A DNA stretch of 64,000 nt. It comes from Erythrobacter ani (GTDB lineage: Bacteria > Pseudomonadota > Alphaproteobacteria > Sphingomonadales > Sphingomonadaceae). This document shows positions 1 through 64,000 of the stretch, piece by piece; within the stretch, counting starts at the first letter, position 1; each line of letters starts with the position of its first letter. Made by a program: the position numbers and the translations under genes. The notes under the pieces were generated by a model, which searched no databases, had not been told where the DNA came from, and saw only the letters and a program-made list of their open reading frames with translations. The stretch lies in NCBI RefSeq assembly GCF_019204025.1, contig NZ_JAGSPB010000002.1, positions 868,001 to 932,000 of the forward strand, written 5' to 3'.

Positions 1-65
1 TTGCTGTATCAACTAGGCAATACACATACGTCAAAGCGAGCGAAGCGCAAGAGGCTTTGCGTTTG

Positions 66-1052
66 CTAGTTCAATTGATCGAAAAACCGGTCTTCCGCGT
101 CGTAATCGAACATGTCCCACGGATAAGCGGCAAGCTGCGGGAAGGCGTCGGACCAGCCAGCGGGATCGAACTTTGTGAGCCATTCGATTGCGGGTCCGAC
201 ACTGGCGCTGTAGCCGCCCGACACATCGAAACCGCTCTCATTGGCGCGGTCAAGCGAGACGGTGAAGGGACGGGGGACCGACCACGGCGTGCGCCCGATT
301 ACGCCGTCCGTGCCCTCGACAGGGATGAATTCCACCTCACGCCCGAAAAGCGTGGCAAGGGCTCCGCCAATCTCCATTACAGATGGGGGATTTGCATCCC
401 CGACATTGAATGTCCCGCCGAGCGCGTGTTGTCCGGCATGCACCGCGAACTGGCCAATCATGTTTGCCGCGGTCGTGTGAAAGACGCTTTCTCCCTGAAC
501 AAGAAGAGGTATCCGTTCGCGTCCGTCGATCATCCTTTTGGCGAACCACCATTCGCGCGGGTGGCGGCTCCAAGCGCCATGGATCGCGCAGGGGCGCAAG
601 ATCGTGGCTCGATCACCGAACAGATCACGTGCGCAATTCTCCATCCGGACCTTGCGGGTTGAATACGTGTCGGAACCTGGGGCGACCGCCGGGTTCTCTT
701 CGGTGATCGGTGCCGCAAATTCTGGAAAACCATTCTGCGCCGCTTCATCGAGTGTGCGGCCTTCCGCATCGCAATAGACGCTGGCCGACGAAACCGCGAT
801 TAGCCGATCGACGCTATCCGGGTCGTAAGCGGCGATGTCCCCCTCGTCGAAAGCGATGGTATCGACGATCACATTCGCGCCGGGAGCTTTTTCTTGGCCA
901 GCGACGTAAGCAACGAAGCGATAGCGCTCGGGATCAAGCCAATCGGGGATCGTCCTGGCATAAACGGCGACGTCCCAGCCTACAGATGCGAAGTTCCGCG
1001 CAGCCGCATAGCCGATCTGGCCCGCTCCAATGATCGCAACTGAACGGGCCAT
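66..1052 (-). CDS. NAD-dependent epimerase/dehydratase family protein
   Basis: 328-aa extended short-chain dehydrogenase/reductase. A Rossmann glycine motif (GAGQIGYAA, residues 9-17), an SSASVY strand (88-93) and the catalytic YSTRK pair (Y130, K134) are visible, so NAD(P) binding and sugar-type or isomerase chemistry are likely. The substrate cannot be told. The ATG has an AAGGACG ribosome site. The gene begins 12 bp after the lpd stop on the same strand, so it is probably co-transcribed with lpd as the last gene of the TCA block. An imperfect hairpin overlaps its stop codon. Confidence 0.85.
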   Translation of the reverse strand: MARSVAIIGAGQIGYAAARNFASVGWDVAVYARTIPDWLDPERYRFVAYVAGQEKAPGANVIVDTIAFDEGDIAAYDPDSVDRLIAVSSASVYCDAEGRTLDEAAQNGFPEFAAPITEENPAVAPGSDTYSTRKVRMENCARDLFGDRATILRPCAIHGAWSRHPREWWFAKRMIDGRERIPLLVQGESVFHTTAANMIGQFAVHAGQHALGGTFNVGDANPPSVMEIGGALATLFGREVEFIPVEGTDGVIGRTPWSVPRPFTVSLDRANESGFDVSGGYSASVGPAIEWLTKFDPAGWSDAFPQLAAYPWDMFDYDAEDRFFDQLN

Positions 1053-1064
1053 ATTCGTACGTCC

Positions 1065-2471
1065 TTACATATGGATCGGCTTGCCTTGCACCGCCATCGC
1101 CGCTTCCTTCAGCGCTTCTGCATGGGTTGGGTGAGCGTGGCAGGTATAGGCGATGTCTTCCGACGTTGCGCCGAATTCCATGGCCTGCGCCGCTTGTGCG
1201 ATCATGGTTCCTGCCAGGCTCGCAACGATGTGCACGCCAAGCACGCGGTCGGTTTCCGCATCGGCCACCACTTTAACGAAACCTTCGGTGTCGCGGTTGG
1301 CCTTCGCGCGGCTGTTCGCCATCATCGGGAATTTCCCGACTTTGACCGTGTGACCTGCCTCTTTGGCCTCCGCTTCGGTCATGCCGACATCGGCAAATTC
1401 CGGCATCGTATAGACCACGCCCGGAATGACATCGTGATTGATGATGCCGGTCTGTCCAGCGACGTTTTCAGCGCAGGCGATCCCTTCGTCTTCGGCTTTA
1501 TGCGCGAGCATCGGACCGGGAACGACATCGCCAATCGCCCAGACCCCGTCGACCTTCGTGCGGAAATCGTGACCGATTTCGATCTGCCCGCGCTTGTTCG
1601 TCTCGATCCCGATGGCATCGAGTGCGAGGCCTTCCGTGTTGGGGCGGCGTCCGATCGAAACCAGCACATGGCTCGCCTTGATCGTCTGTTCGTCTCCGCC
1701 TGCCGCCTTTTCGACGGTGAGCGAAACGGTCTTGCCCTTTACACTCGCGCCGGTGACCTTGTGGCCGAGCATGAGCTCCATGCCCTGCTTCTTGAAGATC
1801 TTGCCGGCTTCCTTGCGCACGTCGGCATCCATACCGGGCAGCAATTGGTCGAGGAATTCGATCACGGTGACTTTCGCGCCGAGCCTGCGCCAGACCGAAC
1901 CGAGCTCCAGCCCGATGACGCCGCCGCCGATTACGACGAGATGTTCGGGCACCTCTTCGAGTTCGAGGGCGCCGGTGCTGTCGACGATCCGTTTTGCCGC
2001 ATTATCGACCTCGACGCCGGGCAGGGGAGTGACGCTGGAGCCGGTGGCGATAATGATGTCTTTCGCCGTTACGGTTTCACCGCCAACCTTCACGCTGTGC
2101 GCATCCTGGAATGCAGCGTGGCCTTTGATCCAGGTGACCTTGTTCTTCTTAAACAGGAATTCGATGCCGCCGGTCAGTTCGCCGACCGCCTTCGATTTCT
2201 CGGCCATCATCTTGGTCAGGTCGAGTTTTGGCTTTGCGGTGATGCCCCACGTCGCGAAATGACCGCCTTCGGCCTCCTCGAACAGTTCCGATCCATGGAG
2301 CAGCGCCTTGGAGGGGATGCACCCGACATTGAGGCATGTTCCGCCCAATGTCTCACGGCTTTCCACACAAGCGGTCTTCAGCCCCAGCTGCGCGGCGCGG
2401 ATCGCCGCAACATATCCGCCGGGGCCGGCACCGATAACAAGAACGTCATAATCGTAGGAATTGTCAGCCAT
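1065..2471 (-). CDS. lpdA: Dihydrolipoyl dehydrogenase (E3)
   Basis: 468-aa flavoprotein that reoxidises dihydrolipoyl groups of the 2-oxoglutarate (and possibly pyruvate) dehydrogenase complex using NAD+. Visible: FAD motif GAGPGG (14-19), redox disulfide GGTCLNVGC (C46, C51), a second dinucleotide motif VVIGGGVIG, and the C-terminal HPTxxE active-site pair (H447, E452). Length is normal for the family. An in-frame GTG lies 18 codons upstream (2525), but the ATG at 2471 has an AAAGGTG ribosome site and gives the usual N-terminus. It is separated from odhB by an opposite-strand MarR/S41 pair. Confidence 0.97.
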   Translation of the reverse strand: MADNSYDYDVLVIGAGPGGYVAAIRAAQLGLKTACVESRETLGGTCLNVGCIPSKALLHGSELFEEAEGGHFATWGITAKPKLDLTKMMAEKSKAVGELTGGIEFLFKKNKVTWIKGHAAFQDAHSVKVGGETVTAKDIIIATGSSVTPLPGVEVDNAAKRIVDSTGALELEEVPEHLVVIGGGVIGLELGSVWRRLGAKVTVIEFLDQLLPGMDADVRKEAGKIFKKQGMELMLGHKVTGASVKGKTVSLTVEKAAGGDEQTIKASHVLVSIGRRPNTEGLALDAIGIETNKRGQIEIGHDFRTKVDGVWAIGDVVPGPMLAHKAEDEGIACAENVAGQTGIINHDVIPGVVYTMPEFADVGMTEAEAKEAGHTVKVGKFPMMANSRAKANRDTEGFVKVVADAETDRVLGVHIVASLAGTMIAQAAQAMEFGATSEDIAYTCHAHPTHAEALKEAAMAVQGKPIHM

Positions 2472-2574
2472 AGTCGAATGCACCTTTGGACCGCTCGATG
2501 TGGGTCGAATGATTGGCTTCGGCACATAATCATTCGCCGGGGGAAGGCAACACTTGCCAGGCCGCGAATCCAGA

Positions 2575-2592
2575 CATATAAGCGCTTATATG
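2575..2592. promoter_or_regulatory. 18-bp perfect palindrome, likely MarR operator
   Basis: The sequence CATATAAGCGCTTATATG is a perfect 18-bp palindrome. Its last three bases are the ATG of the MarR gene. MarR proteins bind palindromes of this size as dimers, so auto-repression is the natural inference. It lies about 100 bp upstream of the divergent lpd ATG and could affect both genes. Confidence 0.6.
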
Positions 2593-3072
2593 AATTACCT
2601 CGAACAACCTCCCGAAGGATTGGGGACCCTGCTTCGTAGCCTCCTTGGCCGGCTCGATCCGGTGGTCGAGGAGATCTACGCGGAAACGGTCCCCGGCATG
2701 CGTTCGCGCTACTATCCGGTCATGCGCGCGCTTCTGACGGCGGAGAGTGCCCCGATAGGCGACCTTGCCAAGAGCGCAGGCGTGTCACAGCCCGCAATGA
2801 CGCAAACCGTCACGCAGATGATTGCCGCAGGATTTATCGAGCATGTTGAGAGCGAAGACCGTCGATGCCGGACCGTAGCGTTATCGGCGGCGGGAGTGTC
2901 CGCAGCTCAAACGTTGAGGCCGCTCTGGGCGGCAGTGGCCAAGGCGGCGGACGATCTGGGTGCGGAGCTTCCTGTACCGCTTGCAAGAGTGCTCCGCCAA
3001 TCACTCGCCGCGCTGGAGCGGCGCGATTTCAGAACACGGATTGAAGACGCAAGAAAGGAAGCAGAACGATGA
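2590..3072 (+). CDS. MarR-family transcriptional regulator
   Basis: 160-aa winged-helix regulator. The core reads IGDLAKSAGVSQPAMTQTV (recognition helix) followed by a wing with ESEDRRCR and TVALSAAG, the typical MarR DR-x-R wing. The ATG used here is the last part of an 18-bp palindrome. A TTG at 2554 with a GAAGG ribosome site would add 12 residues and cannot be excluded. The stop overlaps the next gene as ATGA, so the two are translationally coupled. The adjacent protease may be its main target besides itself; this is inference. Confidence 0.88.
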   Translation: MNYLEQPPEGLGTLLRSLLGRLDPVVEEIYAETVPGMRSRYYPVMRALLTAESAPIGDLAKSAGVSQPAMTQTVTQMIAAGFIEHVESEDRRCRTVALSAAGVSAAQTLRPLWAAVAKAADDLGAELPVPLARVLRQSLAALERRDFRTRIEDARKEAER

Positions 3073-4034
3073 AGGGTTTTCTGGCGATGGCGGCGTCATG
3101 TCTGATCTCCACCGCGGCATTGGCCGAACCGGTTTCTCCGGAGGAGCAGCGCGAGGCGCTGTATAATGCCGAGCTACTCATCGAAGCGCGCTATGTTCAG
3201 AGCGAGAAAGTCGAGGCCCTGGCAGCGACGTTGCAGGATTTGCAAAGTGCAATCGATGGACCGAGTGACGGCCGCGAGTTTGCCGATACGGTGACCGCGC
3301 GGCTGCGCGAGGTGTCGGCCGACGGTCATCTCGGTCTATCCTACAGCGAGCAGCCGATTGCCAAACCTGCCCAAGACGAACAACTGACGCTGAATGATGA
3401 TTTCGCACAGTGGTACGGCAAAGGCGTCAATCATGGCGTAGAGAAGATCGAGCGGCTTTCCGGCAACGTGATGTTGCTCGACCTGCGCGCTTTTCCGCCA
3501 CCGGGTATGGGCGGCGACGTGATTGCGGCCGCCATGACCACGGTCGCCCAGGGCGATGCGCTGATCATCGATCTCAGGAAGAATGGGGGCGGGGCCGACA
3601 CCGTTCTACTGGTTATGGCCTATCTGGTCGCGCCGGGTAGTCCGTTTCTTTCGACATATGATCGCCCCAGCGATCGCTGGACGCATCAGTCGATCCCTGC
3701 CTGGGTGCCGGGACGCAGATTCGGTGAAGACAAGCCGATCTATGTCCTGACTTCGGGGCGCACCTTTTCCGCCGCAGAGGCGCTTGCTTACAGCTTACAG
3801 GCCATGGGACGCGCAACGATCGTCGGCGAAACCACCGGCGGCGGGGCGCATCCATTCGAGTACCGCAGGGTCAGCGCACATTTTGCGCTGGACCTGCCGG
3901 AAGGAAAGTCGGAGCACCCCCTGACCGGCACGAACTGGCAGGGTGTCGGCGTCAGGCCCGACGTCGAAGTCCCCGAAGCACAGGCTTTGGCTAAGGCTCA
4001 AGCGCTGGCGCGCGAAGCTGTCACAAATCGATAA
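3069..4034 (+). CDS. Secreted S41-family peptidase
   Basis: 321 aa with a cleavable signal peptide (about residues 1-19, AALA|EP). The C-terminal domain has the S41 (tail-specific protease/IRBP) hallmarks: DLRKNGGG (168-175), [10 protein letters not shown] with the likely nucleophile S234, and [10 protein letters not shown]. There is no PDZ domain between the N-terminal helical part and the protease core, as in IRBP-like members. Its start overlaps the MarR stop (ATGA). Its 3' end overlaps the convergent odhB 3' end by 14 bp. Substrate unknown; periplasmic action is expected. Confidence 0.88.
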
Positions 4035-5256
4035 GCATCCGCGTCGGATCTTCTATCGCTTCCTTGATGATCTTCAGCGCAGTCACGGCCTCGCGCCCGT
4101 CGATCAGGCGGTGGTCGTAGGAAAGCGCAATATACATCATCGGGCGGATGACGACTTCGCCATTCACCGCGACCGGGCGATCTTCGATCCTGTGCAGACC
4201 GAGAACGGCGCTTTGCGGCGGATTGATGATCGGCGTGGACATTAGCGATCCGAACACGCCGCCATTCGAGATGGTGAAGGTGCCGCCGGTCATGTCGGCC
4301 ATGGTGAGCGTGCCTTCTTTCGCGCGCGCACCGAAATCGGCGATGTCTTTCTCTATCCGGGCGAAGCCTTTCTGATCGGCATCGCGGATGACCGGAACCA
4401 CCAGCCCGTTTGGCGCCGACACGGCGACCGAGATATCGACGTAATCATGATAGACGATCTCGTCGCCCTCGATATATGCGTTGACACTGGGCACGTCTTT
4501 CAGCGCGAGGCACGCTGCCTTCGCGAAGAAGCCCATGAACCCGAGGCGGATATCGTGCTTCTTGGCGAACATGTCCTTGTACTTGGTACGCGCTTCGATG
4601 ACGGCCGACATGTCGACATCATTGAATGTCGTGAGAAGCGCTGCTTCTTCCTGAGCGCCCTTCAGGCGTTTGGCGATGGTCTGACGCATGCGCGTCATCT
4701 TGACCCGCTCTTCCTTACGCTCGCCTGTGGCAACCGCCGGAGCTGGGCTCGGCGTTGGGGCAGGGGAAGGCGCAGGCGAGGGATCGCCTTTGGCTTTCGC
4801 TGCGGCCAGAACGTCTTCCTTGGTCAGCCGGCCATCTTTGCCGGTGCCCTTGATGGTCGATGGGTCGACCCCGTGTTCGAGCACCGCGCGGCGCACGGCA
4901 GGCGACAGGGTCTGTGCAGCATTCGCGAGATCCTTGTCCGCTTCTTCGCGCTTTTCTTCACCTGCATCGGCCTGCTGCGCCTTGCGCCCGGCTTCTTCCC
5001 CGGAAGCGGCGCCCGTCGCGCCTTCTTCGATGATCGCGATGATTGCTCCGACTTCGACAGTGTCGCCGACTGCGGCGCGGTGTTCCTGCAGTACGCCAGC
5101 GACTGGGGAGGGCACATCCACTGCGACCTTGTCGGTTTCAAGGCTGGCAATCGGCTCATCGGCAGCGACCGCATCGCCCGGCTGCTTCAGCCATTCGCCG
5201 ATCGAACCTTCGGTGACAGATTCCCCGAGTGCCGGGACGGTGATTTCAGTACTCAT
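4021..5256 (-). CDS. sucB: 2-oxoglutarate dehydrogenase E2 (dihydrolipoyl succinyltransferase)
   Basis: 411-aa E2 core of the 2-oxoglutarate dehydrogenase complex, transferring succinyl from lipoamide to CoA. Domain order is clear: one lipoyl domain with the lipoylated lysine in ETDKVAVD (K43), a peripheral E1/E3-binding domain (about 115-150), a Pro/Ala linker (about 160-175), and the acyltransferase core ending with YDHRLIDG (catalytic H382, D386). It starts 30 bp after the odhA stop with an AAAGGGAT ribosome site. Odd point: lpd does not follow directly but lies 1.5 kb further on. Confidence 0.97.
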
Positions 5257-5286
5257 GACAATTGATCCCTTTCGAAGGGTGTTTCC

Positions 5287-8148
5287 TCAGGAATAGGCTT
5301 TGGCAGCGCCGCCGCGCCCCTTGGGTTTGCGATTTTTCGTCTTGCCGACATTGGCGAGGTCGAGCGCGACGGATACGAGCCCTTCCTGCTGGGCCTTGTG
5401 CCGCTTGGCGAGGCCGGTGGCGGGTGAGGCTGCGACCTCGCGCCCGGCATAAATCGGTCGCATGCCGTCGAAGCCGGCCTCGCGCGCCGCCAGCTCGATC
5501 AGGCGGTCCACGAAGAACCACGCGCCGTTGTTTTTCGGCTCTTCCTGGCACCACACGATCTCTTCGAGATTGGTCATGCGCTTGATCCGGACGGTCAGCG
5601 GTTCGCCGGGGAAAGGATAGAGTTGTTCGATGCGGACGATCGAGATGTCGTCGATCCCTTCCTCGTCGCGCTTTTCCATCAGATCGTAGGCGACCTTGCC
5701 AGAACACAGGATCAGCCGCTTGACCTTCTCATCGGGAATTTCAGTCATGTCGGATTTGATCCGCATGAAGTGGTGCTCGCCCTCGAATTCTTCTCGCGGG
5801 CTTTTCGCCAGCGGATGACGCAGCAGCGATTTCGGCGTCATGATTATAAGCGGTTTGCGGAATGGACGCAGCATCTGGCGGCGCAGAACGTGAAAATAAT
5901 TGGCCGGCGTCGTGATGTTGCAGACCTGGATGTTGTCATTCGCGCACAATTGCAGGAACCGTTCGAGCCGGGCGGAGGAGTGTTCCGGTCCCTGGCCCTC
6001 ATATCCATGCGGCAGCAGCATCACGAGGCCGTTGGCGCGCAGCCACTTTACCTCGCCCGATGCAATATATTGATCGATCATGATCTGCGCGCCGTTGGCG
6101 AAGTCTCCGAACTGCGCCTCCCACAGCACAAGCGTCTTGGGATCGGCCATCGCGAAGCCATACTCGAAGCCGAGCACTCCGTATTCGGACAGCGTGGAAT
6201 CGTGCACCTCGAACTTGCCATGGGGCAGGGTGTTGAGCGGGATGTATTTGCTCTCATCGTTCTGGTCGACCCAGACGGCATGACGCTGAGAGAAGGTGCC
6301 GCGGCCGGAATCCTGTCCGGATAGACGTACGTTATAGCCTTCCATGACAAGGCTGCCGTAAGCGAGCGCCTCGGCTGTGGCCCAATCGAACCCTTCGCCC
6401 GACTTGAACATCTCGGCCTTTGCCTTGAGCACGCGTCCGAGCGTTTTATGGATGTTCACATCGTCGGGCACTTCGGTAAGCACGCGGCCGAGGCTGTCGA
6501 ACATCTTCGGCTCGATAGCGGTATCGATATTGCGGCGTGCCGTTTCGGGATCGGCCGGTTTGTTGAGGCCCGCCCAGCGCCCGCCGAACCAGTCGGCCTC
6601 GTTCGGGTTGTAGCTTTTCGCAGCCTCGAATTCCTCATCCAGAAGTGCAACGAATTCGCCAGCGACCTTTTCACGGTGATCCTTGTCGATCACGCCCTGG
6701 TCGATCAGGCGTTCGGCATAGATATGCGAGACCTTGGGATGTTTGCGGATGACATCGTACATCAGCGGCTGGGTGAAGCTCGGTTCGTCGCCTTCATTGT
6801 GGCCGAACCGGCGATAGCACCACATGTCTATGACCACGTCCCGGCCGAATTTCTGCCGGTACTCGACCGCCAGCTTGCAGGCGAAGGTCACCGCTTCGGG
6901 ATCATCGCCGTTGACGTGCAGGATCGGCGCCATCACACCTTTGGCAACGTCGCTGGGATAGGGCGAGGAACGCGCGAAATTCGGGCTGGTGGTGAAACCG
7001 ATCTGGTTGTTGATGATGAAATGGAGGCAGCCCCCCGTATCATAGCCAGGGACGCCCGATAGCGAGAGGCTCTCCCAGACCACGCCCTGACCGGCGAACG
7101 CCGCGTCGCCGTGGATCAGCACCGGAAGCACCTGTTCGCGCTTCTTCCCGTCGCGCACCGCCTGCTGCGCGCGTGTCTTGCCCAGAACCACCGGGTTCAC
7201 CGTTTCGAGGTGCGACGGGTTGGGGACCAGCGACATGTGCACTTCGATATCGTCGAAAGTACGGTCCGTGCTGGTGCCGAGATGATATTTCACGTCGCCG
7301 GATCCGCCGACATCCTCGGGGTTGGCCGAACCTCCGGAAAATTCGTGGAAGATCACCTTGTAAGGTTTCTCCATGACGTTCGCGAGAACGTTGAGCCGCC
7401 CGCGGTGGGCCATGCCGTAGATGATTTCGCGCACGCCGGCGCTGCCGCCATGTTTGATGACAGCCTCCAGCGCCGGGATCATGGATTCGCCGCCATCGAG
7501 GCCGAAACGCTTGGTCCCGACATATTTCTTGCCGAGGAACTCTTCGTACTGCTCGCCGCGCAGAACCGCCGCAAGAATCGCTTTCTTACCCTCTGGCGTG
7601 AACTGGATCGTCTCGCCTGGGCTTTCGAACTTGTCCTGCAGGAAACGCCGCTCTTCGGTGTCGGCAATGTGCATGTATTCAAGGCCGACTTTGCCGCAAT
7701 AAACCGCACGCAGCCGATCTTGCAGTTCGCGCACTGTGGTCCATTCGAGGCCAAGCACGCTGCCTACGAAGACCTCCTGCGATTCCTTGCCCTCTAGCCC
7801 GTGGAACGCCAGCGTCAGGTCTTCGGGCTCTTCGCGCTTGTTCGAAAGGCCGAGCGGGTCGAGGTCCGCCGCCATGTGGCCGCGCACACGATAAAGCCGC
7901 ACGAGCGTCATCGCCGCGATCGAATTGGCCGCAGCTTCTTCGATAGCTTTCGGGTCGAGCGCCTTGCCGGCCGATTTCGCCGCCTTTTCGACCACGACAC
8001 GCATTTGCGTCGGGTCCATGGCCGTCGTCAGGTCGGCGCCTGCATCGCTGACGGAGTCAAGCCATTTGGGATTGCCCCAGGACGGCCCCGGCTGGGGACC
8101 TTCCTGGTCAGTCATCTGCGGCAGAAAATCGTTCGGTTCTTGACCCAT
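5287..8148 (-). CDS. sucA: 2-oxoglutarate dehydrogenase E1
   Basis: 953-aa thiamine-diphosphate-dependent decarboxylase of the TCA cycle. The length and MAHRGRLNVL (H248), the ThDP/Mg motif GDAAFAGQG (347-355) and NNQIGF (380-385) are those of the OdhA/SucA family. The start MGQEPN has a GGAGAA site six bases upstream; an internal ATG eleven codons later is less well placed. It lies between sucD (44 bp) and odhB (30 bp), so the minus-strand run is one transcription unit by spacing. Confidence 0.97.
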   Translation of the reverse strand: MGQEPNDFLPQMTDQEGPQPGPSWGNPKWLDSVSDAGADLTTAMDPTQMRVVVEKAAKSAGKALDPKAIEEAAANSIAAMTLVRLYRVRGHMAADLDPLGLSNKREEPEDLTLAFHGLEGKESQEVFVGSVLGLEWTTVRELQDRLRAVYCGKVGLEYMHIADTEERRFLQDKFESPGETIQFTPEGKKAILAAVLRGEQYEEFLGKKYVGTKRFGLDGGESMIPALEAVIKHGGSAGVREIIYGMAHRGRLNVLANVMEKPYKVIFHEFSGGSANPEDVGGSGDVKYHLGTSTDRTFDDIEVHMSLVPNPSHLETVNPVVLGKTRAQQAVRDGKKREQVLPVLIHGDAAFAGQGVVWESLSLSGVPGYDTGGCLHFIINNQIGFTTSPNFARSSPYPSDVAKGVMAPILHVNGDDPEAVTFACKLAVEYRQKFGRDVVIDMWCYRRFGHNEGDEPSFTQPLMYDVIRKHPKVSHIYAERLIDQGVIDKDHREKVAGEFVALLDEEFEAAKSYNPNEADWFGGRWAGLNKPADPETARRNIDTAIEPKMFDSLGRVLTEVPDDVNIHKTLGRVLKAKAEMFKSGEGFDWATAEALAYGSLVMEGYNVRLSGQDSGRGTFSQRHAVWVDQNDESKYIPLNTLPHGKFEVHDSTLSEYGVLGFEYGFAMADPKTLVLWEAQFGDFANGAQIMIDQYIASGEVKWLRANGLVMLLPHGYEGQGPEHSSARLERFLQLCANDNIQVCNITTPANYFHVLRRQMLRPFRKPLIIMTPKSLLRHPLAKSPREEFEGEHHFMRIKSDMTEIPDEKVKRLILCSGKVAYDLMEKRDEEGIDDISIVRIEQLYPFPGEPLTVRIKRMTNLEEIVWCQEEPKNNGAWFFVDRLIELAAREAGFDGMRPIYAGREVAASPATGLAKRHKAQQEGLVSVALDLANVGKTKNRKPKGRGGAAKAYS

Positions 8149-8192
8149 GTGGGTTCTCCAAGGGGAGGAGGAGTGGGATGGGGCTCGTTAAA

Positions 8193-9083
8193 TCAGGCCA
8201 TTTCTTTCAGCATCGCATCGAGTGTGGTGCCGAGTTCGGATGGGGAGGGCGATACGCGAATGCCCGCATCTTCCATCGCCGCAATCTTGTCATCCGCGCC
8301 GCCTTTGCCGCCGGACACGATGGCGCCGGCGTGGCCCATGCGGCGGCCCGGAGGCGCCGTGCGGCCGGCAATGAAGCCGACGGTAGGTTTACTGCGGCCC
8401 TTGGCGGCTTCCTGTTTCAGGAATTCGGCAGCTTCTTCTTCAGCCGATCCGCCGATCTCGCCGATCATGATGATCGATTTCGTTTCGGGGTCGTCGAGGA
8501 AGAGGTCGAGCACGTCGATGAAGTTGGTGCCGTTCACCGGATCGCCGCCTATCCCGACAGCGGTGGTCTGGCCGAGGCCGACCTGCGTGGTCTGATGGAC
8601 GGCTTCATAGGTAAGCGTACCCGAACGCGATACGACGCCAACGCTGCCCTTCTTGAAGATGGAGCCCGGCATAATGCCGATCTTGCATTCTTCCGGGGTG
8701 AGAACGCCGGGGCAGTTCGGCCCGATCAGGCGCGATTTCGAGCCGGTGAGGGCGGCTTTCGCACGGACCATGTCGAGCACTGGAATGCCTTCGGTGATGC
8801 AGATGATCAGTTCCACCTCGGCATCAATGGCCTCGCAAATCGCGTCGGCGGCGAAGGGAGGGGGCACGTAGATGCACGAAGCGGTCGCGCCTGTGGCTTC
8901 TTTTGCTTCGCGTACGGTGTTGAAGTTGGGCAGGCCGATATGCGTCGTGCCGCCTTTGCCTGGAGTCACGCCCGCGACCATCTGCGTCCCGTAATCGAGC
9001 GCCTGCTGCGTGTGGAACGTGCCGGTGTCACCGGTCATCCCTTGGGTGATGACCTTGGTATCTTTATTTACGAGGATGGACAT
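8193..9083 (-). CDS. sucD: Succinyl-CoA synthetase alpha subunit
   Basis: 296 aa, usual length. It binds CoA and carries the transiently phosphorylated histidine of the ADP/GDP-forming ligase: [10 protein letters not shown] gives H251. The nucleotide-fold region starts at [13 protein letters not shown] site precedes the ATG. The partner beta subunit sucC, which in many alphaproteobacteria sits directly upstream, is not in this window; two unrelated small genes occupy that place. Confidence 0.97.
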
Positions 9084-9112
9084 TCAGAAACTCCGTCTTT
9101 TCGAATATTGGG

Positions 9113-9577
9113 TTATCGGCCGCCGAGCCAGACTGCGTTGTCGTAAATACGCAGGCTGTATTCGCCGCGGCGCTCAAGATTTCGGCTACGCGCACAAAGT
9201 TCGAAATGCGCGCGCGCTCCGGCAAGGAATGCGTTTTCATCGAACGAGTCGCGATGGGGATCGTTCTGGCTTGCAACGGCAATGTCGAAACAGGCCCGCG
9301 CAAGATCGAGATTTGCATCGACATCGGTTTCCGGCCCATCGAGCGCAGCATAGGTGCGCACCACGCGGGTGCGGTTCTGCGCGCGCCAATCGACACAAGC
9401 GCGGTATTCCCTCCCATCCGCGAGCGTGAACACCTGCGTGTCGCGACAATAAAGCCGCCGCTCCTGCGGGACGTCGGTCGCAAACACTTCGGCGACTTCC
9501 TGCCGATCGACCTCGCGCGCGGCGGCGGGGGCGGTGAAGAGAGCGGCGAGGGCAAGAAAGGCGAGCGGGGTCCGCAT
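9113..9577 (-). CDS. Secreted protein of unknown function between mdh and sucD
   Basis: 154 aa with an N-terminal signal peptide (hydrophobic stretch to about residue 20, cleavage near PAAA|RE) and four cysteines in the mature part that could form disulfides (YCRD, ACVD, ACFD, LCAR). No family recognised. The ATG at 9577 is used; a GTG directly before it is also in frame. It ends 29 bp before sucD on the same strand, so it should be transcribed with the TCA genes, yet it looks exported. Confidence 0.7.
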   Translation of the reverse strand: MRTPLAFLALAALFTAPAAAREVDRQEVAEVFATDVPQERRLYCRDTQVFTLADGREYRACVDWRAQNRTRVVRTYAALDGPETDVDANLDLARACFDIAVASQNDPHRDSFDENAFLAGARAHFELCARSRNLERRGEYSLRIYDNAVWLGGR

Positions 9578-9625
9578 CACCGACCGGCAATAACCTTGGG
9601 TTCTTGGCTTATGAGCATCGACACT

Positions 9626-11076
<1,451 letters not shown>

Positions 11077-11186
11077 TCATTCCAGCCGCTTGTGCCTCGT
11101 CCCATGTGGCGATGGCAACCGGATGCGTAGAGGGCGAGGTAGGCCTGTGAAGGTGCGATTGCAACCGGCAAAAAGTTGTAGCAGGC

Positions 11187-11206
11187 AACTATCTTTGCAC
11201 ATAGTT
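11187..11206. repeat. AACTAT-N8-ATAGTT inverted repeat upstream of mdh
   Basis: A 6-bp inverted repeat with an 8-bp spacer lies about 155 bp upstream of the mdh ATG, next to the palindrome GCAATTGC. It sits in the otherwise featureless 11032-11316 gap between mdh and the GGDEF-EAL gene and may be a regulator site for the TCA operon. It is short, so chance is possible. Confidence 0.25.
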
Positions 11207-11316
11207 CGCAATTGCAATAAAGGCGCGCTGGCCGGCGAGTTCGGACTGTTAGCGAGAAGGGTGCCTCCAGCAATTGTCCGTTTCGAAGATAGCGCCGGGA
11301 CTGGGCGCGCAGGCCC

Positions 11317-13290
11317 TTATGCTGGCGATTGACCGCCGACCTTGCGCGCGTCGCCTTCACGCTCCTGTGCCAGCAGCATCGCGGCCAGGTAATCCGGCAC
11401 TGCACGGCTGAAATAATACCCCTGGCCAAGTGTACACCCCGCCTCGCGAACTGCCTTGACCTGTTCAAGGGTTTCGAGACCCTCCGCGACGATCTCCATC
11501 TCGAGCGTCGAGCCCATTTCTGCCACGGCACGGATGATCGCATCGCTTTTGCGTCCCACATTTTTGCCGGACACGAAGCTGCGGTCGACCTTGATCTTGT
11601 TGAACGGATAATTGTTGATGTAGCCGAGCGAGGAATAGCCAGTGCCGAAATCGTCGAGCGCGAACTTCACGCCTATCGCCGACAGTTCCTGGATGAAATT
11701 AGCGGTCGAATGGTTGTCCTCGATAAATAGACTCTCGGTCACCTCCAGTTCCAGGCGATGAGGATCGAGGCCGGCCTCGCGCAGCGCGTTTCTGATCCCG
11801 AGCGCCGCGCCAGGTGCGCGGATCTGCAACGGGGATAGGTTCACGGCGACGGTAATGTCTTCGGGCCATTGCGCAGCGATGCGAGCAGCCTGCGCGGTAA
11901 TCCAGTTGCCGAGCGTTACGATCACGCCGGTTTCCTCGGCGACGGGAATGAATTCGTCGGGAGCAAGCTCACCCTTTTCGGGATGGAACCAGCGGATCAG
12001 CGCCTCGAACGCTCTGATCCGACCTGTTTCCAGATCGACGATCGGCTGGAAGAAAATCGACAGTTCGTCTCGCTGCAGCGCTGTGCGCAGCTCATCTTCG
12101 ATCTCCCGGCGGCGGACCAGATCACGGGTCATCGATTTATCGAAAAATCGTGTCTGACCGCGGCCCCCGATTTTGGCGTGATAGAGGGCAAGGTCGGCGC
12201 ATTGCATCAGCGTATCGCTGTCGGCACCGTCCTCCGGTAGCAGCGCGACCCCTAGCGACGCTCGCACTTCTAGCCGGTCGCCATCGATGCGGAAGGGACG
12301 CATGATTTCGAAATGGATCTCGCTCGCGAGCCGCTCGGCGTCCTTGCGGTCCGCAACCGGTGTAGAGACGACGAATTCATCGCCGCCGAAGCGGGATACG
12401 GTCGCGTCCTGCGGGCAAACTTGCCTGAGCCGCCGCGCGACTTCGCTCAAGACCCGGTCGCCTACGGGGTGGCCCAGCAGGTCGTTGACCTCCTTGAAAC
12501 GGTCGAGGTCGATCCAGAAGAGTGCAAGATTGCTGTCATCCTCGATCGTCATCATGGTTTCGACCATCGCGTGGTTGAGTCCTGCGCGGTTGGCGAGCCC
12601 GGTGACGACGTCGGTTCGGGCAAGGAGCTTCATTTTCTCGGCCAACCTTGCGCTGGTTTCGGCCGAGGAAATCGAATCTCTCAGCACCTTGAAAATGTTC
12701 AGCGTGATCGAAGTCATCGCCGGAAGCAGTAAAGCCATCGTGAAAAACAGGGTCGTGTAGGCGAGCGTCGCCATCGCCAGAGCGACAATCATGATGGGCA
12801 AGCAAACAAGGGTAAGCTGTCCGATCGCTATGCTTGGCCGGCCGGCATTCCTCGCTGCTACGGCGACGCCGTAGCACACCGCGTTCGCAACCAGCAGCAC
12901 TTGCACTTCGGCGCTTGCGCCAAGCCATATCGAAAGCGCGGCTATTCCCCCGATAGCAAGCGCATAGCTGAAAGCACCGACTTCATAGATGAGTTCAAGC
13001 GTTTGCGTGCTCGTTCTCTTGGAGTCCGGCGACAGACCAAGGGCCGCGGCAACACGCATGACCGCAACGATGGTCAGCACCATGCTGCCAATCCAAAGCT
13101 CAGGAAAACCCGTGAGCCATGCGGCAACTGCAGTCGCGGCAATCCCGTTGAGCGCACCGACGGTGAGGCTCCCGGGCTGGGTGTAAAGGGTGGTGACGAG
13201 CAGGCGGCGCACGCGGGCGGACAATTTGTCCGACCGATCACGCTCAAGGCGCATGTTGCGAATTTTCGCCAGTGTGCTCAACACTTTCAT
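11317..13290 (-). CDS. Membrane-bound GGDEF-EAL cyclic-di-GMP enzyme
   Basis: 657 aa. The N-terminal 205 residues contain about five to six hydrophobic segments (MASE-like sensor). They are followed by a diguanylate cyclase domain with intact GGDEF (302-306) and a phosphodiesterase domain with intact EAL (429-431), DDFGTGYSSL and EGLE motifs. Both activities are therefore possible. The RxxD inhibitory site normally five residues before GGDEF is missing. The ATG at 13290 is used; a TTG precedes it directly. It should control local c-di-GMP (motility or biofilm); the signal sensed is unknown. Confidence 0.92.
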   Translation of the reverse strand: MKVLSTLAKIRNMRLERDRSDKLSARVRRLLVTTLYTQPGSLTVGALNGIAATAVAAWLTGFPELWIGSMVLTIVAVMRVAAALGLSPDSKRTSTQTLELIYEVGAFSYALAIGGIAALSIWLGASAEVQVLLVANAVCYGVAVAARNAGRPSIAIGQLTLVCLPIMIVALAMATLAYTTLFFTMALLLPAMTSITLNIFKVLRDSISSAETSARLAEKMKLLARTDVVTGLANRAGLNHAMVETMMTIEDDSNLALFWIDLDRFKEVNDLLGHPVGDRVLSEVARRLRQVCPQDATVSRFGGDEFVVSTPVADRKDAERLASEIHFEIMRPFRIDGDRLEVRASLGVALLPEDGADSDTLMQCADLALYHAKIGGRGQTRFFDKSMTRDLVRRREIEDELRTALQRDELSIFFQPIVDLETGRIRAFEALIRWFHPEKGELAPDEFIPVAEETGVIVTLGNWITAQAARIAAQWPEDITVAVNLSPLQIRAPGAALGIRNALREAGLDPHRLELEVTESLFIEDNHSTANFIQELSAIGVKFALDDFGTGYSSLGYINNYPFNKIKVDRSFVSGKNVGRKSDAIIRAVAEMGSTLEMEIVAEGLETLEQVKAVREAGCTLGQGYYFSRAVPDYLAAMLLAQEREGDARKVGGQSPA

Positions 13291-13398
13291 CAAGAACTGG
13301 CTTAATGCAGAGAGGTCAAGCTCAGGTTAACGCTGTGCTTACCGAGTTTTTCGATATCATTCCGAGGTTTAGCCTCGCTATCATGATATTCGCGAGTT

Positions 13399-13725
13399 TC
13401 AGGAAAGCTCGGTGATCCGCATTCGGCCGTCTGCCTCTGCTGCGAGGCGTCTGTCGAGAGCGCGCGTGATCTTCAGCCACCAATCGTAAGCATTTCTGTC
13501 ACCGCGAAAAAAGGCTTCCTCTGCGTGTTCGCGCGCGGCCCTCGCTGCACCCAAGCCATGCACGGCAAAATGACGCAGCGCAGCGCGCATCACTTCGTCG
13601 GCCTCCGCGGTGTCACCATTGTCGTTGGCCACGTGTTCGACGGCTCGGCGCGCCATCGCGCGCGCAATCGGCGAACAAGCCGGAGAACGCCCCAGCGTTT
13701 TTGGAGCGGCGAATCGGATCGACAT
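13399..13725 (-). CDS. Conserved small protein of unknown function
   Basis: 108 aa, helical, Ala/Arg-rich, no signal peptide. The N-terminal part (MSIRFAAPKTLGRSPACSPIA) followed by a long helix pattern resembles hypothetical proteins I associate with related sphingomonads. The open frame extends 43 codons further upstream, but that part does not look protein-like, and MSIRF is the natural start. It is transcribed divergently from the ABC importer operon. Function unknown. Confidence 0.6.
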   Translation of the reverse strand: MSIRFAAPKTLGRSPACSPIARAMARRAVEHVANDNGDTAEADEVMRAALRHFAVHGLGAARAAREHAEEAFFRGDRNAYDWWLKITRALDRRLAAEADGRMRITELS

Positions 13726-14051
13726 ATAGAGTATCAACCAGTTAGGGGCGCGGATAAATCCTGGCTTGTCAGCCTTTCGCCGCTTGGCAAGCGAGGGCTG
13801 TGGATCAAGAATGCGCTTTGTGCGGTACAGGAATTTTCCAATAAATGCCGTCACTTAAGGCTTGGTTCTATGACAAGGTTTCCGCCATATTAACTCATGG
13901 AACAGGCCGCGAAGTCACGCCGTTGCTGCTTACGCGGACCGGCTATGCAACACCGCACCAAGCCGATCCTTTCGAACTCATGGAGAGCGCGCCGTCGTGC
14001 GCGACCGCTTGCCCAAGGCGGCGAGCGGTCCTATCGCGGCGCCGAGGGGTC
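13726..14051. other. Divergent intergenic region, promoters expected
   Basis: 326 bp between two outward-facing genes. It must hold promoters for both, but no clear -35/-10 pair could be singled out. It was inspected for a cobalamin riboswitch because of the importer downstream; no B12-box-like sequence was seen. Confidence 0.4.
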
Positions 14052-14918
14052 ATGCCGCTGAAACTGTCTGCTTTTCTTGCCGGGTCTTTCCGCTGGTTGG
14101 CCGCCTCCGCGGCAACGCTCGCGCTCGCCGCGTGCAGCGCGCCTGCCACGCGTGAAACCGAGACAAGCCGCCTTCCAACCATCGTCAGCCTCAATCCGTG
14201 CCTGGATGCTATCCTGGTCGAAGTGGCGGACCCCCGGCAGGTTCTTGCGCTATCGCATTACAGCCGTGATCCCGCATCGAGTTCGCTTCCGCCGGCAGTC
14301 GCCGCGCGATATCGTTTTACCGGCGGAACCGCCGAGGAAGTGCTCGCGCTGGAACCCGATATTGTCCTTGCATCGACGTTCATTGCGCCGACGACCCGTT
14401 CCGCCTTCGAGCGGTTGGGACTGCGCGTCGAAACCTTCGGCAGCCCGGCAAGCGTCGAAGACAGCTACGCGCAAATCGAGCGCTTGGCGGACCTTACCAA
14501 TGGCAGTGCTGACGATCTTATCGCCAGGATCGACACGGCAATTGGCGAACTGGCAGAAATGCGCGCCGTTTACGGCGACGTGGATGCGCTGCTGTGGCAG
14601 TCGGGCCAGATTGTCGCAGGCGAAAACGCATTGGTGACGACGGTACTCGAACATGCCGGCTTCAGCCGGAGCGAAGACGCTACGCGGCTGGGGCAAGGCG
14701 ATTATGTGTCGCTTGAGCGCCTTCTCGCCGACCCGCCCGACATGGTTCTGGTCGCCGGACAAAGTGCGGGTCAGCTCCATCCAGCATTGGATACCCTTGA
14801 GAACACGCAGATCGCGCCGCTCGATCCGACCCTGTTCTATTGCGGTGGTCCCTCGCTGATCGCGCTTGCCGAGCGGCTCGGACAGCTTCGCACCTCTGTT
14901 TCCGGCGAGGCTCCGTGA
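14052..14918 (+). CDS. ABC importer substrate-binding lipoprotein (BtuF-like)
   Basis: 288 aa. The signal sequence ends in a lipobox (LALAAC), so it should be anchored to a membrane. The rest has the BtuF/FhuD fold pattern: IVSLNPCLDAIL near the start, EEVLALEPDIVLAS, and a helical backbone linking two lobes. It captures a corrinoid or ferric chelate for the permease. The frame is open 69 codons further upstream, but M14052 has a GAGGGG site and starts the signal peptide. The stop overlaps the permease start (GTGA). Which ligand it binds cannot be decided. Confidence 0.88.
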   Translation: MPLKLSAFLAGSFRWLAASAATLALAACSAPATRETETSRLPTIVSLNPCLDAILVEVADPRQVLALSHYSRDPASSSLPPAVAARYRFTGGTAEEVLALEPDIVLASTFIAPTTRSAFERLGLRVETFGSPASVEDSYAQIERLADLTNGSADDLIARIDTAIGELAEMRAVYGDVDALLWQSGQIVAGENALVTTVLEHAGFSRSEDATRLGQGDYVSLERLLADPPDMVLVAGQSAGQLHPALDTLENTQIAPLDPTLFYCGGPSLIALAERLGQLRTSVSGEAP

Positions 14919-15895
14919 ACCGCGCGGGTGTGATCTTCGGGCTTCTGCTCACGGTGCTTGTTCCGCTGTCTCTGCTCGCGGGAAGGGTCTGGATCGATCC
15001 GGCGGCGACGCCCAACGCGGCAATTATCCTGATGGAGCTTCGATTGCCGCGCGCGATGCTTGCGATTGCGGTTGGTGCGGGGCTGGGCGCGGCTGGCGCG
15101 GCGATGCAGGGTTACCTCCGCAACCCGCTCGCCGATCCGGGTCTCTTCGGGATCGCTCCAATGGCGGCTCTCGGCGCAGTGGCGAGTTTCTGGTTCGGCG
15201 CGCTGCTTCCGCCTGCGATCGCGGCGTGGAGCCTTCCCGTCTTCGCCCTTGTCGGGGCCGCGCTCGCAATGGCGCTGCTCGCGCTGATCGCAGGTCGCAC
15301 CTCCTCGGGCGCAGGAGGCGGGATCGCGCTGTTCACCCTGGCGGGGTTGATGATCGCAAGCCTTGCCGGATCGCTGACTGCGCTGGCGATTACGCTGGCG
15401 CCCAATCCTTTCGCGCTCAGCGAAATCGTACTCTGGCTCAACGGCGCGTTGACCGACCGATCCTGGCGAGAGGTTGCGATAGCAGCGCCGCTTACCGCGG
15501 CCGGGATCGCGGTACTCATGCTTGCGTCCCGTTCGCTCGACGCATTGACCCTCGGCGAGGATGCGGCGCATTCACTGGGTGTAAACCCGCGGCAATTGCT
15601 TGGCCTGCTGGTCATCGGTGTAGGGCTGACCGTGGGTGCAGGGGTTGCCGTCGCAGGGATCATCGGTTTTGTCGGCCTCATCGTTCCGCATCTGGTTCGC
15701 CCCTTCACCGACCGCCTGCCATCCAGCCTGATCGTGCCGAGCGCTCTCGCAGGCGGGTGCCTTGTCCTGATCGCCGACAGCGCCGTGCGGGTGCTGCCTC
15801 TGATCACTGAACTGAGGCTCGGAATTGCGTTGTCGCTCATCGGGGCCCCGTTCTTCCTGTGGCTTCTGTTGCGCATGAGGAGCGGGCGACTGTGA
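14915..15895 (+). CDS. FecCD/BtuC-family ABC permease
   Basis: 326-aa polytopic inner-membrane protein with about nine to ten hydrophobic helices. It contains family signatures LRLPRAMLAIAVGAGLGAAG and GEDAAHSLGV, the cytoplasmic loop contacting the ATPase, and the GIIGFVGLIVPHLVR motif. Translation starts at the GTG that overlaps the stop of the binding protein (GTGA). It ends with the same GTGA overlap to the ATPase gene. It moves the corrinoid or siderophore-type ligand into the cytoplasm. Confidence 0.92.
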   Translation: MNRAGVIFGLLLTVLVPLSLLAGRVWIDPAATPNAAIILMELRLPRAMLAIAVGAGLGAAGAAMQGYLRNPLADPGLFGIAPMAALGAVASFWFGALLPPAIAAWSLPVFALVGAALAMALLALIAGRTSSGAGGGIALFTLAGLMIASLAGSLTALAITLAPNPFALSEIVLWLNGALTDRSWREVAIAAPLTAAGIAVLMLASRSLDALTLGEDAAHSLGVNPRQLLGLLVIGVGLTVGAGVAVAGIIGFVGLIVPHLVRPFTDRLPSSLIVPSALAGGCLVLIADSAVRVLPLITELRLGIALSLIGAPFFLWLLLRMRSGRL

Positions 15896-16635
15896 CGCTG
15901 GTTGCAACCGATCTGACACTGGAGCGCGGCGGCAAGCGCGTTCTGGAGAATGTGCGCGCGGATCTTGCGCCGGGCACGATAACCGCGATCGTGGGTCCGA
16001 ACGGGGCAGGCAAATCGAGCCTGCTGCTGGCGCTGACGGGTCTGATTGAACCCGTCTCTGGCCATGTCGAGCTCGACGACCATCGATTGGACGCCATGTC
16101 GCCGGCTGACCGCGCAAAAGCTCTCGGCTTCCTGCCGCAACATGCTGAAATCGCGTGGGATGTTGCGGTGGAAAATGTCGTCGCGCTCGGACGATTGCCG
16201 CACCGCGATCGAGGTTCGGCCGCAATCGAAGCGGCGATCGATGAACTGGAGCTTCAGCCGCTTCGCCATCGGCCTGCCAGTCAACTTTCGGGAGGCGAGC
16301 GTGCGCGTGTGCTGCTGGCGCGGGTCCTGGCAGGCGAACCGCGGTGGATCCTGGCCGATGAGCCGCTCGCCGCGCTCGATCTCGCCCATCAGCTTAATCT
16401 CGTCTCAAACCTCAAGCAGCGCGCTCGCGCAGGACAGGGTGTCGTTATCGTCCTTCACGATCTCGCACTGGCGATGAACCACGCCGACCGCGCCATTGTT
16501 CTGCATGAAGGAAGACTTGCAGCCAGCGGTGCCGTTGAGGGCGCGTTGTCGCAAGAAATGATCCGCCGCTGCTGGGGCGTCGAGGCGAAATGGATCGGAG
16601 ATGAGGGGCACCGGGCTCTCACGCTGGAAGCATAG
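15892..16635 (+). CDS. ABC importer ATPase (BtuD/FecE-like)
   Basis: 247-aa nucleotide-binding subunit. Walker A GPNGAGKSS, signature LSGGERARV, Walker B WILADEP and the H-loop VLHDLAL are all present. The GTG start overlaps the permease stop. It is the last gene of the three-gene importer. The convergent lysozyme terminator follows 18 bp after its stop. No outer-membrane receptor gene is in the window. Confidence 0.92.
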   Translation: MTLVATDLTLERGGKRVLENVRADLAPGTITAIVGPNGAGKSSLLLALTGLIEPVSGHVELDDHRLDAMSPADRAKALGFLPQHAEIAWDVAVENVVALGRLPHRDRGSAAIEAAIDELELQPLRHRPASQLSGGERARVLLARVLAGEPRWILADEPLAALDLAHQLNLVSNLKQRARAGQGVVIVLHDLALAMNHADRAIVLHEGRLAASGAVEGALSQEMIRRCWGVEAKWIGDEGHRALTLEA

Positions 16636-16647
16636 CACCGCGCACAC

Positions 16648-16692
16648 GAAAAAGACGCGCCGTTCCGGGGAGTGGGAGGGAACGACGCGTCT
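16648..16692 (-). terminator. Rho-independent terminator of the lysozyme gene
   Basis: A long hairpin pairs AGACGCG (16653-16659) with CGCGTCT (16686-16692) and CGTTCC with GGAACG inside it, with one mismatch. Read on the minus strand it is followed by TTTTTCG. It lies between convergent genes and may also slow transcription from the ABC operon. Confidence 0.75.
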
Positions 16693-16839
16693 AGTTGTCT
16701 CTTAAGCTACCGGTACGGCGACCCTTTGGTGCGACCCGAAAGGCGTCCTGGCAATGCTTGCTCAGAGGCCTCCGAATGTACGGTTTCCGGCCGCATGCGG
16801 AACTTCAGAATTCCTGTAGGGCTCACCGGGGAGAACCGG

Positions 16840-17466
16840 TTAAACTTCGCGCGGGTCGCGATAATCGCTTGCCATGAAAATACGCTGACGGCGTTCGCTC
16901 CGATAGACGAGGCCGCTTGCGACCCTGTTGCCTGCTGTGGTGTAATTCAGCTCTTCGGCGATTCGATCATAATCAGCCGCCGCAATCGCGCGATTGAGTC
17001 GGGGGCTTTCGCTTTCGGACAGATTGCCTTCGCCGACATTGAACGCGAGATCGACGAGCGCATCGAATTCGTGCTGGTTGATTGCCAAATCGCCGATCAG
17101 TCGCTGAACAACTTCTTCTGCCTTGCCGATATCGGTTTCCAGCAATTGAAGCGCCCGTTCATGTGAAATGGTGTCGCCCATGCCCAGATTGTCTTCCGGA
17201 AGCACTAGGTGCCCCACGCCCACCGTCGGATACCCTGCGACGTCGCGGTAGACATCATAGCGGACACCTTCTTCCTCTATCATCGCCTCTATCAGTTGAT
17301 CGCTCGCGGTAAGGTCGCTTGCATCACGCCGCTCTGCCGGGTCGATCAGATCATAACCCGCACCATCCTGCGTCCCGCCAACCTGCGATTGAGCAGAGAT
17401 TGGCACTGCGCTGATCGCCAACTGCGAGGTTCCCGAAAGCGCGACTGCACTGACGCCGAGCGCCAT
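16840..17466 (-). CDS. T4-type lysozyme (GH24), first-ATG version
   Basis: 208 aa from the first ATG. The catalytic triad of phage-T4-type lysozymes is exact: E66, D75 and T81 (E-x8-D-x5-T) in the EGVRYDVYRD...PTVGVGH region, so muramidase activity is likely. A hydrophobic segment right after the ATG could be a membrane anchor or signal. The frame has no stop for another 95 codons upstream, and the ATG has no ribosome site, so this is probably an internal methionine (see the next entry). No phage genes lie nearby; the protein looks like a resident cell-wall enzyme. Confidence 0.85.
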   Translation of the reverse strand: MALGVSAVALSGTSQLAISAVPISAQSQVGGTQDGAGYDLIDPAERRDASDLTASDQLIEAMIEEEGVRYDVYRDVAGYPTVGVGHLVLPEDNLGMGDTISHERALQLLETDIGKAEEVVQRLIGDLAINQHEFDALVDLAFNVGEGNLSESESPRLNRAIAAADYDRIAEELNYTTAGNRVASGLVYRSERRQRIFMASDYRDPREV

Positions 17467-17751
17467 GGCCGTCCGTTTGCGTTTCCGTTTTGGTGTACGG
17501 CTCGAACGTGCAGCTGTAAGATGTTGCGTGGCGACATGAGCCGTCCGGCTCCTGGCGCGGCGCTTGGCCCAGCGTTCGCGAAAGTGCTTCAGGAACCGTC
17601 TCTTGCGCAGGCGCCTGGCGTTATCGCCGTCGAGATTGAGTTGCTGCTTCGAGGAGGCAGTTCGCGCTGTAGGCGTTCTCTTCGAGACAGGGTTGGGTGA
17701 TTTTGAAAGGGGGCGTACTTGTGTGTTGGTATTGCCGGTTTGGATTGTCAG
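17467..17751 (-). other. Open N-terminal extension of the lysozyme, non-ATG start
   Basis: The lysozyme frame continues upstream without a stop to 17763 and encodes a strongly basic, Arg/Lys-rich, helix-forming segment typical of a cytoplasmic N-terminus before a membrane anchor (for example LRKRRFLKHFRERW and KRKRKR). The frame contains no ATG, GTG or TTG. AAGGAG (17754-17759 on the minus strand) is followed after 2 nt by CTG (17749-17751) and after 8 nt by ATC (17743-17745). So the gene starts at a rare codon, or its ATG was changed to ATC. Confidence 0.55.
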
Positions 17752-18013
17752 TTCTCCTTGGAGTCACCGACGTTCTGCATAAGCGTTTCAAACAATACCT
17801 ATGATGCCGATCGGCGCTCGATCATTTCCAGATTTCCGATGCAACGAAGAATAACGTGATGCATGAGGCGAAAATCTATTTATTTTCAGTTCACTATATC
17901 AACGGCTGAGGCGCGTCTCAAGGTCCACGCTTCATCGCCCATGGGGCACGGTCCAGGCCGAACCGCCCCGATGCACAGGTCAGGAATTGTCGGGCTGTAC
18001 GCTGATATCAGCG

Positions 18014-18337
18014 TTAGCAGTATCGATAATCGCCGTTCTGACAGCGCCGCACGGCTTCGCGCCAACTGGCCATCTTGCGGTCATACGCGTCCAATTCGGC
18101 CTGGTGATTGCGGGTCGCTTCCCAGCCTTTCGCATATTCCGCATCGCGGCGCTTGACATAGCGCGCCTGTTCCCGGTTCAGCCGGCGGATCTCCGCCTTG
18201 TCACGAGCGAGCTCTTCGGCGCTGAGGTTGCCTTTGCCACAATCATCAGGATTGCACCCGCTGGCGCCTAGTGGCGCGCCGAATGCGGAAACACCCAGTG
18301 TAAGGCTGGCTGCGGCTGACAACAAAATACGGTGCAT
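18014..18337 (-). CDS. Small secreted Cys-containing protein
   Basis: 107 aa. A signal peptide of about 20-25 residues (MHRILLSAAASLTLG...) precedes a short CNPDDCGKG pair of cysteines and a long charged helix rich in Arg, Glu and Lys, ending RRCQNGDYRYC. The start at 18337 has a GAGGGGA site six bases upstream; the ATG five codons earlier would overlap that site. Family and function are not recognised. It probably sits in the periplasm. Confidence 0.65.
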   Translation of the reverse strand: MHRILLSAAASLTLGVSAFGAPLGASGCNPDDCGKGNLSAEELARDKAEIRRLNREQARYVKRRDAEYAKGWEATRNHQAELDAYDRKMASWREAVRRCQNGDYRYC

Positions 18338-18672
18338 GGCGGGTCCCCTCATTCAAACTCACGAAAATCGAATCTTCCCACCACCGCACAGTCTAGCTGC
18401 AACCTTTAACGTTTTCTCTAATTTCTCAGTCTCTTCACCGTGTGCTGGGCGCGGCTGGGCGCAGGAAGCAGCGACGGTCCTGCAACGCAAGTGCCTTCAG
18501 GTGATTAAGACGGGCACCGCTCGGAGACTGGCGCGTTGAAATATTGCACCGCGCGAACCATGTCGTGGACCATTGGCATCGCTTTTGCCAAAGCGCCTTT
18601 ACATCTGCGAACATTTCAGGAACAAACCGTTTTCATGTCCCTCATCACAATCTCGATGCATAGGTTCCCTGT
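18338..18672. other. Intergenic region between secreted protein gene and uvrA
   Basis: 335 bp separating two divergent genes. The only site I can support is the LexA box at 18609-18623. The remaining sequence shows no gene and no strong hairpin followed by a T-run. Confidence 0.5.
18609..18623 (+). promoter_or_regulatory. LexA (SOS) box of uvrA
   Basis: GAAC-N7-GAAC (spacer ATTTCAG) matches the alphaproteobacterial LexA operator exactly. It lies 50 bp upstream of the uvrA ATG, where a repressor would cover the promoter. uvrA is a known SOS gene, and the same motif type precedes recA in this window. Confidence 0.8.
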
Positions 18673-21600
<2,928 letters not shown>

Positions 21601-21611
21601 GGTGTAAATTG

Positions 21612-21659
21612 ACGTTTAGATTTCACCGATTGACAACGTGAAATCTAAACGTATATAAG
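21612..21659 (+). promoter_or_regulatory. Promoter embedded in a 15-bp inverted repeat
   Basis: ACGTTTAGATTTCAC (21612-21626) and its exact complement GTGAAATCTAAACGT (21638-21652) flank an 11-bp centre. A consensus -35 TTGACA (21630-21635) lies in the centre. The -10 (TATATA or TATAAG, 21652-21659) touches the right arm, with a 16-18 bp spacing. A dimeric repressor on the arms would cover the promoter. The best candidate is the Xre-type protein encoded in the operon. Confidence 0.75.
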
Positions 21660-21677
21660 CTCCATACGGAGGTCCCG

Positions 21678-22964
21678 ATGTCTGCTACCATCCACCAACT
21701 TCACAATACCCCGCCAATCGCAGGGTTCATCCGTGTCGGGCATATCGACCACAAATGGATCGAGGAGCGATTGTCTGCAGGGCGGATGCCCTACCGTCGC
21801 TTCGTCTTCGATGCGGCGCACGTCGATAAACAACGCGGGCTTTTGGGTGCACTCAAGAAAGCTGGCCATGAGGTCATACTCGATACTAACTTTGCTGAGC
21901 TTTGCTCCGTTGGAAGGTTCAATGGTGCTGCTTCGGTTTTACCTTGGGCCAATCAGGATCGTCCTTGGCAAGTTGAAGATCTTGGAGGCAATCGCGCGCG
22001 TTTTCTAGCCTCACAGATGGCTGAGTTTGCCGTCGAGAGAGATGTGGATGCCGTTCTCTCACCTTCGCAGTTGATTGAAGTTAAGGGAAGCGGGCCGTCG
22101 ATCGATGCCAATTTAGCCGAAGCGTTACGTGTCGCGCTTGATGCAAGCGGTGGTGGAGGAATTGCATTGGATTACCAAGTCATCACGACCATGAATTTGC
22201 TTCGTGATGATGAATTTCGACGCGATGTCGCGAAAATTTGCGATCAGGTTGATTGTGAAAACGTTTGGTTGCGCGCTTCTGGATTCGATGCGCAGAGCAC
22301 TGGCGCGGCCACCAAACGATTTGTCGAGAATATGGCGGAGCTGCATGGCGCTGGTAAACCGTTCGTCGGTGATATGATCGGCGGACTGCCGGCCATCGGC
22401 GCGGCTGCCGCAGGTGCGATCGGAGCGATCTGTCATGGGTCTGGCGGCAGGGAGTCATTCCGGATTGCAGATTATCGCAAGATTCCAACTGGCGGCGGCG
22501 GAGGCGGTAAACGTCGCGTCTTTCTTGCTGGATTGGGCCGTTGGGTGAGTGAGGAGCAATTCGAGAAGATTGTTGGCACGAAGGGAGCCAAGTCGAAACT
22601 TTTCTGTCGAGACAAGGGTTGTTGCCCACAAGGCCGCGATGACATGATCGACGAGGCGAAGGGACACTTCCTCAATCAGAGAAACGCTCAGATCAGAGAG
22701 TTGTCACGTATCCCAGAAGAACGGCGTCTAGACCATTTCTTGGCTCAGCAGCTTGGAGCCGCATCGAGTTTGGCTCGAACGCTTTCGCGTCTCGATTATG
22801 AGGACGACAAGACCGCAGAACTCGTCTCCAATGAGAAAAAGCGTCTTTTCAGAATGGCTGACAGTATGCGGGCTCTTGGCGACAATGCTATCGAAAGCCG
22901 CTCGCTTTCGCCTGTTTTTCGAGGCGGTGGACCTAATGTCGCGGTTATAGCGGGGAGGTCATAA
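21678..22964 (+). CDS. Unknown TIM-barrel-like protein, first gene of the Xre-RES operon
   Basis: 428 aa, not recognised. Regularly spaced short hydrophobic strands and helices (RRFVFDAAH 41-49, HEVILDTNF 64-72, VDAVLSPSQ 123-131, GIALDYQVI 161-169, NVWLRASGF 195-203, KPFVGDMIGG 227-236) suggest an alpha/beta barrel. They are followed by an Ala/Gly-rich loop (about 237-254). After a Gly6 linker (272-277) comes a C-terminal domain with C310, C315, C316 and H330, a possible metal site, loosely like the zinc site of tRNA-guanine transglycosylases. CGGAGGT precedes the ATG. The stop overlaps the next start (TAATG). Base composition is AT-richer than uvrA. Confidence 0.75.
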   Translation: MSATIHQLHNTPPIAGFIRVGHIDHKWIEERLSAGRMPYRRFVFDAAHVDKQRGLLGALKKAGHEVILDTNFAELCSVGRFNGAASVLPWANQDRPWQVEDLGGNRARFLASQMAEFAVERDVDAVLSPSQLIEVKGSGPSIDANLAEALRVALDASGGGGIALDYQVITTMNLLRDDEFRRDVAKICDQVDCENVWLRASGFDAQSTGAATKRFVENMAELHGAGKPFVGDMIGGLPAIGAAAAGAIGAICHGSGGRESFRIADYRKIPTGGGGGGKRRVFLAGLGRWVSEEQFEKIVGTKGAKSKLFCRDKGCCPQGRDDMIDEAKGHFLNQRNAQIRELSRIPEERRLDHFLAQQLGAASSLARTLSRLDYEDDKTAELVSNEKKRLFRMADSMRALGDNAIESRSLSPVFRGGGPNVAVIAGRS

Positions 22965-23302
22965 TGCCTACAGCTGTAGCTGAGATGATCGACCGGCTTA
23001 AGGATCTTGGTGGGCTTCGGGGAACTGATATTGCTAACGTGACGTCCGCTTCTCCAGCAACTGTAAGTCGCTGGGTACAAGGCAAGTTGGTTCCCCAAGC
23101 CAAAACGGAACTATTAATCTCGGATTTGAGATACATTGTTCTAAGATTGAGTGAATTTTATTCGCCAGACGAGGTAAGGATTTGGCTTTATTCGCGTCAT
23201 CGACTTCTTGATGATCAACGAGCTATTGATCTCATACATGATGGGCGGGCCGACGAAGTACTGGAGCTTATTGCAAGTCTGGATGCAGGAGCATTCACGT
23301 AG
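22964..23302 (+). CDS. Xre/MbcA/ParS-type antitoxin
   Basis: 112 aa. The N-terminal part has an HTH (LRGTDIANVTSASPATVSRW, about 17-36). The C-terminal part has the toxin-binding pattern of the DUF2384/MbcA-ParS-Xre family: WLYSRHRLLDDQRAIDLI followed by ...DEVLELIASLDAGAF. Such proteins neutralise RES toxins and repress their own operon. It starts one base inside the stop of the 428-aa gene and ends directly before the toxin ATG. The upstream inverted repeat is its likely operator. Confidence 0.85.
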   Translation: MPTAVAEMIDRLKDLGGLRGTDIANVTSASPATVSRWVQGKLVPQAKTELLISDLRYIVLRLSEFYSPDEVRIWLYSRHRLLDDQRAIDLIHDGRADEVLELIASLDAGAFT

Positions 23303-23869
23303 ATGAGTTCGGGCGATCGAGTGCATGACTACGAACTACTCGACCGCCTAGAAGCGATCGAGGGAACTGAGGTTTCTTCGAGATTTTTCAGGGTCTATCG
23401 TTCTGGCAGGGACCCCACCAAAGGTTACGCGTCCAATGGTCGTTGGAGCAAAGCAAATGAGTTAGAAGTGCTCTATACGGCCGCGACAAGGGAAGGCGCT
23501 TTGGCTGAGATTGGATATCGGCTCTCATTGGAGCCGATCTGGCCCAGCAGGCTCATTCATGAAATCGCAGAACTATCTATCCAATTGGACAATATTTGTG
23601 ATTTGACCGATTTTGGTGAGCTTGAGAATCTTGGAGTTGATATCCGGCGCTACGAGGCCCACGACTACGACGTGACACAATCAATTGCGGCCGCCGCGAG
23701 GTTTCTCGAATTCAACGGATTGCTTGTTCCCAACGCAAGAAATCATTCAACCAATCTGGTGTTGTTTACGGAAATCATTGACTCATCCTCGATTGATTTC
23801 ATTTCTGCGGAGGGTGTCGAATGGAATGCTTGGCGCTCTAAGAATCCCCGACTCCCAAGTCGAGACTGA
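23303..23869 (+). CDS. RES-domain toxin
   Basis: 188 aa. The RES fold pattern is present: FFRVYRSG with R33, NGRWSKANE, LYTAATREGALAEIGYRL with E69, and the closing block GLLVPNARNHSTNLVLF. Known RES toxins degrade NAD+ or ADP-ribosylate metabolic enzymes. The serine usually found in the P-S-x-R block is Asn here (N144), so activity or specificity may differ. Its ATG follows the antitoxin stop with no gap. The antitoxin-before-toxin order is the usual one. Confidence 0.83.
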   Translation: MSSGDRVHDYELLDRLEAIEGTEVSSRFFRVYRSGRDPTKGYASNGRWSKANELEVLYTAATREGALAEIGYRLSLEPIWPSRLIHEIAELSIQLDNICDLTDFGELENLGVDIRRYEAHDYDVTQSIAAAARFLEFNGLLVPNARNHSTNLVLFTEIIDSSSIDFISAEGVEWNAWRSKNPRLPSRD

Positions 23870-23871
23870 AT

Positions 23872-23888
23872 GAAATGAGTTTCATTTC
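23872..23888 (+). terminator. Short hairpin after the RES gene
   Basis: GAAATGA and TCATTTC form a 7-bp stem with a three-base loop, three bases after the RES stop codon. No T-run follows, so it may be a weak terminator or just mRNA 3' protection. Confidence 0.3.
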
Positions 23889-23942
23889 CTACATCGGTTA
23901 ATCAGTATAGCAGGTGACACTCCACAGCAGTAAGGAGCCAAC

Positions 23943-24185
23943 ATGCCCAAGACCTCGCACCTTCCGCCCATCTCCCCTGAACCGCACCGCCACATCAACC
24001 GCGATGCGTTCGATCACCAGCGCGAGTGGCAGCGGCATGTCGATGCCGGGCGCATCGGAGGTGGTCCCTCGACCTCGCCTGAAATTCGTATCCAGCATGC
24101 TCGCAATGAGATGATCCTGCTCGGCTACCGCGTCTTGCCGAATTGGGACGGTGAGGGGGATGCTGCCTCGACACGGTATTACTGA
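23943..24185 (+). CDS. Small orphan protein downstream of the RES module
   Basis: 80 aa, soluble, no recognised domain, rich in His, Pro and Arg in the first half (PPISPEPHRH, FDHQREWQRH). The ATG has a good AAGGAG site with seven-base spacing, which is the main argument for a real gene. It lies 73 bp after the RES stop and could be part of the same element or independent. The GC content is higher than in the operon before it. Confidence 0.5.
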   Translation: MPKTSHLPPISPEPHRHINRDAFDHQREWQRHVDAGRIGGGPSTSPEIRIQHARNEMILLGYRVLPNWDGEGDAASTRYY

Positions 24186-24547
24186 CGGCTAGCGCTTGGT
24201 TGCGGGTGCTGGTCACGGAGGTTTTACCAAGAGGTGAGGAGTCTTTCGTTTGCGCGCTGGCGCTTCTCGCCGTCTCCGCCTTCGGCTCCGACTCCAGGCG
24301 CCGGGCTCAGCGCATCCGCGCTGCTTGGCTACGCGCCATAAGGCGCGACGGCCAGTCGGCCTTGCGGTCGCTTCGCGGCCGTTTGGCGCAACCTCTCAAC
24401 CTTGCACCATGAGGCTTGACGCAACCTCTCGACGTCGAGCGATGACGCTTGGCGCTACCCCACCATCTCGCACCAAGAACCCCGGCGCTCCCTAGCTCCC
24501 ATGTGGCGGAGCACGGCACGAAGCGCTCATCTCGCAAGGAACCGATA
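24186..24547. other. Gene-free, repeat-rich spacer
   Basis: 362 bp without a convincing gene. It contains several GC-rich self-complementary runs (around 24278-24400) and a 33-bp periodic repeat (24386 onwards). Open frames exist on both strands but have low-complexity products. Confidence 0.5.
24386..24475. repeat. 33-bp periodic direct repeats
   Basis: CGCAACCTCTC occurs at 24386 and again at 24419. A diverged copy beginning CGCTACCCC follows at 24452, exactly 33 bp apart each time. The remainders of the units also share a GA-x-GCTTG ending. 33 bp equals 11 codons, so the array may be a remnant of a repetitive coding region or a slippage product. Confidence 0.5.
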
Positions 24548-25885
24548 ATGACCCACCAATTTCCAAACCCCTCGGGCGCCCCCTTCATCCCGGCAGAGCC
24601 TTGCCCTGCCGCCGCCGCGCTGCCCGCTGTTATCGACGTGCTGCCGCCGGACGCCTCGCATGCTCCTCAGACGCGCTTCACCCGTGCACGCCAGGCGGCT
24701 TTTCTCCAGCGCCTTGCCGATTGCGGGGAGGTGCGGGTGGCGGCGAGGGCCTCCAACGTCTCGCACCAGACCGTCTACCGGATGCGGCGGGCGTGCCCGG
24801 TCTTTGCGAAGGGGTGGGATGCGGCGCTGCTGGTCGCGCGCGAGCGGGCGGAGGACTTGCTCGCGACCCGCGCCATGCACGGGACCGAGGAGCAGGTGTT
24901 CTACCACGGCGAGGTCGTCGCGACGCGGCGGCGGTACGATTCCCGGCTGCTGCTGGCGCATCTTGCGCGGCTCGACCGGCTTGAAAAGCGGACCGAGACA
25001 GCGGGGCTTGCGCGCGAATTCGATGCAGTGATCGAGGCGTTCGAAAATGCGGATGCGGATGCGGATGCGGGTGAGACGGGCGCGGTGGAGCTGCCGGAAA
25101 TTGCTCCTGAACCGTGTAACATGCGGTCCATGTCTCCCGGCGGGCAGGCGGCAGAGGAGGATGACTGGGACCCCTATGCCCCGACCGAGCTCGACCTGCG
25201 GCTTGCCGCGATGAACGACGCGCGGCCCAAGGGTGTGCTTTCGCCCGATGAGGCCGCGAAGACCGTTGCCGAGGCGGACGAGCTGGAGGCGGTGCAGCTC
25301 GCCGCGTTCGAGGAAGGGGCCGACCGCTGGTGGGAGGTGACGAACGAGGAGGAGGCGGCGGCGGCGATTGCGGCGGCGAACGCGCGCGATGACGGTGAGT
25401 CGGCAGAGGTGGCTTCGCGAGAGAGCGATTCGCCCGAGGGCTTACCGGACGATGTCGAGCTCGACCCGGGCGTGGCCTCTGGCGATCATGCCGATCTCGC
25501 GCGCGGCGGCGCGGGAGAGATCGATGGTGCGCCCGCGGGTAAAGGGGCCGCGATCGTTGATCCGCACGATGACGCTGCGCCCGTTGCTCGGGTTGGTCAC
25601 GCGGACCTTGGTGCCGAAGGGGAGCGTCTTGTGAGCGGCGGTCATGGCGTTCATGTCGAACCGCTCGCCATTGGCGGTGCGGCGACCGTGGAACCGGCGT
25701 CCGTAGAAGGAAGCGACGCCGCGGCCGAGGGTGCGCAGGATCGGATCCTCGACCGGGGGTTCGAACTCGGACAGGTCGACGGCGGTGGGAGGCACGTTGA
25801 GATCGGGGCGGGGGCCGGTAAAGGGCGCGAACTCGCTGACGAGCGGCGGATCGAGCCGGGGTGCGGGCTCGGTCAGGGCGGTTGA
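24548..25885 (+). CDS. HTH-domain protein, 3' part antisense to rlpA
   Basis: 445 aa from an ATG with an AAGGAA site. Residues about 40-120 form a helix-turn-helix domain ([20 protein letters not shown]) followed by a helical segment ending [17 protein letters not shown]. Phage terminase small subunits and transposase N-termini are similar, but I also associate this with a sphingomonad chromosomal family. A run of four ATGCGG hexamers encodes Asp-Ala repeats. From 25442 on, the frame is antisense to the conserved rlpA domain, so that part is probably read-through without function. Confidence 0.6.
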
Positions 25886-26023
25886 GGACGAGGCGCCCGG
25901 GTCGGGATCGTCGGCGGCTGTCGTGGATGCGCCGCACAGAAGCGCAGCGAGCGGAATGGCGGCGCGAAGGCCGGGTCTCGTCAAGCGGCGGACGTGCGGG
26001 GGCTGGTGCGTTCCGGAACCCAT
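25442..26023 (-). CDS. rlpA: RlpA-like septal ring lytic transglycosylase
   Basis: 193 aa: signal peptide region (about 10-37), a Pro-rich linker, then the double-psi beta-barrel of Rlp[38 protein letters not shown] and the closing VRINDRGPF...[13 protein letters not shown]. It cleaves denuded glycan strands at the division site. There is no C-terminal SPOR domain; the protein ends right after the barrel. The frame is open much further upstream, but the ATG at 26023 starts the signal sequence. Three quarters of the gene overlap the opposite-strand HTH frame. Confidence 0.82.
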
Positions 26024-26988
26024 CGGCGGGCTTATAGGCAGCTCCGACGGCGAATCGCAAACAGGGGAAGGCGCAGGCGGCGCGAACCGGGCGAAATGCG
26101 CGCCGGGATGAGCGGTGTTAAGGCTTCGCAGCGGCGCGCGCGGGGTGAGGGGTACCATGCAGGGTGCGAGCTGTTGGGGGCGAATGGTCGAGGGCCAAGA
26201 CACAAGGGCACAGGGGCACAAGGGCACAAAGCAAATGGGGCCGGCATTGCTGCCGACCCCACTCTCACCAGCGCGTGGTCTTCCGTCTCTTTCGCACCCG
26301 GAGGTGCGTCCGTTTCGTAAGCGCTTGGCGCCCGATGTCTTTCCGCGTGCTCGAAAGCCCGCGTTCTGTCACCGGCGCTCGCGCCGGCATCCGACTTTGC
26401 TTGCGATCCACCGCGTTCCCTTCCGGCCGAAACCTTCCGTTCTCGCGACTTCACCTGGGGCAAAGCCGAGACCGATGATCCGTATTGTCCTTGATCTCAA
26501 ACGGCTGCTTCCGGTTTGACCCTTCCGCTTCCTCGATCACTGACCAAATCTTCGGTCTTTTCCGATGACGTCGTTTCGCACTTCCCTCAAACGATCCGAT
26601 TTGCATTTGGCCGAAGCCTCCTGCACTCCGTCTCTCGGATAGCGCGTGGACAGTCGCCACCGCATCCTTGGAACTGAATTTCATTAAAAATCAGAGCCTT
26701 GCGGCTTGGTCTTCAATGTCTTCCTGTTCCGAAGACATGATCAAATTGACCTCGAATCGTTCGGTTCGCAAGACTGGCAAGGGTGAGTTTTCCACTTTTG
26801 CCCAGATCACTTGTGGACGGCGGTGGATAAGTCATCAATTCGTCGCATTCGCTATTTCCGCAACACGGAAACCGGGAATTCGCAGCTCGATTTGCAGGGT
26901 CAGAGGCGAGATCGATCCGATGTTTCCAGTGCGACTCGCTTTGACCCGCTATCGAGTCGCGCGCTCTCACGACTGAAAGGCTTATCGA
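26024..26988. other. 965-bp region without a convincing gene
   Basis: This lies between the rlpA start and the argG stop. It contains GGGCACA-type short tandem repeats (about 26203-26229), a cluster of stable hairpins (26236-26390), and an AT-richer half (26500-26980) with DnaA-box-like octamers. All open frames here have low-complexity or arginine-rich products without ribosome sites. Confidence 0.5.
26236..26259 (-). terminator. GCAA-loop hairpin, possible terminator of an unannotated transcript
   Basis: On the minus strand GGGGTCGGCA pairs with TGCCGGCCCC across a GCAA tetraloop and is followed by ATTTGCTTTG. It lies inside the gene-free region with no coding frame upstream closer than argG, so it could end a small RNA. 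Confidence 0.35.
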
Positions 26989-28203
26989 TCACGCATCCCG
27001 CTTAGCCAGCAAGCGCAGCCGAAGAGCGTTCAATTTGATGAAACCTGCGGCATCCTGCTGGTCGTAGGCCCCGGCATCGTCCTCGAAAGTCACGTGAGCT
27101 TCGGAATACAGAGAGTTCTCGCTTCTGCGCCCGACGACACTGGCCTGCCCCTTGTACAATTTGAGCCGCACGGTGCCGGACACCTTCTCCTGGCTGAGGT
27201 CAATGGCCGCTTGGAGCATCTCACGCTCCGGGCTGAACCAGAACCCGTTGTAGATCAGCTCGGCATATTTCGGCATCAACTCATCTTTGAGGTGCGCTGC
27301 GCCGCGATCCAGAGTGATCTGCTCGATACCGCGATGTGCGCGGGCGTAGATTTCACCGCCGGGTGTTTCATACATGCCGCGGCTCTTCATGCCGACGAAT
27401 CGATTTTCGACAAGGTCGAGCCTGCCGATGCCGTGCCTCCGGCCCAGCTCGTTCAAGGCGGCAAGCAGGGTCGCCGGGCTCATGGCCTCGCCATCGAGCG
27501 AAACGCCGTCGCCTCGCTCGAAGCCGATCTCGATATATTGAGGGGTGTCAGGCGCATCCTCAGGATGATCGGTACGCGAATAGACGTAATCCGGCGTCTC
27601 CTCCCAAGGATCCTCCAGCACCTTGCCTTCCGAAGACGTGTGCAGAAGGTTCGCATCTGTCGAGAAAGGCGCTTCGCCGCGCTTGTCCTTGGGGACCGCT
27701 ATCTGGTGTGCTTCGGCCCATTCGATGAGGGCAGTGCGGCTGGTCAGATCCCATTCGCGCCAGGGCGCAATAACCTCGATATTCGGATCGAGCGCGTAGG
27801 CTGAAAGTTCAAAGCGCACTTGGTCGTTGCCTTTACCGGTAGCACCGTGTGCGATGGCGTCAGCACCCGTCTCGTGCGCGATCTCGACGAGACGTCTCGA
27901 GATCAGAGGCCGGGCAATGGAGGTGCCGAGCAGGTAATCCCCTTCGTAGCGGGCATTGGCGCGCATCATCGGGAATACGTAATCGCGGACGAACTCCTCA
28001 CGCAGATCCTCGATAAAGATGTGTTCGTCAGGAATGCCCATCGCGCGTGCCTTTTCGCGCGCCGGTTCGATTTCCTCGCCCTGCCCAAGATCGGCGGTGA
28101 AAGTCACGACTTCCAATCCGCGTTCGACGGTCAGCCATTTGGCGATCACGGACGTATCGAGGCCTCCGGAATAGGCAAGCACAACGCGTTTGATATCGGA
28201 CAT
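26989..28203 (-). CDS. argG: Argininosuccinate synthase
   Basis: 404 aa, full length. It joins citrulline and aspartate with ATP in arginine synthesis. The PP-loop AYSGGLDTS (10-18), the [13 protein letters not shown] block binding citrulline/aspartate and the [10 protein letters not shown]-terminal motif are all visible. It is monocistronic by spacing: a 965-bp gap follows it and a divergent SDR gene precedes it. Confidence 0.97.
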
Positions 28204-28361
28204 TTGGGATCAGACTCCTCGTTTGCAGCGCGCCCTATTCGCCTGCGTCATGCTATGCAAGGGCGCTGCGTCTCGGCCCTGAAATGGCCGACAATAGCGA
28301 TAGTCGACCCAGACGATCTGCGCGCGCTAATCATCAGTGCCTAAAGGGAGATATCGAGAGC

Positions 28362-29186
28362 ATGGATTTGGGCCTCGCAGGAAAGAAAGTGATCATCAGC
28401 GCGGCGACCCGAGGCATCGGATTGGTGACGGCTCGTTGCTTCCTCGTGGAGGGTGCGGAAGTGTCTATCTGCGGCCGCCGGCCCGGAGGCGGCGAGACGT
28501 TCGAGGCGGGCCATCAGGGTGAAGGGCATCCGCTCGCCCAATCAGGAGTGGCCGAAGCGACCGACTATCTCGCAGGTTTCGGAACGGTTCACGGTGACGT
28601 GGTCGATTGCGCGGACGGTGATGCCGTCAGAGTGTGGGTCGAAAATGCCGCCACCAAGATGGGCGGATTGGACGTAGTGGTTTCCAACGCAAGTGCGCTG
28701 GGCGGGCGACCCAACACTCGCGAAAGCTGGAATCTGAGCTATGAAGTCGAGCTGCTTTCCAGCGTCGCGATGTTCGAAACCGCATATCCCTGGTTCAAAA
28801 AGGGTGGGGGTGGGGCATTTGTACAGACCGGCAGCGTTGCCGCTGTCGAAGATCATCCGTTCGGGGAAAATCTGAGCTACGCGGCCATGAAAGCCGCGCT
28901 CATAAATACGGTACACCAGCTTGCTCATCGGCATATGCGCGAAGGAATTCGCTGCAACACGGTGTGCCCTGGGCCAACGCGGGTCGAAGACGGAAGCTGG
29001 GGTTTTCTCGAAGATTATATGCCGGATTACTACGCTGAGAATCTTGCGCGGCATCCGGCTGGCCGATTTGGCAAGCCCGAAGAAGTTGCGAACGCGATCC
29101 TCTTCCTCGCCAGCGACAAGGCAAGCTGGATCATGGGTCAGAACCTGATCGTGGACGGCGGATATTCGACGCACGTCAAATACTGA
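28362..29186 (+). CDS. SDR-family oxidoreductase
   Basis: 274-aa classical short-chain dehydrogenase. Cofactor motif SAATRGIG (13-20), NAS block (VVSNAS, 106-111) and the catalytic S158, Y173 and K177 are visible, with IVDGGYS near the end. The frame is open 26 codons upstream, but MDLGLAGKK is the family-like start. The substrate is unknown. It carries a longer loop than usual after the second strand (GRRPGGGETFEAGHQ). Confidence 0.88.
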   Translation: MDLGLAGKKVIISAATRGIGLVTARCFLVEGAEVSICGRRPGGGETFEAGHQGEGHPLAQSGVAEATDYLAGFGTVHGDVVDCADGDAVRVWVENAATKMGGLDVVVSNASALGGRPNTRESWNLSYEVELLSSVAMFETAYPWFKKGGGGAFVQTGSVAAVEDHPFGENLSYAAMKAALINTVHQLAHRHMREGIRCNTVCPGPTRVEDGSWGFLEDYMPDYYAENLARHPAGRFGKPEEVANAILFLASDKASWIMGQNLIVDGGYSTHVKY

Positions 29187-29279
29187 CCTCGTGCCCGTGT
29201 ACATTCAGTTGGACATAAAGCGTGACAGGTGAGTTGGACGTTGGTAAATGGCGGAGCCTTTTGTCACAGGAGCCGATCC

Positions 29280-29705
29280 ATGAAACGTCTCGTATTTGTT
29301 CTTGCAGCAGCCACCTCTCTTTCAAGCGCAGCGTATGCCCACGAAATCCTGCATGCCGACCACGCGTCGCACACGCATGCTGCCGATTGCGGGCATACTG
29401 CGCTCGAACATGGCGGGCATCTCGATTACATCCATGACGGTCACCTGCACCATGCGCATGACAGCCACGTGGATGAGCATATGATTGTCGTGAGCAGCAC
29501 CAATCCTGAAGTGCATGAGCTCGCAACCACAGTTACGTCGGACGATCACCCGCACGATCACGAAGGCGAAGAACACCAGATGGTCCAGCACGGCTCGCAC
29601 ATGGATTTTGTCCATAACGGCCGCCTTCATCATGTGCACGGCGACCACACCGACGATCACGGCCCAGTGAAACTGGTCACCGCCGAAATGCTCGCCCTGC
29701 GCTGA
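29280..29705 (+). CDS. Secreted histidine-rich protein, probably metal-binding
   Basis: 141 aa with a signal peptide (about 1-20, cleavage near SAAYA|HE). The mature chain is about one fifth His. It contains two copies of a module: HLDYIHDGHLHHAHDSHVDEH and HMDFVHNGRLHHVHGDHTDDH. Such proteins bind Zn, Ni or Cu in the periplasm. No transporter gene is adjacent, and no Zur-type operator was identified with confidence. Exact family not recognised. Confidence 0.78.
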   Translation: MKRLVFVLAAATSLSSAAYAHEILHADHASHTHAADCGHTALEHGGHLDYIHDGHLHHAHDSHVDEHMIVVSSTNPEVHELATTVTSDDHPHDHEGEEHQMVQHGSHMDFVHNGRLHHVHGDHTDDHGPVKLVTAEMLALR

Positions 29706-29714
29706 GCCGGGTCT

Positions 29715-30962
29715 TTACTTGCCGAGCAGCCGCTTCTCTTCTGCCTCGATATACCCGCGGGTAATCGGCAGGGCGTGGCGGCTGCGCGCATACTGGATCT
29801 GGTAATTGCACATGCTGCCATATTCGAACACAGTAGCAGCGCCTGATAAGTAGAACGTCCACATTCGGTAAAAACGCTCATCGTACATCGCGATGATCGC
29901 ATCCCGATTTGCCTCACAATTGGCATACCATTGGCGGATCGTCTTTCCGTAATGGAGGCGCAGGGTTTCGACATCGGTGGCGATCAGGCGAAACTTTTCC
30001 GATGCGGCCACCGTTTCCGAAAGAGCGGGAATGTAGCCGCCCGGGAAGATATATTTCCGAGTAAATGCATCGGTCGCTCCGGGTACGCCCATACGGCCGA
30101 TGGTATGCAGCAGCATCGACCCATCGTCGGTAAGCAGGTTCGCACACGCTTCGAAAAACGCCTCGAACTGCGGCTGGCCGACATGCTCGAACATGCCGAC
30201 CGAAACGATACGGTCGAATTTGCGACCTGCCGCAGCGAAATCGCGGTAATCGACCAGCTCGATGCTTACCTTGTCGGCCACTCCGGCGTCGGCAGCTCGC
30301 TCCCGTGCAAGCTGTGCCTGCTCTTCGGAGAGAGTGATTCCGGTAACGTGAACATCGTAATTTTTGGCGAGGTAAATCGCCATTCCTCCCCAACCGCAGC
30401 CGATGTCGAGGACGGTATGCCCTTTCGATAGGGTAAGCTTGGCCGCGATATGCGCGAGCTTTGCCTCCTGCGCTTCGCCCAAAGTCATGTCATCCGAAGG
30501 CCAATAGGCACAGCTGTACTGCCAGTGCTCGTCGTCCAGCATCAGAGCATAGAGGTCGTTGCCGATGTCATAGTGATGCGCGACGTTGTCTTTGGCGCTG
30601 ACTGCGTTGTTGACCTTCTCGGCGGCCCAGGTCGCGCGGTCCACTATCCGCCGGAGCAATTTCGGCGCGGCGATGTCGCCTCCCTGATCCCAGGGGCTGT
30701 TGGCACGAAGAAGGGTCACGAGACCCATCACGTCGCCTTCTTCGATAATCAGGCGGCCATCCATGAATGCTTCTGCCGCGCCAAGGCGCGGGTCCATGAT
30801 GATGTCGCGCGGCACCTTCTTATCGGTGAAGCGGATAACGATTTCAGGAAAACCCTCTGCCGATCGGCCGAACGTGTCCGCGCTGCCATCGGCGAAAACG
30901 ACACCGAGGCGTCCCTGCGTAATGCCTTTGCTCAGGAACTTTTCGAGTAAAGTCTTGCTCAT
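29715..30962 (-). CDS. cfa: Cyclopropane-fatty-acyl-phospholipid synthase
   Basis: 415 aa. An N-terminal lipid-binding domain is followed by an S-adenosylmethionine fold with VLDIGCGWGG and the Cfa-type tail (MWTFYLSGAATVFEYG ... YQIQYAR). The enzyme adds a methylene group to unsaturated membrane lipids, usually in stationary phase. The open frame runs 110 codons further upstream, overlapping the opposite gene; the ATG at 30962 is the family-like start. Confidence 0.95.
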   Translation of the reverse strand: MSKTLLEKFLSKGITQGRLGVVFADGSADTFGRSAEGFPEIVIRFTDKKVPRDIIMDPRLGAAEAFMDGRLIIEEGDVMGLVTLLRANSPWDQGGDIAAPKLLRRIVDRATWAAEKVNNAVSAKDNVAHHYDIGNDLYALMLDDEHWQYSCAYWPSDDMTLGEAQEAKLAHIAAKLTLSKGHTVLDIGCGWGGMAIYLAKNYDVHVTGITLSEEQAQLARERAADAGVADKVSIELVDYRDFAAAGRKFDRIVSVGMFEHVGQPQFEAFFEACANLLTDDGSMLLHTIGRMGVPGATDAFTRKYIFPGGYIPALSETVAASEKFRLIATDVETLRLHYGKTIRQWYANCEANRDAIIAMYDERFYRMWTFYLSGAATVFEYGSMCNYQIQYARSRHALPITRGYIEAEEKRLLGK

Positions 30963-31049
30963 TGAATAGTCGCGCCTTTTTGAGAGATCCCGGTGGCAGT
31001 ACAAAGCCATGCCTTTTGCTGCTGTCAACAATAGGATAGTCTGGACGCC

Positions 31050-31490
31050 ATGACGGAGCCCAAAACAGCCAAGACGGATGCGTCGGTCGATGACTATATC
31101 GACGCGGTCGAACCCGAGGCTAAACGTGGCGAGGCGCGCATGCTCGATGCTCTTTTTCGCAAGGTGACTGGCGAGGAGCCAGCAATCTGGGGCCCGAGCA
31201 TTATCGGATATGGCGAGTACCACACGGTCTACGCCAGCGGTCGGCCTGTGCACTGGATGCGGACCGGATTCAGTCCGCGCAAAGCGAAACATTCCTTGTA
31301 TCTGATGGGCGGGTATTGCGATGACATCGCTGCGAAGGAGCGCGACGATGCCTTGTCACGGCTCGGCAAGTACAAGACGGGTAAGAGCTGCCTCTACATC
31401 AACAAGCTGGCCGACGTGGACATCGCCGTGCTTGAAGAAATCATCGCCGCGGACTGGGCCGCCATGAAGCGGAAATATCCTGCGGATTGA
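31050..31490 (+). CDS. DUF1801 domain protein
   Basis: 146-aa soluble protein matching the DUF1801 (YdhG-like) pattern: DDYIDAVEPEAKR near the start, a central PAIWGPSIIGYGEYH motif, then GFSPRKAKHSLYL and GKSCLYINKLADVD. Function of the family is not established. It is transcribed divergently from cfa and runs convergently into the molybdoenzyme operon. Confidence 0.85.
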   Translation: MTEPKTAKTDASVDDYIDAVEPEAKRGEARMLDALFRKVTGEEPAIWGPSIIGYGEYHTVYASGRPVHWMRTGFSPRKAKHSLYLMGGYCDDIAAKERDDALSRLGKYKTGKSCLYINKLADVDIAVLEEIIAADWAAMKRKYPAD

Positions 31491-31512
31491 CCGCTTTCAA
31501 GATGCGGCGGGC

Positions 31513-32262
31513 TCAGATGCCCGCATACCATTGGTAATTTCCGAAATCCTCCCAAAAGCCGCCCTTGCCATCGCCGATATCGGAAAGGTCCGCGACGGCC
31601 TCAATGCCGGTCAGATATTTGGCGTGCTTGTAGCCAAGCTGCCGCTCGATCCGCATTCGGAGCGGCGCACCGTTCTTCTCGGGGATCGGCTGGCCGTTTA
31701 GCAAATGAGCTATGATGGTCTGGGGGTGGTAAGCATCCACCATATCGACGCTCTCGTAGTAATCACGCCCATAGAGATTGTCTGCGCAGCGAAACACGAT
31801 GAAGTTCGCGTCCCGTTTCACGCGCGCACTGTCTAGCAGCAGCGAGAGTTGCGGACCGGTCCATTCGCCGATCGCGCTCCATCCTTCGACACAATCGTGC
31901 CGTGTAACCTGGGTGCGTTGAGGCATCGCGCGCAGGTCGTCCATCGACAGGCTGAGCGGCTGTTCGACCAGGCCGCCTACCAGGAGGCGCCATGCAGCGA
32001 AGCCGCTCTCGCGGTCGGCGCGGTAGGCCGGCGTGTCGACGGTGAGAGAGCCGTTACCCTTGAAATCGGGAGACACGTCGTCGCGCGCGAATTCCGGAGC
32101 GAGACGCTGCCGTCCGGCGAGTGTCCTTTGCGCAATTCGGTGCCAGTCTTCGGCAGCGTCAAACCAGCTTTGTCCCGTGTCGCTGTTCGCAATCTTGGCA
32201 CAGGCACCCGTGCCCAGTGCAGCCAGTCCAGCGAGCATGCTGCGGCGCTTGATATCAGTCAA
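31513..32262 (-). CDS. Molybdopterin-dependent oxidoreductase (sulfite-oxidase fold)
   Basis: 249 aa. The Tat-type start (KRRSML, R6-R7, hydrophobic stretch, ALGTGAC) marks a periplasmic, possibly lipid-anchored protein. The core has the SUOX/MsrP-fold molybdenum ligand in RHDCVEGW (C124). The start codon is TTG with a very good AAGGAG site seven bases upstream, and it overlaps the cytochrome b gene by 8 bp. The electron donor is most likely that cytochrome. The substrate is unknown. Confidence 0.88.
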   Translation of the reverse strand: MTDIKRRSMLAGLAALGTGACAKIANSDTGQSWFDAAEDWHRIAQRTLAGRQRLAPEFARDDVSPDFKGNGSLTVDTPAYRADRESGFAAWRLLVGGLVEQPLSLSMDDLRAMPQRTQVTRHDCVEGWSAIGEWTGPQLSLLLDSARVKRDANFIVFRCADNLYGRDYYESVDMVDAYHPQTIIAHLLNGQPIPEKNGAPLRMRIERQLGYKHAKYLTGIEAVADLSDIGDGKGGFWEDFGNYQWYAGI

Positions 32263-32938
32263 AACCGCTCTCCTTGTCGCGCCCGCCGGTGACCATTCCG
32301 GCGAGCCTTTTCAGCGGATGCGACAATAGCACCATCGCAACATGAATAACGAAAAAGCCGAACACGGCCCATGCGAAGATGAAGTGCAGGCTGCGCGCGG
32401 ACTGTCTTCCGCCGAGGATATCGACCAACCACGGTGCAGCCGGCTCGAACCCCGGGCTTATTGCGAGACCAGTGAAAATCATCATCGGCAACAGCACCGC
32501 ATAGACGACGCCATAGGCAATCTTTTGCAGGCCATTATAACCGGACTGTAGCAGTCCGAACTTGCCGCGAAGATGGGCGGCGACCTCGTCCCTTAACGAT
32601 CCAATCCGCCATTCCTTGCGCGACGCCCGGATGTCCCGCCAGAAGTGGCCGTTGACCAGCATGACAATCCACATTGCCAGAAGGGGCACAGAAAATAGCC
32701 AGGCACCAAGGCTGTGCCAGTCGCGCGCAGCCGCGAGGTCGTAATATTGCGGAAGGGTCGACCAACCGGGGAAGCGCATGACGCTCGTCCAGGCATCTGC
32801 CGGGTCAAACCCGTAATCGCCCCAGTAGAGATACCTGTGCGCGTTCGAGATATTCAGGCCAGACATGAACAGGATGATCAGCGCCGCCGCGTTGATCCAG
32901 TGCCACAGGCGAACCGAAAGGGAATGGCGTTGGTTCAT
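32255..32938 (-). CDS. Cytochrome b561/b6-type membrane protein
   Basis: 227 aa with four main hydrophobic helices carrying heme-ligand histidines (RLWHW, RDWHSLG, RSLHFIF, FFVIHVA). It should pass electrons from the quinone pool to the periplasmic molybdoenzyme encoded next, like YedZ for YedY or the cytochrome of respiratory Mo-enzymes. Its ATG overlaps the stop of the upstream SDR gene (ATGA). The downstream gene overlaps its end by 8 bp, so the three form a tight operon. Confidence 0.88.
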   Translation of the reverse strand: MNQRHSLSVRLWHWINAAALIILFMSGLNISNAHRYLYWGDYGFDPADAWTSVMRFPGWSTLPQYYDLAAARDWHSLGAWLFSVPLLAMWIVMLVNGHFWRDIRASRKEWRIGSLRDEVAAHLRGKFGLLQSGYNGLQKIAYGVVYAVLLPMMIFTGLAISPGFEPAAPWLVDILGGRQSARSLHFIFAWAVFGFFVIHVAMVLLSHPLKRLAGMVTGGRDKESGFD

Positions 32939-33714
32939 ACCGATGCTCTGCGGGCTTTGGCCTGCTCGCGCGCCAGCCAGATGACATCGCGATCCTGATC
33001 GAGCAGGTGCTGACCGCTGTCGATGTAGAGCGTCTGGCCACTGCGGATCACAAACTTTGACAGAAAGAGCGCAGCCTCCACGATTTCGCTTGCCCCGGTC
33101 TTTCTCCCCAGCAGGTTGAGCCGATGCGAGACTTCGGTCTCCTCCTCGCTCTGGTCATGGCTGGCGAGAATAGCGCCTGGCGCGATACCGTAAATACGAT
33201 CGCCGGGTCGTTCCGTGCTTTTTGCAAGCATTCCGATTGTCGAAGCGAGAGCGTGCTTTGACATCGTGTAGCTGAAAAAATCGGGATTGGGATTTGCGAG
33301 CTTCATGTCGGTGATCTGGATTACGCAGCGCTGACTGCTGCTGGTGGCGTGGGCCAGAAACATCTGCGACATACGGGCAGGCGAAAGAGCATTGATCTGC
33401 ATCGCCTGCCGGTTCGTAGCCGGATCGAGATCGGTTGCACTGTCATAGTTGAAAACCGATGCGGAGTTGATGAGGCAGCGCCAGTCGGAAAGGCGGCTGG
33501 CGAGGTCGCATATCATCTCAGCCGCGGCATTGTCATCGGTCAGGTCGCACTGAATTATCTCGGCAGAGGGCAGTGCGTTCGCAAGGCTTTCAGCCGGGTC
33601 CGATGATGAGTTGTAGTGTATCACGACGTGCCATCCCGCCTTCGCGAAGCCCTGCGCAATCTCGGCACCAATCCGTGTGGCGCCGCCGGTAATCAGGACA
33701 GCAGGCAGTGTCAT
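32935..33714 (-). CDS. Pteridine-reductase-like SDR (FolM/PTR1 type)
   Basis: 259 aa. The cofactor motif is GGATRIG (10-16), with the Arg typical of the FolM/PTR1 group. The catalytic Ser of classical SDRs is replaced by Asp (ITDMK, D136), with Y149 and K153 at the same spacing (13 and 4) as D181, Y194 and K198 of Leishmania PTR1. Reduction of a dihydropterin is therefore the best guess. It is first in the operon with the cytochrome b and the molybdopterin enzyme, which makes a pterin link attractive. Confidence 0.85.
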   Translation of the reverse strand: MTLPAVLITGGATRIGAEIAQGFAKAGWHVVIHYNSSSDPAESLANALPSAEIIQCDLTDDNAAAEMICDLASRLSDWRCLINSASVFNYDSATDLDPATNRQAMQINALSPARMSQMFLAHATSSSQRCVIQITDMKLANPNPDFFSYTMSKHALASTIGMLAKSTERPGDRIYGIAPGAILASHDQSEEETEVSHRLNLLGRKTGASEIVEAALFLSKFVIRSGQTLYIDSGQHLLDQDRDVIWLAREQAKARRASV

Positions 33715-33770
33715 CGGGCAGAGGCCTATCAGTGCGCGGTGACAGGTTCAATCGCAGCTTCGCACTACAA

Positions 33771-33814
33771 CTTCAAAAGAAAGGCGCTGCCGACCCGTGA
33801 GGGACGACAGCGCC
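33771..33814 (-). terminator. Terminator of the glycine-zipper gene
   Basis: GGCGCTG (33783-33789) pairs with CAGCGCC (33808-33814). On the minus strand the stem is followed by TTTCTTTTG. It lies 26 bp after the stop of the gene at 33840. Confidence 0.7.
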
Positions 33815-33839
33815 ACGCAGTACAAGTGAGATATATGGT

Positions 33840-34322
33840 TTAGCGGCAGCGTGCACCGCCGCGATCGATCTCGCGGCCAAGAACTGCGCCCAATGCGCCC
33901 CCCAGAAGCGTACCGACGGTCCGATCACCGCGGGTATCGATCGCGCGGCCAAGCAGCGCGCCGCCGGCTGCGCCGATGATCAAGCCTGTCGTGCCATTGC
34001 CGCGCCGGCAGTAATACCGTCCGTCACGGCCACGCCAGATGCGGTCACCGCGGTGGATGCGGCGCGGCTCGATGTAACGACCGCGGCGATCATAAATGTC
34101 GTCATCATCGTCGTAGCGGTCGTACCGATCATAATAACGGTCCTTGCCGCGACGACCATATGCCCGGGCATGGCGGGGAGGATCGCGGGTAAGCTCAACC
34201 GGAGCGGTGCCGGTCCAGGTTGCGATGGGAGCTGCAGCAGTCGGTGCGATCTCTGCAGCCTGCGCCGGGGCGGCCATGGTCGAGAGAGCGGCTGCGGAAA
34301 CGAATGCGGTGAGAATCTTCAT
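33840..34322 (-). CDS. Glycine-zipper 2TM-domain outer-membrane-type protein
   Basis: 160 aa. A signal peptide (about 1-22, AQAA|EI) is followed by a low-complexity Arg/Asp/Tyr-rich stretch (about 60-110) and a C-terminal glycine zipper (GLIIGAAGGALLGRAI ... TLLGGALGAVLGREI) of the Rick_17kDa_Anti-like type. Such proteins sit in the cell envelope; function is usually structural or unknown. The ATG at 34322 is chosen because it starts the signal peptide. Confidence 0.85.
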   Translation of the reverse strand: MKILTAFVSAAALSTMAAPAQAAEIAPTAAAPIATWTGTAPVELTRDPPRHARAYGRRGKDRYYDRYDRYDDDDDIYDRRGRYIEPRRIHRGDRIWRGRDGRYYCRRGNGTTGLIIGAAGGALLGRAIDTRGDRTVGTLLGGALGAVLGREIDRGGARCR

Positions 34323-34448
34323 GATGGGTTGCCTTTCCCTTGATTGGGTTTTCTCCATTTGGTTCAGGTAAGGCGAACCTAAGATGAACAGGCCGGTGGG
34401 CCGCAAGCAGCGTGGTTGAACCGTGGATCACCTGCGATGAATTGTTTT

Positions 34449-35099
34449 TCAGGCGAGTTTTGCCGCGGCCTTGTCCTGCAATTTCGGTGCGAGTCGCGGA
34501 AGAGCTGCAAGCTCTTCCAATTCGTCGCGACTCGCCTTGCCTGCGATCAATGCGTTGAACGTGCGCGCGACGCTCCAATCCTTGTGTCCCAACTCGATTC
34601 GCTCCAATGCATCTCCTGCCTGAGCGTCGCCGATCTTGAGCACACGGAAATACCACCCGCATCGCCCGGTCTTGATGATGTCAGCCACGATGCCTTTAGC
34701 GTTCGTCTGCCCGCCAAAACGATGCTCGATCTTCCAACACGGCTGACGCGGCTGACTGATTTCCAGCAGCGCTTCGCCTAAACGGAACCGGTCGCCGATA
34801 TGCACGTCGCTTTCGGTAACATCGCGTACAGCAAGGTTCGATCCGAACGCGCCCGGCTGATCGAGCAGATCCAGGTCTCCAAGTCGCTCGCGCCAATACG
34901 CGTGGTGATCCAGCGGATATAAATGCACTGCCATCTCAGGCCCGCCGTGCACGCGCCGATCAGCCTGCTCGTCAGGGGCGAACCCATCTTCCAGGATCTG
35001 CACGATGCCTTCGCGGGGTCGTTTTGCGATTGCACTCGTTTCTGCTCCGTTGAATGGGCGGGCGGTGCCGGTGCAGATGGCTGTGACTGTGCGCTTCAT
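34449..35099 (-). CDS. MOSC domain protein (YiiM-like)
   Basis: 216 aa. The MOSC core shows DRRVHGGPEMAVHLYP and the sulfur-carrier cysteine in QPRQPCWK. MOSC proteins handle sulfur or molybdenum cofactor; YiiM-type enzymes reduce N-hydroxylated bases with Moco. Its ATG overlaps the stop of the methyltransferase gene before it (ATGA). It is not in the same operon as the molybdoenzyme 2 kb away but is on the same strand. Confidence 0.88.
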   Translation of the reverse strand: MKRTVTAICTGTARPFNGAETSAIAKRPREGIVQILEDGFAPDEQADRRVHGGPEMAVHLYPLDHHAYWRERLGDLDLLDQPGAFGSNLAVRDVTESDVHIGDRFRLGEALLEISQPRQPCWKIEHRFGGQTNAKGIVADIIKTGRCGWYFRVLKIGDAQAGDALERIELGHKDWSVARTFNALIAGKASRDELEELAALPRLAPKLQDKAAAKLA

Positions 35100-35692
35100 G
35101 GTTTCCTGACGGTTAGAGCGATCCAGTCGCGCTGCGTCCCGTCGCTGCCCTTTCCTGCGAAAACGGATTCGTCGACGGGTTCGAATCCGGCATTGCTATA
35201 AGCATGTCGGAGCCACCGTGCCGACGGGAAATTGTGGAGTCTGCCCAAAAGGTCGCGCCCTTCGCCGTCACCGAGCTTGAAGCTTGCCATGTGCAGGCCG
35301 CCCGGCAACAGAGCGCGATGAATACGCCGAAGAACAGCCGGCAGTTCAGCGCGGGGGCAGTGCAGTAGGCAGGCATGGGCCCAGACCGCGTCATAACGAC
35401 CGGCCGCATCCAACTGGTCGAACCGCATCAGCCGCGCACCGACATCGTGCCTTTCATTGGCCTTCGCGACCATGGCAGGAATGCCGTCCGTCGCATCGAG
35501 AAGGAAGCCGCGTTCCTTGATCCGGGCGGAATCTCGCCCCGCTCCGCAGCCCAGTTCAAGAATGTGGGCATTTGGGTTCAGTCGGTCGAGGAAAGGATCT
35601 AAATCCCGGCTATGCGCAACAGCGGAACTGAGTGAGAAGAAGGGCGCTCCGTTCTGATAGAAATCGTATGTGGGCTGATCGATATCGGTCAT
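35096..35692 (-). CDS. Class I SAM-dependent methyltransferase
   Basis: 198 aa. Motif I is ILELGCGAGRDSARI, followed by an acidic second-strand end (LDATDGIP) and motif IV-like YDAVWAHACLLH. The fold is of the small-molecule (UbiE/Tam-like) methyltransferase type; substrate unknown. A GTG three codons earlier (35701) is an alternative start. It is coupled to the downstream MOSC gene by an ATGA overlap. Confidence 0.85.
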   Translation of the reverse strand: MTDIDQPTYDFYQNGAPFFSLSSAVAHSRDLDPFLDRLNPNAHILELGCGAGRDSARIKERGFLLDATDGIPAMVAKANERHDVGARLMRFDQLDAAGRYDAVWAHACLLHCPRAELPAVLRRIHRALLPGGLHMASFKLGDGEGRDLLGRLHNFPSARWLRHAYSNAGFEPVDESVFAGKGSDGTQRDWIALTVRKP

Positions 35693-35702
35693 TTCACTCA
35701 CA

Positions 35703-35743
35703 AGAACTAAGGGCGCGCTGGCTTTGTTAGTCCAGCACGCCCT
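35703..35743 (-). terminator. Terminator of the His/Lys-rich protein gene
   Basis: AGGGCG-C-GCTGG (35710-35721) pairs with CCAGC-A-CGCCCT (35732-35743), a stem of 11 base pairs plus one mismatch around a 10-base loop. On the minus strand it is followed by TAGTTCTTG, a weak T-rich tail. It begins 10 bp after the gene at 35754. Confidence 0.55.
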
Positions 35744-35753
35744 GTTCGATCAA

Positions 35754-36152
35754 TCACTTGTGGTAATAGCCGTAGCGCTTGCCCTTGAATTTCTTCTTGG
35801 TCACGTGATGCTTGTGATCGTCGTGGTGATCGAACTTGTGATCATCAACGTAGACATCGTGGTGGCGGTCATGGATCAGATGCTTCTCTTTGAAGCCATG
35901 GTGGCCCTTATGAAATCCCTTGCCATGGAAGCCCTTCCGGTGACCGAACTTGCCGAAACGTTTTCCGCGGAAGCCGCGATGATGTTTCTTGCCGAGTTCG
36001 GATGTCTGGACCGTGGTTGGCGATTGTACGTCCAAGGCCGTGGTCTGCGAGATTGCAGGGGCGGCAGCAGGTGCTACGGAGGTTGCGGCGCTAGCCGGCG
36101 TTGCAAGGACCGCGAAGGCGGCGGCGCTAAGGGCGATCAGTGACTTTTTCAT
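35754..36152 (-). CDS. Secreted cationic His/Lys-rich protein
   Basis: 132 aa. Signal peptide about 1-23 (TPASA|AT), an Ala/Thr-rich spacer, then a strongly basic part made of Gly-Phe-His-Lys repeats (GFHGKGFHKGHHGF, DDHKFDHHDDHKHH). It could bind metals or anionic surfaces such as LPS or DNA. AAAGGAACA precedes the ATG. Not recognised as a named family. Confidence 0.72.
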   Translation of the reverse strand: MKKSLIALSAAAFAVLATPASAATSVAPAAAPAISQTTALDVQSPTTVQTSELGKKHHRGFRGKRFGKFGHRKGFHGKGFHKGHHGFKEKHLIHDRHHDVYVDDHKFDHHDDHKHHVTKKKFKGKRYGYYHK

Positions 36153-36268
36153 TTCCAGTGTTCCTTTAATTCAGCGCTCCGGATGATCCGGGCGTCACAC
36201 TGGAAAGTTCGTGGGGGAGGGGCGCTAGGTTACCATCCTCCAATAATAACAGCGCGTCAATATGGCGT

Positions 36269-37507
36269 TCAGGCGCCCAGCTCGGCAGCTTCACGGTCGC
36301 GTTGCGCCCGGCTTTTCTTCTGAGCCGCGGTCTTTAGCTGCCCGCATGCAGCGTCGATATCGCGGCCGCGTGGCGTACGGATCGGGGCGCTTATTCCGCC
36401 CTCGAAAACGATGTTCGAAAAGCTTCTGATCCGCTCGGGGTCCGAACATTCGTATTCCGCACCGGGCCATGGATTGAACGGTATCAGGTTCACCTTGGCT
36501 GGCAGATTGAACTGCTTGAGCAAGCGAACGAGTTCGCGGGCATCGTCGTCGCTGTCGTTCTTGTCCTTCAGCATGACGTATTCGAACGTGATACGGCGCG
36601 CGTTTGAAGCCTTCGGATAATCGGCGCATGCCTGTAGCAGCTCTTCGATCCCGTATTTCCGATTGAGTGGAACGATCTCGTCGCGCACAGGCTTGGTCAC
36701 GGCGTGGAGGCTGATCGCCAAATTAACGCCGATTTCTTCGCTGCACCGCTGCATCATCGGAACGACACCGCTCGTGGAAAGGGTGATGCGGCGTTTCGAC
36801 AGCGCTAGACCGTCCCCATCCATCACAAGTTGCATCGCATCGCGGACGTTGTCGAAATTGTAGAGCGGTTCGCCCATACCCATCAGCACGATATTGGTGA
36901 GCAGGCGGCCATCGGCTGTATAATGGCCTGTGTCCTCGGTGTCCTCGAGACCGTCCATCCGACCCTTGGGCCACTCGCCCAACGCATCGCGCGCTAACAT
37001 GACCTGTCCGACGATTTCTCCCGGGGTCAGGTTGCGGACGAGGCGCATGGTGCCGGTATGGCAGAAGGTACAGTTCAGAGTGCAGCCGACCTGGCTTGAA
37101 ATGCATAAGGTCCCGCGATCCGCATCGGGGATGAACACCATTTCGAAATCGTGCGCGTCGGCGGTCCGAAGCAGCCATTTGCGCGTACCGTCATTCGAAT
37201 GTTGTGCCTCGACCACCTCAGGGCGACCAATGACGAAACGTTCGGTCAGCCAGGGACGCATAGTCTTGGCGATGTCGGTCATCGCCTCGAAATCGGTCAC
37301 ACCGCGGTGGTAAAGCCAGTGATAGACCTGCTTCGCGCGCAGTTTGGCCTGCTTTGCATCCAGTCCCGCCTCGGCAAACAGCTTTCGGATGCGCGTTTTC
37401 GGCAAGCCGATCAGGTCAATACGGCCATCTGCGCGCGGCGTGATGTCACGCGTGACGGGGACGGGATCCACCTGTCCGGGGATCGACATGAGTTCGGTAT
37501 CTGCCAT
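36269..37507 (-). CDS. rlmN: 23S rRNA/tRNA adenine-C2 methyltransferase (radical SAM)
   Basis: 412 aa. It methylates A2503 of 23S rRNA and A37 of tRNAs. The radical-SAM cluster motif is CTLNCTFC (C142, C146, C149), and the second catalytic cysteine is in the C-terminal DAACGQL block, both required for the ping-pong mechanism. The frame is open 67 codons further upstream; M37507 gives the family N-terminus. Confidence 0.97.
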
Positions 37508-37548
37508 GATTGGACGCGCATATAATGCGCTGCGGCGGGTTTGACCAG

Positions 37549-38013
37549 TCAGCCGCGGCGGGAACAACCGATGACTGCAGCATCCATCGCGGTGGCGACA
37601 CCGGACAAGTTGTAGCGGTCGGTATAGCCCCGCACGCGCACCTGCATTGAATTGGCCGAGCGCAGGGCGGCGACTATCGCGGCATCCATCTGCCGGTCTT
37701 CTGCCCATGCACTGCGACCTTCAGCGACGAGGTTGAAGCCTGCACGACCAACGCGCAGGCGGACCCTCCCGCTGGCAGGCGCCTCGCGAGAAAGCTTGAT
37801 GTGGATCTGGTTGCGAACATTCCGCGCTGGCCAAGTGGCGATGGTCGCATAGGCAACGCCCAGATCGCGATTGGTCGCCTTGGCAATCGCATAGCAGTTT
37901 TGCGCGTCACCATCGCTAAACGCGGCCCAATCCGAGTACACGCCAAGGCTGTCCTTCGCAGATAATGGGGCGACGAGGGCTACGAGCGCCAGAAGACAGG
38001 CAAGTTTATGCAT
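37549..38013 (-). CDS. Secreted IalB-like protein
   Basis: 154 aa with a signal peptide (about 1-19). The mature start [23 protein letters not shown] matches the opening of invasion-associated locus B (IalB)-type proteins, which fold as small beta-domains with a conserved Cys pair (NCY ... IGCS). Role in free-living relatives is unknown. It overlaps the greB-like gene by 8 bp and must be co-translated with it. Confidence 0.8.
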
Positions 38014-38488
38014 AGTGGATTGCCACTACTTCCCACTCCTTGATGCCGCCGGGAAGCCTCACGAGGCGTAAATCCCCGACCGATGCGCCTTTCAGCGCCT
38101 TTGCCATCGGTGAATTCCAGCCAATCCGTCCTGTGCCAGCATCCTGCTCATCATCACCGACCAGCGTCACCGTCTTGCGGGCGTCGTCTTCGTCTGCCAG
38201 CTCGACCTTTGCTCCGAAGAATACGCGGCCGCGATCGGGCTGATTTGCTGGATCGACCACGCGCAAAATCTTCATTCGGCGCGCGAGGAAGGCGAGCTCG
38301 CGGTCGATTTCGCGCATACGTTTGCGCCCGTAAATGTAATCGCCGTTCTCCGATCGATCGCCATTGCCAGCCGCCCAGCTCACAATTTCAACGATTTCCG
38401 GGCGCTCCTTGCCGAGCAGGTGATCATACCGCGCCTTCAGCGCCGCCATGCCTTGCGGCGTTATGGGAGGGCCCGGCTTTGTCGCCAC
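38006..38488 (-). CDS. greB: Transcription elongation factor, GreB-type
   Basis: 160 aa. N-terminal coiled coil with the acidic tip in AAGNGDRSENGDYIYG, followed by the C-terminal FKBP-like domain (VTLVGDDEQD ... GWNSPMAKALKG). It rescues backtracked RNA polymerase by stimulating RNA cleavage. The YGRKRMREIDRELAFLARR block points to GreB rather than GreA. Start codon GTG. It lies 8 bp after the transglycosylase stop, so the three genes 38497-37549 form one unit. Confidence 0.9.
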   Translation of the reverse strand: MATKPGPPITPQGMAALKARYDHLLGKERPEIVEIVSWAAGNGDRSENGDYIYGRKRMREIDRELAFLARRMKILRVVDPANQPDRGRVFFGAKVELADEDDARKTVTLVGDDEQDAGTGRIGWNSPMAKALKGASVGDLRLVRLPGGIKEWEVVAIHYA

Positions 38489-38496
38489 GATCCGTC

Positions 38497-40461
38497 CTAT
38501 GGCAGAAAAGTGTCGACCGTTCGCGGCAGTCCTGCCTTTTCGGGATACATGTGCGAATAGGTCACAGCGTTTCCGATGACACGCATTACATAGTACCGGG
38601 TTTCGAAATTGGCCGGGATTTTTTCGATCCAGGTAACCCAGTCGATCTCGCCCCGGCGCGGATCTCCGTTAAGCTGCAACCATTCACGCACACGACCAGG
38701 CCCTGCATTGTAGGATGCGATGGCTAGCGGGTAGGCGCCGCCATAAAGGTCCATCCGCCGGGAGAAATGGGCGTCTCCCAAGGTGATGTTGTACAAGGGA
38801 TCTTCGGTCAGGCTGGCGCTCATGTACTGAATGCCAAGGATACCAGCCTCTTCGCGCGCGGTGCTTCGCAAAAGCTGCATCATGCCGATTGCGTTTGCAT
38901 GGCTGCGGCGTGTCCGGTCGAATTCGCTTTCCTGCCGGGCGATGGCGTGGACCATGGTCCAGTCGTTGACGCGCGGGACATTCACTGTCGGAAAGCCAAC
39001 CCGCTCAAACCCAACGAGGCCGTTAGCGCCAGCTTCCATACCGACCACAACCGCCATTTCCTCAAGCCCGGTCTCGGCTGCGAGGTTGTTTACAAGCAAC
39101 AGTTCTTCTGGCGTTTCGGCTTTCTCGCCAATGGCCTGGAAAAATCGGCGTTCGGTCCGCCAGTCGCGGCGGTTGGCCGCGATTGAACGTATCGCCCTGG
39201 TCAGCGAATCCTGTTCGAAGTCCGCGCGGGTCACGGCATCCACCTGAACCTGCGGCAGCGCTTTGAAATCGGGCATGGGTTTGCCCATCGCATCGAGCGC
39301 GAGCTGGCCGTAATAATAATGCGGGAATGCCGCAGCCATCTCGAAATAGCTCTGCGCCTCCTGAGCCATTCCGGCTTCGCGCGCGGCGCGGCCTGCCCAA
39401 TAAAAGCCCTTCGCTCGGGTGAGCGGCGTCCGGGCAGCCTTACCATATCGTTCGAAGAGAGGCGCCGCACGGGCACCGTCACGTAGCCGCCAAAGGGCAT
39501 TAGTGCCGCCCATCCACATCAAATCGGTGTAGCGATCGCGCAGACGGAACGAGCCTTGGGAAATATCCTGACCCGGCTCGAAAAGATCGTCGATCTTGCT
39601 CGTGATACGGACAGTGTCCGATGCGCTTGCCGCTTTGGCAATGGCCAGCATGTCGTCGAGAAATGCCTCCGATTCAATTGCTGGCGTTGCGAAAGGCTGG
39701 CGGTTCGCAAGCAATTGAATCGCCGCGTTGGTCTGACCGGTCGCGCGATAGTGATTGAGCAAGTTATAGACATATCCCGCATCGCGCATAGCGCTCGCCG
39801 GGACGGAGAGCCCTGCTTCCTGGGGTGTCGAGCCGCGAATGAGAGCAAGGCGGGCCAGTGCCTGTTCGCGGTCAGCGGACGGGATGTTGATGAGCTGACG
39901 GGTCGCTGCCTCCGTATTGCCCTGCCACAACAGCGCGTCCATTCGCGCTGCGTGATCCGCATCGGTGAATTGCGAACCGAACAGGCCAAGCATGTAGACC
40001 TCGGAAGGGTCGCTCATGCTGCCGCCGCGCCATGCAGCACGGGCGACTTCGAGAGCCTCCGGCCTTTGCGCGCTGCCAAGGGCGATTGCGTAGCGCGCCT
40101 TTCCGGCATTCGTTAGCGGCGGGTGGGCATCGAAGAACGAAAGAAGCTGAGATTGCGCAGGCGCTTCTTCATTGAGGCGGTTTTCGGCTCTGATCCGAAG
40201 AATTTCGCTGCGCGGGAAATCGGGGTAGGCGAGCACGAAACCTGCGTAATCGCTGAAGCGCAGTTCATCGTCGGCCTGCAAACGCTCCCACCGCGTGATC
40301 GCGGCGCTTATTTGTGTAGGTTGCTGCGCGACGAGGTTTGCAGGGCGGATTGCGCCGCTCGACTGAGCCGATACCGGGACGGAAATAGCAGCAAGACCGG
40401 TTGCGAAGACCGCTGCAAGGGCGAGGGGAGAAGAAGTGAATTTCAAGGCCATGCTGGACAT
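38497..40461 (-). CDS. slt: Soluble lytic murein transglycosylase
   Basis: 654 aa. A signal peptide (about 1-32) is followed by a long superhelical repeat domain and a C-terminal SLT domain: IARQESEFD with the catalytic Glu, the AIGMMQLL block, and ASYNAGPGRV. It cleaves glycan strands of peptidoglycan with anhydro-muropeptide formation. It is transcribed divergently from dapA, a lysine/cell-wall precursor gene; the 100-bp gap carries both promoters. Confidence 0.93.
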   Translation of the reverse strand: MSSMALKFTSSPLALAAVFATGLAAISVPVSAQSSGAIRPANLVAQQPTQISAAITRWERLQADDELRFSDYAGFVLAYPDFPRSEILRIRAENRLNEEAPAQSQLLSFFDAHPPLTNAGKARYAIALGSAQRPEALEVARAAWRGGSMSDPSEVYMLGLFGSQFTDADHAARMDALLWQGNTEAATRQLINIPSADREQALARLALIRGSTPQEAGLSVPASAMRDAGYVYNLLNHYRATGQTNAAIQLLANRQPFATPAIESEAFLDDMLAIAKAASASDTVRITSKIDDLFEPGQDISQGSFRLRDRYTDLMWMGGTNALWRLRDGARAAPLFERYGKAARTPLTRAKGFYWAGRAAREAGMAQEAQSYFEMAAAFPHYYYGQLALDAMGKPMPDFKALPQVQVDAVTRADFEQDSLTRAIRSIAANRRDWRTERRFFQAIGEKAETPEELLLVNNLAAETGLEEMAVVVGMEAGANGLVGFERVGFPTVNVPRVNDWTMVHAIARQESEFDRTRRSHANAIGMMQLLRSTAREEAGILGIQYMSASLTEDPLYNITLGDAHFSRRMDLYGGAYPLAIASYNAGPGRVREWLQLNGDPRRGEIDWVTWIEKIPANFETRYYVMRVIGNAVTYSHMYPEKAGLPRTVDTFLP

Positions 40462-40561
40462 CGTGCCGATCGGCTCCTTATCAGGCGCTTAACAAGAGGC
40501 TTAATCGTTCACGATAACGCCCCGTACTCAAAGAATATTGGTACAAACAGGAAGATAAACA

Positions 40562-41449
40562 ATGTTCAGCGGATCAATTCCCGCTTTGGCGACTCCTTTT
40601 CGCGATGGATCCTTCGACGAGCCCACATTTCGGAAACTGGTCGATTGGCAAATAGAGCAAGGGAGCGCCGGTTTGGTTCCCTGTGGGACGACAGGAGAAG
40701 CATCGACCCTGTCTAATGCCGAGCACCACCGGGTGATCGAAGTCTGCATCGAGCAGGCAGGGGGGCGGGTGCCCGTCATTGCCGGATGCGGCAGCAACGA
40801 CACGATGAATGCGGCGCTGCACATGACCTTCGCCAAAAAGGCAGGAGCGTCTGCGGGATTGTGTGTCGCGCCGTATTACAATCGGCCAAGCCAGGACGGT
40901 CTGATCGCGCATTTCAGCTACCTCGCTGAAAACTGCGAGCTACCGATCGTGCTCTATAATGTGCCGAGCCGAACAGTGACCGATATCGAGGACGAAACCG
41001 TCGTCGCTCTGGTGAAGAAGTATCCCGACCGCATCATCGCGATCAAGGATGCCAGCGGCGACTTGTCGCGGGTGGCCGACCACCGGATGGGGCTGAGCCG
41101 GGATTTCTGCCAATTGTCCGGCAATGATGAGCTATGGCTTCCTCATGCGGCTGCGGGTGGGCGCGGCGCAATTTCGGTCACCGCCAATGTCGCGCCTGCA
41201 CTTTGCGCAGAATTTCATGCGGCAATCTCGGCCAATGATCTGGCCAAGGCGCGCGAGCTCAACGATCGCCTGTTCCCGCTGCATTACGCGATGTTCTCCG
41301 ATGCCTCGCCGGGCCCGGTAAAATACGCACTGAGCCGCGTTCACGAAGGATTTGAACCTGACGTCCGTCTGCCACTGACCAATGCCAGCGAGGCCTCACG
41401 CAAAGCGGTTGACGAGGCTCTTGTCCACGCAGGAATTGTCGAGGCCTAG
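40562..41449 (+). CDS. dapA: 4-hydroxy-tetrahydrodipicolinate synthase
   Basis: 295-aa TIM-barrel aldolase condensing pyruvate with aspartate semialdehyde for lysine and diaminopimelate. Schiff-base lysine K162 (IAIKDASGD), Y132 with R137 (YNVPSRT), T43/T44 (CGTTGE) and Y106 are all present. Length is normal. It starts 100 bp from the divergent slt. Confidence 0.97.
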   Translation: MFSGSIPALATPFRDGSFDEPTFRKLVDWQIEQGSAGLVPCGTTGEASTLSNAEHHRVIEVCIEQAGGRVPVIAGCGSNDTMNAALHMTFAKKAGASAGLCVAPYYNRPSQDGLIAHFSYLAENCELPIVLYNVPSRTVTDIEDETVVALVKKYPDRIIAIKDASGDLSRVADHRMGLSRDFCQLSGNDELWLPHAAAGGRGAISVTANVAPALCAEFHAAISANDLAKARELNDRLFPLHYAMFSDASPGPVKYALSRVHEGFEPDVRLPLTNASEASRKAVDEALVHAGIVEA

Positions 41450-41533
41450 CGGGCGACAGATTTCGCTGGCCGGACCCGATTTATACATTGAGCCCTTTGC
41501 TAGCGCGAAAACAGCCCCTATCTCGCCCGATCT

Positions 41534-42016
41534 ATGGCACGGCCCAAACCACCCGAGTTCGATAAGCGAAAAACCGTTGCGGAAAATCGCCGCGCGCGGT
41601 TCGATTATCATATTGATGAGAAGTTCGAGGCAGGCCTGGCTTTGCAGGGAACCGAAGTGAAGTCGCTCCGCGCGGGCGAGGCAACCATTGCCGAGAGCTA
41701 CGCCGAAGTTAAGGACGGTGAGGTATGGCTCATCAACTCCAACATCCCCGAATACAGCCATGGCAATCGGCTCAACCATGAACCGCGCCGCCCCAGGAAA
41801 TTGCTGCTGAACTCGCGCCAGATCGGGAAACTGTTCGGCGCTGTGGAGCGAAAGGGCATGACGCTGGTCCCGCTCTCCATCTACTTCAACGGTCAAGGCC
41901 GCGCGAAGGTGGAATTGGCGCTCGCCAAGGGCAAACAGGCGCATGACAAACGTGCGACCATTAAGGATCGCGATTGGAAACGCGACAAAGCCCGGCTGAT
42001 GCGCGATCGCGGCTGA
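41534..42016 (+). CDS. smpB: SsrA-binding protein
   Basis: 160 aa, needed with tmRNA for ribosome rescue. The beta-barrel part starts with [11 protein letters not shown] and [13 protein letters not shown] and includes [18 protein letters not shown]. The C-terminal tail is basic ([20 protein letters not shown]). It is the usual neighbour of dapA in alphaproteobacteria. The ssrA gene itself is not nearby. Confidence 0.97.
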
Positions 42017-42166
42017 AACTCCCACTAATTTGATAAAAATTGTCTGGATTCACCCACTGGTCACTTGGGCATTGCTACCCATATGATCACTCATGGGAGC
42101 GGAGCCGCATCTTGACGACAATTGCTTGTGTTTCTGCGTCGCGAGGCACAGGGACTACGGTCTGTC

Positions 42167-42766
42167 ATGAAGAACCCTCACTCAAGACCATCAGGCGGCA
42201 AAACCTGGGCTGCGGACATGATTCGCAAATATATGCCCAAGCGCGAAGAGATGGCGCGCAACAAGTATCTGGCGCCGATCGCTCATCGGTTCCTGACACC
42301 TGAACTATGGCGGTTTACCCGCCGATCTGTCCCGCGTGGTGTGGCTCTCGGCCTGTTCTCGGCGTTCATCATTCCGATCGGGCAAATTTTTCTCGCCGCG
42401 TTCCTGGCGTTGCCGTCACGCGCGAATGTGCCGCTTGCCGCGCTGGTCACATTCGTCACCAACCCTCTCACACTGCCCCTCTGGGTGGTGGTGGCTAATC
42501 GGGTCGGGCGGTTCACACTGCAGATCGATGCCGCGACTTCGGGATATGCCAATGAGCAATTGCAAAGCGGTGCGTGGAGCTGGCTCGCCGACTTCTTTCA
42601 GCTCGCCGGGGTCACTGCGTTCGGTTTCATTATCCTGGCGGTCCTGTCTGCGGCCGCCGGTTATCTCCTTTCTAGTGCAATCTGGCGTGTGATCATCGCG
42701 CGCCGCCGGGCAAAACGTTTAAGACGGATGGAAGCTCGGCTCGACCAGAGGCTCAAGGCGAACTAG
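42167..42766 (+). CDS. DUF2062 membrane protein
   Basis: 199 aa. After a basic cytoplasmic N-terminus come the DUF2062 hydrophobic segments (GVALGLFSAFIIPIGQIFLA, VTFVTNPLTLPLWVVV, and a final pair around 140-180) and a highly basic tail (ARRRAKRLRRMEARL). Function unknown. The start M42167 is taken because the sequence before it is not conserved-looking. It sits between smpB and cckA on the same strand. Confidence 0.85.
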   Translation: MKNPHSRPSGGKTWAADMIRKYMPKREEMARNKYLAPIAHRFLTPELWRFTRRSVPRGVALGLFSAFIIPIGQIFLAAFLALPSRANVPLAALVTFVTNPLTLPLWVVVANRVGRFTLQIDAATSGYANEQLQSGAWSWLADFFQLAGVTAFGFIILAVLSAAAGYLLSSAIWRVIIARRRAKRLRRMEARLDQRLKAN

Positions 42767-42820
42767 AGCTTGTTACGCTGACGCCATTCGGATCACGTTC
42801 GCTTGAAAAGTACGACTGAC

Positions 42821-45304
42821 ATGCAAATTGGATATTCTGGCCGCGAGAGGGCCGGCCTCGCCGATAGCAGCCCGGTGATGATCGGCGCGCTGGGTGGTGC
42901 GGTCGTTTTGAGCACGGTCGTGCTGCTCGCTGTCACATCCGACTGGCTGCTCGCATTTGTTTTCATACTTGGTATTGGCCTGCTGCTCGGTGGAGTGTTC
43001 CTGTTCGACCGCGCGCGAGCGGCTCCCGAACAGATCGCGTTGGCCGCGCCGGATTGGTCGGTCACCCTTGCCGCCATCGAAGGTCAGGCCGCCGTTGGTG
43101 AGGCAGTCGCGATAACGGACCGTGCCAACCGGCTGGTCTGCGCAAATTCGGTTTTTATCGAAACGTTCGGCGTCGGCAGCGCTCCCCCGTCCTTGCCGCT
43201 CGACCGGCCCGCATTGGAAGCGATGACGAAAGTCGCGCGTGAGGCGTGGCGCGACGGGGTCGGTTCGCTTGAAAACCTTCAGACGATCTCGACCGAAGAA
43301 GCCTGGCGTGTATCGGTGTTGCGTGCCGGTCGGGCCGACGACCATCTCCTTTGGAGGTTCGAGGCACTCGCGGGCGCAGAGGCCGACGCGATCGGCGATC
43401 TCGATCTGTCCGGCCCGTTCGGGCGGATGTTGAGCCGGGCCGGAATCGAAACCGCGATCACGACTGCAAGCGGGGTCGTGCGATCGGTGAGTTCGGGTTT
43501 CGCCGAGCGCGCAGCAGGTGATCCGAGCGCAACATTGGCCGGGCAGGACTTCGTGTCTTTCCTCCGGTCCGATGACCGCGACAGGATATATTTTGCGCGT
43601 GAGGGTAGGGGCGGAACGCCGCAGACCCTCGTCGACGTTCCGTTGCAGGATCCCGTAATGGCCCGGGACGCAGGCCCAGATACGAGCGCGACGCTCATGC
43701 TGATGATAGACAGCGGTGTCGGCATTGGCAGCGGCTGGGACGGCTCTTCACAAGCTGGCGTTGCGCAATTGGATGCTTTGCTCGGGCAGCTTCCGCTCGG
43801 CCTTGCGATGACAGATCGCGACGGGCGGTTCCTGTTCGGCAATGACGCGTTTCTGCGCTCGGTAGACCGCGAAGGCAGAGGCTTGCCCGCGTTCCCGACA
43901 GACCTCGCCGTGCGCGAGGACAAAGCCGCGCTTTCGGATGCGGTACGCAGGCATGGCCGAGGCCCGGCGACGAGCGGCGATATGGCGGTGCGGCTGATCT
44001 CGCATCCCGATGAGCCAGTATCCATCGGTCTCGCCGGAGTGCGCGGTTTGGGCGAAGCCGCCGTGCTCATCAGTCTTGCCGATTCCAGCGAGGAGAACCA
44101 GCTCAAGCGGCAGGTCGCGCAGGCCACGAAGATGCAGGCTGTCGGCCAGCTCGCTGGCGGGGTTGCACACGATTTCAATAATGTTCTGACAGCAATCATC
44201 GGCACCTGCGACCTGATGCTGCTCCGCCATACGCCGGGCGACAGCGACTACGATGATATCCAGCAGATTAGGGCTAATTCCAATCGCGCAGCATCGCTGA
44301 CCCGGCAATTGCTGGCATTTTCACGTCAGCAGACGCTCCGGCCGGAAATCTTGCAACTGCCCGACGTGGTCAGCGAAGTGGGGCCGCTCATCAAAAGGCT
44401 GTTGGGTGAAAAGATCACCTATTTCGTTCAGCATGATCGCGATCTCGGGCCGGTAAGGGCCGACCCGCAACAGCTTGAGCAGGTCATCATGAATCTCGCT
44501 GTGAACGCGCGTGATGCAATCCAGTCGAGCAGCAGCGGGAAAGGACGGATCTCGCTTTTGACACGAAGCATCGACGCGAATGAAGTGGTGAAGCTCGGCT
44601 CGGAAATCCTGCCAACAGCAGATTACACAGTGCTTATCGTTGAGGACACGGGGGGCGGGATTCCCCCTCAGGTACTTCCAAAACTGTTCGAGCCGTTCTT
44701 TACGACCAAGGAGCAGGGGAAGGGTACGGGGCTCGGCCTTTCAACCGCCTACGGCATCGTCAAACAGTCAGGCGGTTTTATCTTTGCCGATAATGTCACT
44801 GACGGTTCGGACAAGCCGGTCGGTGCGCGTTTCACGATCTACTTCCCGGTTCATCGCGGCGAAGCGCCCAAGCGCCGCGAAACGCCCGCGCCGGTTTCAT
44901 CCGATTGGTCGGTCGGGGGCAAAATCCTGCTCGTCGAAGACGAAGACATGGTGCGGGTTGTCGCCGAGCGCGCGTTGGTGCGTGCCGGTTACGAAGTGAC
45001 AGCCTGCCCCGGCGGCGAGGAGGGTCTTGAAGCGATAGAGGAAGGCGGCGCGTTCGATTTGGTCGTGAGCGACGTCGTTATGCCCGGCATGGATGGTCCG
45101 GCAATGGTCCGCGAAATTCGCAAAGCTCGGCCAGAGATGCCTGTCCTGTTCATGTCAGGCTATGCCGAAGAACAGCTCCGCAAGGACATCGATATTCCGG
45201 ATATGCATTTCATCGCGAAGCCATTCAGCGTTGCGGCCATCGGCGATAAGGTGGGCGGAGTGATGCGGGCGGCAAAGCAGAAAACCGACGTTTCGGGCGG
45301 TTAG
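42821..45304 (+). CDS. cckA: Hybrid sensor kinase/phosphatase CckA
   Basis: 827 aa from the ATG (a TTG six codons earlier is possible). Two transmembrane segments near the start, then PAS-like regions, a histidine kinase core with phospho-acceptor H450 (GVAHDFNNVLTAIIG), ATP-binding N- and G-boxes (NLAVNARDA, EDTGGGIP, GTGLGLST), and a C-terminal receiver with D751 (VVSDVVMPG). This is the order in CckA, which through ChpT controls CtrA and CpdR. The gene lies just before recA. cpdR is 10 kb downstream. Confidence 0.92.
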   Translation: MQIGYSGRERAGLADSSPVMIGALGGAVVLSTVVLLAVTSDWLLAFVFILGIGLLLGGVFLFDRARAAPEQIALAAPDWSVTLAAIEGQAAVGEAVAITDRANRLVCANSVFIETFGVGSAPPSLPLDRPALEAMTKVAREAWRDGVGSLENLQTISTEEAWRVSVLRAGRADDHLLWRFEALAGAEADAIGDLDLSGPFGRMLSRAGIETAITTASGVVRSVSSGFAERAAGDPSATLAGQDFVSFLRSDDRDRIYFAREGRGGTPQTLVDVPLQDPVMARDAGPDTSATLMLMIDSGVGIGSGWDGSSQAGVAQLDALLGQLPLGLAMTDRDGRFLFGNDAFLRSVDREGRGLPAFPTDLAVREDKAALSDAVRRHGRGPATSGDMAVRLISHPDEPVSIGLAGVRGLGEAAVLISLADSSEENQLKRQVAQATKMQAVGQLAGGVAHDFNNVLTAIIGTCDLMLLRHTPGDSDYDDIQQIRANSNRAASLTRQLLAFSRQQTLRPEILQLPDVVSEVGPLIKRLLGEKITYFVQHDRDLGPVRADPQQLEQVIMNLAVNARDAIQSSSSGKGRISLLTRSIDANEVVKLGSEILPTADYTVLIVEDTGGGIPPQVLPKLFEPFFTTKEQGKGTGLGLSTAYGIVKQSGGFIFADNVTDGSDKPVGARFTIYFPVHRGEAPKRRETPAPVSSDWSVGGKILLVEDEDMVRVVAERALVRAGYEVTACPGGEEGLEAIEEGGAFDLVVSDVVMPGMDGPAMVREIRKARPEMPVLFMSGYAEEQLRKDIDIPDMHFIAKPFSVAAIGDKVGGVMRAAKQKTDVSGG

Positions 45305-45339
45305 CATCACGCCGTCTCTTCGCGTTACGAAAAAATTAT

Positions 45340-45354
45340 GTTCCACTCTTGTTC
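45340..45354 (+). promoter_or_regulatory. LexA (SOS) box of recA
   Basis: GTTC-N7-GTTC (spacer CACTCTT) matches the alphaproteobacterial LexA operator. A further GAAC follows, giving an overlapping palindrome GTTCCATGAGAAC (45351-45363). It lies about 87 bp upstream of the recA ATG, in the gap after cckA. Confidence 0.8.
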
Positions 45355-45440
45355 CATGAGAACAAATGGGATACATGCTGTCTTCACAAGGGCGGTCGAT
45401 AAAACCGACTCGTATCTAGGCAAGTGAAGGAGAGCGTGCG

Positions 45441-46505
45441 ATGGCTACCAATCTTAAGCTAGTAGAGAAGGAAAAAGACGTGGACCGTCAAAAGGCGCTC
45501 GACGCCGCACTTGCTCAAATCGATCGGGCATTCGGCAAAGGCTCAGCCATGAAGTTGGGCTCGAAAGAAGCGATGGAAGTCGAAGCGATTTCGTCGGGGT
45601 CGCTGGGGCTCGATATCGCTCTTGGGATTGGCGGCCTGCCTAAGGGCCGCGTGATCGAAGTGTACGGTCCGGAAAGCTCGGGCAAGACGACCTTGGCGCT
45701 GCATGTCATCGCCGAAGCGCAGAAGGCAGGAGGAACAGCAGCCTTCGTCGATGCCGAGCATGCACTTGATCCGGTATATGCCCGTAAGCTGGGCGTGGAT
45801 ATTGACGAACTTATTGTCTCGCAGCCTGATACAGGCGAGCAGGCACTCGAAATTACCGACACTCTCGTGCGCTCCAACGCGATTGATGTGTTGGTGGTCG
45901 ACTCGGTCGCGGCGCTTGTCCCCCGTGCTGAAATCGAAGGCGAGATGGGCGATGCCCATGTCGGCCTTCAGGCGCGACTGATGTCCCAATCCCTGCGCAA
46001 GCTGACCGGGTCGATCAATCGTTCGAAGTGCATGGTGATTTTCATCAACCAGCTCCGGATGAAGATCGGCGTCATGTACGGGAACCCGGAGACGACGACT
46101 GGCGGCAACGCACTTAAATTCTACGCCTCGGTCCGTCTCGACATTCGCCGCACTGGTCAGATCAAGGACCGCGACGAGGTGGTTGGCAACTCGACCCGTG
46201 TCAAAGTGGTCAAGAACAAGGTTGCACCGCCTTTCAAGCAGGTAGAATTCGACATCATGTACGGCGAAGGCATTTCGAAGATCGGCGAGATCCTCGATCT
46301 CGGTGTCAAGGCCGGGATCGTTGAAAAGTCGGGTAGCTGGTATTCCTATGACAGCGTTCGCATCGGCCAGGGCCGGGAGAATGCGAAAGTTTATCTCAAG
46401 GAAAATCCTGAAGTTTGCGACCGGTTGGAAGCCGCCATTCGCGGCCGCACCGACGAGGTTGCCGAGGAAATGATGGCGGGGCCGGACGCGAACCCCGACA
46501 CCTGA
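45441..46505 (+). CDS. recA: Recombinase RecA
   Basis: 354-aa strand-exchange ATPase and LexA co-protease. Walker [10 protein letters not shown] (76-84), Walker [11 protein letters not shown], the DNA-binding loop [16 protein letters not shown] and [16 protein letters not shown] are all intact. AAGGAG precedes the ATG. A LexA box lies upstream and a terminator downstream, so it is monocistronic. Confidence 0.99.
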
Positions 46506-46553
46506 TCCTCAAGCGGGCTTATGCTGCGATCGCTGCGGCGCCCGGAAGACCGG

Positions 46554-46606
46554 AAAACCGGCGTGCGCCAGCCCACCCCCAGGGTTTTCGGCCGCGCCGG
46601 TTTTTC
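46554..46606 (+). terminator. Rho-independent terminator of recA
   Basis: AAAACCGGCG (46554-46563) pairs perfectly with CGCCGGTTTT (46595-46604), and the stem runs into TTTTT. The long loop can fold further. It lies about 50 bp after the recA stop and before alaS. Confidence 0.75.
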
Positions 46607-46749
46607 TGTTCCTGGGCCGATTTCTCTCCCTCGGCCTCGATTTCGAAGCGAATTGCGAGCGCGTAACCCGCGCGGTTTAACAGCAAATTGTCGCCCAGAT
46701 GGCACGCGGTGTCTTGTCCCCGCTCTGCGCATTGCCTAACTGCCTTTGC

Positions 46750-49410
46750 ATGACGTCAACCAACGATATTCGCCGCTCTTTCATCGATTTCTTCGGCAAT
46801 GCCGATCACGTCGCTGTGCCCAGCGCGCCGCTCGTTCCCTACAACGACCCCACTCTCATGTTCGTCAATGCGGGCATGGTGCCTTTCAAGAACGCGTTCA
46901 CCGGCCTTGAAAAGCCTCCGGGACCGCGTGCGGTATCATCGCAGAAATGCGTCCGTGCAGGCGGCAAGCACAACGATCTCGACAATGTCGGATACACCGC
47001 GCGCCACCACACGTTTTTCGAGATGCTCGGCAATTTCTCTTTCGGTGACTATTTCAAAGAGCAGGCAATCGAGAATGCCTGGACCTTGCTGACCCGGGAG
47101 TGGGGTCTTCCCAAAGAAAAGTTGACCGCGACCGTCTATCACACCGACGATGAAGCTTTCGACCTGTGGCGGAAAATTTCCGGCCTTCCGGAAGATCGCA
47201 TCATCCGCATCCCGACCAACGACAATTTTTGGTCGATGGGCGAAACGGGACCATGCGGTCCGTGTTCGGAAATCTTCTACGACCATGGCGAGCACATTGC
47301 GGGAGGGCCTCCCGGGAGTCCCGACGAGGATGGCGATCGCTTCGTTGAGATCTGGAACCTCGTCTTTATGCAGTTCGACCAGCAGGCCGACGGCACCCGC
47401 AACGACTTACCTCGCCCGTCTATCGATACCGGAATGGGGCTGGAGCGAATTGCCGCCGTGATGCAGGGTGTTCACAACAATTACGATACAGATACGTTCA
47501 AAACTCTGATCGCCGCGTCCGAACAGCTTACCGATGTCAAAGCTGAGGGTGAGCAAACAGCCAGCCACCGGGTAATTGCCGACCACCTGCGCTCGGTAAG
47601 CTTTCTTATGGCGGACGGTGTGCTCCCGTCTAACGAAGGGCGCGGTTATGTCCTGCGTCGGATCATGCGCCGTGCAATGCGGCACGCACACCTTCTCGGT
47701 ACGGGCGAGCCGCTGATGCACCGCCTGGTCCCAAGCCTGGTTTCCGAGATGGGGCAAGCGTACCCTGAACTTTTGCGGGGTCAGGCATTGATCGAAGAAG
47801 TGCTTGAGCGCGAGGAAACGCAGTTTCGCAAGACGCTGGAAAAGGGCCTCAAGCTGCTCGACGAAGCCACTGGCGACATGGAGGAGGGCGGCGAACTCGA
47901 TGGTGAGACCGCTTTCAAGCTCTACGACACCTACGGCTTTCCTTATGACTTGACCGAGGATGCCCTGCGCGCTCGAAGGATCGGCGTCGATCGCGGTGGC
48001 TTCGATGCGGCGATGAAGCGGCAGAAAGAAGCCGCCCGCGCAGCGTGGAAGGGATCGGGAGAAGCCGCCTCGGGCGAGGTCTGGTTCGATATCGCCGAGC
48101 GCGAAGGCGCAACCGAGTTCACTGGCTATGCCGCGACGTCAGGTGAGGGGACCGTTGTTGCCATCGTAAAAGACGGTGCCGAGGTCGCGTCTGCGGGAGC
48201 AGGCGACGATGTTCTTATCCTCACCAACCAGACGCCGTTTTACGGTGAGAGCGGCGGTCAGACTGGCGACACCGGTTCGATTACAGCGCCAACTGGTTTT
48301 GCGGCGGAGGTGACCGATACGAACAAGCCTCTAGGCCGTTTGCACGCTCACCTTGCGAAGATCACCGCCGGTGAGATTGCTGTCGGGGACAATGTTCAAC
48401 TGGATGTCGACACAAGCCGGCGCAGCCAGATCCGCGCAAACCATTCTGCAACGCACCTCGTCCACGCAGCATTGCGGAACCAACTTGGTGACCACGTCAC
48501 ACAAAAGGGTTCACTGGTCGCGGAAGATCGGCTGCGGTTCGATTTTTCCCACCCGAAGGCGCTAACGGACGATGATATCGCTGCGATAGAGGCCGAGGTT
48601 AACGCTGAGATTCTTGCCAACGAACCGGTCTCGACAAGGCTCATGAGTCCCGACGATGCGGTAGAAGCAGGCGCGCTAGCGCTCTTCGGCGAAAAATACG
48701 GTGATGAGGTCCGCGTCTTGTCGATGGGTCGGCTAGCGGACAGCGGCAAAAACTACTCCATCGAGTTGTGTGGAGGAACACATGTCAAAGCGACCGGTGA
48801 TATCGGTCTGTTCCGCATAGTGTCCGAGAGCGCGGTGTCATCAGGCGTGCGCCGGATCGAAGCCCTGACCGGAGAAGCAGCGCGCACTTGGCTCGTCCAG
48901 CGTGAAGATGCCCTGAAAGCTGCTGCAAGCGCAATCCGCGCGGCACCTGAAGACGTGCCGGAGCGGGTGACCGCATTGCTCACCGAACGCAAGCGCCTTG
49001 AAAAGGAGCTTTCCGAAGCAAAACGGGCGCTCGCGCTCGGCGGAGGCGGAATGGATACCTCTGCGCCCACGGCAAGCGATGAGGATGTCGGCGGGGTGAA
49101 ATTCAGCGGCCAGGTGCTCGGCGGACTGAACCCGAGAGAACTGCGGCCATTACTCGATGAAACCAAGCAGCGGCTTGGCTCGGGCGTAGCGGCAATAATC
49201 GCGGTCAATGACGGCAAGGCGAGCGTCGCTGCTGCTGTGACCGATGATCTTACTGGCCAGTTCAGTGCGGTAGAACTCGTACGCGCCGGGGTCGAAGCGC
49301 TTGGCGGGAAGGGCGGCGGCGGCCGCCCGGACATGGCCCAAGGCGGAGGCCCCGACGGCAGCAAGGCGGATGAAGCCATTGCTGCCATCAGGGCCGCGAT
49401 CGCTAGCTAG
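46750..49410 (+). CDS. alaS: Alanyl-tRNA synthetase
   Basis: 886 aa, full length. The N-terminal class II aminoacylation domain ([23 protein letters not shown]), the editing domain with HSATH (H565, H569) and CGGTH (C674, H678), and the Gly-rich C-terminal C-Ala domain ([16 protein letters not shown]) are visible. The open frame runs 17 codons further up; M46750 ([11 protein letters not shown]) is the family start. Confidence 0.98.
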
Positions 49411-49430
49411 AGACCGAGTTCCGCTTGGAT

Positions 49431-49619
49431 TCAGGAGGCGTCCGGCGTTTCTTTCGTAACACCGTCGCTGCCTTGTGGCACGTCATTGCCACCAGTATCG
49501 CCAGGCTGTCCGCGTCCGCTCGAGGTAGGGGCCTTGTTTTTCAGCTCGCCCTGAACATTTTGCGGCTTGAATTTCTCGTCGTTAGGGATTGGCTTGGTCG
49601 GATCGATGTTGTTGGCCAT
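49431..49619 (-). CDS. Small hydrophilic protein of unknown function
   Basis: 62 aa, disordered-looking, rich in Asn, Asp, Lys, Pro and Gly (MANNIDPTKPIPNDEKFKP at the start). An AAGGAG site lies eight bases before the ATG at 49619, which argues for translation. It resembles short proteins I associate with other sphingomonads, but no function is known. It lies 61 bp after the antiporter gene on the same strand. Confidence 0.6.
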   Translation of the reverse strand: MANNIDPTKPIPNDEKFKPQNVQGELKNKAPTSSGRGQPGDTGGNDVPQGSDGVTKETPDAS

Positions 49620-49680
49620 TTCAGTTCTCCTTTCTTTCCCAACGCCTGCGCGGTGAAAAAGGTTCGAGAAATCTGCGTGT

Positions 49681-51450
49681 TCAGCCATCCGCCGCTGCGG
49701 ACGAGGTGCGAAGCTTGGGCTTTTCCGTCAGTCCGCCATCTCGCTCCAGTTTCTCGCGGAATTCATCGCGCTTTTCGTGGATGGAGGCGATCACAGGTCC
49801 CATTGCCACGCCGATGTCGACCAGAACGGCTTCGGATAGCTGCAATGAGCTTTCTAGATTTTCGGGTACGGCGTGGCTGGCGCCGGCACGGTACAGCGAT
49901 GCAGCATGGTCGGTGTCGCGCGCACGGGCGACGATCAGCAATTCGGAATGTTCGCCGCGCAATTTTGAAACGAGGCGCTGTGCCAGGACAGGCTCGTCCA
50001 TGGTGAGCACCAATGCGGGGGCATTCTCAATACCGAGATTGTTCAGTGCATCGCCGCGCGCGGCGTCACCGAATGTCGCCCGATATCCGCCGCGCTTCGC
50101 TCGGTCTATGATGTCCGGATCGGAATCCAAAATGATATAGGCCTGGTCATGCGCCTGGAGCATATCGGCCACGAGCCGCCCAACGCGGCCGCCGCCGACT
50201 ATGATGGTTCGGGCTTCGTGCTCATCCTCTTCGGGGAGCTCTGGTGTCGGCTCGACTCTCCGGGCGATTGACCTGCCAAGCTTGGCGAGGAGCGGGGTAA
50301 TGGTGAGGCCAATTGCCGTGACGATCTGCCAGAACTGAGCCGTTTCGCTGTCGATAACCAGCGCGCTCGTGGCGGCGGCGAGAACGATAAGCGTCGTTTC
50401 GCTGGGGCTGGCCATGAGCACCCCCGTTTCCGCAGCGGTGCTGCGCCGCGCCCCCATCATTTTGAGCAGTGAGCCGGTCACAATCGCCTTGAAAGAAAGC
50501 ACGCCGACGACGGCGAGCGCGATGTTGGTCCAGTCCCCAATGATTGTCAGGATATTGATGCTCATCCCGATCGTGATCAGGAAAATACCGAGCGCGAGGC
50601 CTTTGAACGGCTGCATGATGCTCTCGACCTCGGTGTGATACTCGGTCTCGGCGATCAGCAGCCCGGCGATCAGCGCTCCGACGATCGGCGACAACCCGGT
50701 TGCGGCGGTCGCCAGGCTCGCTCCAATGACCACCAGCAGGGACGCAGCGAGGAACAATTCGGGGCTCTTTGTACGGGCCGCCTGCGAAAACAGGCGCGGC
50801 AGGGCGAACCGGCCGATGACCAGCAGCAGCAGGATGACAAGGCCGCCTTGCCACAGCGTATCGGTCAGCGCGGTCCAGCCTTCTCCATCAGCATTCGGCG
50901 CGAGGGCACCCAGGATGAAGATGATCGGGACGATCATGATGTCCTCGAACAGGAGCATCGACAGCGCTGCTCGACCTACCGGCGACTTGGTGCCCGAAAT
51001 AGGCAGCACGATCGCGGTCGACGAGAATGCGAGCGCAAACCCCAGCGCCAGCGCCGACGTCGTTTCCATGCCGCTGTAATATCCGAAAAAGGCGGCGGAA
51101 ATGCTGCCGATTATCAGCAGTTCGAGCGAACCGAGGCCGAACACCAGCCTGCGCAGCTGCCACAGCCGGTTGAATGAAAGCTCTAGCCCGATCGCAAATA
51201 GAAGCAGGATGATCCCGAAATCGGCGAAGGGTTGCAATCGCTCAGGATCGGATATTGTGATGTACTGAAGCCAGGGTATCTCCCGCACGAGCGTGCCGAG
51301 ACCGAATGGCCCGACGAGCACGCCGATCAGGATGAAACCGATGATTGGCGTGATCCGAAACCGGGCGAACACGGGAATGACGATACCGGCCGCGCCCAGA
51401 ATCACGAGCGCGTCCTGCATTACCGGGGACATTGAGAGTTCGCCTGCCAT
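49681..51450 (-). CDS. CPA2-family cation:proton antiporter with RCK domain
   Basis: 589 aa. About twelve to thirteen hydrophobic helices of the KefB/KefC type, including LFAIGLELSF and the AFSSTAIVLPI segment, are followed by a cytoplasmic RCK/TrkA-N domain with RTIIVGGGRVGRLVADM and a C-terminal helical tail. It probably exchanges K+ or Na+ for protons, gated by a nucleotide on the RCK domain. Glutathione-gated Kef function cannot be claimed without the ancillary subunit. Confidence 0.92.
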   Translation of the reverse strand: MAGELSMSPVMQDALVILGAAGIVIPVFARFRITPIIGFILIGVLVGPFGLGTLVREIPWLQYITISDPERLQPFADFGIILLLFAIGLELSFNRLWQLRRLVFGLGSLELLIIGSISAAFFGYYSGMETTSALALGFALAFSSTAIVLPISGTKSPVGRAALSMLLFEDIMIVPIIFILGALAPNADGEGWTALTDTLWQGGLVILLLLVIGRFALPRLFSQAARTKSPELFLAASLLVVIGASLATAATGLSPIVGALIAGLLIAETEYHTEVESIMQPFKGLALGIFLITIGMSINILTIIGDWTNIALAVVGVLSFKAIVTGSLLKMMGARRSTAAETGVLMASPSETTLIVLAAATSALVIDSETAQFWQIVTAIGLTITPLLAKLGRSIARRVEPTPELPEEDEHEARTIIVGGGRVGRLVADMLQAHDQAYIILDSDPDIIDRAKRGGYRATFGDAARGDALNNLGIENAPALVLTMDEPVLAQRLVSKLRGEHSELLIVARARDTDHAASLYRAGASHAVPENLESSLQLSEAVLVDIGVAMGPVIASIHEKRDEFREKLERDGGLTEKPKLRTSSAAADG

Positions 51451-51481
51451 AATGCTGGCTTACCCTGCGTACTTCACCGTG

Positions 51482-53131
51482 TCATCCGCCACCGGGCGAA
51501 TGTGGACCGATTGGTCGGGCAGCGCCGTCTTGATCGTCGGCGGGAAGACCGAGCGGGTCCGATATATTGCCCACGCGCTTGTCCCACTCGATCCGATAAA
51601 GGTCGAATCTGCGGTCATGGAGGTTCTGCACCGTTCCTTCCGCGCGGGCCCAGCTGAGGTCGGCGAGGTTGACGTCGCTTATCGTCAGCGTCTCGACATT
51701 CTCGGAAGCCTCCGCCGCGATTCCGTCGCGCGCGAACGGAAAGTCGCACGGTGTCAGAATGCAGCTTTGCGCATACTGGATATCCATATTCGCGACATTG
51801 GGCAGGTTGCCGACATTGCCGCTCATCACGACATAGCACTGGTTCTCGATCGCGCGGGCCTGTGCGCAATAGCGCACACGCATATAGCCCTGGCGGCTGT
51901 CCGTGCAGAACGGGACGAAGATAATCCGCGCGCCTTCATCCACCAATCGGCGAGCAAGTTCCGGGAATTCGCTATCGTAGCAGATGAGCACGCCGATGGG
52001 TCCGCAATCGGTTGGGATCGCGTCGATGCTGTCGCCGCCCTTAATGTTCCACCAATACGCTTCGTTCGGAGTGGGGTGGATCTTCTCTTGAGCGTGGATC
52101 GATCCGTCGCGCAGGCAGACATAAGCGACATTGTGGATGTCGCCATCGGGCATACGGGTGGGGTGCGATCCACCGATGATGTTGATGTTGTAGCTGAGCG
52201 CCATTTCAGACAGACGCTTGCGAATGCGAGGAGTGTATTTGCTCAGCAGTTCGATGGACTCGAGCGGGCTCTGTTCCTCCTCCTCTGCGCTAAGCAGCAT
52301 CAGCGTGAAGAGCTCCGGAAAGACGATGAAGTCGCTTTCGTAGTCGGCCGCAACATCGACGAAGTATTCCACCTGCTTCATGAACTCGTCGAAGTCGGCC
52401 ACAGCGCGCGCTTGCAATTGGCAGGTTGCGATCCGCACGCTCTCCACGTCCCGAGGCAGGCGGTGCTTGGGAGGAGAATCCACGTCGACATACGGGTTCC
52501 GCCAAATCATTCGCACCGCGTACGCCTTGGATTGCTTATCCTCGGGCAGATAGTCGGCGAGGATGCCGTGCGGCTCAAACCCATTGGCGAGCTGGAAGCG
52601 CAGGACGGGGTCGTGGATCTTGGTGTCGATCACCTTTTGCAGGTATTCCTCGGGCGTTTCGGCGCGATTGGTCTTGCGTCGCATCGCCTTTGCGAGACCC
52701 GGCATCCGCCCGCCGAACACGATCCCTTTCAGATCAAGTCGTTCTGCTAGTGCGCGGCGCTCTTCATAGAGCCTGCGCCCAAGCCGTGTACCGCGAACGC
52801 CCGGATCGACACACATTTCATAGCCATAAAGCCAATCGCCTGTCGGATCGTGGCGTGAACCAAAACCGTTGCCTGTCACCTCGTCCCAGGTGTGATCGCC
52901 GAGCGCGACATTCTCATCAAGCCGCATCGAAGCGCAATAACCGACGAGCTTCCCATCGAGCTTCGCAATGAAGCAGCCATCTGCGTAATTGTTGATCTGC
53001 CCGCGAATTTCGCCCTGTGTATATGCGGGGAGGTCAGCATAGGCGCGGCGAACCAGATCGCCGATGGCGCGCACATCTTTGAGCTTCGCCTGGCGTATCT
53101 CAAGCCGGGCCTTGGGGCGAGGTTCGGTCAT
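51482..53131 (-). CDS. GNAT acetyltransferase fused to carbon-nitrogen hydrolase
   Basis: 549 aa. Residues about 10-215 form a GNAT-type domain (MCVDPGVRGTRLGRRLYEER is the acetyl-CoA loop). Residues about 230-530 form a nitrilase-superfamily domain with the full triad: E273 (FPELFT), K350 (EKIHPTPNE) and C384 (ICYDSEFPE). Such fusions occur in many bacteria with unknown substrate. The ATG is followed upstream by the icd terminator, so it has its own promoter in the 53132-53156 region or reads through. Confidence 0.92.
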   Translation of the reverse strand: MTEPRPKARLEIRQAKLKDVRAIGDLVRRAYADLPAYTQGEIRGQINNYADGCFIAKLDGKLVGYCASMRLDENVALGDHTWDEVTGNGFGSRHDPTGDWLYGYEMCVDPGVRGTRLGRRLYEERRALAERLDLKGIVFGGRMPGLAKAMRRKTNRAETPEEYLQKVIDTKIHDPVLRFQLANGFEPHGILADYLPEDKQSKAYAVRMIWRNPYVDVDSPPKHRLPRDVESVRIATCQLQARAVADFDEFMKQVEYFVDVAADYESDFIVFPELFTLMLLSAEEEEQSPLESIELLSKYTPRIRKRLSEMALSYNINIIGGSHPTRMPDGDIHNVAYVCLRDGSIHAQEKIHPTPNEAYWWNIKGGDSIDAIPTDCGPIGVLICYDSEFPELARRLVDEGARIIFVPFCTDSRQGYMRVRYCAQARAIENQCYVVMSGNVGNLPNVANMDIQYAQSCILTPCDFPFARDGIAAEASENVETLTISDVNLADLSWARAEGTVQNLHDRRFDLYRIEWDKRVGNISDPLGLPADDQDGAARPIGPHSPGGG

Positions 53132-53156
53132 GTCGGGGTATGTCCCTGTTCAGATG

Positions 53157-53189
53157 AAAAGGGCGGCCCTCCCAATGGAAAGGCCGCCC
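53157..53189 (-). terminator. Terminator of icd
   Basis: GGGCGGCC (53161-53168) and GGCCGCCC (53182-53189) form a perfect 8-bp stem. Read on the minus strand it is followed by TTTTC. It lies 39 bp after the icd stop. Confidence 0.8.
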
Positions 53190-53227
53190 TCCTGTTACGC
53201 TGGAAAAATGTGCTGGTTCCGAACGGA

Positions 53228-54448
53228 TCAGGACCAGTTCTCCATCTCTGTCTCGAGGTTTTTGACGATCGATTCGAAAAACTGCTCGGTCGTCTGCCAG
53301 TTCTGGCCCGGCCCGATGAGGAGGGCGAGATCCTTTGTCATCTGGCCCCTTTCGACCGTCTCGATGCAGACGCGCTCAAGCGTTTCAGCGAACTTCACGA
53401 CATCGGGCGTCCCATCGAATTTCCCACGATACATGAGGCCGCGTGTCCATGCGAAGATCGATGCGATTGGGTTTGTCGAGGTCGCTTTGCCTTGCTGGTG
53501 CTGGCGGTAATGGCGGGTAACCGTGCCGTGTGCGGCTTCAGCTTCGACCGTCTTTCCATCCGGCGTCATCAGGACGGAAGTCATCAGGCCGAGCGAACCA
53601 AAGCCCTGCGCGACGGTATCAGACTGAACGTCGCCATCGTAGTTCTTACAGGCCCAAACGAACTTGCCGCTCCATTTCAGCGCGGAGGCGACCATGTCGT
53701 CGATCAGACGGTGCTCATAGGTGATACCCGCTTCGTCGAACTTTTCCTTGAACTCGTTCTCGAACACCTCTTCGAACAAGTCTTTGAACCGGCCATCATA
53801 CTTCTTCATGATGGTGTTCTTGGTCGAAAGGTAGACCGGCCATTTGCGGTCGAGACCGTAATTCATCGATGCACGAGCGAAGGCGCGGATCGAATCGTCC
53901 AGATTGTACATCGCCATGGCGACGCCCGAGCTTTCGAACTCGAACACGTCGATGTCGATGTTCTTCCCGTCTTCGCCTTCGAAAACGAGACGAAGCTTAC
54001 CCGGGCCTGGGATCAGCGTATCCTTAGCGCGATATTGATCGCCAAAGGCGTGGCGACCCACCACGATCGGGTCGGTCCAGCCGGGTACGAGCCGCGGAAC
54101 GTTGTCGATGACGATCGGTTCGCGGAATACGACTCCGCCCAGGATGTTGCGAATCGTGCCGTTCGGGCTGACCCACATCTTCTTAAGGCCGAATTCCTCA
54201 ACGCGCGCCTCATCGGGAGTGATGGTCGCACATTTGACGCCCACGCCGTGCTCTTTGATCGCATTCGCCGCATCGACGGTGATCTGGTCGTCGGTTTCGT
54301 CGCGCTTTTCAATCGAGAGATCGTAATACTTCAGATCGATATCAAGATAAGGCAGGATCAGGCGCTCACGGATCCATTGCCAGATGATCTTGGTCATCTC
54401 ATCGCCGTCAAGCTCGACGACGGGGTTTGCTACTTTGATTTTTTGCAT
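53228..54448 (-). CDS. icd: NADP-dependent isocitrate dehydrogenase, type II
   Basis: 406 aa. It belongs to the subfamily shared by alphaproteobacteria and eukaryotes: [11 protein letters not shown] near the start, SPNGTIRN isocitrate-binding serine motif, and metal-binding [12 protein letters not shown] region. It makes 2-oxoglutarate and NADPH, feeding OdhA from the first part of the window. Monocistronic, with a strong terminator. Confidence 0.97.
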
Positions 54449-54591
54449 GGCTCGCGCCTCATCCCTTCTGGACTAGGTGTGTTCGGTCGGATGTCTGATT
54501 GATCCTTCCCGCGCGCTCTAGCAGAGGTGGGCTGGCATTCAAGATAGACATGGCGCGCATCGTCAATCGGTCACATAATTTGCGCCGCGGC

Positions 54592-55287
54592 TCAGAAGGG
54601 CAGAAGCTCCTCGATGAGTGCTGGTGGCGTTTCAAGCGCGATACTTTCCTTCCGCGCGATGAATGGAGTTTCGCGAACATGCAGGTCATCTAGAGCGCAA
54701 TCGAGCATGAACTGTGCCAGGTCAGCGCGGCGCGTACGGAGTTTGCCCGCGGGAAGGTCGTCAAGAGACACCTCGAAATCGCCCGTATGCGCGCGGTTGA
54801 GGAGCCAGCCGGGGCGAACGGCGGTCCAATCGATGTCGTCGCAGACTCGCAGTACCCGCTCCATCTCACCCATTTGCCGGAAAATCCGATCGAGCGGCGC
54901 GGTGGCGGCCTTGAACCATAGCGGCACGGTAGCCTTCGGATCGGCAAATGCAGCGGAGATGGTGACCAGCCTGCTGACGCCGGTTTTGCGCATCGCTTTG
55001 ACGATCTGCACTGCGCCCTCGGTATAAAGTGGCGGCGGATTGATAAGAGTTTGCGGGTCACGGCCGAGCCCGACAGCCGAGATCACGCAGTCCGCGCCAT
55101 CCATCAGGGAAGCTAGATCGCCTTCGATCAGGTCGCCTTTGCGCTGTTCGAACCGTTCGTGGTCGCAAAAATCGGAGGGCCATTCGCGTTCTGCGCCGCG
55201 CACTGAATGGCCGCGTTCCAAAGCTTGATCGAGAACATGACGACCGGTGTCCCCGGTCGCGCCGAAAAGAAGTATTTTCTTGGTCAT
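54592..55287 (-). CDS. NAD(P)-binding atypical SDR
   Basis: 231 aa. GATGDTGRHV (9-18) is the NAD(P) motif of atypical SDRs such as the NAD(P)H-binding NmrA/YwnB group. CVISAVGLG and ISAAFAD follow as the next strands. The classical Tyr-x3-Lys is not evident, so it may be a reductase with a different mechanism or a redox sensor. Substrate unknown. Confidence 0.82.
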   Translation of the reverse strand: MTKKILLFGATGDTGRHVLDQALERGHSVRGAEREWPSDFCDHERFEQRKGDLIEGDLASLMDGADCVISAVGLGRDPQTLINPPPLYTEGAVQIVKAMRKTGVSRLVTISAAFADPKATVPLWFKAATAPLDRIFRQMGEMERVLRVCDDIDWTAVRPGWLLNRAHTGDFEVSLDDLPAGKLRTRRADLAQFMLDCALDDLHVRETPFIARKESIALETPPALIEELLPF

Positions 55288-55391
55288 GCGAGCCTAACGG
55301 ACGAGGCGAGCCGAGGTGCCTGAACCGAGCCGGGAATATGTTTGAAATCGGAGGCCGCGCCGAAATCCGGGGCCCGTTCAGTCCGTTTCGA

Positions 55392-55466
55392 TGGTGGGCG
55401 TAGGAAGAGTTGAACTTCCGACCCCTGCAATGTCAATACAGTGCTCTACCACTGAGCTATACGCCC
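55392..55466 (-). tRNA. tRNA-Val (GAC)
   Basis: The minus strand folds as a full cloverleaf: acceptor GGGCGTA/TACGCCC, D-stem GCTC/GAGC, anticodon stem CTGTA/TGCAG with loop TTGACAT (anticodon GAC), T-stem GGAAG/CTTCC with TTCAACT loop. The discriminator is A and the CCA end is encoded (55392-55394). 75 nt with CCA. Confidence 0.97.
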
Positions 55467-55567
55467 GCACCATCGATATCACCGTCCATTTGCTGAACGG
55501 GAGCGGCCCATTAGCGCGCCGCTGAAAACAGTGCAAGAGCTAAGCGCGCCTGAAGCTGAATGCCGGA

Positions 55568-55957
55568 TCAGAGAGAGGCTTCGCGCTGTTCTTCGAACAC
55601 GCGTTCGACCTCAAGCACAAGGTCGCGAAGGTGAAACGGCTTCGAAAGCACTTTGGCGTGCGGCTGTTCGCGGCTTGCGCGCAGTGACACGGCTGCGAAT
55701 CCAGTAATGAACATGACCTTCGTGCGCGGTGAAATCTCGGCACAGCGCTGCGCCAGTTCAATCCCGTCCATTTCCGGCATCACTATGTCGGACAATAGCA
55801 GGTCGAATTCCTCCGATTCGAGCAGCGGGATCGCTTCGGTTCCGCGATCGACCGAAGACACATCGTATCCGGCCTTGCTAAGCGCCCGCTCAAGGTAAAC
55901 GCGCATTGCCTCTTCGTCCTCTGCCAGAAGGATTCGCGGATTGGGCTTTTTCGTCAT
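55568..55957 (-). CDS. cpdR: Single-domain response regulator CpdR
   Basis: 129 aa, one receiver domain without output domain. Acidic pocket E13/D14 (LLAEDEEAMRVYL), phospho-acceptor D57 (LLLSDIVMPEMDG) and K in AKVLSKPFHLRDL are present. The overall sequence is that of CpdR, which, when unphosphorylated, brings ClpXP to its substrates at the pole. It receives phosphate from CckA through ChpT; cckA lies 10 kb away on the other strand. Confidence 0.92.
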   Translation of the reverse strand: MTKKPNPRILLAEDEEAMRVYLERALSKAGYDVSSVDRGTEAIPLLESEEFDLLLSDIVMPEMDGIELAQRCAEISPRTKVMFITGFAAVSLRASREQPHAKVLSKPFHLRDLVLEVERVFEEQREASL

Positions 55958-56158
55958 GCGAGGCGCATTAGCAGCACGAACTTAAGAAATCGTACCATTC
56001 GAGGCTGGTGATCGATTTTGAGACGCTCGAGGAATTTATGCCGAAAAGAGACAGTTAATCACGGATCCATGCATGGCGTGCTGCCGGATCGTCCATGTGC
56101 GTCACCTATTCTAAATCGCCTTTGACACCCGGGAATAAAGCAGGCAGCAAATGCCGCA

Positions 56159-57187
56159 ATGGACAGCCCCGATCATTCAAATGCCGTGCAATCGAAGGCG
56201 CTTGAAAACGCGCGTTTCAAGCGTGTCGGTCTTGAGCGCGAGCTTCGGAGCAGACGCGGCGGGGCGGTTTCGGGCACCTCGTCCGACGGGCTGTTCGGCC
56301 CCGCCTTCACACATGTAGCGCCCATTTCGATGCCACTGCCTGTCTTGATCGCAGTGCCGCATGCAGGCCGCGTCTATCCTTCTGAAACGTTGGCGCAAAT
56401 GCGCGACCCTCAACTCAGCCAATTGCGCCTAGAAGACCGATACGTAGACAGGTTGGCTGTTGAGATCGCCAAAGCTACCGGAACCGGCCTCGTCGTCGCT
56501 CATGCACCGCGTGCGATGATCGATCTCAACCGGGCGCATGACGACGTGGATTGGGACATGATCAGCGGTCCGAGGCGCCGGCCGGACGACAGAATGCCAG
56601 TCGCGGCAGGAATGAACCATCGGGCCCGAAGCGGTCTGGGATTGGTTCCGCGCCGCCTGCCAGGGTTCGGCGATATCTGGCGTGAGAAGTTATCGCGTGA
56701 TGAGCTCGACCGGCGGGTCGACCGCATTCATCGGCCCTACCACGCTTTTCTTTCGAGTGAACTCGAGCGTATTCGATCCGAGTGGGGCGCTGCGTTGTTA
56801 ATCGACCTCCATTCGATGCCGCCGCTTCGCCGCCACAATGAACAACACGTACCGCCGCAGATTGTTCTGGGCGATCGTTTCGGCGCTTCATGTCAGCACA
56901 GCCTGATCGCCAGCTCGGTGCGCTACCTTGAGCAGAACGGCTGCCCGGTTGCGCATAATCGGCCGTATTCGGGCGGCTACGTACTCGATCGCCATGGTGC
57001 GCCATCTCGAGGGATCCATGCAGTGCAGATCGAAATATGCAGGGCCGCGTACCTCGATGAGTGGTTTTCCGAGCCGAGCGATGCGTTGCCCGCTCTGGCA
57101 CAGAAATTGGCCGGACTTGTGCGGGAACTGGGTGCCGAGGTTGCGCACTTGGCAGCTAATGGTCAGACCGCGCAAGCTGCCGAATAG
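56159..57187 (+). CDS. N-formylglutamate amidohydrolase family protein
   Basis: 342 aa. Family blocks: LIAVPHAGRVYP, MIDLNRAHDDVDW, LLIDLHSMPP, GDRFGASC, NRPYSGGY and a final VQIEICRAAYLDE. The enzymes release formate from N-formylglutamate (histidine degradation) or act on related amides. No hut genes are nearby, so the substrate may differ. The first 50 residues are less conserved-looking, so a later start is possible. Confidence 0.85.
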   Translation: MDSPDHSNAVQSKALENARFKRVGLERELRSRRGGAVSGTSSDGLFGPAFTHVAPISMPLPVLIAVPHAGRVYPSETLAQMRDPQLSQLRLEDRYVDRLAVEIAKATGTGLVVAHAPRAMIDLNRAHDDVDWDMISGPRRRPDDRMPVAAGMNHRARSGLGLVPRRLPGFGDIWREKLSRDELDRRVDRIHRPYHAFLSSELERIRSEWGAALLIDLHSMPPLRRHNEQHVPPQIVLGDRFGASCQHSLIASSVRYLEQNGCPVAHNRPYSGGYVLDRHGAPSRGIHAVQIEICRAAYLDEWFSEPSDALPALAQKLAGLVRELGAEVAHLAANGQTAQAAE

Positions 57188-57234
57188 CAGGCCGTCGACC
57201 GCAGAACGGTCCGCTCGAACCTTCGACAAATATG

Positions 57235-57271
57235 AAAAAACCACCTCGCGCGGCATATGCGCACGAGGTGG
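57235..57271 (-). terminator. Hairpin with T6 tail downstream of sapC
   Basis: CCACCTCG (57241-57248) pairs with CGAGGTGG (57264-57271). Read on the minus strand the stem is followed by TTTTTTC. It lies 171 bp after the sapC stop, close behind the convergent amidohydrolase gene, and is the most classical terminator of the gap. Confidence 0.7.
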
Positions 57272-57348
57272 CCAAGGTTCAGGGAAGACTCCGCCTTCTC
57301 GGCGTAGTCGCAGACGACTGATGAGGGGGGTCGCCGTCTGCAATCCTA

Positions 57349-57394
57349 AAATAAGATCGCGGTGCGAAACCTTCAAGAGGTCTCGCGCCGCGAT
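57349..57394 (-). terminator. Large hairpin directly after sapC
   Basis: The region 57356-57371 pairs with 57379-57394 over 16 positions, with one G-U pair and one mismatch, around a TTCAAGA loop. On the minus strand it is followed by CTTATTTTAGG. It lies 47 bp after the sapC stop. Confidence 0.65.
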
Positions 57395-57441
57395 TACAGT
57401 TCAACCGATTCTGTGAAACCGGAAGCGATCAGGCCTGATGT

Positions 57442-58227
57442 CTAGTTGACCGTTTCGGTTTTCGCGTCGGATGTGACGATCTTGCCCTGCTCCGACTGAC
57501 GCTCGAAAAGGGTCCGCATCAGGTTCATCGAGAAGAGATGCGCGTGGATCAGCATGTTCATGCCGTTCTTGTTCAGGGCTTCGACCGTTTCGGCCGAAAG
57601 CTCGCGAAGCTTGTTTTCATCGACCATGCGGAAGCCGCGATAAACGAAGGGTTTGTCCGGCATGTCATTGCGCGTGATCGCGATTTCACCGTCCATGAGG
57701 AGGTCCAGCTTTTTAAGTTCTTCCAGAAACGCCTTTGTGCGCTGGCCGGATTCTTCGAACTTGCGGCAGAATTCGAGCACGCTCTTGGTGTATTCCGTCG
57801 CTTCGCCGTTTTCGAACAGGATATTGCCCTCGTCACGCTTCCCAACGACGCCAGCACTCGGATCGAAACAGAGCGACATGTCGTCGCTGTCTTGCTTCAG
57901 TTTTGCGAGCAGGAATGGATAGCGGCGGATGTAAGCCGGAATGTAGATGCGGCTGATCAACTTACCATCGTCGCCGATGAAAGTGTTGACGCCTTCATTC
58001 AGACCCATCAGCGCGATCGGCAGCGGGTTGTCGCCAGCGGTAAACACAATCGGGTAATCACGCTGGGCATCGACGAATTCGTCGACCGTCAGCGGGATGG
58101 CATGTGTGCTGGCGAGAAAGTCTGCATTCTCGAACGCGCCGACTTTCCAATCGCTGTGATCGCGGCTGTTGAGGGGAAGCAGGTCGTTGTAAAACAGCGG
58201 AAGTTGCGGCTGCGGCGCGCTGGCCAT
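57442..58227 (-). CDS. sapC: SapC family protein
   Basis: 261 aa without signal peptide. It matches the SapC family by the opening (PLFYNDLLPLNSRDHSDW), the ALMGLNEGVNTFI and RIYIPAYIRRYPFLL blocks, and the C-terminal RGFRMVDENKLREL. In Campylobacter SapC is linked to S-layer export; in sphingomonads the family is common and often near TonB receptors or halogenases, with no settled function. Two terminator-like hairpins follow it. Confidence 0.9.
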   Translation of the reverse strand: MASAPQPQLPLFYNDLLPLNSRDHSDWKVGAFENADFLASTHAIPLTVDEFVDAQRDYPIVFTAGDNPLPIALMGLNEGVNTFIGDDGKLISRIYIPAYIRRYPFLLAKLKQDSDDMSLCFDPSAGVVGKRDEGNILFENGEATEYTKSVLEFCRKFEESGQRTKAFLEELKKLDLLMDGEIAITRNDMPDKPFVYRGFRMVDENKLRELSAETVEALNKNGMNMLIHAHLFSMNLMRTLFERQSEQGKIVTSDAKTETVN

Positions 58228-58389
58228 GAATCGTCTCCGGAAATATTGGAATGAAGTCTAGCGATGCGGCCGTAGAGCATTTCTCTCCGGCCATTCGTCG
58301 CGCGCTTTAGGCGACGATGCGGCGCTGTGCAAGCTATCGGCGGCGAGGTGTGCCTTCAGCACAGTTTTCGCGCTGCGTGGCGGCGAGAA

Positions 58390-59835
58390 TCATTCGGTGA
58401 GAGGAACGAGCTTTCCCGGATTGAGCAATCCGTTCGGGTCGAGTGCTTGCTTGACGCGCCGCATGATGTCGAGAGCGACGGGATCGCCCAATCGGCCGAG
58501 TTCGGCTACTTTCATCTGTCCGATACCGTGTTCTGCACTGATCGATCCGCCCCAGTCTGTAACCAGATCGTACACATGTGCGCTAATCTGCTTGCCTTCG
58601 CTTTCTTCCCATTCACCAGGTTTCGCGCCGGGTGGTGCGAGTATGTGGAAGTGGACATTGCCATCGCCCAGGTGCCCAAACGCGGCACCGGTTGTACCGG
58701 GAAAGCGGCGCTCAATCTCGGGAATTGCCGCCAGGATGAATTCGGGCATCGCGTCGACAGGCACCGAAATGTCGTGCTGCATCGCCGGACCCAGCGCGCG
58801 TTCTGCAGCGGAGATTGAATCGCGCAGCAGCCAGAAATGCTCTGACTGGCTTTCACTGGAGGCTAGCACAGCGTCTTCGAGCAGGCCCTCTTCCATCGCT
58901 GCGCCAAGTGCCGATTCCAATTCATCGCGCAGCGCTGCGCTGTCGCCGTCGCTTGATATACACTCGACCAGCGCGTTCCACGCGTGACGATCGGACAACG
59001 GCGCTCGGGCATCAGGGAGGTGTTTCAACACGCTGTCGAGACAGTGGTCCGGCACAACCTCGAACCCTTCGAGAGCATCGCCCATCGCCTTGTCCACAAA
59101 ACGAAGCAAATTCCGGGCGGCAGTGATCGTCGGCAAGCCCACCCATGCAGTAGACCGGGCAGACGCCGCCGGAACAAGGCGCAGCGTGGCGGCCGTAACG
59201 ATGCCGAGAGTGCCTTCGGACCCGATAAACAGCTGTTTGAGATCAAAGCCGCGGTTGTCTTTCTTGAGCACGGTCAGTCCGTCGAACACGCTGCCATCGG
59301 CCAGCACGGCTTCGATACCGAGCACCTGAGCGCGCATTGTGCCGTGGCGCAGGACCTGCGTACCGCCAGCATTGGTCGAGATCAGACCTCCGACGGTCGC
59401 CGAGCCTTTGCCGCCGAGCGTGAGAGGAAATCGCAATGCCATTGAATCTGCCTCTTCATGCAGAATCTGCAGGATTACCCCCGCGTCGCACACGCATTGG
59501 CCCGAACTTGCGTCCATAGATCGGATCGCATTCATCCTACGGAGTGAAAGCAATATGGCGGTCCCGCTATCGTCAGGTGTGGCCCCTCCAGCCATTCCGC
59601 TATTGCCGCCTTGCGGGACTATAGGAATCCCATGCTCCACGCATAGCTTTACGAGAGCGGCGACTTCGACGGTCGAAGCTGGGGAGGCGAGGGCCAGTGC
59701 GCGCCCTGTGTATCGCCCGCGCCAATCGGTTACCCACTGTGCAAGCGCGTCGGCCTCTGTCGTGAGACCCTTCGGTCCGAGCAGTTTGCCAGCTAGGTCG
59801 AGGAAGGTTTCGGTGCGAGATAGAGTGGTCGTCAT
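58390..59835 (-). CDS. FAD-linked D-2-hydroxyacid dehydrogenase (D-lactate/D-2-hydroxyglutarate type)
   Basis: 481 aa. A PCMH FAD-binding domain (IPIVPQGGNSGMAGGATP, GLISTNAGG, LFIGSEGTLG) is followed by the C-terminal oxidase domain with GHLGDGNVHFHIL and ISAEHGIGQMK. This is the pattern of GlcD/Dld-like enzymes; D-2-hydroxyglutarate or D-lactate are the likely substrates. M59835 is chosen over a start 21 codons earlier because the extra residues do not fit the family. Confidence 0.92.
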   Translation of the reverse strand: MTTTLSRTETFLDLAGKLLGPKGLTTEADALAQWVTDWRGRYTGRALALASPASTVEVAALVKLCVEHGIPIVPQGGNSGMAGGATPDDSGTAILLSLRRMNAIRSMDASSGQCVCDAGVILQILHEEADSMALRFPLTLGGKGSATVGGLISTNAGGTQVLRHGTMRAQVLGIEAVLADGSVFDGLTVLKKDNRGFDLKQLFIGSEGTLGIVTAATLRLVPAASARSTAWVGLPTITAARNLLRFVDKAMGDALEGFEVVPDHCLDSVLKHLPDARAPLSDRHAWNALVECISSDGDSAALRDELESALGAAMEEGLLEDAVLASSESQSEHFWLLRDSISAAERALGPAMQHDISVPVDAMPEFILAAIPEIERRFPGTTGAAFGHLGDGNVHFHILAPPGAKPGEWEESEGKQISAHVYDLVTDWGGSISAEHGIGQMKVAELGRLGDPVALDIMRRVKQALDPNGLLNPGKLVPLTE

Positions 59836-59995
59836 TGTTGCGCCTATGCCACAGCAGGGCGCTTTCGTACCAGCAAATTGCAGAGGCCTTGCGCGCAAGT
59901 TAAGCCAACGTTCAATCGTTTGCGCTAGGCAGTGTTGCCACCGTGTAGGACCACGTCACCGGCTTGACTGCCGGACAGGAGGAACATCTAAACCC

Positions 59996-60613
59996 ATGCC
60001 GAGCTTGCTCGCCCTTGCGACACCGATTGCAATGTTGCTGACCATGCTCGGGCAGGGTGGCGAACTCGCAGGCGCTGCGGCATTGTCCGGGACGAGTGCG
60101 CATCCTCCAGCAGTAGTCGAAGGGCAGTCACGCGAGGCGACGAACAAGGGCATTCCGCTGCCCGCGCGCTATCCGGTCGAGCCTGCGGCAGGCGTGCCTC
60201 TCGACGTGCTTCGGGATGGTCAGATTTTCCGCCAGGTTCGTATCGAACGCCGCGTGATCGTGCGAATTTCACCGCAGCAATCCCGTGACCGGAATGAACT
60301 CCTCGCTCAGCTTCCCCAGCGCGCGCTCAACACCCGTTACGAAGAGCGCGAAATGGACAAATGCGTCGCTGTCGGAGGGATTTCCGGCGTGCAGACCGGC
60401 AGTGGGAGCCGCTTGCTGCTGTTCCTCCGTGATGCCCGGATTATCACGCTAAACCTTGAAAAAGCGTGCCGCGCCCGCGATTTCTATTCCGGTTTCTATG
60501 TCGAGAAGAACGCGGATGGAATGCTCTGCATCGATCGCGACAAGCTACAATCGCGGAGCGGCGCAAAATGCGAGGTCCAGCGCATGCGCCAGCTTGTGGC
60601 GGTCGAAAAATAG
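59996..60613 (+). CDS. Secreted protein of unknown function
   Basis: 205 aa. Hydrophobic N-terminus (MPSLLALATPIAMLLTMLGQGG, signal-like), then a Pro-rich part and a basic domain with RQVRIERRVIVRISP, CVAVGGISGVQ, and four cysteines in two groups (DKC, KACRA, MLCID, AKCE). The frame is open far upstream. A GGAGG lies 13 bases before the ATG, longer than usual. Family not recognised. It is divergent from the FAD oxidase. Confidence 0.7.
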   Translation: MPSLLALATPIAMLLTMLGQGGELAGAAALSGTSAHPPAVVEGQSREATNKGIPLPARYPVEPAAGVPLDVLRDGQIFRQVRIERRVIVRISPQQSRDRNELLAQLPQRALNTRYEEREMDKCVAVGGISGVQTGSGSRLLLFLRDARIITLNLEKACRARDFYSGFYVEKNADGMLCIDRDKLQSRSGAKCEVQRMRQLVAVEK

Positions 60614-60761
60614 GCATCGCATCACTTTAGCTCGCACAGCGGGTTTCTTGACTTTATCGGTATTTTTGCGCAGAGGCGCAGCGCCTGCGGCGATGTTTGC
60701 CGCCTAAGGCTTGAGACTTACGGCATCCTAGTGCTGCCCTTATCCGGACATTTTCTAACGC

Positions 60762-62180
60762 ATGACATTCGCCGATCTCGGCCTTTCGCCTGAATTACTC
60801 AAAGCCGTAGACGATGCGGGCTATACCGAGCCGACCGCTATACAGGCAGAAGCTATCCCTGCGGTTCTGATGATGAAAGACATCATCGGAATAGCTCAGA
60901 CGGGCACCGGAAAGACCGCCAGTTTCGTGCTTCCGATGATCGATGTCATGGCCTCGGGCCGCCGCCGAGCGCTCATGCCGCGCTCGCTGATCCTCGAACC
61001 AACGCGAGAACTCGCGGCGCAGGTCGCCGAGAACTTCGAGAAATACGGCAAGAACCATGATCTCAAAATGGCGCTGCTGATCGGCGGCGTACAGATGGGC
61101 GACCAATTGAAGACGCTCAATGAAGGGGTCGACGTCCTGATCGCGACACCGGGCCGATTGATGGATCTGTTCGAACGCGGGAAAATCCTGCTGAACGGAT
61201 GTGAACTGCTCGTGATCGATGAGGCGGACCGGATGCTCGATATGGGCTTCATCCCTGATATCGAATTTATCTGCGACAAGCTGCCTGATACCCGCCAGAC
61301 CATGCTTTTCTCGGCCACTATGCCGCCGCCGATCGAGAAGCTCGCGAAAAAATTCCTGAGCAATCCGAAGCGGATCGAAACGACGCGGGCCGCCTCGACC
61401 AATAAGGATATCACCGCGTTCAAGGTGCCGGTAAAGGCGCGTCAGAAACGCGATACGCTCAAATGGCTGCTCCAGAACGATCAGGTCGAAACCGCGATCG
61501 TTTTTGCCAATCGCAAAACGACTGTGCGCGACCTGAATAAGCAATTGCAGCGCGACGGATTTCGGAGTGGCGAGATCCATGGCGATATGGATCAGTCCTC
61601 ACGTTTGAAAGAACTGGACCGATTCAAATCGGGTGATGTGAATATTCTGGTCGCCTCGGATGTGGCTGCACGCGGGCTCGACATCAAAGGGGTCAGCCAC
61701 GTCTTCAACTTCGATACGCCTTGGCATCCGGACGATTACGTCCACCGGATCGGCCGAACAGGTCGGGCAGGAGCCAAGGGCCGCGCTTTCACTCTCGTTG
61801 CAGATGAAGACGCTGAAGCGATTGCCAATGTTGAGAAGCTGACCGGCCACAAAATCGATGTGTTCGGCAAGGACGATGTGCGGGTCGAATTGGCAGACAC
61901 CTCAGCAACGAAGCCTGCCAACACCGAAGACGACGAGCCGGTGGAGGAAAAGAAATCGCGCAGCCGCCGGAAAAAATCTGACGGTGATGCGAAGGACGAG
62001 CCCCGGCCAAAGCCGAAGCGCGAGCGAGCCCTTCGTAAAGCCAAGTCCGATGTTGCGCCGGAGCGGGCAGAGAAGCCGAAATCGCGCCCGCGCCGCAGTG
62101 AACCTGAGAGCGAGCCGACCGCTCCCGGTGAGTGGAACGGTCCGAAGCCTGGTTTCCTGGACGTCGGCTTCAAGGGCTGA
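60762..62180 (+). CDS. DEAD-box RNA helicase
   Basis: 472 aa of the RhlE/SrmB-like bacterial group. Q-motif region (TEPTAIQAEAIP), Walker A AQTGTGKT (45-52), DEAD (153-156), SAT, and motif VI HRIGRTGRAG are all intact. The C-terminal 100 residues are a charged, Lys/Arg/Pro-rich tail for RNA binding. It acts in ribosome assembly or RNA decay; which one cannot be decided. Confidence 0.95.
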   Translation: MTFADLGLSPELLKAVDDAGYTEPTAIQAEAIPAVLMMKDIIGIAQTGTGKTASFVLPMIDVMASGRRRALMPRSLILEPTRELAAQVAENFEKYGKNHDLKMALLIGGVQMGDQLKTLNEGVDVLIATPGRLMDLFERGKILLNGCELLVIDEADRMLDMGFIPDIEFICDKLPDTRQTMLFSATMPPPIEKLAKKFLSNPKRIETTRAASTNKDITAFKVPVKARQKRDTLKWLLQNDQVETAIVFANRKTTVRDLNKQLQRDGFRSGEIHGDMDQSSRLKELDRFKSGDVNILVASDVAARGLDIKGVSHVFNFDTPWHPDDYVHRIGRTGRAGAKGRAFTLVADEDAEAIANVEKLTGHKIDVFGKDDVRVELADTSATKPANTEDDEPVEEKKSRSRRKKSDGDAKDEPRPKPKRERALRKAKSDVAPERAEKPKSRPRRSEPESEPTAPGEWNGPKPGFLDVGFKG

Positions 62181-62186
62181 AGAGCG

Positions 62187-62363
62187 TCATTCGCCGCCCA
62201 TGATTTTGGCAGCGACTTCTTCGATCGTACCGGTGACCAGCAGCGGGCTCCCGCCCACCATTCCGACATTTGTCTGGCCGTTTTCTCCGGTGCGAAGCCA
62301 AGCGATGTTCTGTGCGACGACAAGGTAATCGCCGCCGCGCGAATCGAGTTTGACGAATTTCAT
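62187..62363 (-). CDS. 58-aa conserved-looking small protein
   Basis: A short frame on the minus strand from ATG 62363 to TGA 62187 encodes 58 residues starting MKFVKLDSRGGDYLVVAQNI, followed by AWLRTGENGQTNVGMVGG and TGTIEEVAAKIMGGE. The regular beta-strand pattern and low-bias composition look like a real small protein. It resembles short proteins I associate with other sphingomonads. It lies 6 bp from the helicase stop (convergent) and downstream of the M20 peptidase. Function unknown. Confidence 0.65.
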   Translation of the reverse strand: MKFVKLDSRGGDYLVVAQNIAWLRTGENGQTNVGMVGGSPLLVTGTIEEVAAKIMGGE

Positions 62364-62518
62364 GTGATTGGATTCCCAAAGTTCCGAGTGGGATTCTTAT
62401 GCCTGCATCACGTTAATTATTGGCTCTGGCCTTTCGGTGTCCAGGCGGCGCTACCCAATGCGCCGAGTGTTGAAATCGAATCTGCAAGTTTGACGGTCCG
62501 CGGTCCGAGTGATGCGGA

Positions 62519-64000
62519 TCAGCGGACGTTGGCAAGCTGAAAAAGGATTTCCGCGTATCCCATCGTCGCATCGGTCAAACCGGCTACCTTCGGATTGGTC
62601 GAATCGATCAGGTAATATTCGTTCGGAGCATGCGCGCCTGTTCCGTGTCCGATCCCGAAATGGCCCGCGGGGATCGAGACAGGCGGGGCAGTAAAGACCG
62701 CTCCGGGCCAAGATCCGGCGAGGCGCGGATTTAGGTTCGCAGTGACCCCCATCGCTTTGTAAGCTGCCAGTTGCGCCTGAACCAAACGACTATCTTCGGC
62801 GATCTCGGTCGGATCGTACCCACCCGACACGTTCATTTCGACATCGGCAAAACCCTCTGCGTCGAGATGCGCGCGCAACTTGCGCTCGGCCTCGGCACGA
62901 GTCTGGTTTGGAACAAGGCGTAGGTCGAGTTTTGCGACAGCCTTGCCCGGCAGAACGGTCTTGCCGCCAGGGCCGGTATATCCTGCGACCAGCCCTTCGA
63001 TATTGACCGTCGGTTCCTGCGCAAGTCGTTGCAGCGCCTCATTATAGGGAAGATCGTCAATCCAGTGCGTGACACCCAGCGACGTCTTTCGCTGGGCTTC
63101 GTCGGATGCGGCCGCGGCGGTGTTAATCAACTCTCTTTCGCGTTCAGACAGCGCACGCACGTTCTCAAACCACCCCTCGATGGCGACCGTGTTTCCATCA
63201 GGTGTCACCAGCGTGTTAAGCGCGTGCACAAGCCGCCAGACCGGCGAATCCACCATGGCTTTCAGGCTTGAGTGTATGTCACCCTTCGGCCCGCGACCCC
63301 AGTTCTCGCCGGACGCAACCAATTCCAGCTCGATAATTCCCTTCGAGCCCATGTTGAGCGACACCTCGCCGTTCGCGCCTTGCCAGCTTGCCGGGATGAA
63401 TATTCCTTCGCATTTCTTGAGCGCGGAGAGCACGTTCGGCTTGGTCGCTACCTGCTTGAAGTTAGGAGAACCGATCTCTTCCTCCCCCTCGCAAATAAGC
63501 GCGATATTGACTGGCGGCGTGACGCCGGCGCGTTTCATCGCGTGGAGCGCGGCGAGAAATGTCGCTTCCGGGCCCTTTTGATTCACGGCACCGCGTCCCA
63601 TGATCGCGCGTCCCCAGCCGTCGACATCGACAAAATCTGCGGTGGTGGGCGGTGAACGCCACTCGCTCGCGTCGAATTGCTTCACATCGTACATGAAGTA
63701 GATGCCGAGCGTGCGCGCAGCGCCGTTGTCCATGTATCCGAAAACGCCGGGGTGTCCGTCCGTCGGGACGATTTCCACGTCCGAGAAACCCGCGCTCCGG
63801 GCAAGTTCCGCCATGTATTCGGCGCCCTCGGGCATATTGAGATCTTCGGCGGCGATGGAAGGCAGCCGGATCCAGTCTTGTATCCGGCGTATATCCTGTT
63901 CGCGGTTCGCCAGCGCGGCAGCACGTATGGCCGCGCGCGCATCGCTCTGCGCAAACCCAGATGTCGACAGCGGCATGACGGAACCTGCCAGCCCTGCGAA
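62519..64000 (-). CDS. M20-family peptidase, 5' end beyond the window
   Basis: The frame stays open through the right edge. The last eight codons before the edge (FAGLAGSV) join the first ATG (63976) into a signal-peptide-like stretch ending at GFAQS, so the true start is outside. The M20 layout is clear: catalytic GEEEIGSPN, dimerisation domain in the middle, and GTGAHAPNEYY near the end. Unusual points: the first metal ligand His is replaced (FMYDVKQFD instead of a H-x-D), and the bridging Asp in GRGAVNQKG is Asn. Cleaved substrate unknown. Confidence 0.85.
   Translation of the reverse strand, partial: FAGLAGSVMPLSTSGFAQSDARAAIRAAALANREQDIRRIQDWIRLPSIAAEDLNMPEGAEYMAELARSAGFSDVEIVPTDGHPGVFGYMDNGAARTLGIYFMYDVKQFDASEWRSPPTTADFVDVDGWGRAIMGRGAVNQKGPEATFLAALHAMKRAGVTPPVNIALICEGEEEIGSPNFKQVATKPNVLSALKKCEGIFIPASWQGANGEVSLNMGSKGIIELELVASGENWGRGPKGDIHSSLKAMVDSPVWRLVHALNTLVTPDGNTVAIEGWFENVRALSERERELINTAAAASDEAQRKTSLGVTHWIDDLPYNEALQRLAQEPTVNIEGLVAGYTGPGGKTVLPGKAVAKLDLRLVPNQTRAEAERKLRAHLDAEGFADVEMNVSGGYDPTEIAEDSRLVQAQLAAYKAMGVTANLNPRLAGSWPGAVFTAPPVSIPAGHFGIGHGTGAHAPNEYYLIDSTNPKVAGLTDATMGYAEILFQLANVR

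Follow-up and report, generated by a model that had tools for sequence, protein, structure and literature searches.

Locus and reading frame

The window, a 64,000-nt stretch of the Erythrobacter ani genome, carries on its minus strand a frame that, read from an ATC codon (16840..17745), would encode a putative 301-aa membrane-targeted GH24 (PF00959) lysozyme. The frame reads TGA(17766-17764)-CTC-CAA-GGA-GAA-CTG-ACA-ATC(17745-17743)-CAA-ACC and onward to a TAA stop at 16840. The in-frame TGA (17764..17766), present also in the sister species, closes the frame 18 nt 5' of the ATC, and a Shine-Dalgarno (SD) sequence, AAGGAG (17754..17759), lies 8 nt 5' of the ATC and 2 nt 5' of an in-frame CTG (17751-17749). 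There is no in-frame ATG, GTG or TTG between this TGA and the ATG at 17466, which is residue 94 counted from the ATC, and a search upstream of that ATG (CGGACGGCC-ATG) found no SD. The first-pass annotation had described the stop-free frame without a usual start, the SD with its two spacings, the first ATG lacking a ribosome site, and a very basic helical upstream segment, and all of these were confirmed.

The basic extension (residues 2-93, 17467..17742) has a net charge of +25 and ends in KRKRKRTA; AlphaFold2 predicts a confident helix within it at residues 39-81 (pLDDT ~87-93). A weakly hydrophobic segment follows (residues 94-111, MALGVSAVALSGTSQLAI, 17413..17466), starting at the first in-frame ATG and likely a signal or membrane segment. 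Given the codon frequencies of these regions, a run of 93 codons without ATG, GTG or TTG has a ~2.6% chance, so that the gap by itself is weak evidence and the weight lies on its recurrence among orthologues. The gene region held no Rfam elements, and folding of the leader gave no conserved structure, the window hairpin (z -1.6) being missing in two orthologues (L005 and L008). A 10-codon upstream ORF (uORF; 17746-17780, with its ATG at 17780, i.e. at -35) closes with a TGA 2 nt short of the ATC; it occurs only in the window locus (L003) and is not kept in the sister species.

The C-terminal domain matches PF00959 (E=1.3e-29, 103.5 bits against the Pfam cut-off of 22.3), its nearest solved structure by both sequence and fold is the prophage muramidase 6et6 (TMt 0.87), and the catalytic E-D-T (glutamate-aspartate-threonine) motif is in place, its pattern recurring in 78 of 81 orthologues. 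By domain score, catalytic motif and fold this is a chromosomal GH24-type lysozyme. It shares domain, motif and fold with the GH24/PF00959 endolysins and the SpmX muramidase, but lies outside any recognisable prophage and has a long basic N-terminal tail before its hydrophobic segment. SAR endolysins of the R21/P1 Lyz type were also compared: the 18-residue segment is weakly hydrophobic as in those, but is preceded by the 93-residue basic tail, and model confidence is low there. Identity with SpmX (17.8 against 700 bits) or BgtA (52.1 against 315 bits) was rejected, both scores falling far short of the NCBIfam equivalog cut-offs.

The start position among orthologues

The lysozyme family is patchy: of 114 genomes from the genus, 14 have it. 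With more orthologues from wider family and order samples, 81 loci were analysed. A scan of genome contigs gave 4 loci only. The closest orthologue of the window gene belongs to the sister species E. rubeus KMU-140 (L004/L034, an independent record), where the TGA, SD, 8-nt spacing and ATC are all identical and the position of the window CTG reads CCG. This identity removes the reading of the ATC as a sequencing error at 17743-17745, which the first-pass annotation had named as a refutation, and the CCG removes the CTG half of its proposal of AUC or CTG initiation; the AUC half gained support from the SD and ATC/ATT kept in the sister and clade and from the protein-level selection after the ATC described below.

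Eleven Erythrobacter orthologues form a supported clade (SH-aLRT 98). Eight of them carry ATC at the start position (L003, L004, L005, L006, L008, L009, L011, L012), L007 and L013 carry ATT, and L010 has ATG with ATC directly after it. Less weight was given to L012 and L013, whose SDs are weaker and whose alignment is poor. Four relatives forming a second group (L014, L015, L033, L081) begin ATC-GTN-CCN, and more candidates with ATC, ATT or ATA (ATH; AUH in mRNA) are L061, L067, L064/L088, L092, L093 and L076. Elsewhere the position is TTG (L044, L057, L060, L062, L079) or ATG, so that the first-pass suggestion of looking in homologues for an ATG at the ATC position is answered by lineage: ATC or ATT in the Erythrobacter clade, with ATG-ATC once, and ATG in some other lineages. 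Within a single genus the same position is ATC (L092), ATT (L093), ATG (L045) or GTC (L096); the last (CAGGAG-CATAAC-GTC-ACA-CCC) is a possible GTC start. The tree holds 7-8 changes between AUH and canonical starts, the start classes having been assigned from the SD, its spacing and homology, in part visually and with judgement calls in some lineages. The sister keeps the SD of the window and the other ATH orthologues have sites resembling it; the spacing from SD to start is 8 nt in the window and its sister, and 5-9 nt in most others.

Evidence that the ATH codon starts translation

In-frame stops lie shortly upstream of the ATC in several orthologues: 18 nt (L003, L004), 12 nt (L008), 33 nt (L005) and 6 nt (L081). 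In two orthologues (L008 and L015) the 120 nt before the ATC are free of ATG, GTG and TTG in every frame, and six (L003, L004, L005, L006, L008, L010) have no canonical start between the ATH and the hydrophobic segment, so that a product begun only at ATG would be without the basic stretch and in many cases without the membrane segment too. The first canonical start in several clade species is inside or behind the hydrophobic segment; the ATG at 17466 is shared with L004 and missing from most of the clade.

Between the ATH and the conserved domain, dN against dS is 0.16/0.88 (L006/L009), 0.27/3.2 (L092/L093) and, for the window's own pair (L003/L004), 0.65/2.05. Every indel in the extension is a multiple of three, unlike the leader 5' of the SD, which differs between L006 and L009 by out-of-frame indels. 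Judged by these patterns (dN/dS well under 1, in-frame indels), the extension is a segment that evolves as protein.

Of all codons counted in the Erythrobacter orthologues, ATC is preceded by the best SD energy on average, with dG<=-5 in 37% of 27 ATC against 7.6% of all codons (ATH against the rest, p=0.004). Single-gene SD permutation tests were weak (p 0.02-0.5), so the case rests on comparative evidence; a blind search that took the best SD and then the next codon, whatever it be, was too noisy and was set aside. As in conserved non-canonical AUH or GUC starts, the full-length product lies out of reach of any canonical start, the SD spacing is usable, and comparison indicates that the unusual codon is kept in relatives with the extension translated. 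A start at the AUC is well supported by comparison, and the same comparative evidence supports the start position, translation of the extension and conservation of the AUH class. A conserved internal ATG at about codon 33, lacking an SD, occurs in clade B and some other lineages, and could yield a second, shorter product.

Alternative readings of the start

The first-pass annotation had offered a recent start-loss as its other option, in which an ancestral ATG became ATC, only a short product is made from the ATG at 17466, and the extension is a relic. The ATG that other lineages have at this site, and the sharing of ATG 17466 with the sister, would suit such a loss, but a relic should hardly show protein-level selection in several ATH pairs or retain ATH across a clade, and the proposed replacement ATG has neither an SD nor a general presence in the clade, where the first canonical start can come too late even for the hydrophobic segment. 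We regard the loss of the long product as very improbable; an older change from ATG to ATH in the clade ancestor, with the extension still translated, is possible. Initiation at the CTG is almost certainly wrong: the codon is in frame and 3' of the SD, but at a 2-nt spacing, and most other orthologues, besides the sister with its CCG, have no equivalent. Equally improbable as the start-loss is that translation reaches the frame from a short ORF upstream, by termination-reinitiation at the ATC or by frameshifting. The uORF of the window is suitably placed, but it is absent even from the sister, two orthologues have no codon in the preceding 120 nt at which a uORF could begin, and reinitiation would use the ATC as a start anyway.

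The main rival on purpose accepts the AUC start and sees in the weak codon a product of near-neutral drift, which persists since little enzyme is needed, and no means of regulation. The wandering of the position among ATC, ATT, ATA, TTG, ATG and GTC between genera is what drift would produce, but the Erythrobacter clade has kept ATH almost completely, at dS of ~1 or above and though a single base change restores ATG. This speaks against drift, which we consider unlikely.

A promoter-like element

Upstream of the gene, on the same strand, is a bipartite promoter-like element, TGAAGCGTGGACC-N17-CCGTTGAT (17898..17934), which resembles promoters of ECF sigma factors in its sequence (-35 GGACC, -10 CGTT) and may function as one. 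The 3.15 Mb genome has a single copy of its core, GTGGAC..CGTTGAT, at 17898-17928, and 52 of the 81 orthologous loci have a related element, GAAGCGTGGACC-N16/17-CCGTTGAT, 5' of the gene, in AUH and ATG lineages alike. The distance from CGTTGAT to the start is ~26-55 nt in L013, L092, L012, L005 and L008; if the element is a promoter, the short leaders in several ATH species further limit alternative starts. The EcfG promoter of Sphingopyxis is GGAAC-N16-CGTT with a nearly invariant AAC (PMC7083833). An EcfG (general stress) promoter was rejected for the window, whose GGACC-N17-CGTT differs at -35; among the listed loci GGAAC is found only in L057, L060, L062 and L073.

A probable weak start for a lysozyme, and known parallels

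Translation would begin at the AUC (17745-17743), guided by the AAGGAG 8 nt upstream and presumably with fMet-tRNA, and the 301-residue product would run from a basic, helix-containing tail through a hydrophobic segment (signal or membrane) to the lysozyme domain. Since AUC is an imperfect partner for the initiator tRNA and starts of this kind are known to be disfavoured by IF3, little protein should be made, and more of it once IF3 control is relaxed. We infer the low output and the IF3 dependence by analogy with known non-canonical starts, and infer the purpose of the AUC start as well. We consider it very probable that this AUC, used through the AAGGAG, is a weak, IF3-discriminated start that limits a membrane-targeted GH24 lysozyme. 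The retention of this weak start in relatives probably means that it serves as an inbuilt limit on the lysozyme, most likely kept so that a cell-wall-cutting enzyme stays scarce.

Known conserved non-canonical starts generally lower expression, IF3 dependence having been demonstrated for infC and sigR. The IF3 gene infC starts at AUU, AUC or AUA and is autoregulated, and E. coli pcnB has an AUU start that limits expression. Like infC, the lysozyme gene has an AUH start that follows a good SD and is shared by its relatives, but infC encodes an autoregulated fidelity factor and the window gene a cell-wall hydrolase. The GTC start of Streptomyces sigR is repressed by IF3 (PMC5472188); here too the start is non-canonical and excess product harmful, and one lysozyme orthologue (L096) has GTC at the position, but sigR is a sigma factor with a single codon type, proven experimentally, while the lysozyme start is supported by comparison. 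Staphylococcus cvfC1 (AUU) and ccpN (AUA) give ~10-30% of AUG output (PMC13009471), and Listeria rnhC has an ATC start (PMC13068326). These two cases, rnhC and pcnB share conserved AUH starts with the lysozyme, a limiting effect having been shown for cvfC1, ccpN and pcnB, but they have other functions and experimentally confirmed starts, with extended SDs in cvfC1 and ccpN.

The infC gene starts at ATA in 22 of 22 Sphingomonadaceae genomes checked (L101-L122), typically as AGGAG-N7-ATA-GCC-CGT or a close variant, so AUH codons already serve for initiation in these bacteria; by analogy, IF3 feedback is presumably used in them as in others. The window genome's own infC (L108, at ~300 kb of C2, minus strand) has the ATA start. 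Tentatively, as a possibility with the balance somewhat against it, we suggest that in Sphingomonadaceae the identity of the start codon may act as a dial, adjustable by evolution, for one chromosomal lysozyme: AUC, AUU and AUA would have arisen several times and been selected, tying hydrolase output to the level of IF3, itself set by the AUA-started infC, under a dedicated conserved promoter.

To our knowledge conserved AUH starts have been documented in few bacterial genes. Conserved AUH or GUC starts are known in other genes, and literature searches found no earlier report of this lysozyme or its start, which combines clade-wide conservation with apparent repeated switching between AUH and AUG-type starts. 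Since overproduction of such an enzyme could harm the cell, the idea of a weak start as a safety catch is directly testable. Gene finders that accept only ATG, GTG and TTG would truncate or misplace the protein, losing the first 93 residues with the basic tail and, in some species, the hydrophobic segment too.

Elsewhere in the window, at 22964-23869, an Xre/MbcA/ParS-like antitoxin (just under the Pfam cut-off) is directly followed by a RES-domain protein, likely a toxin-antitoxin pair.
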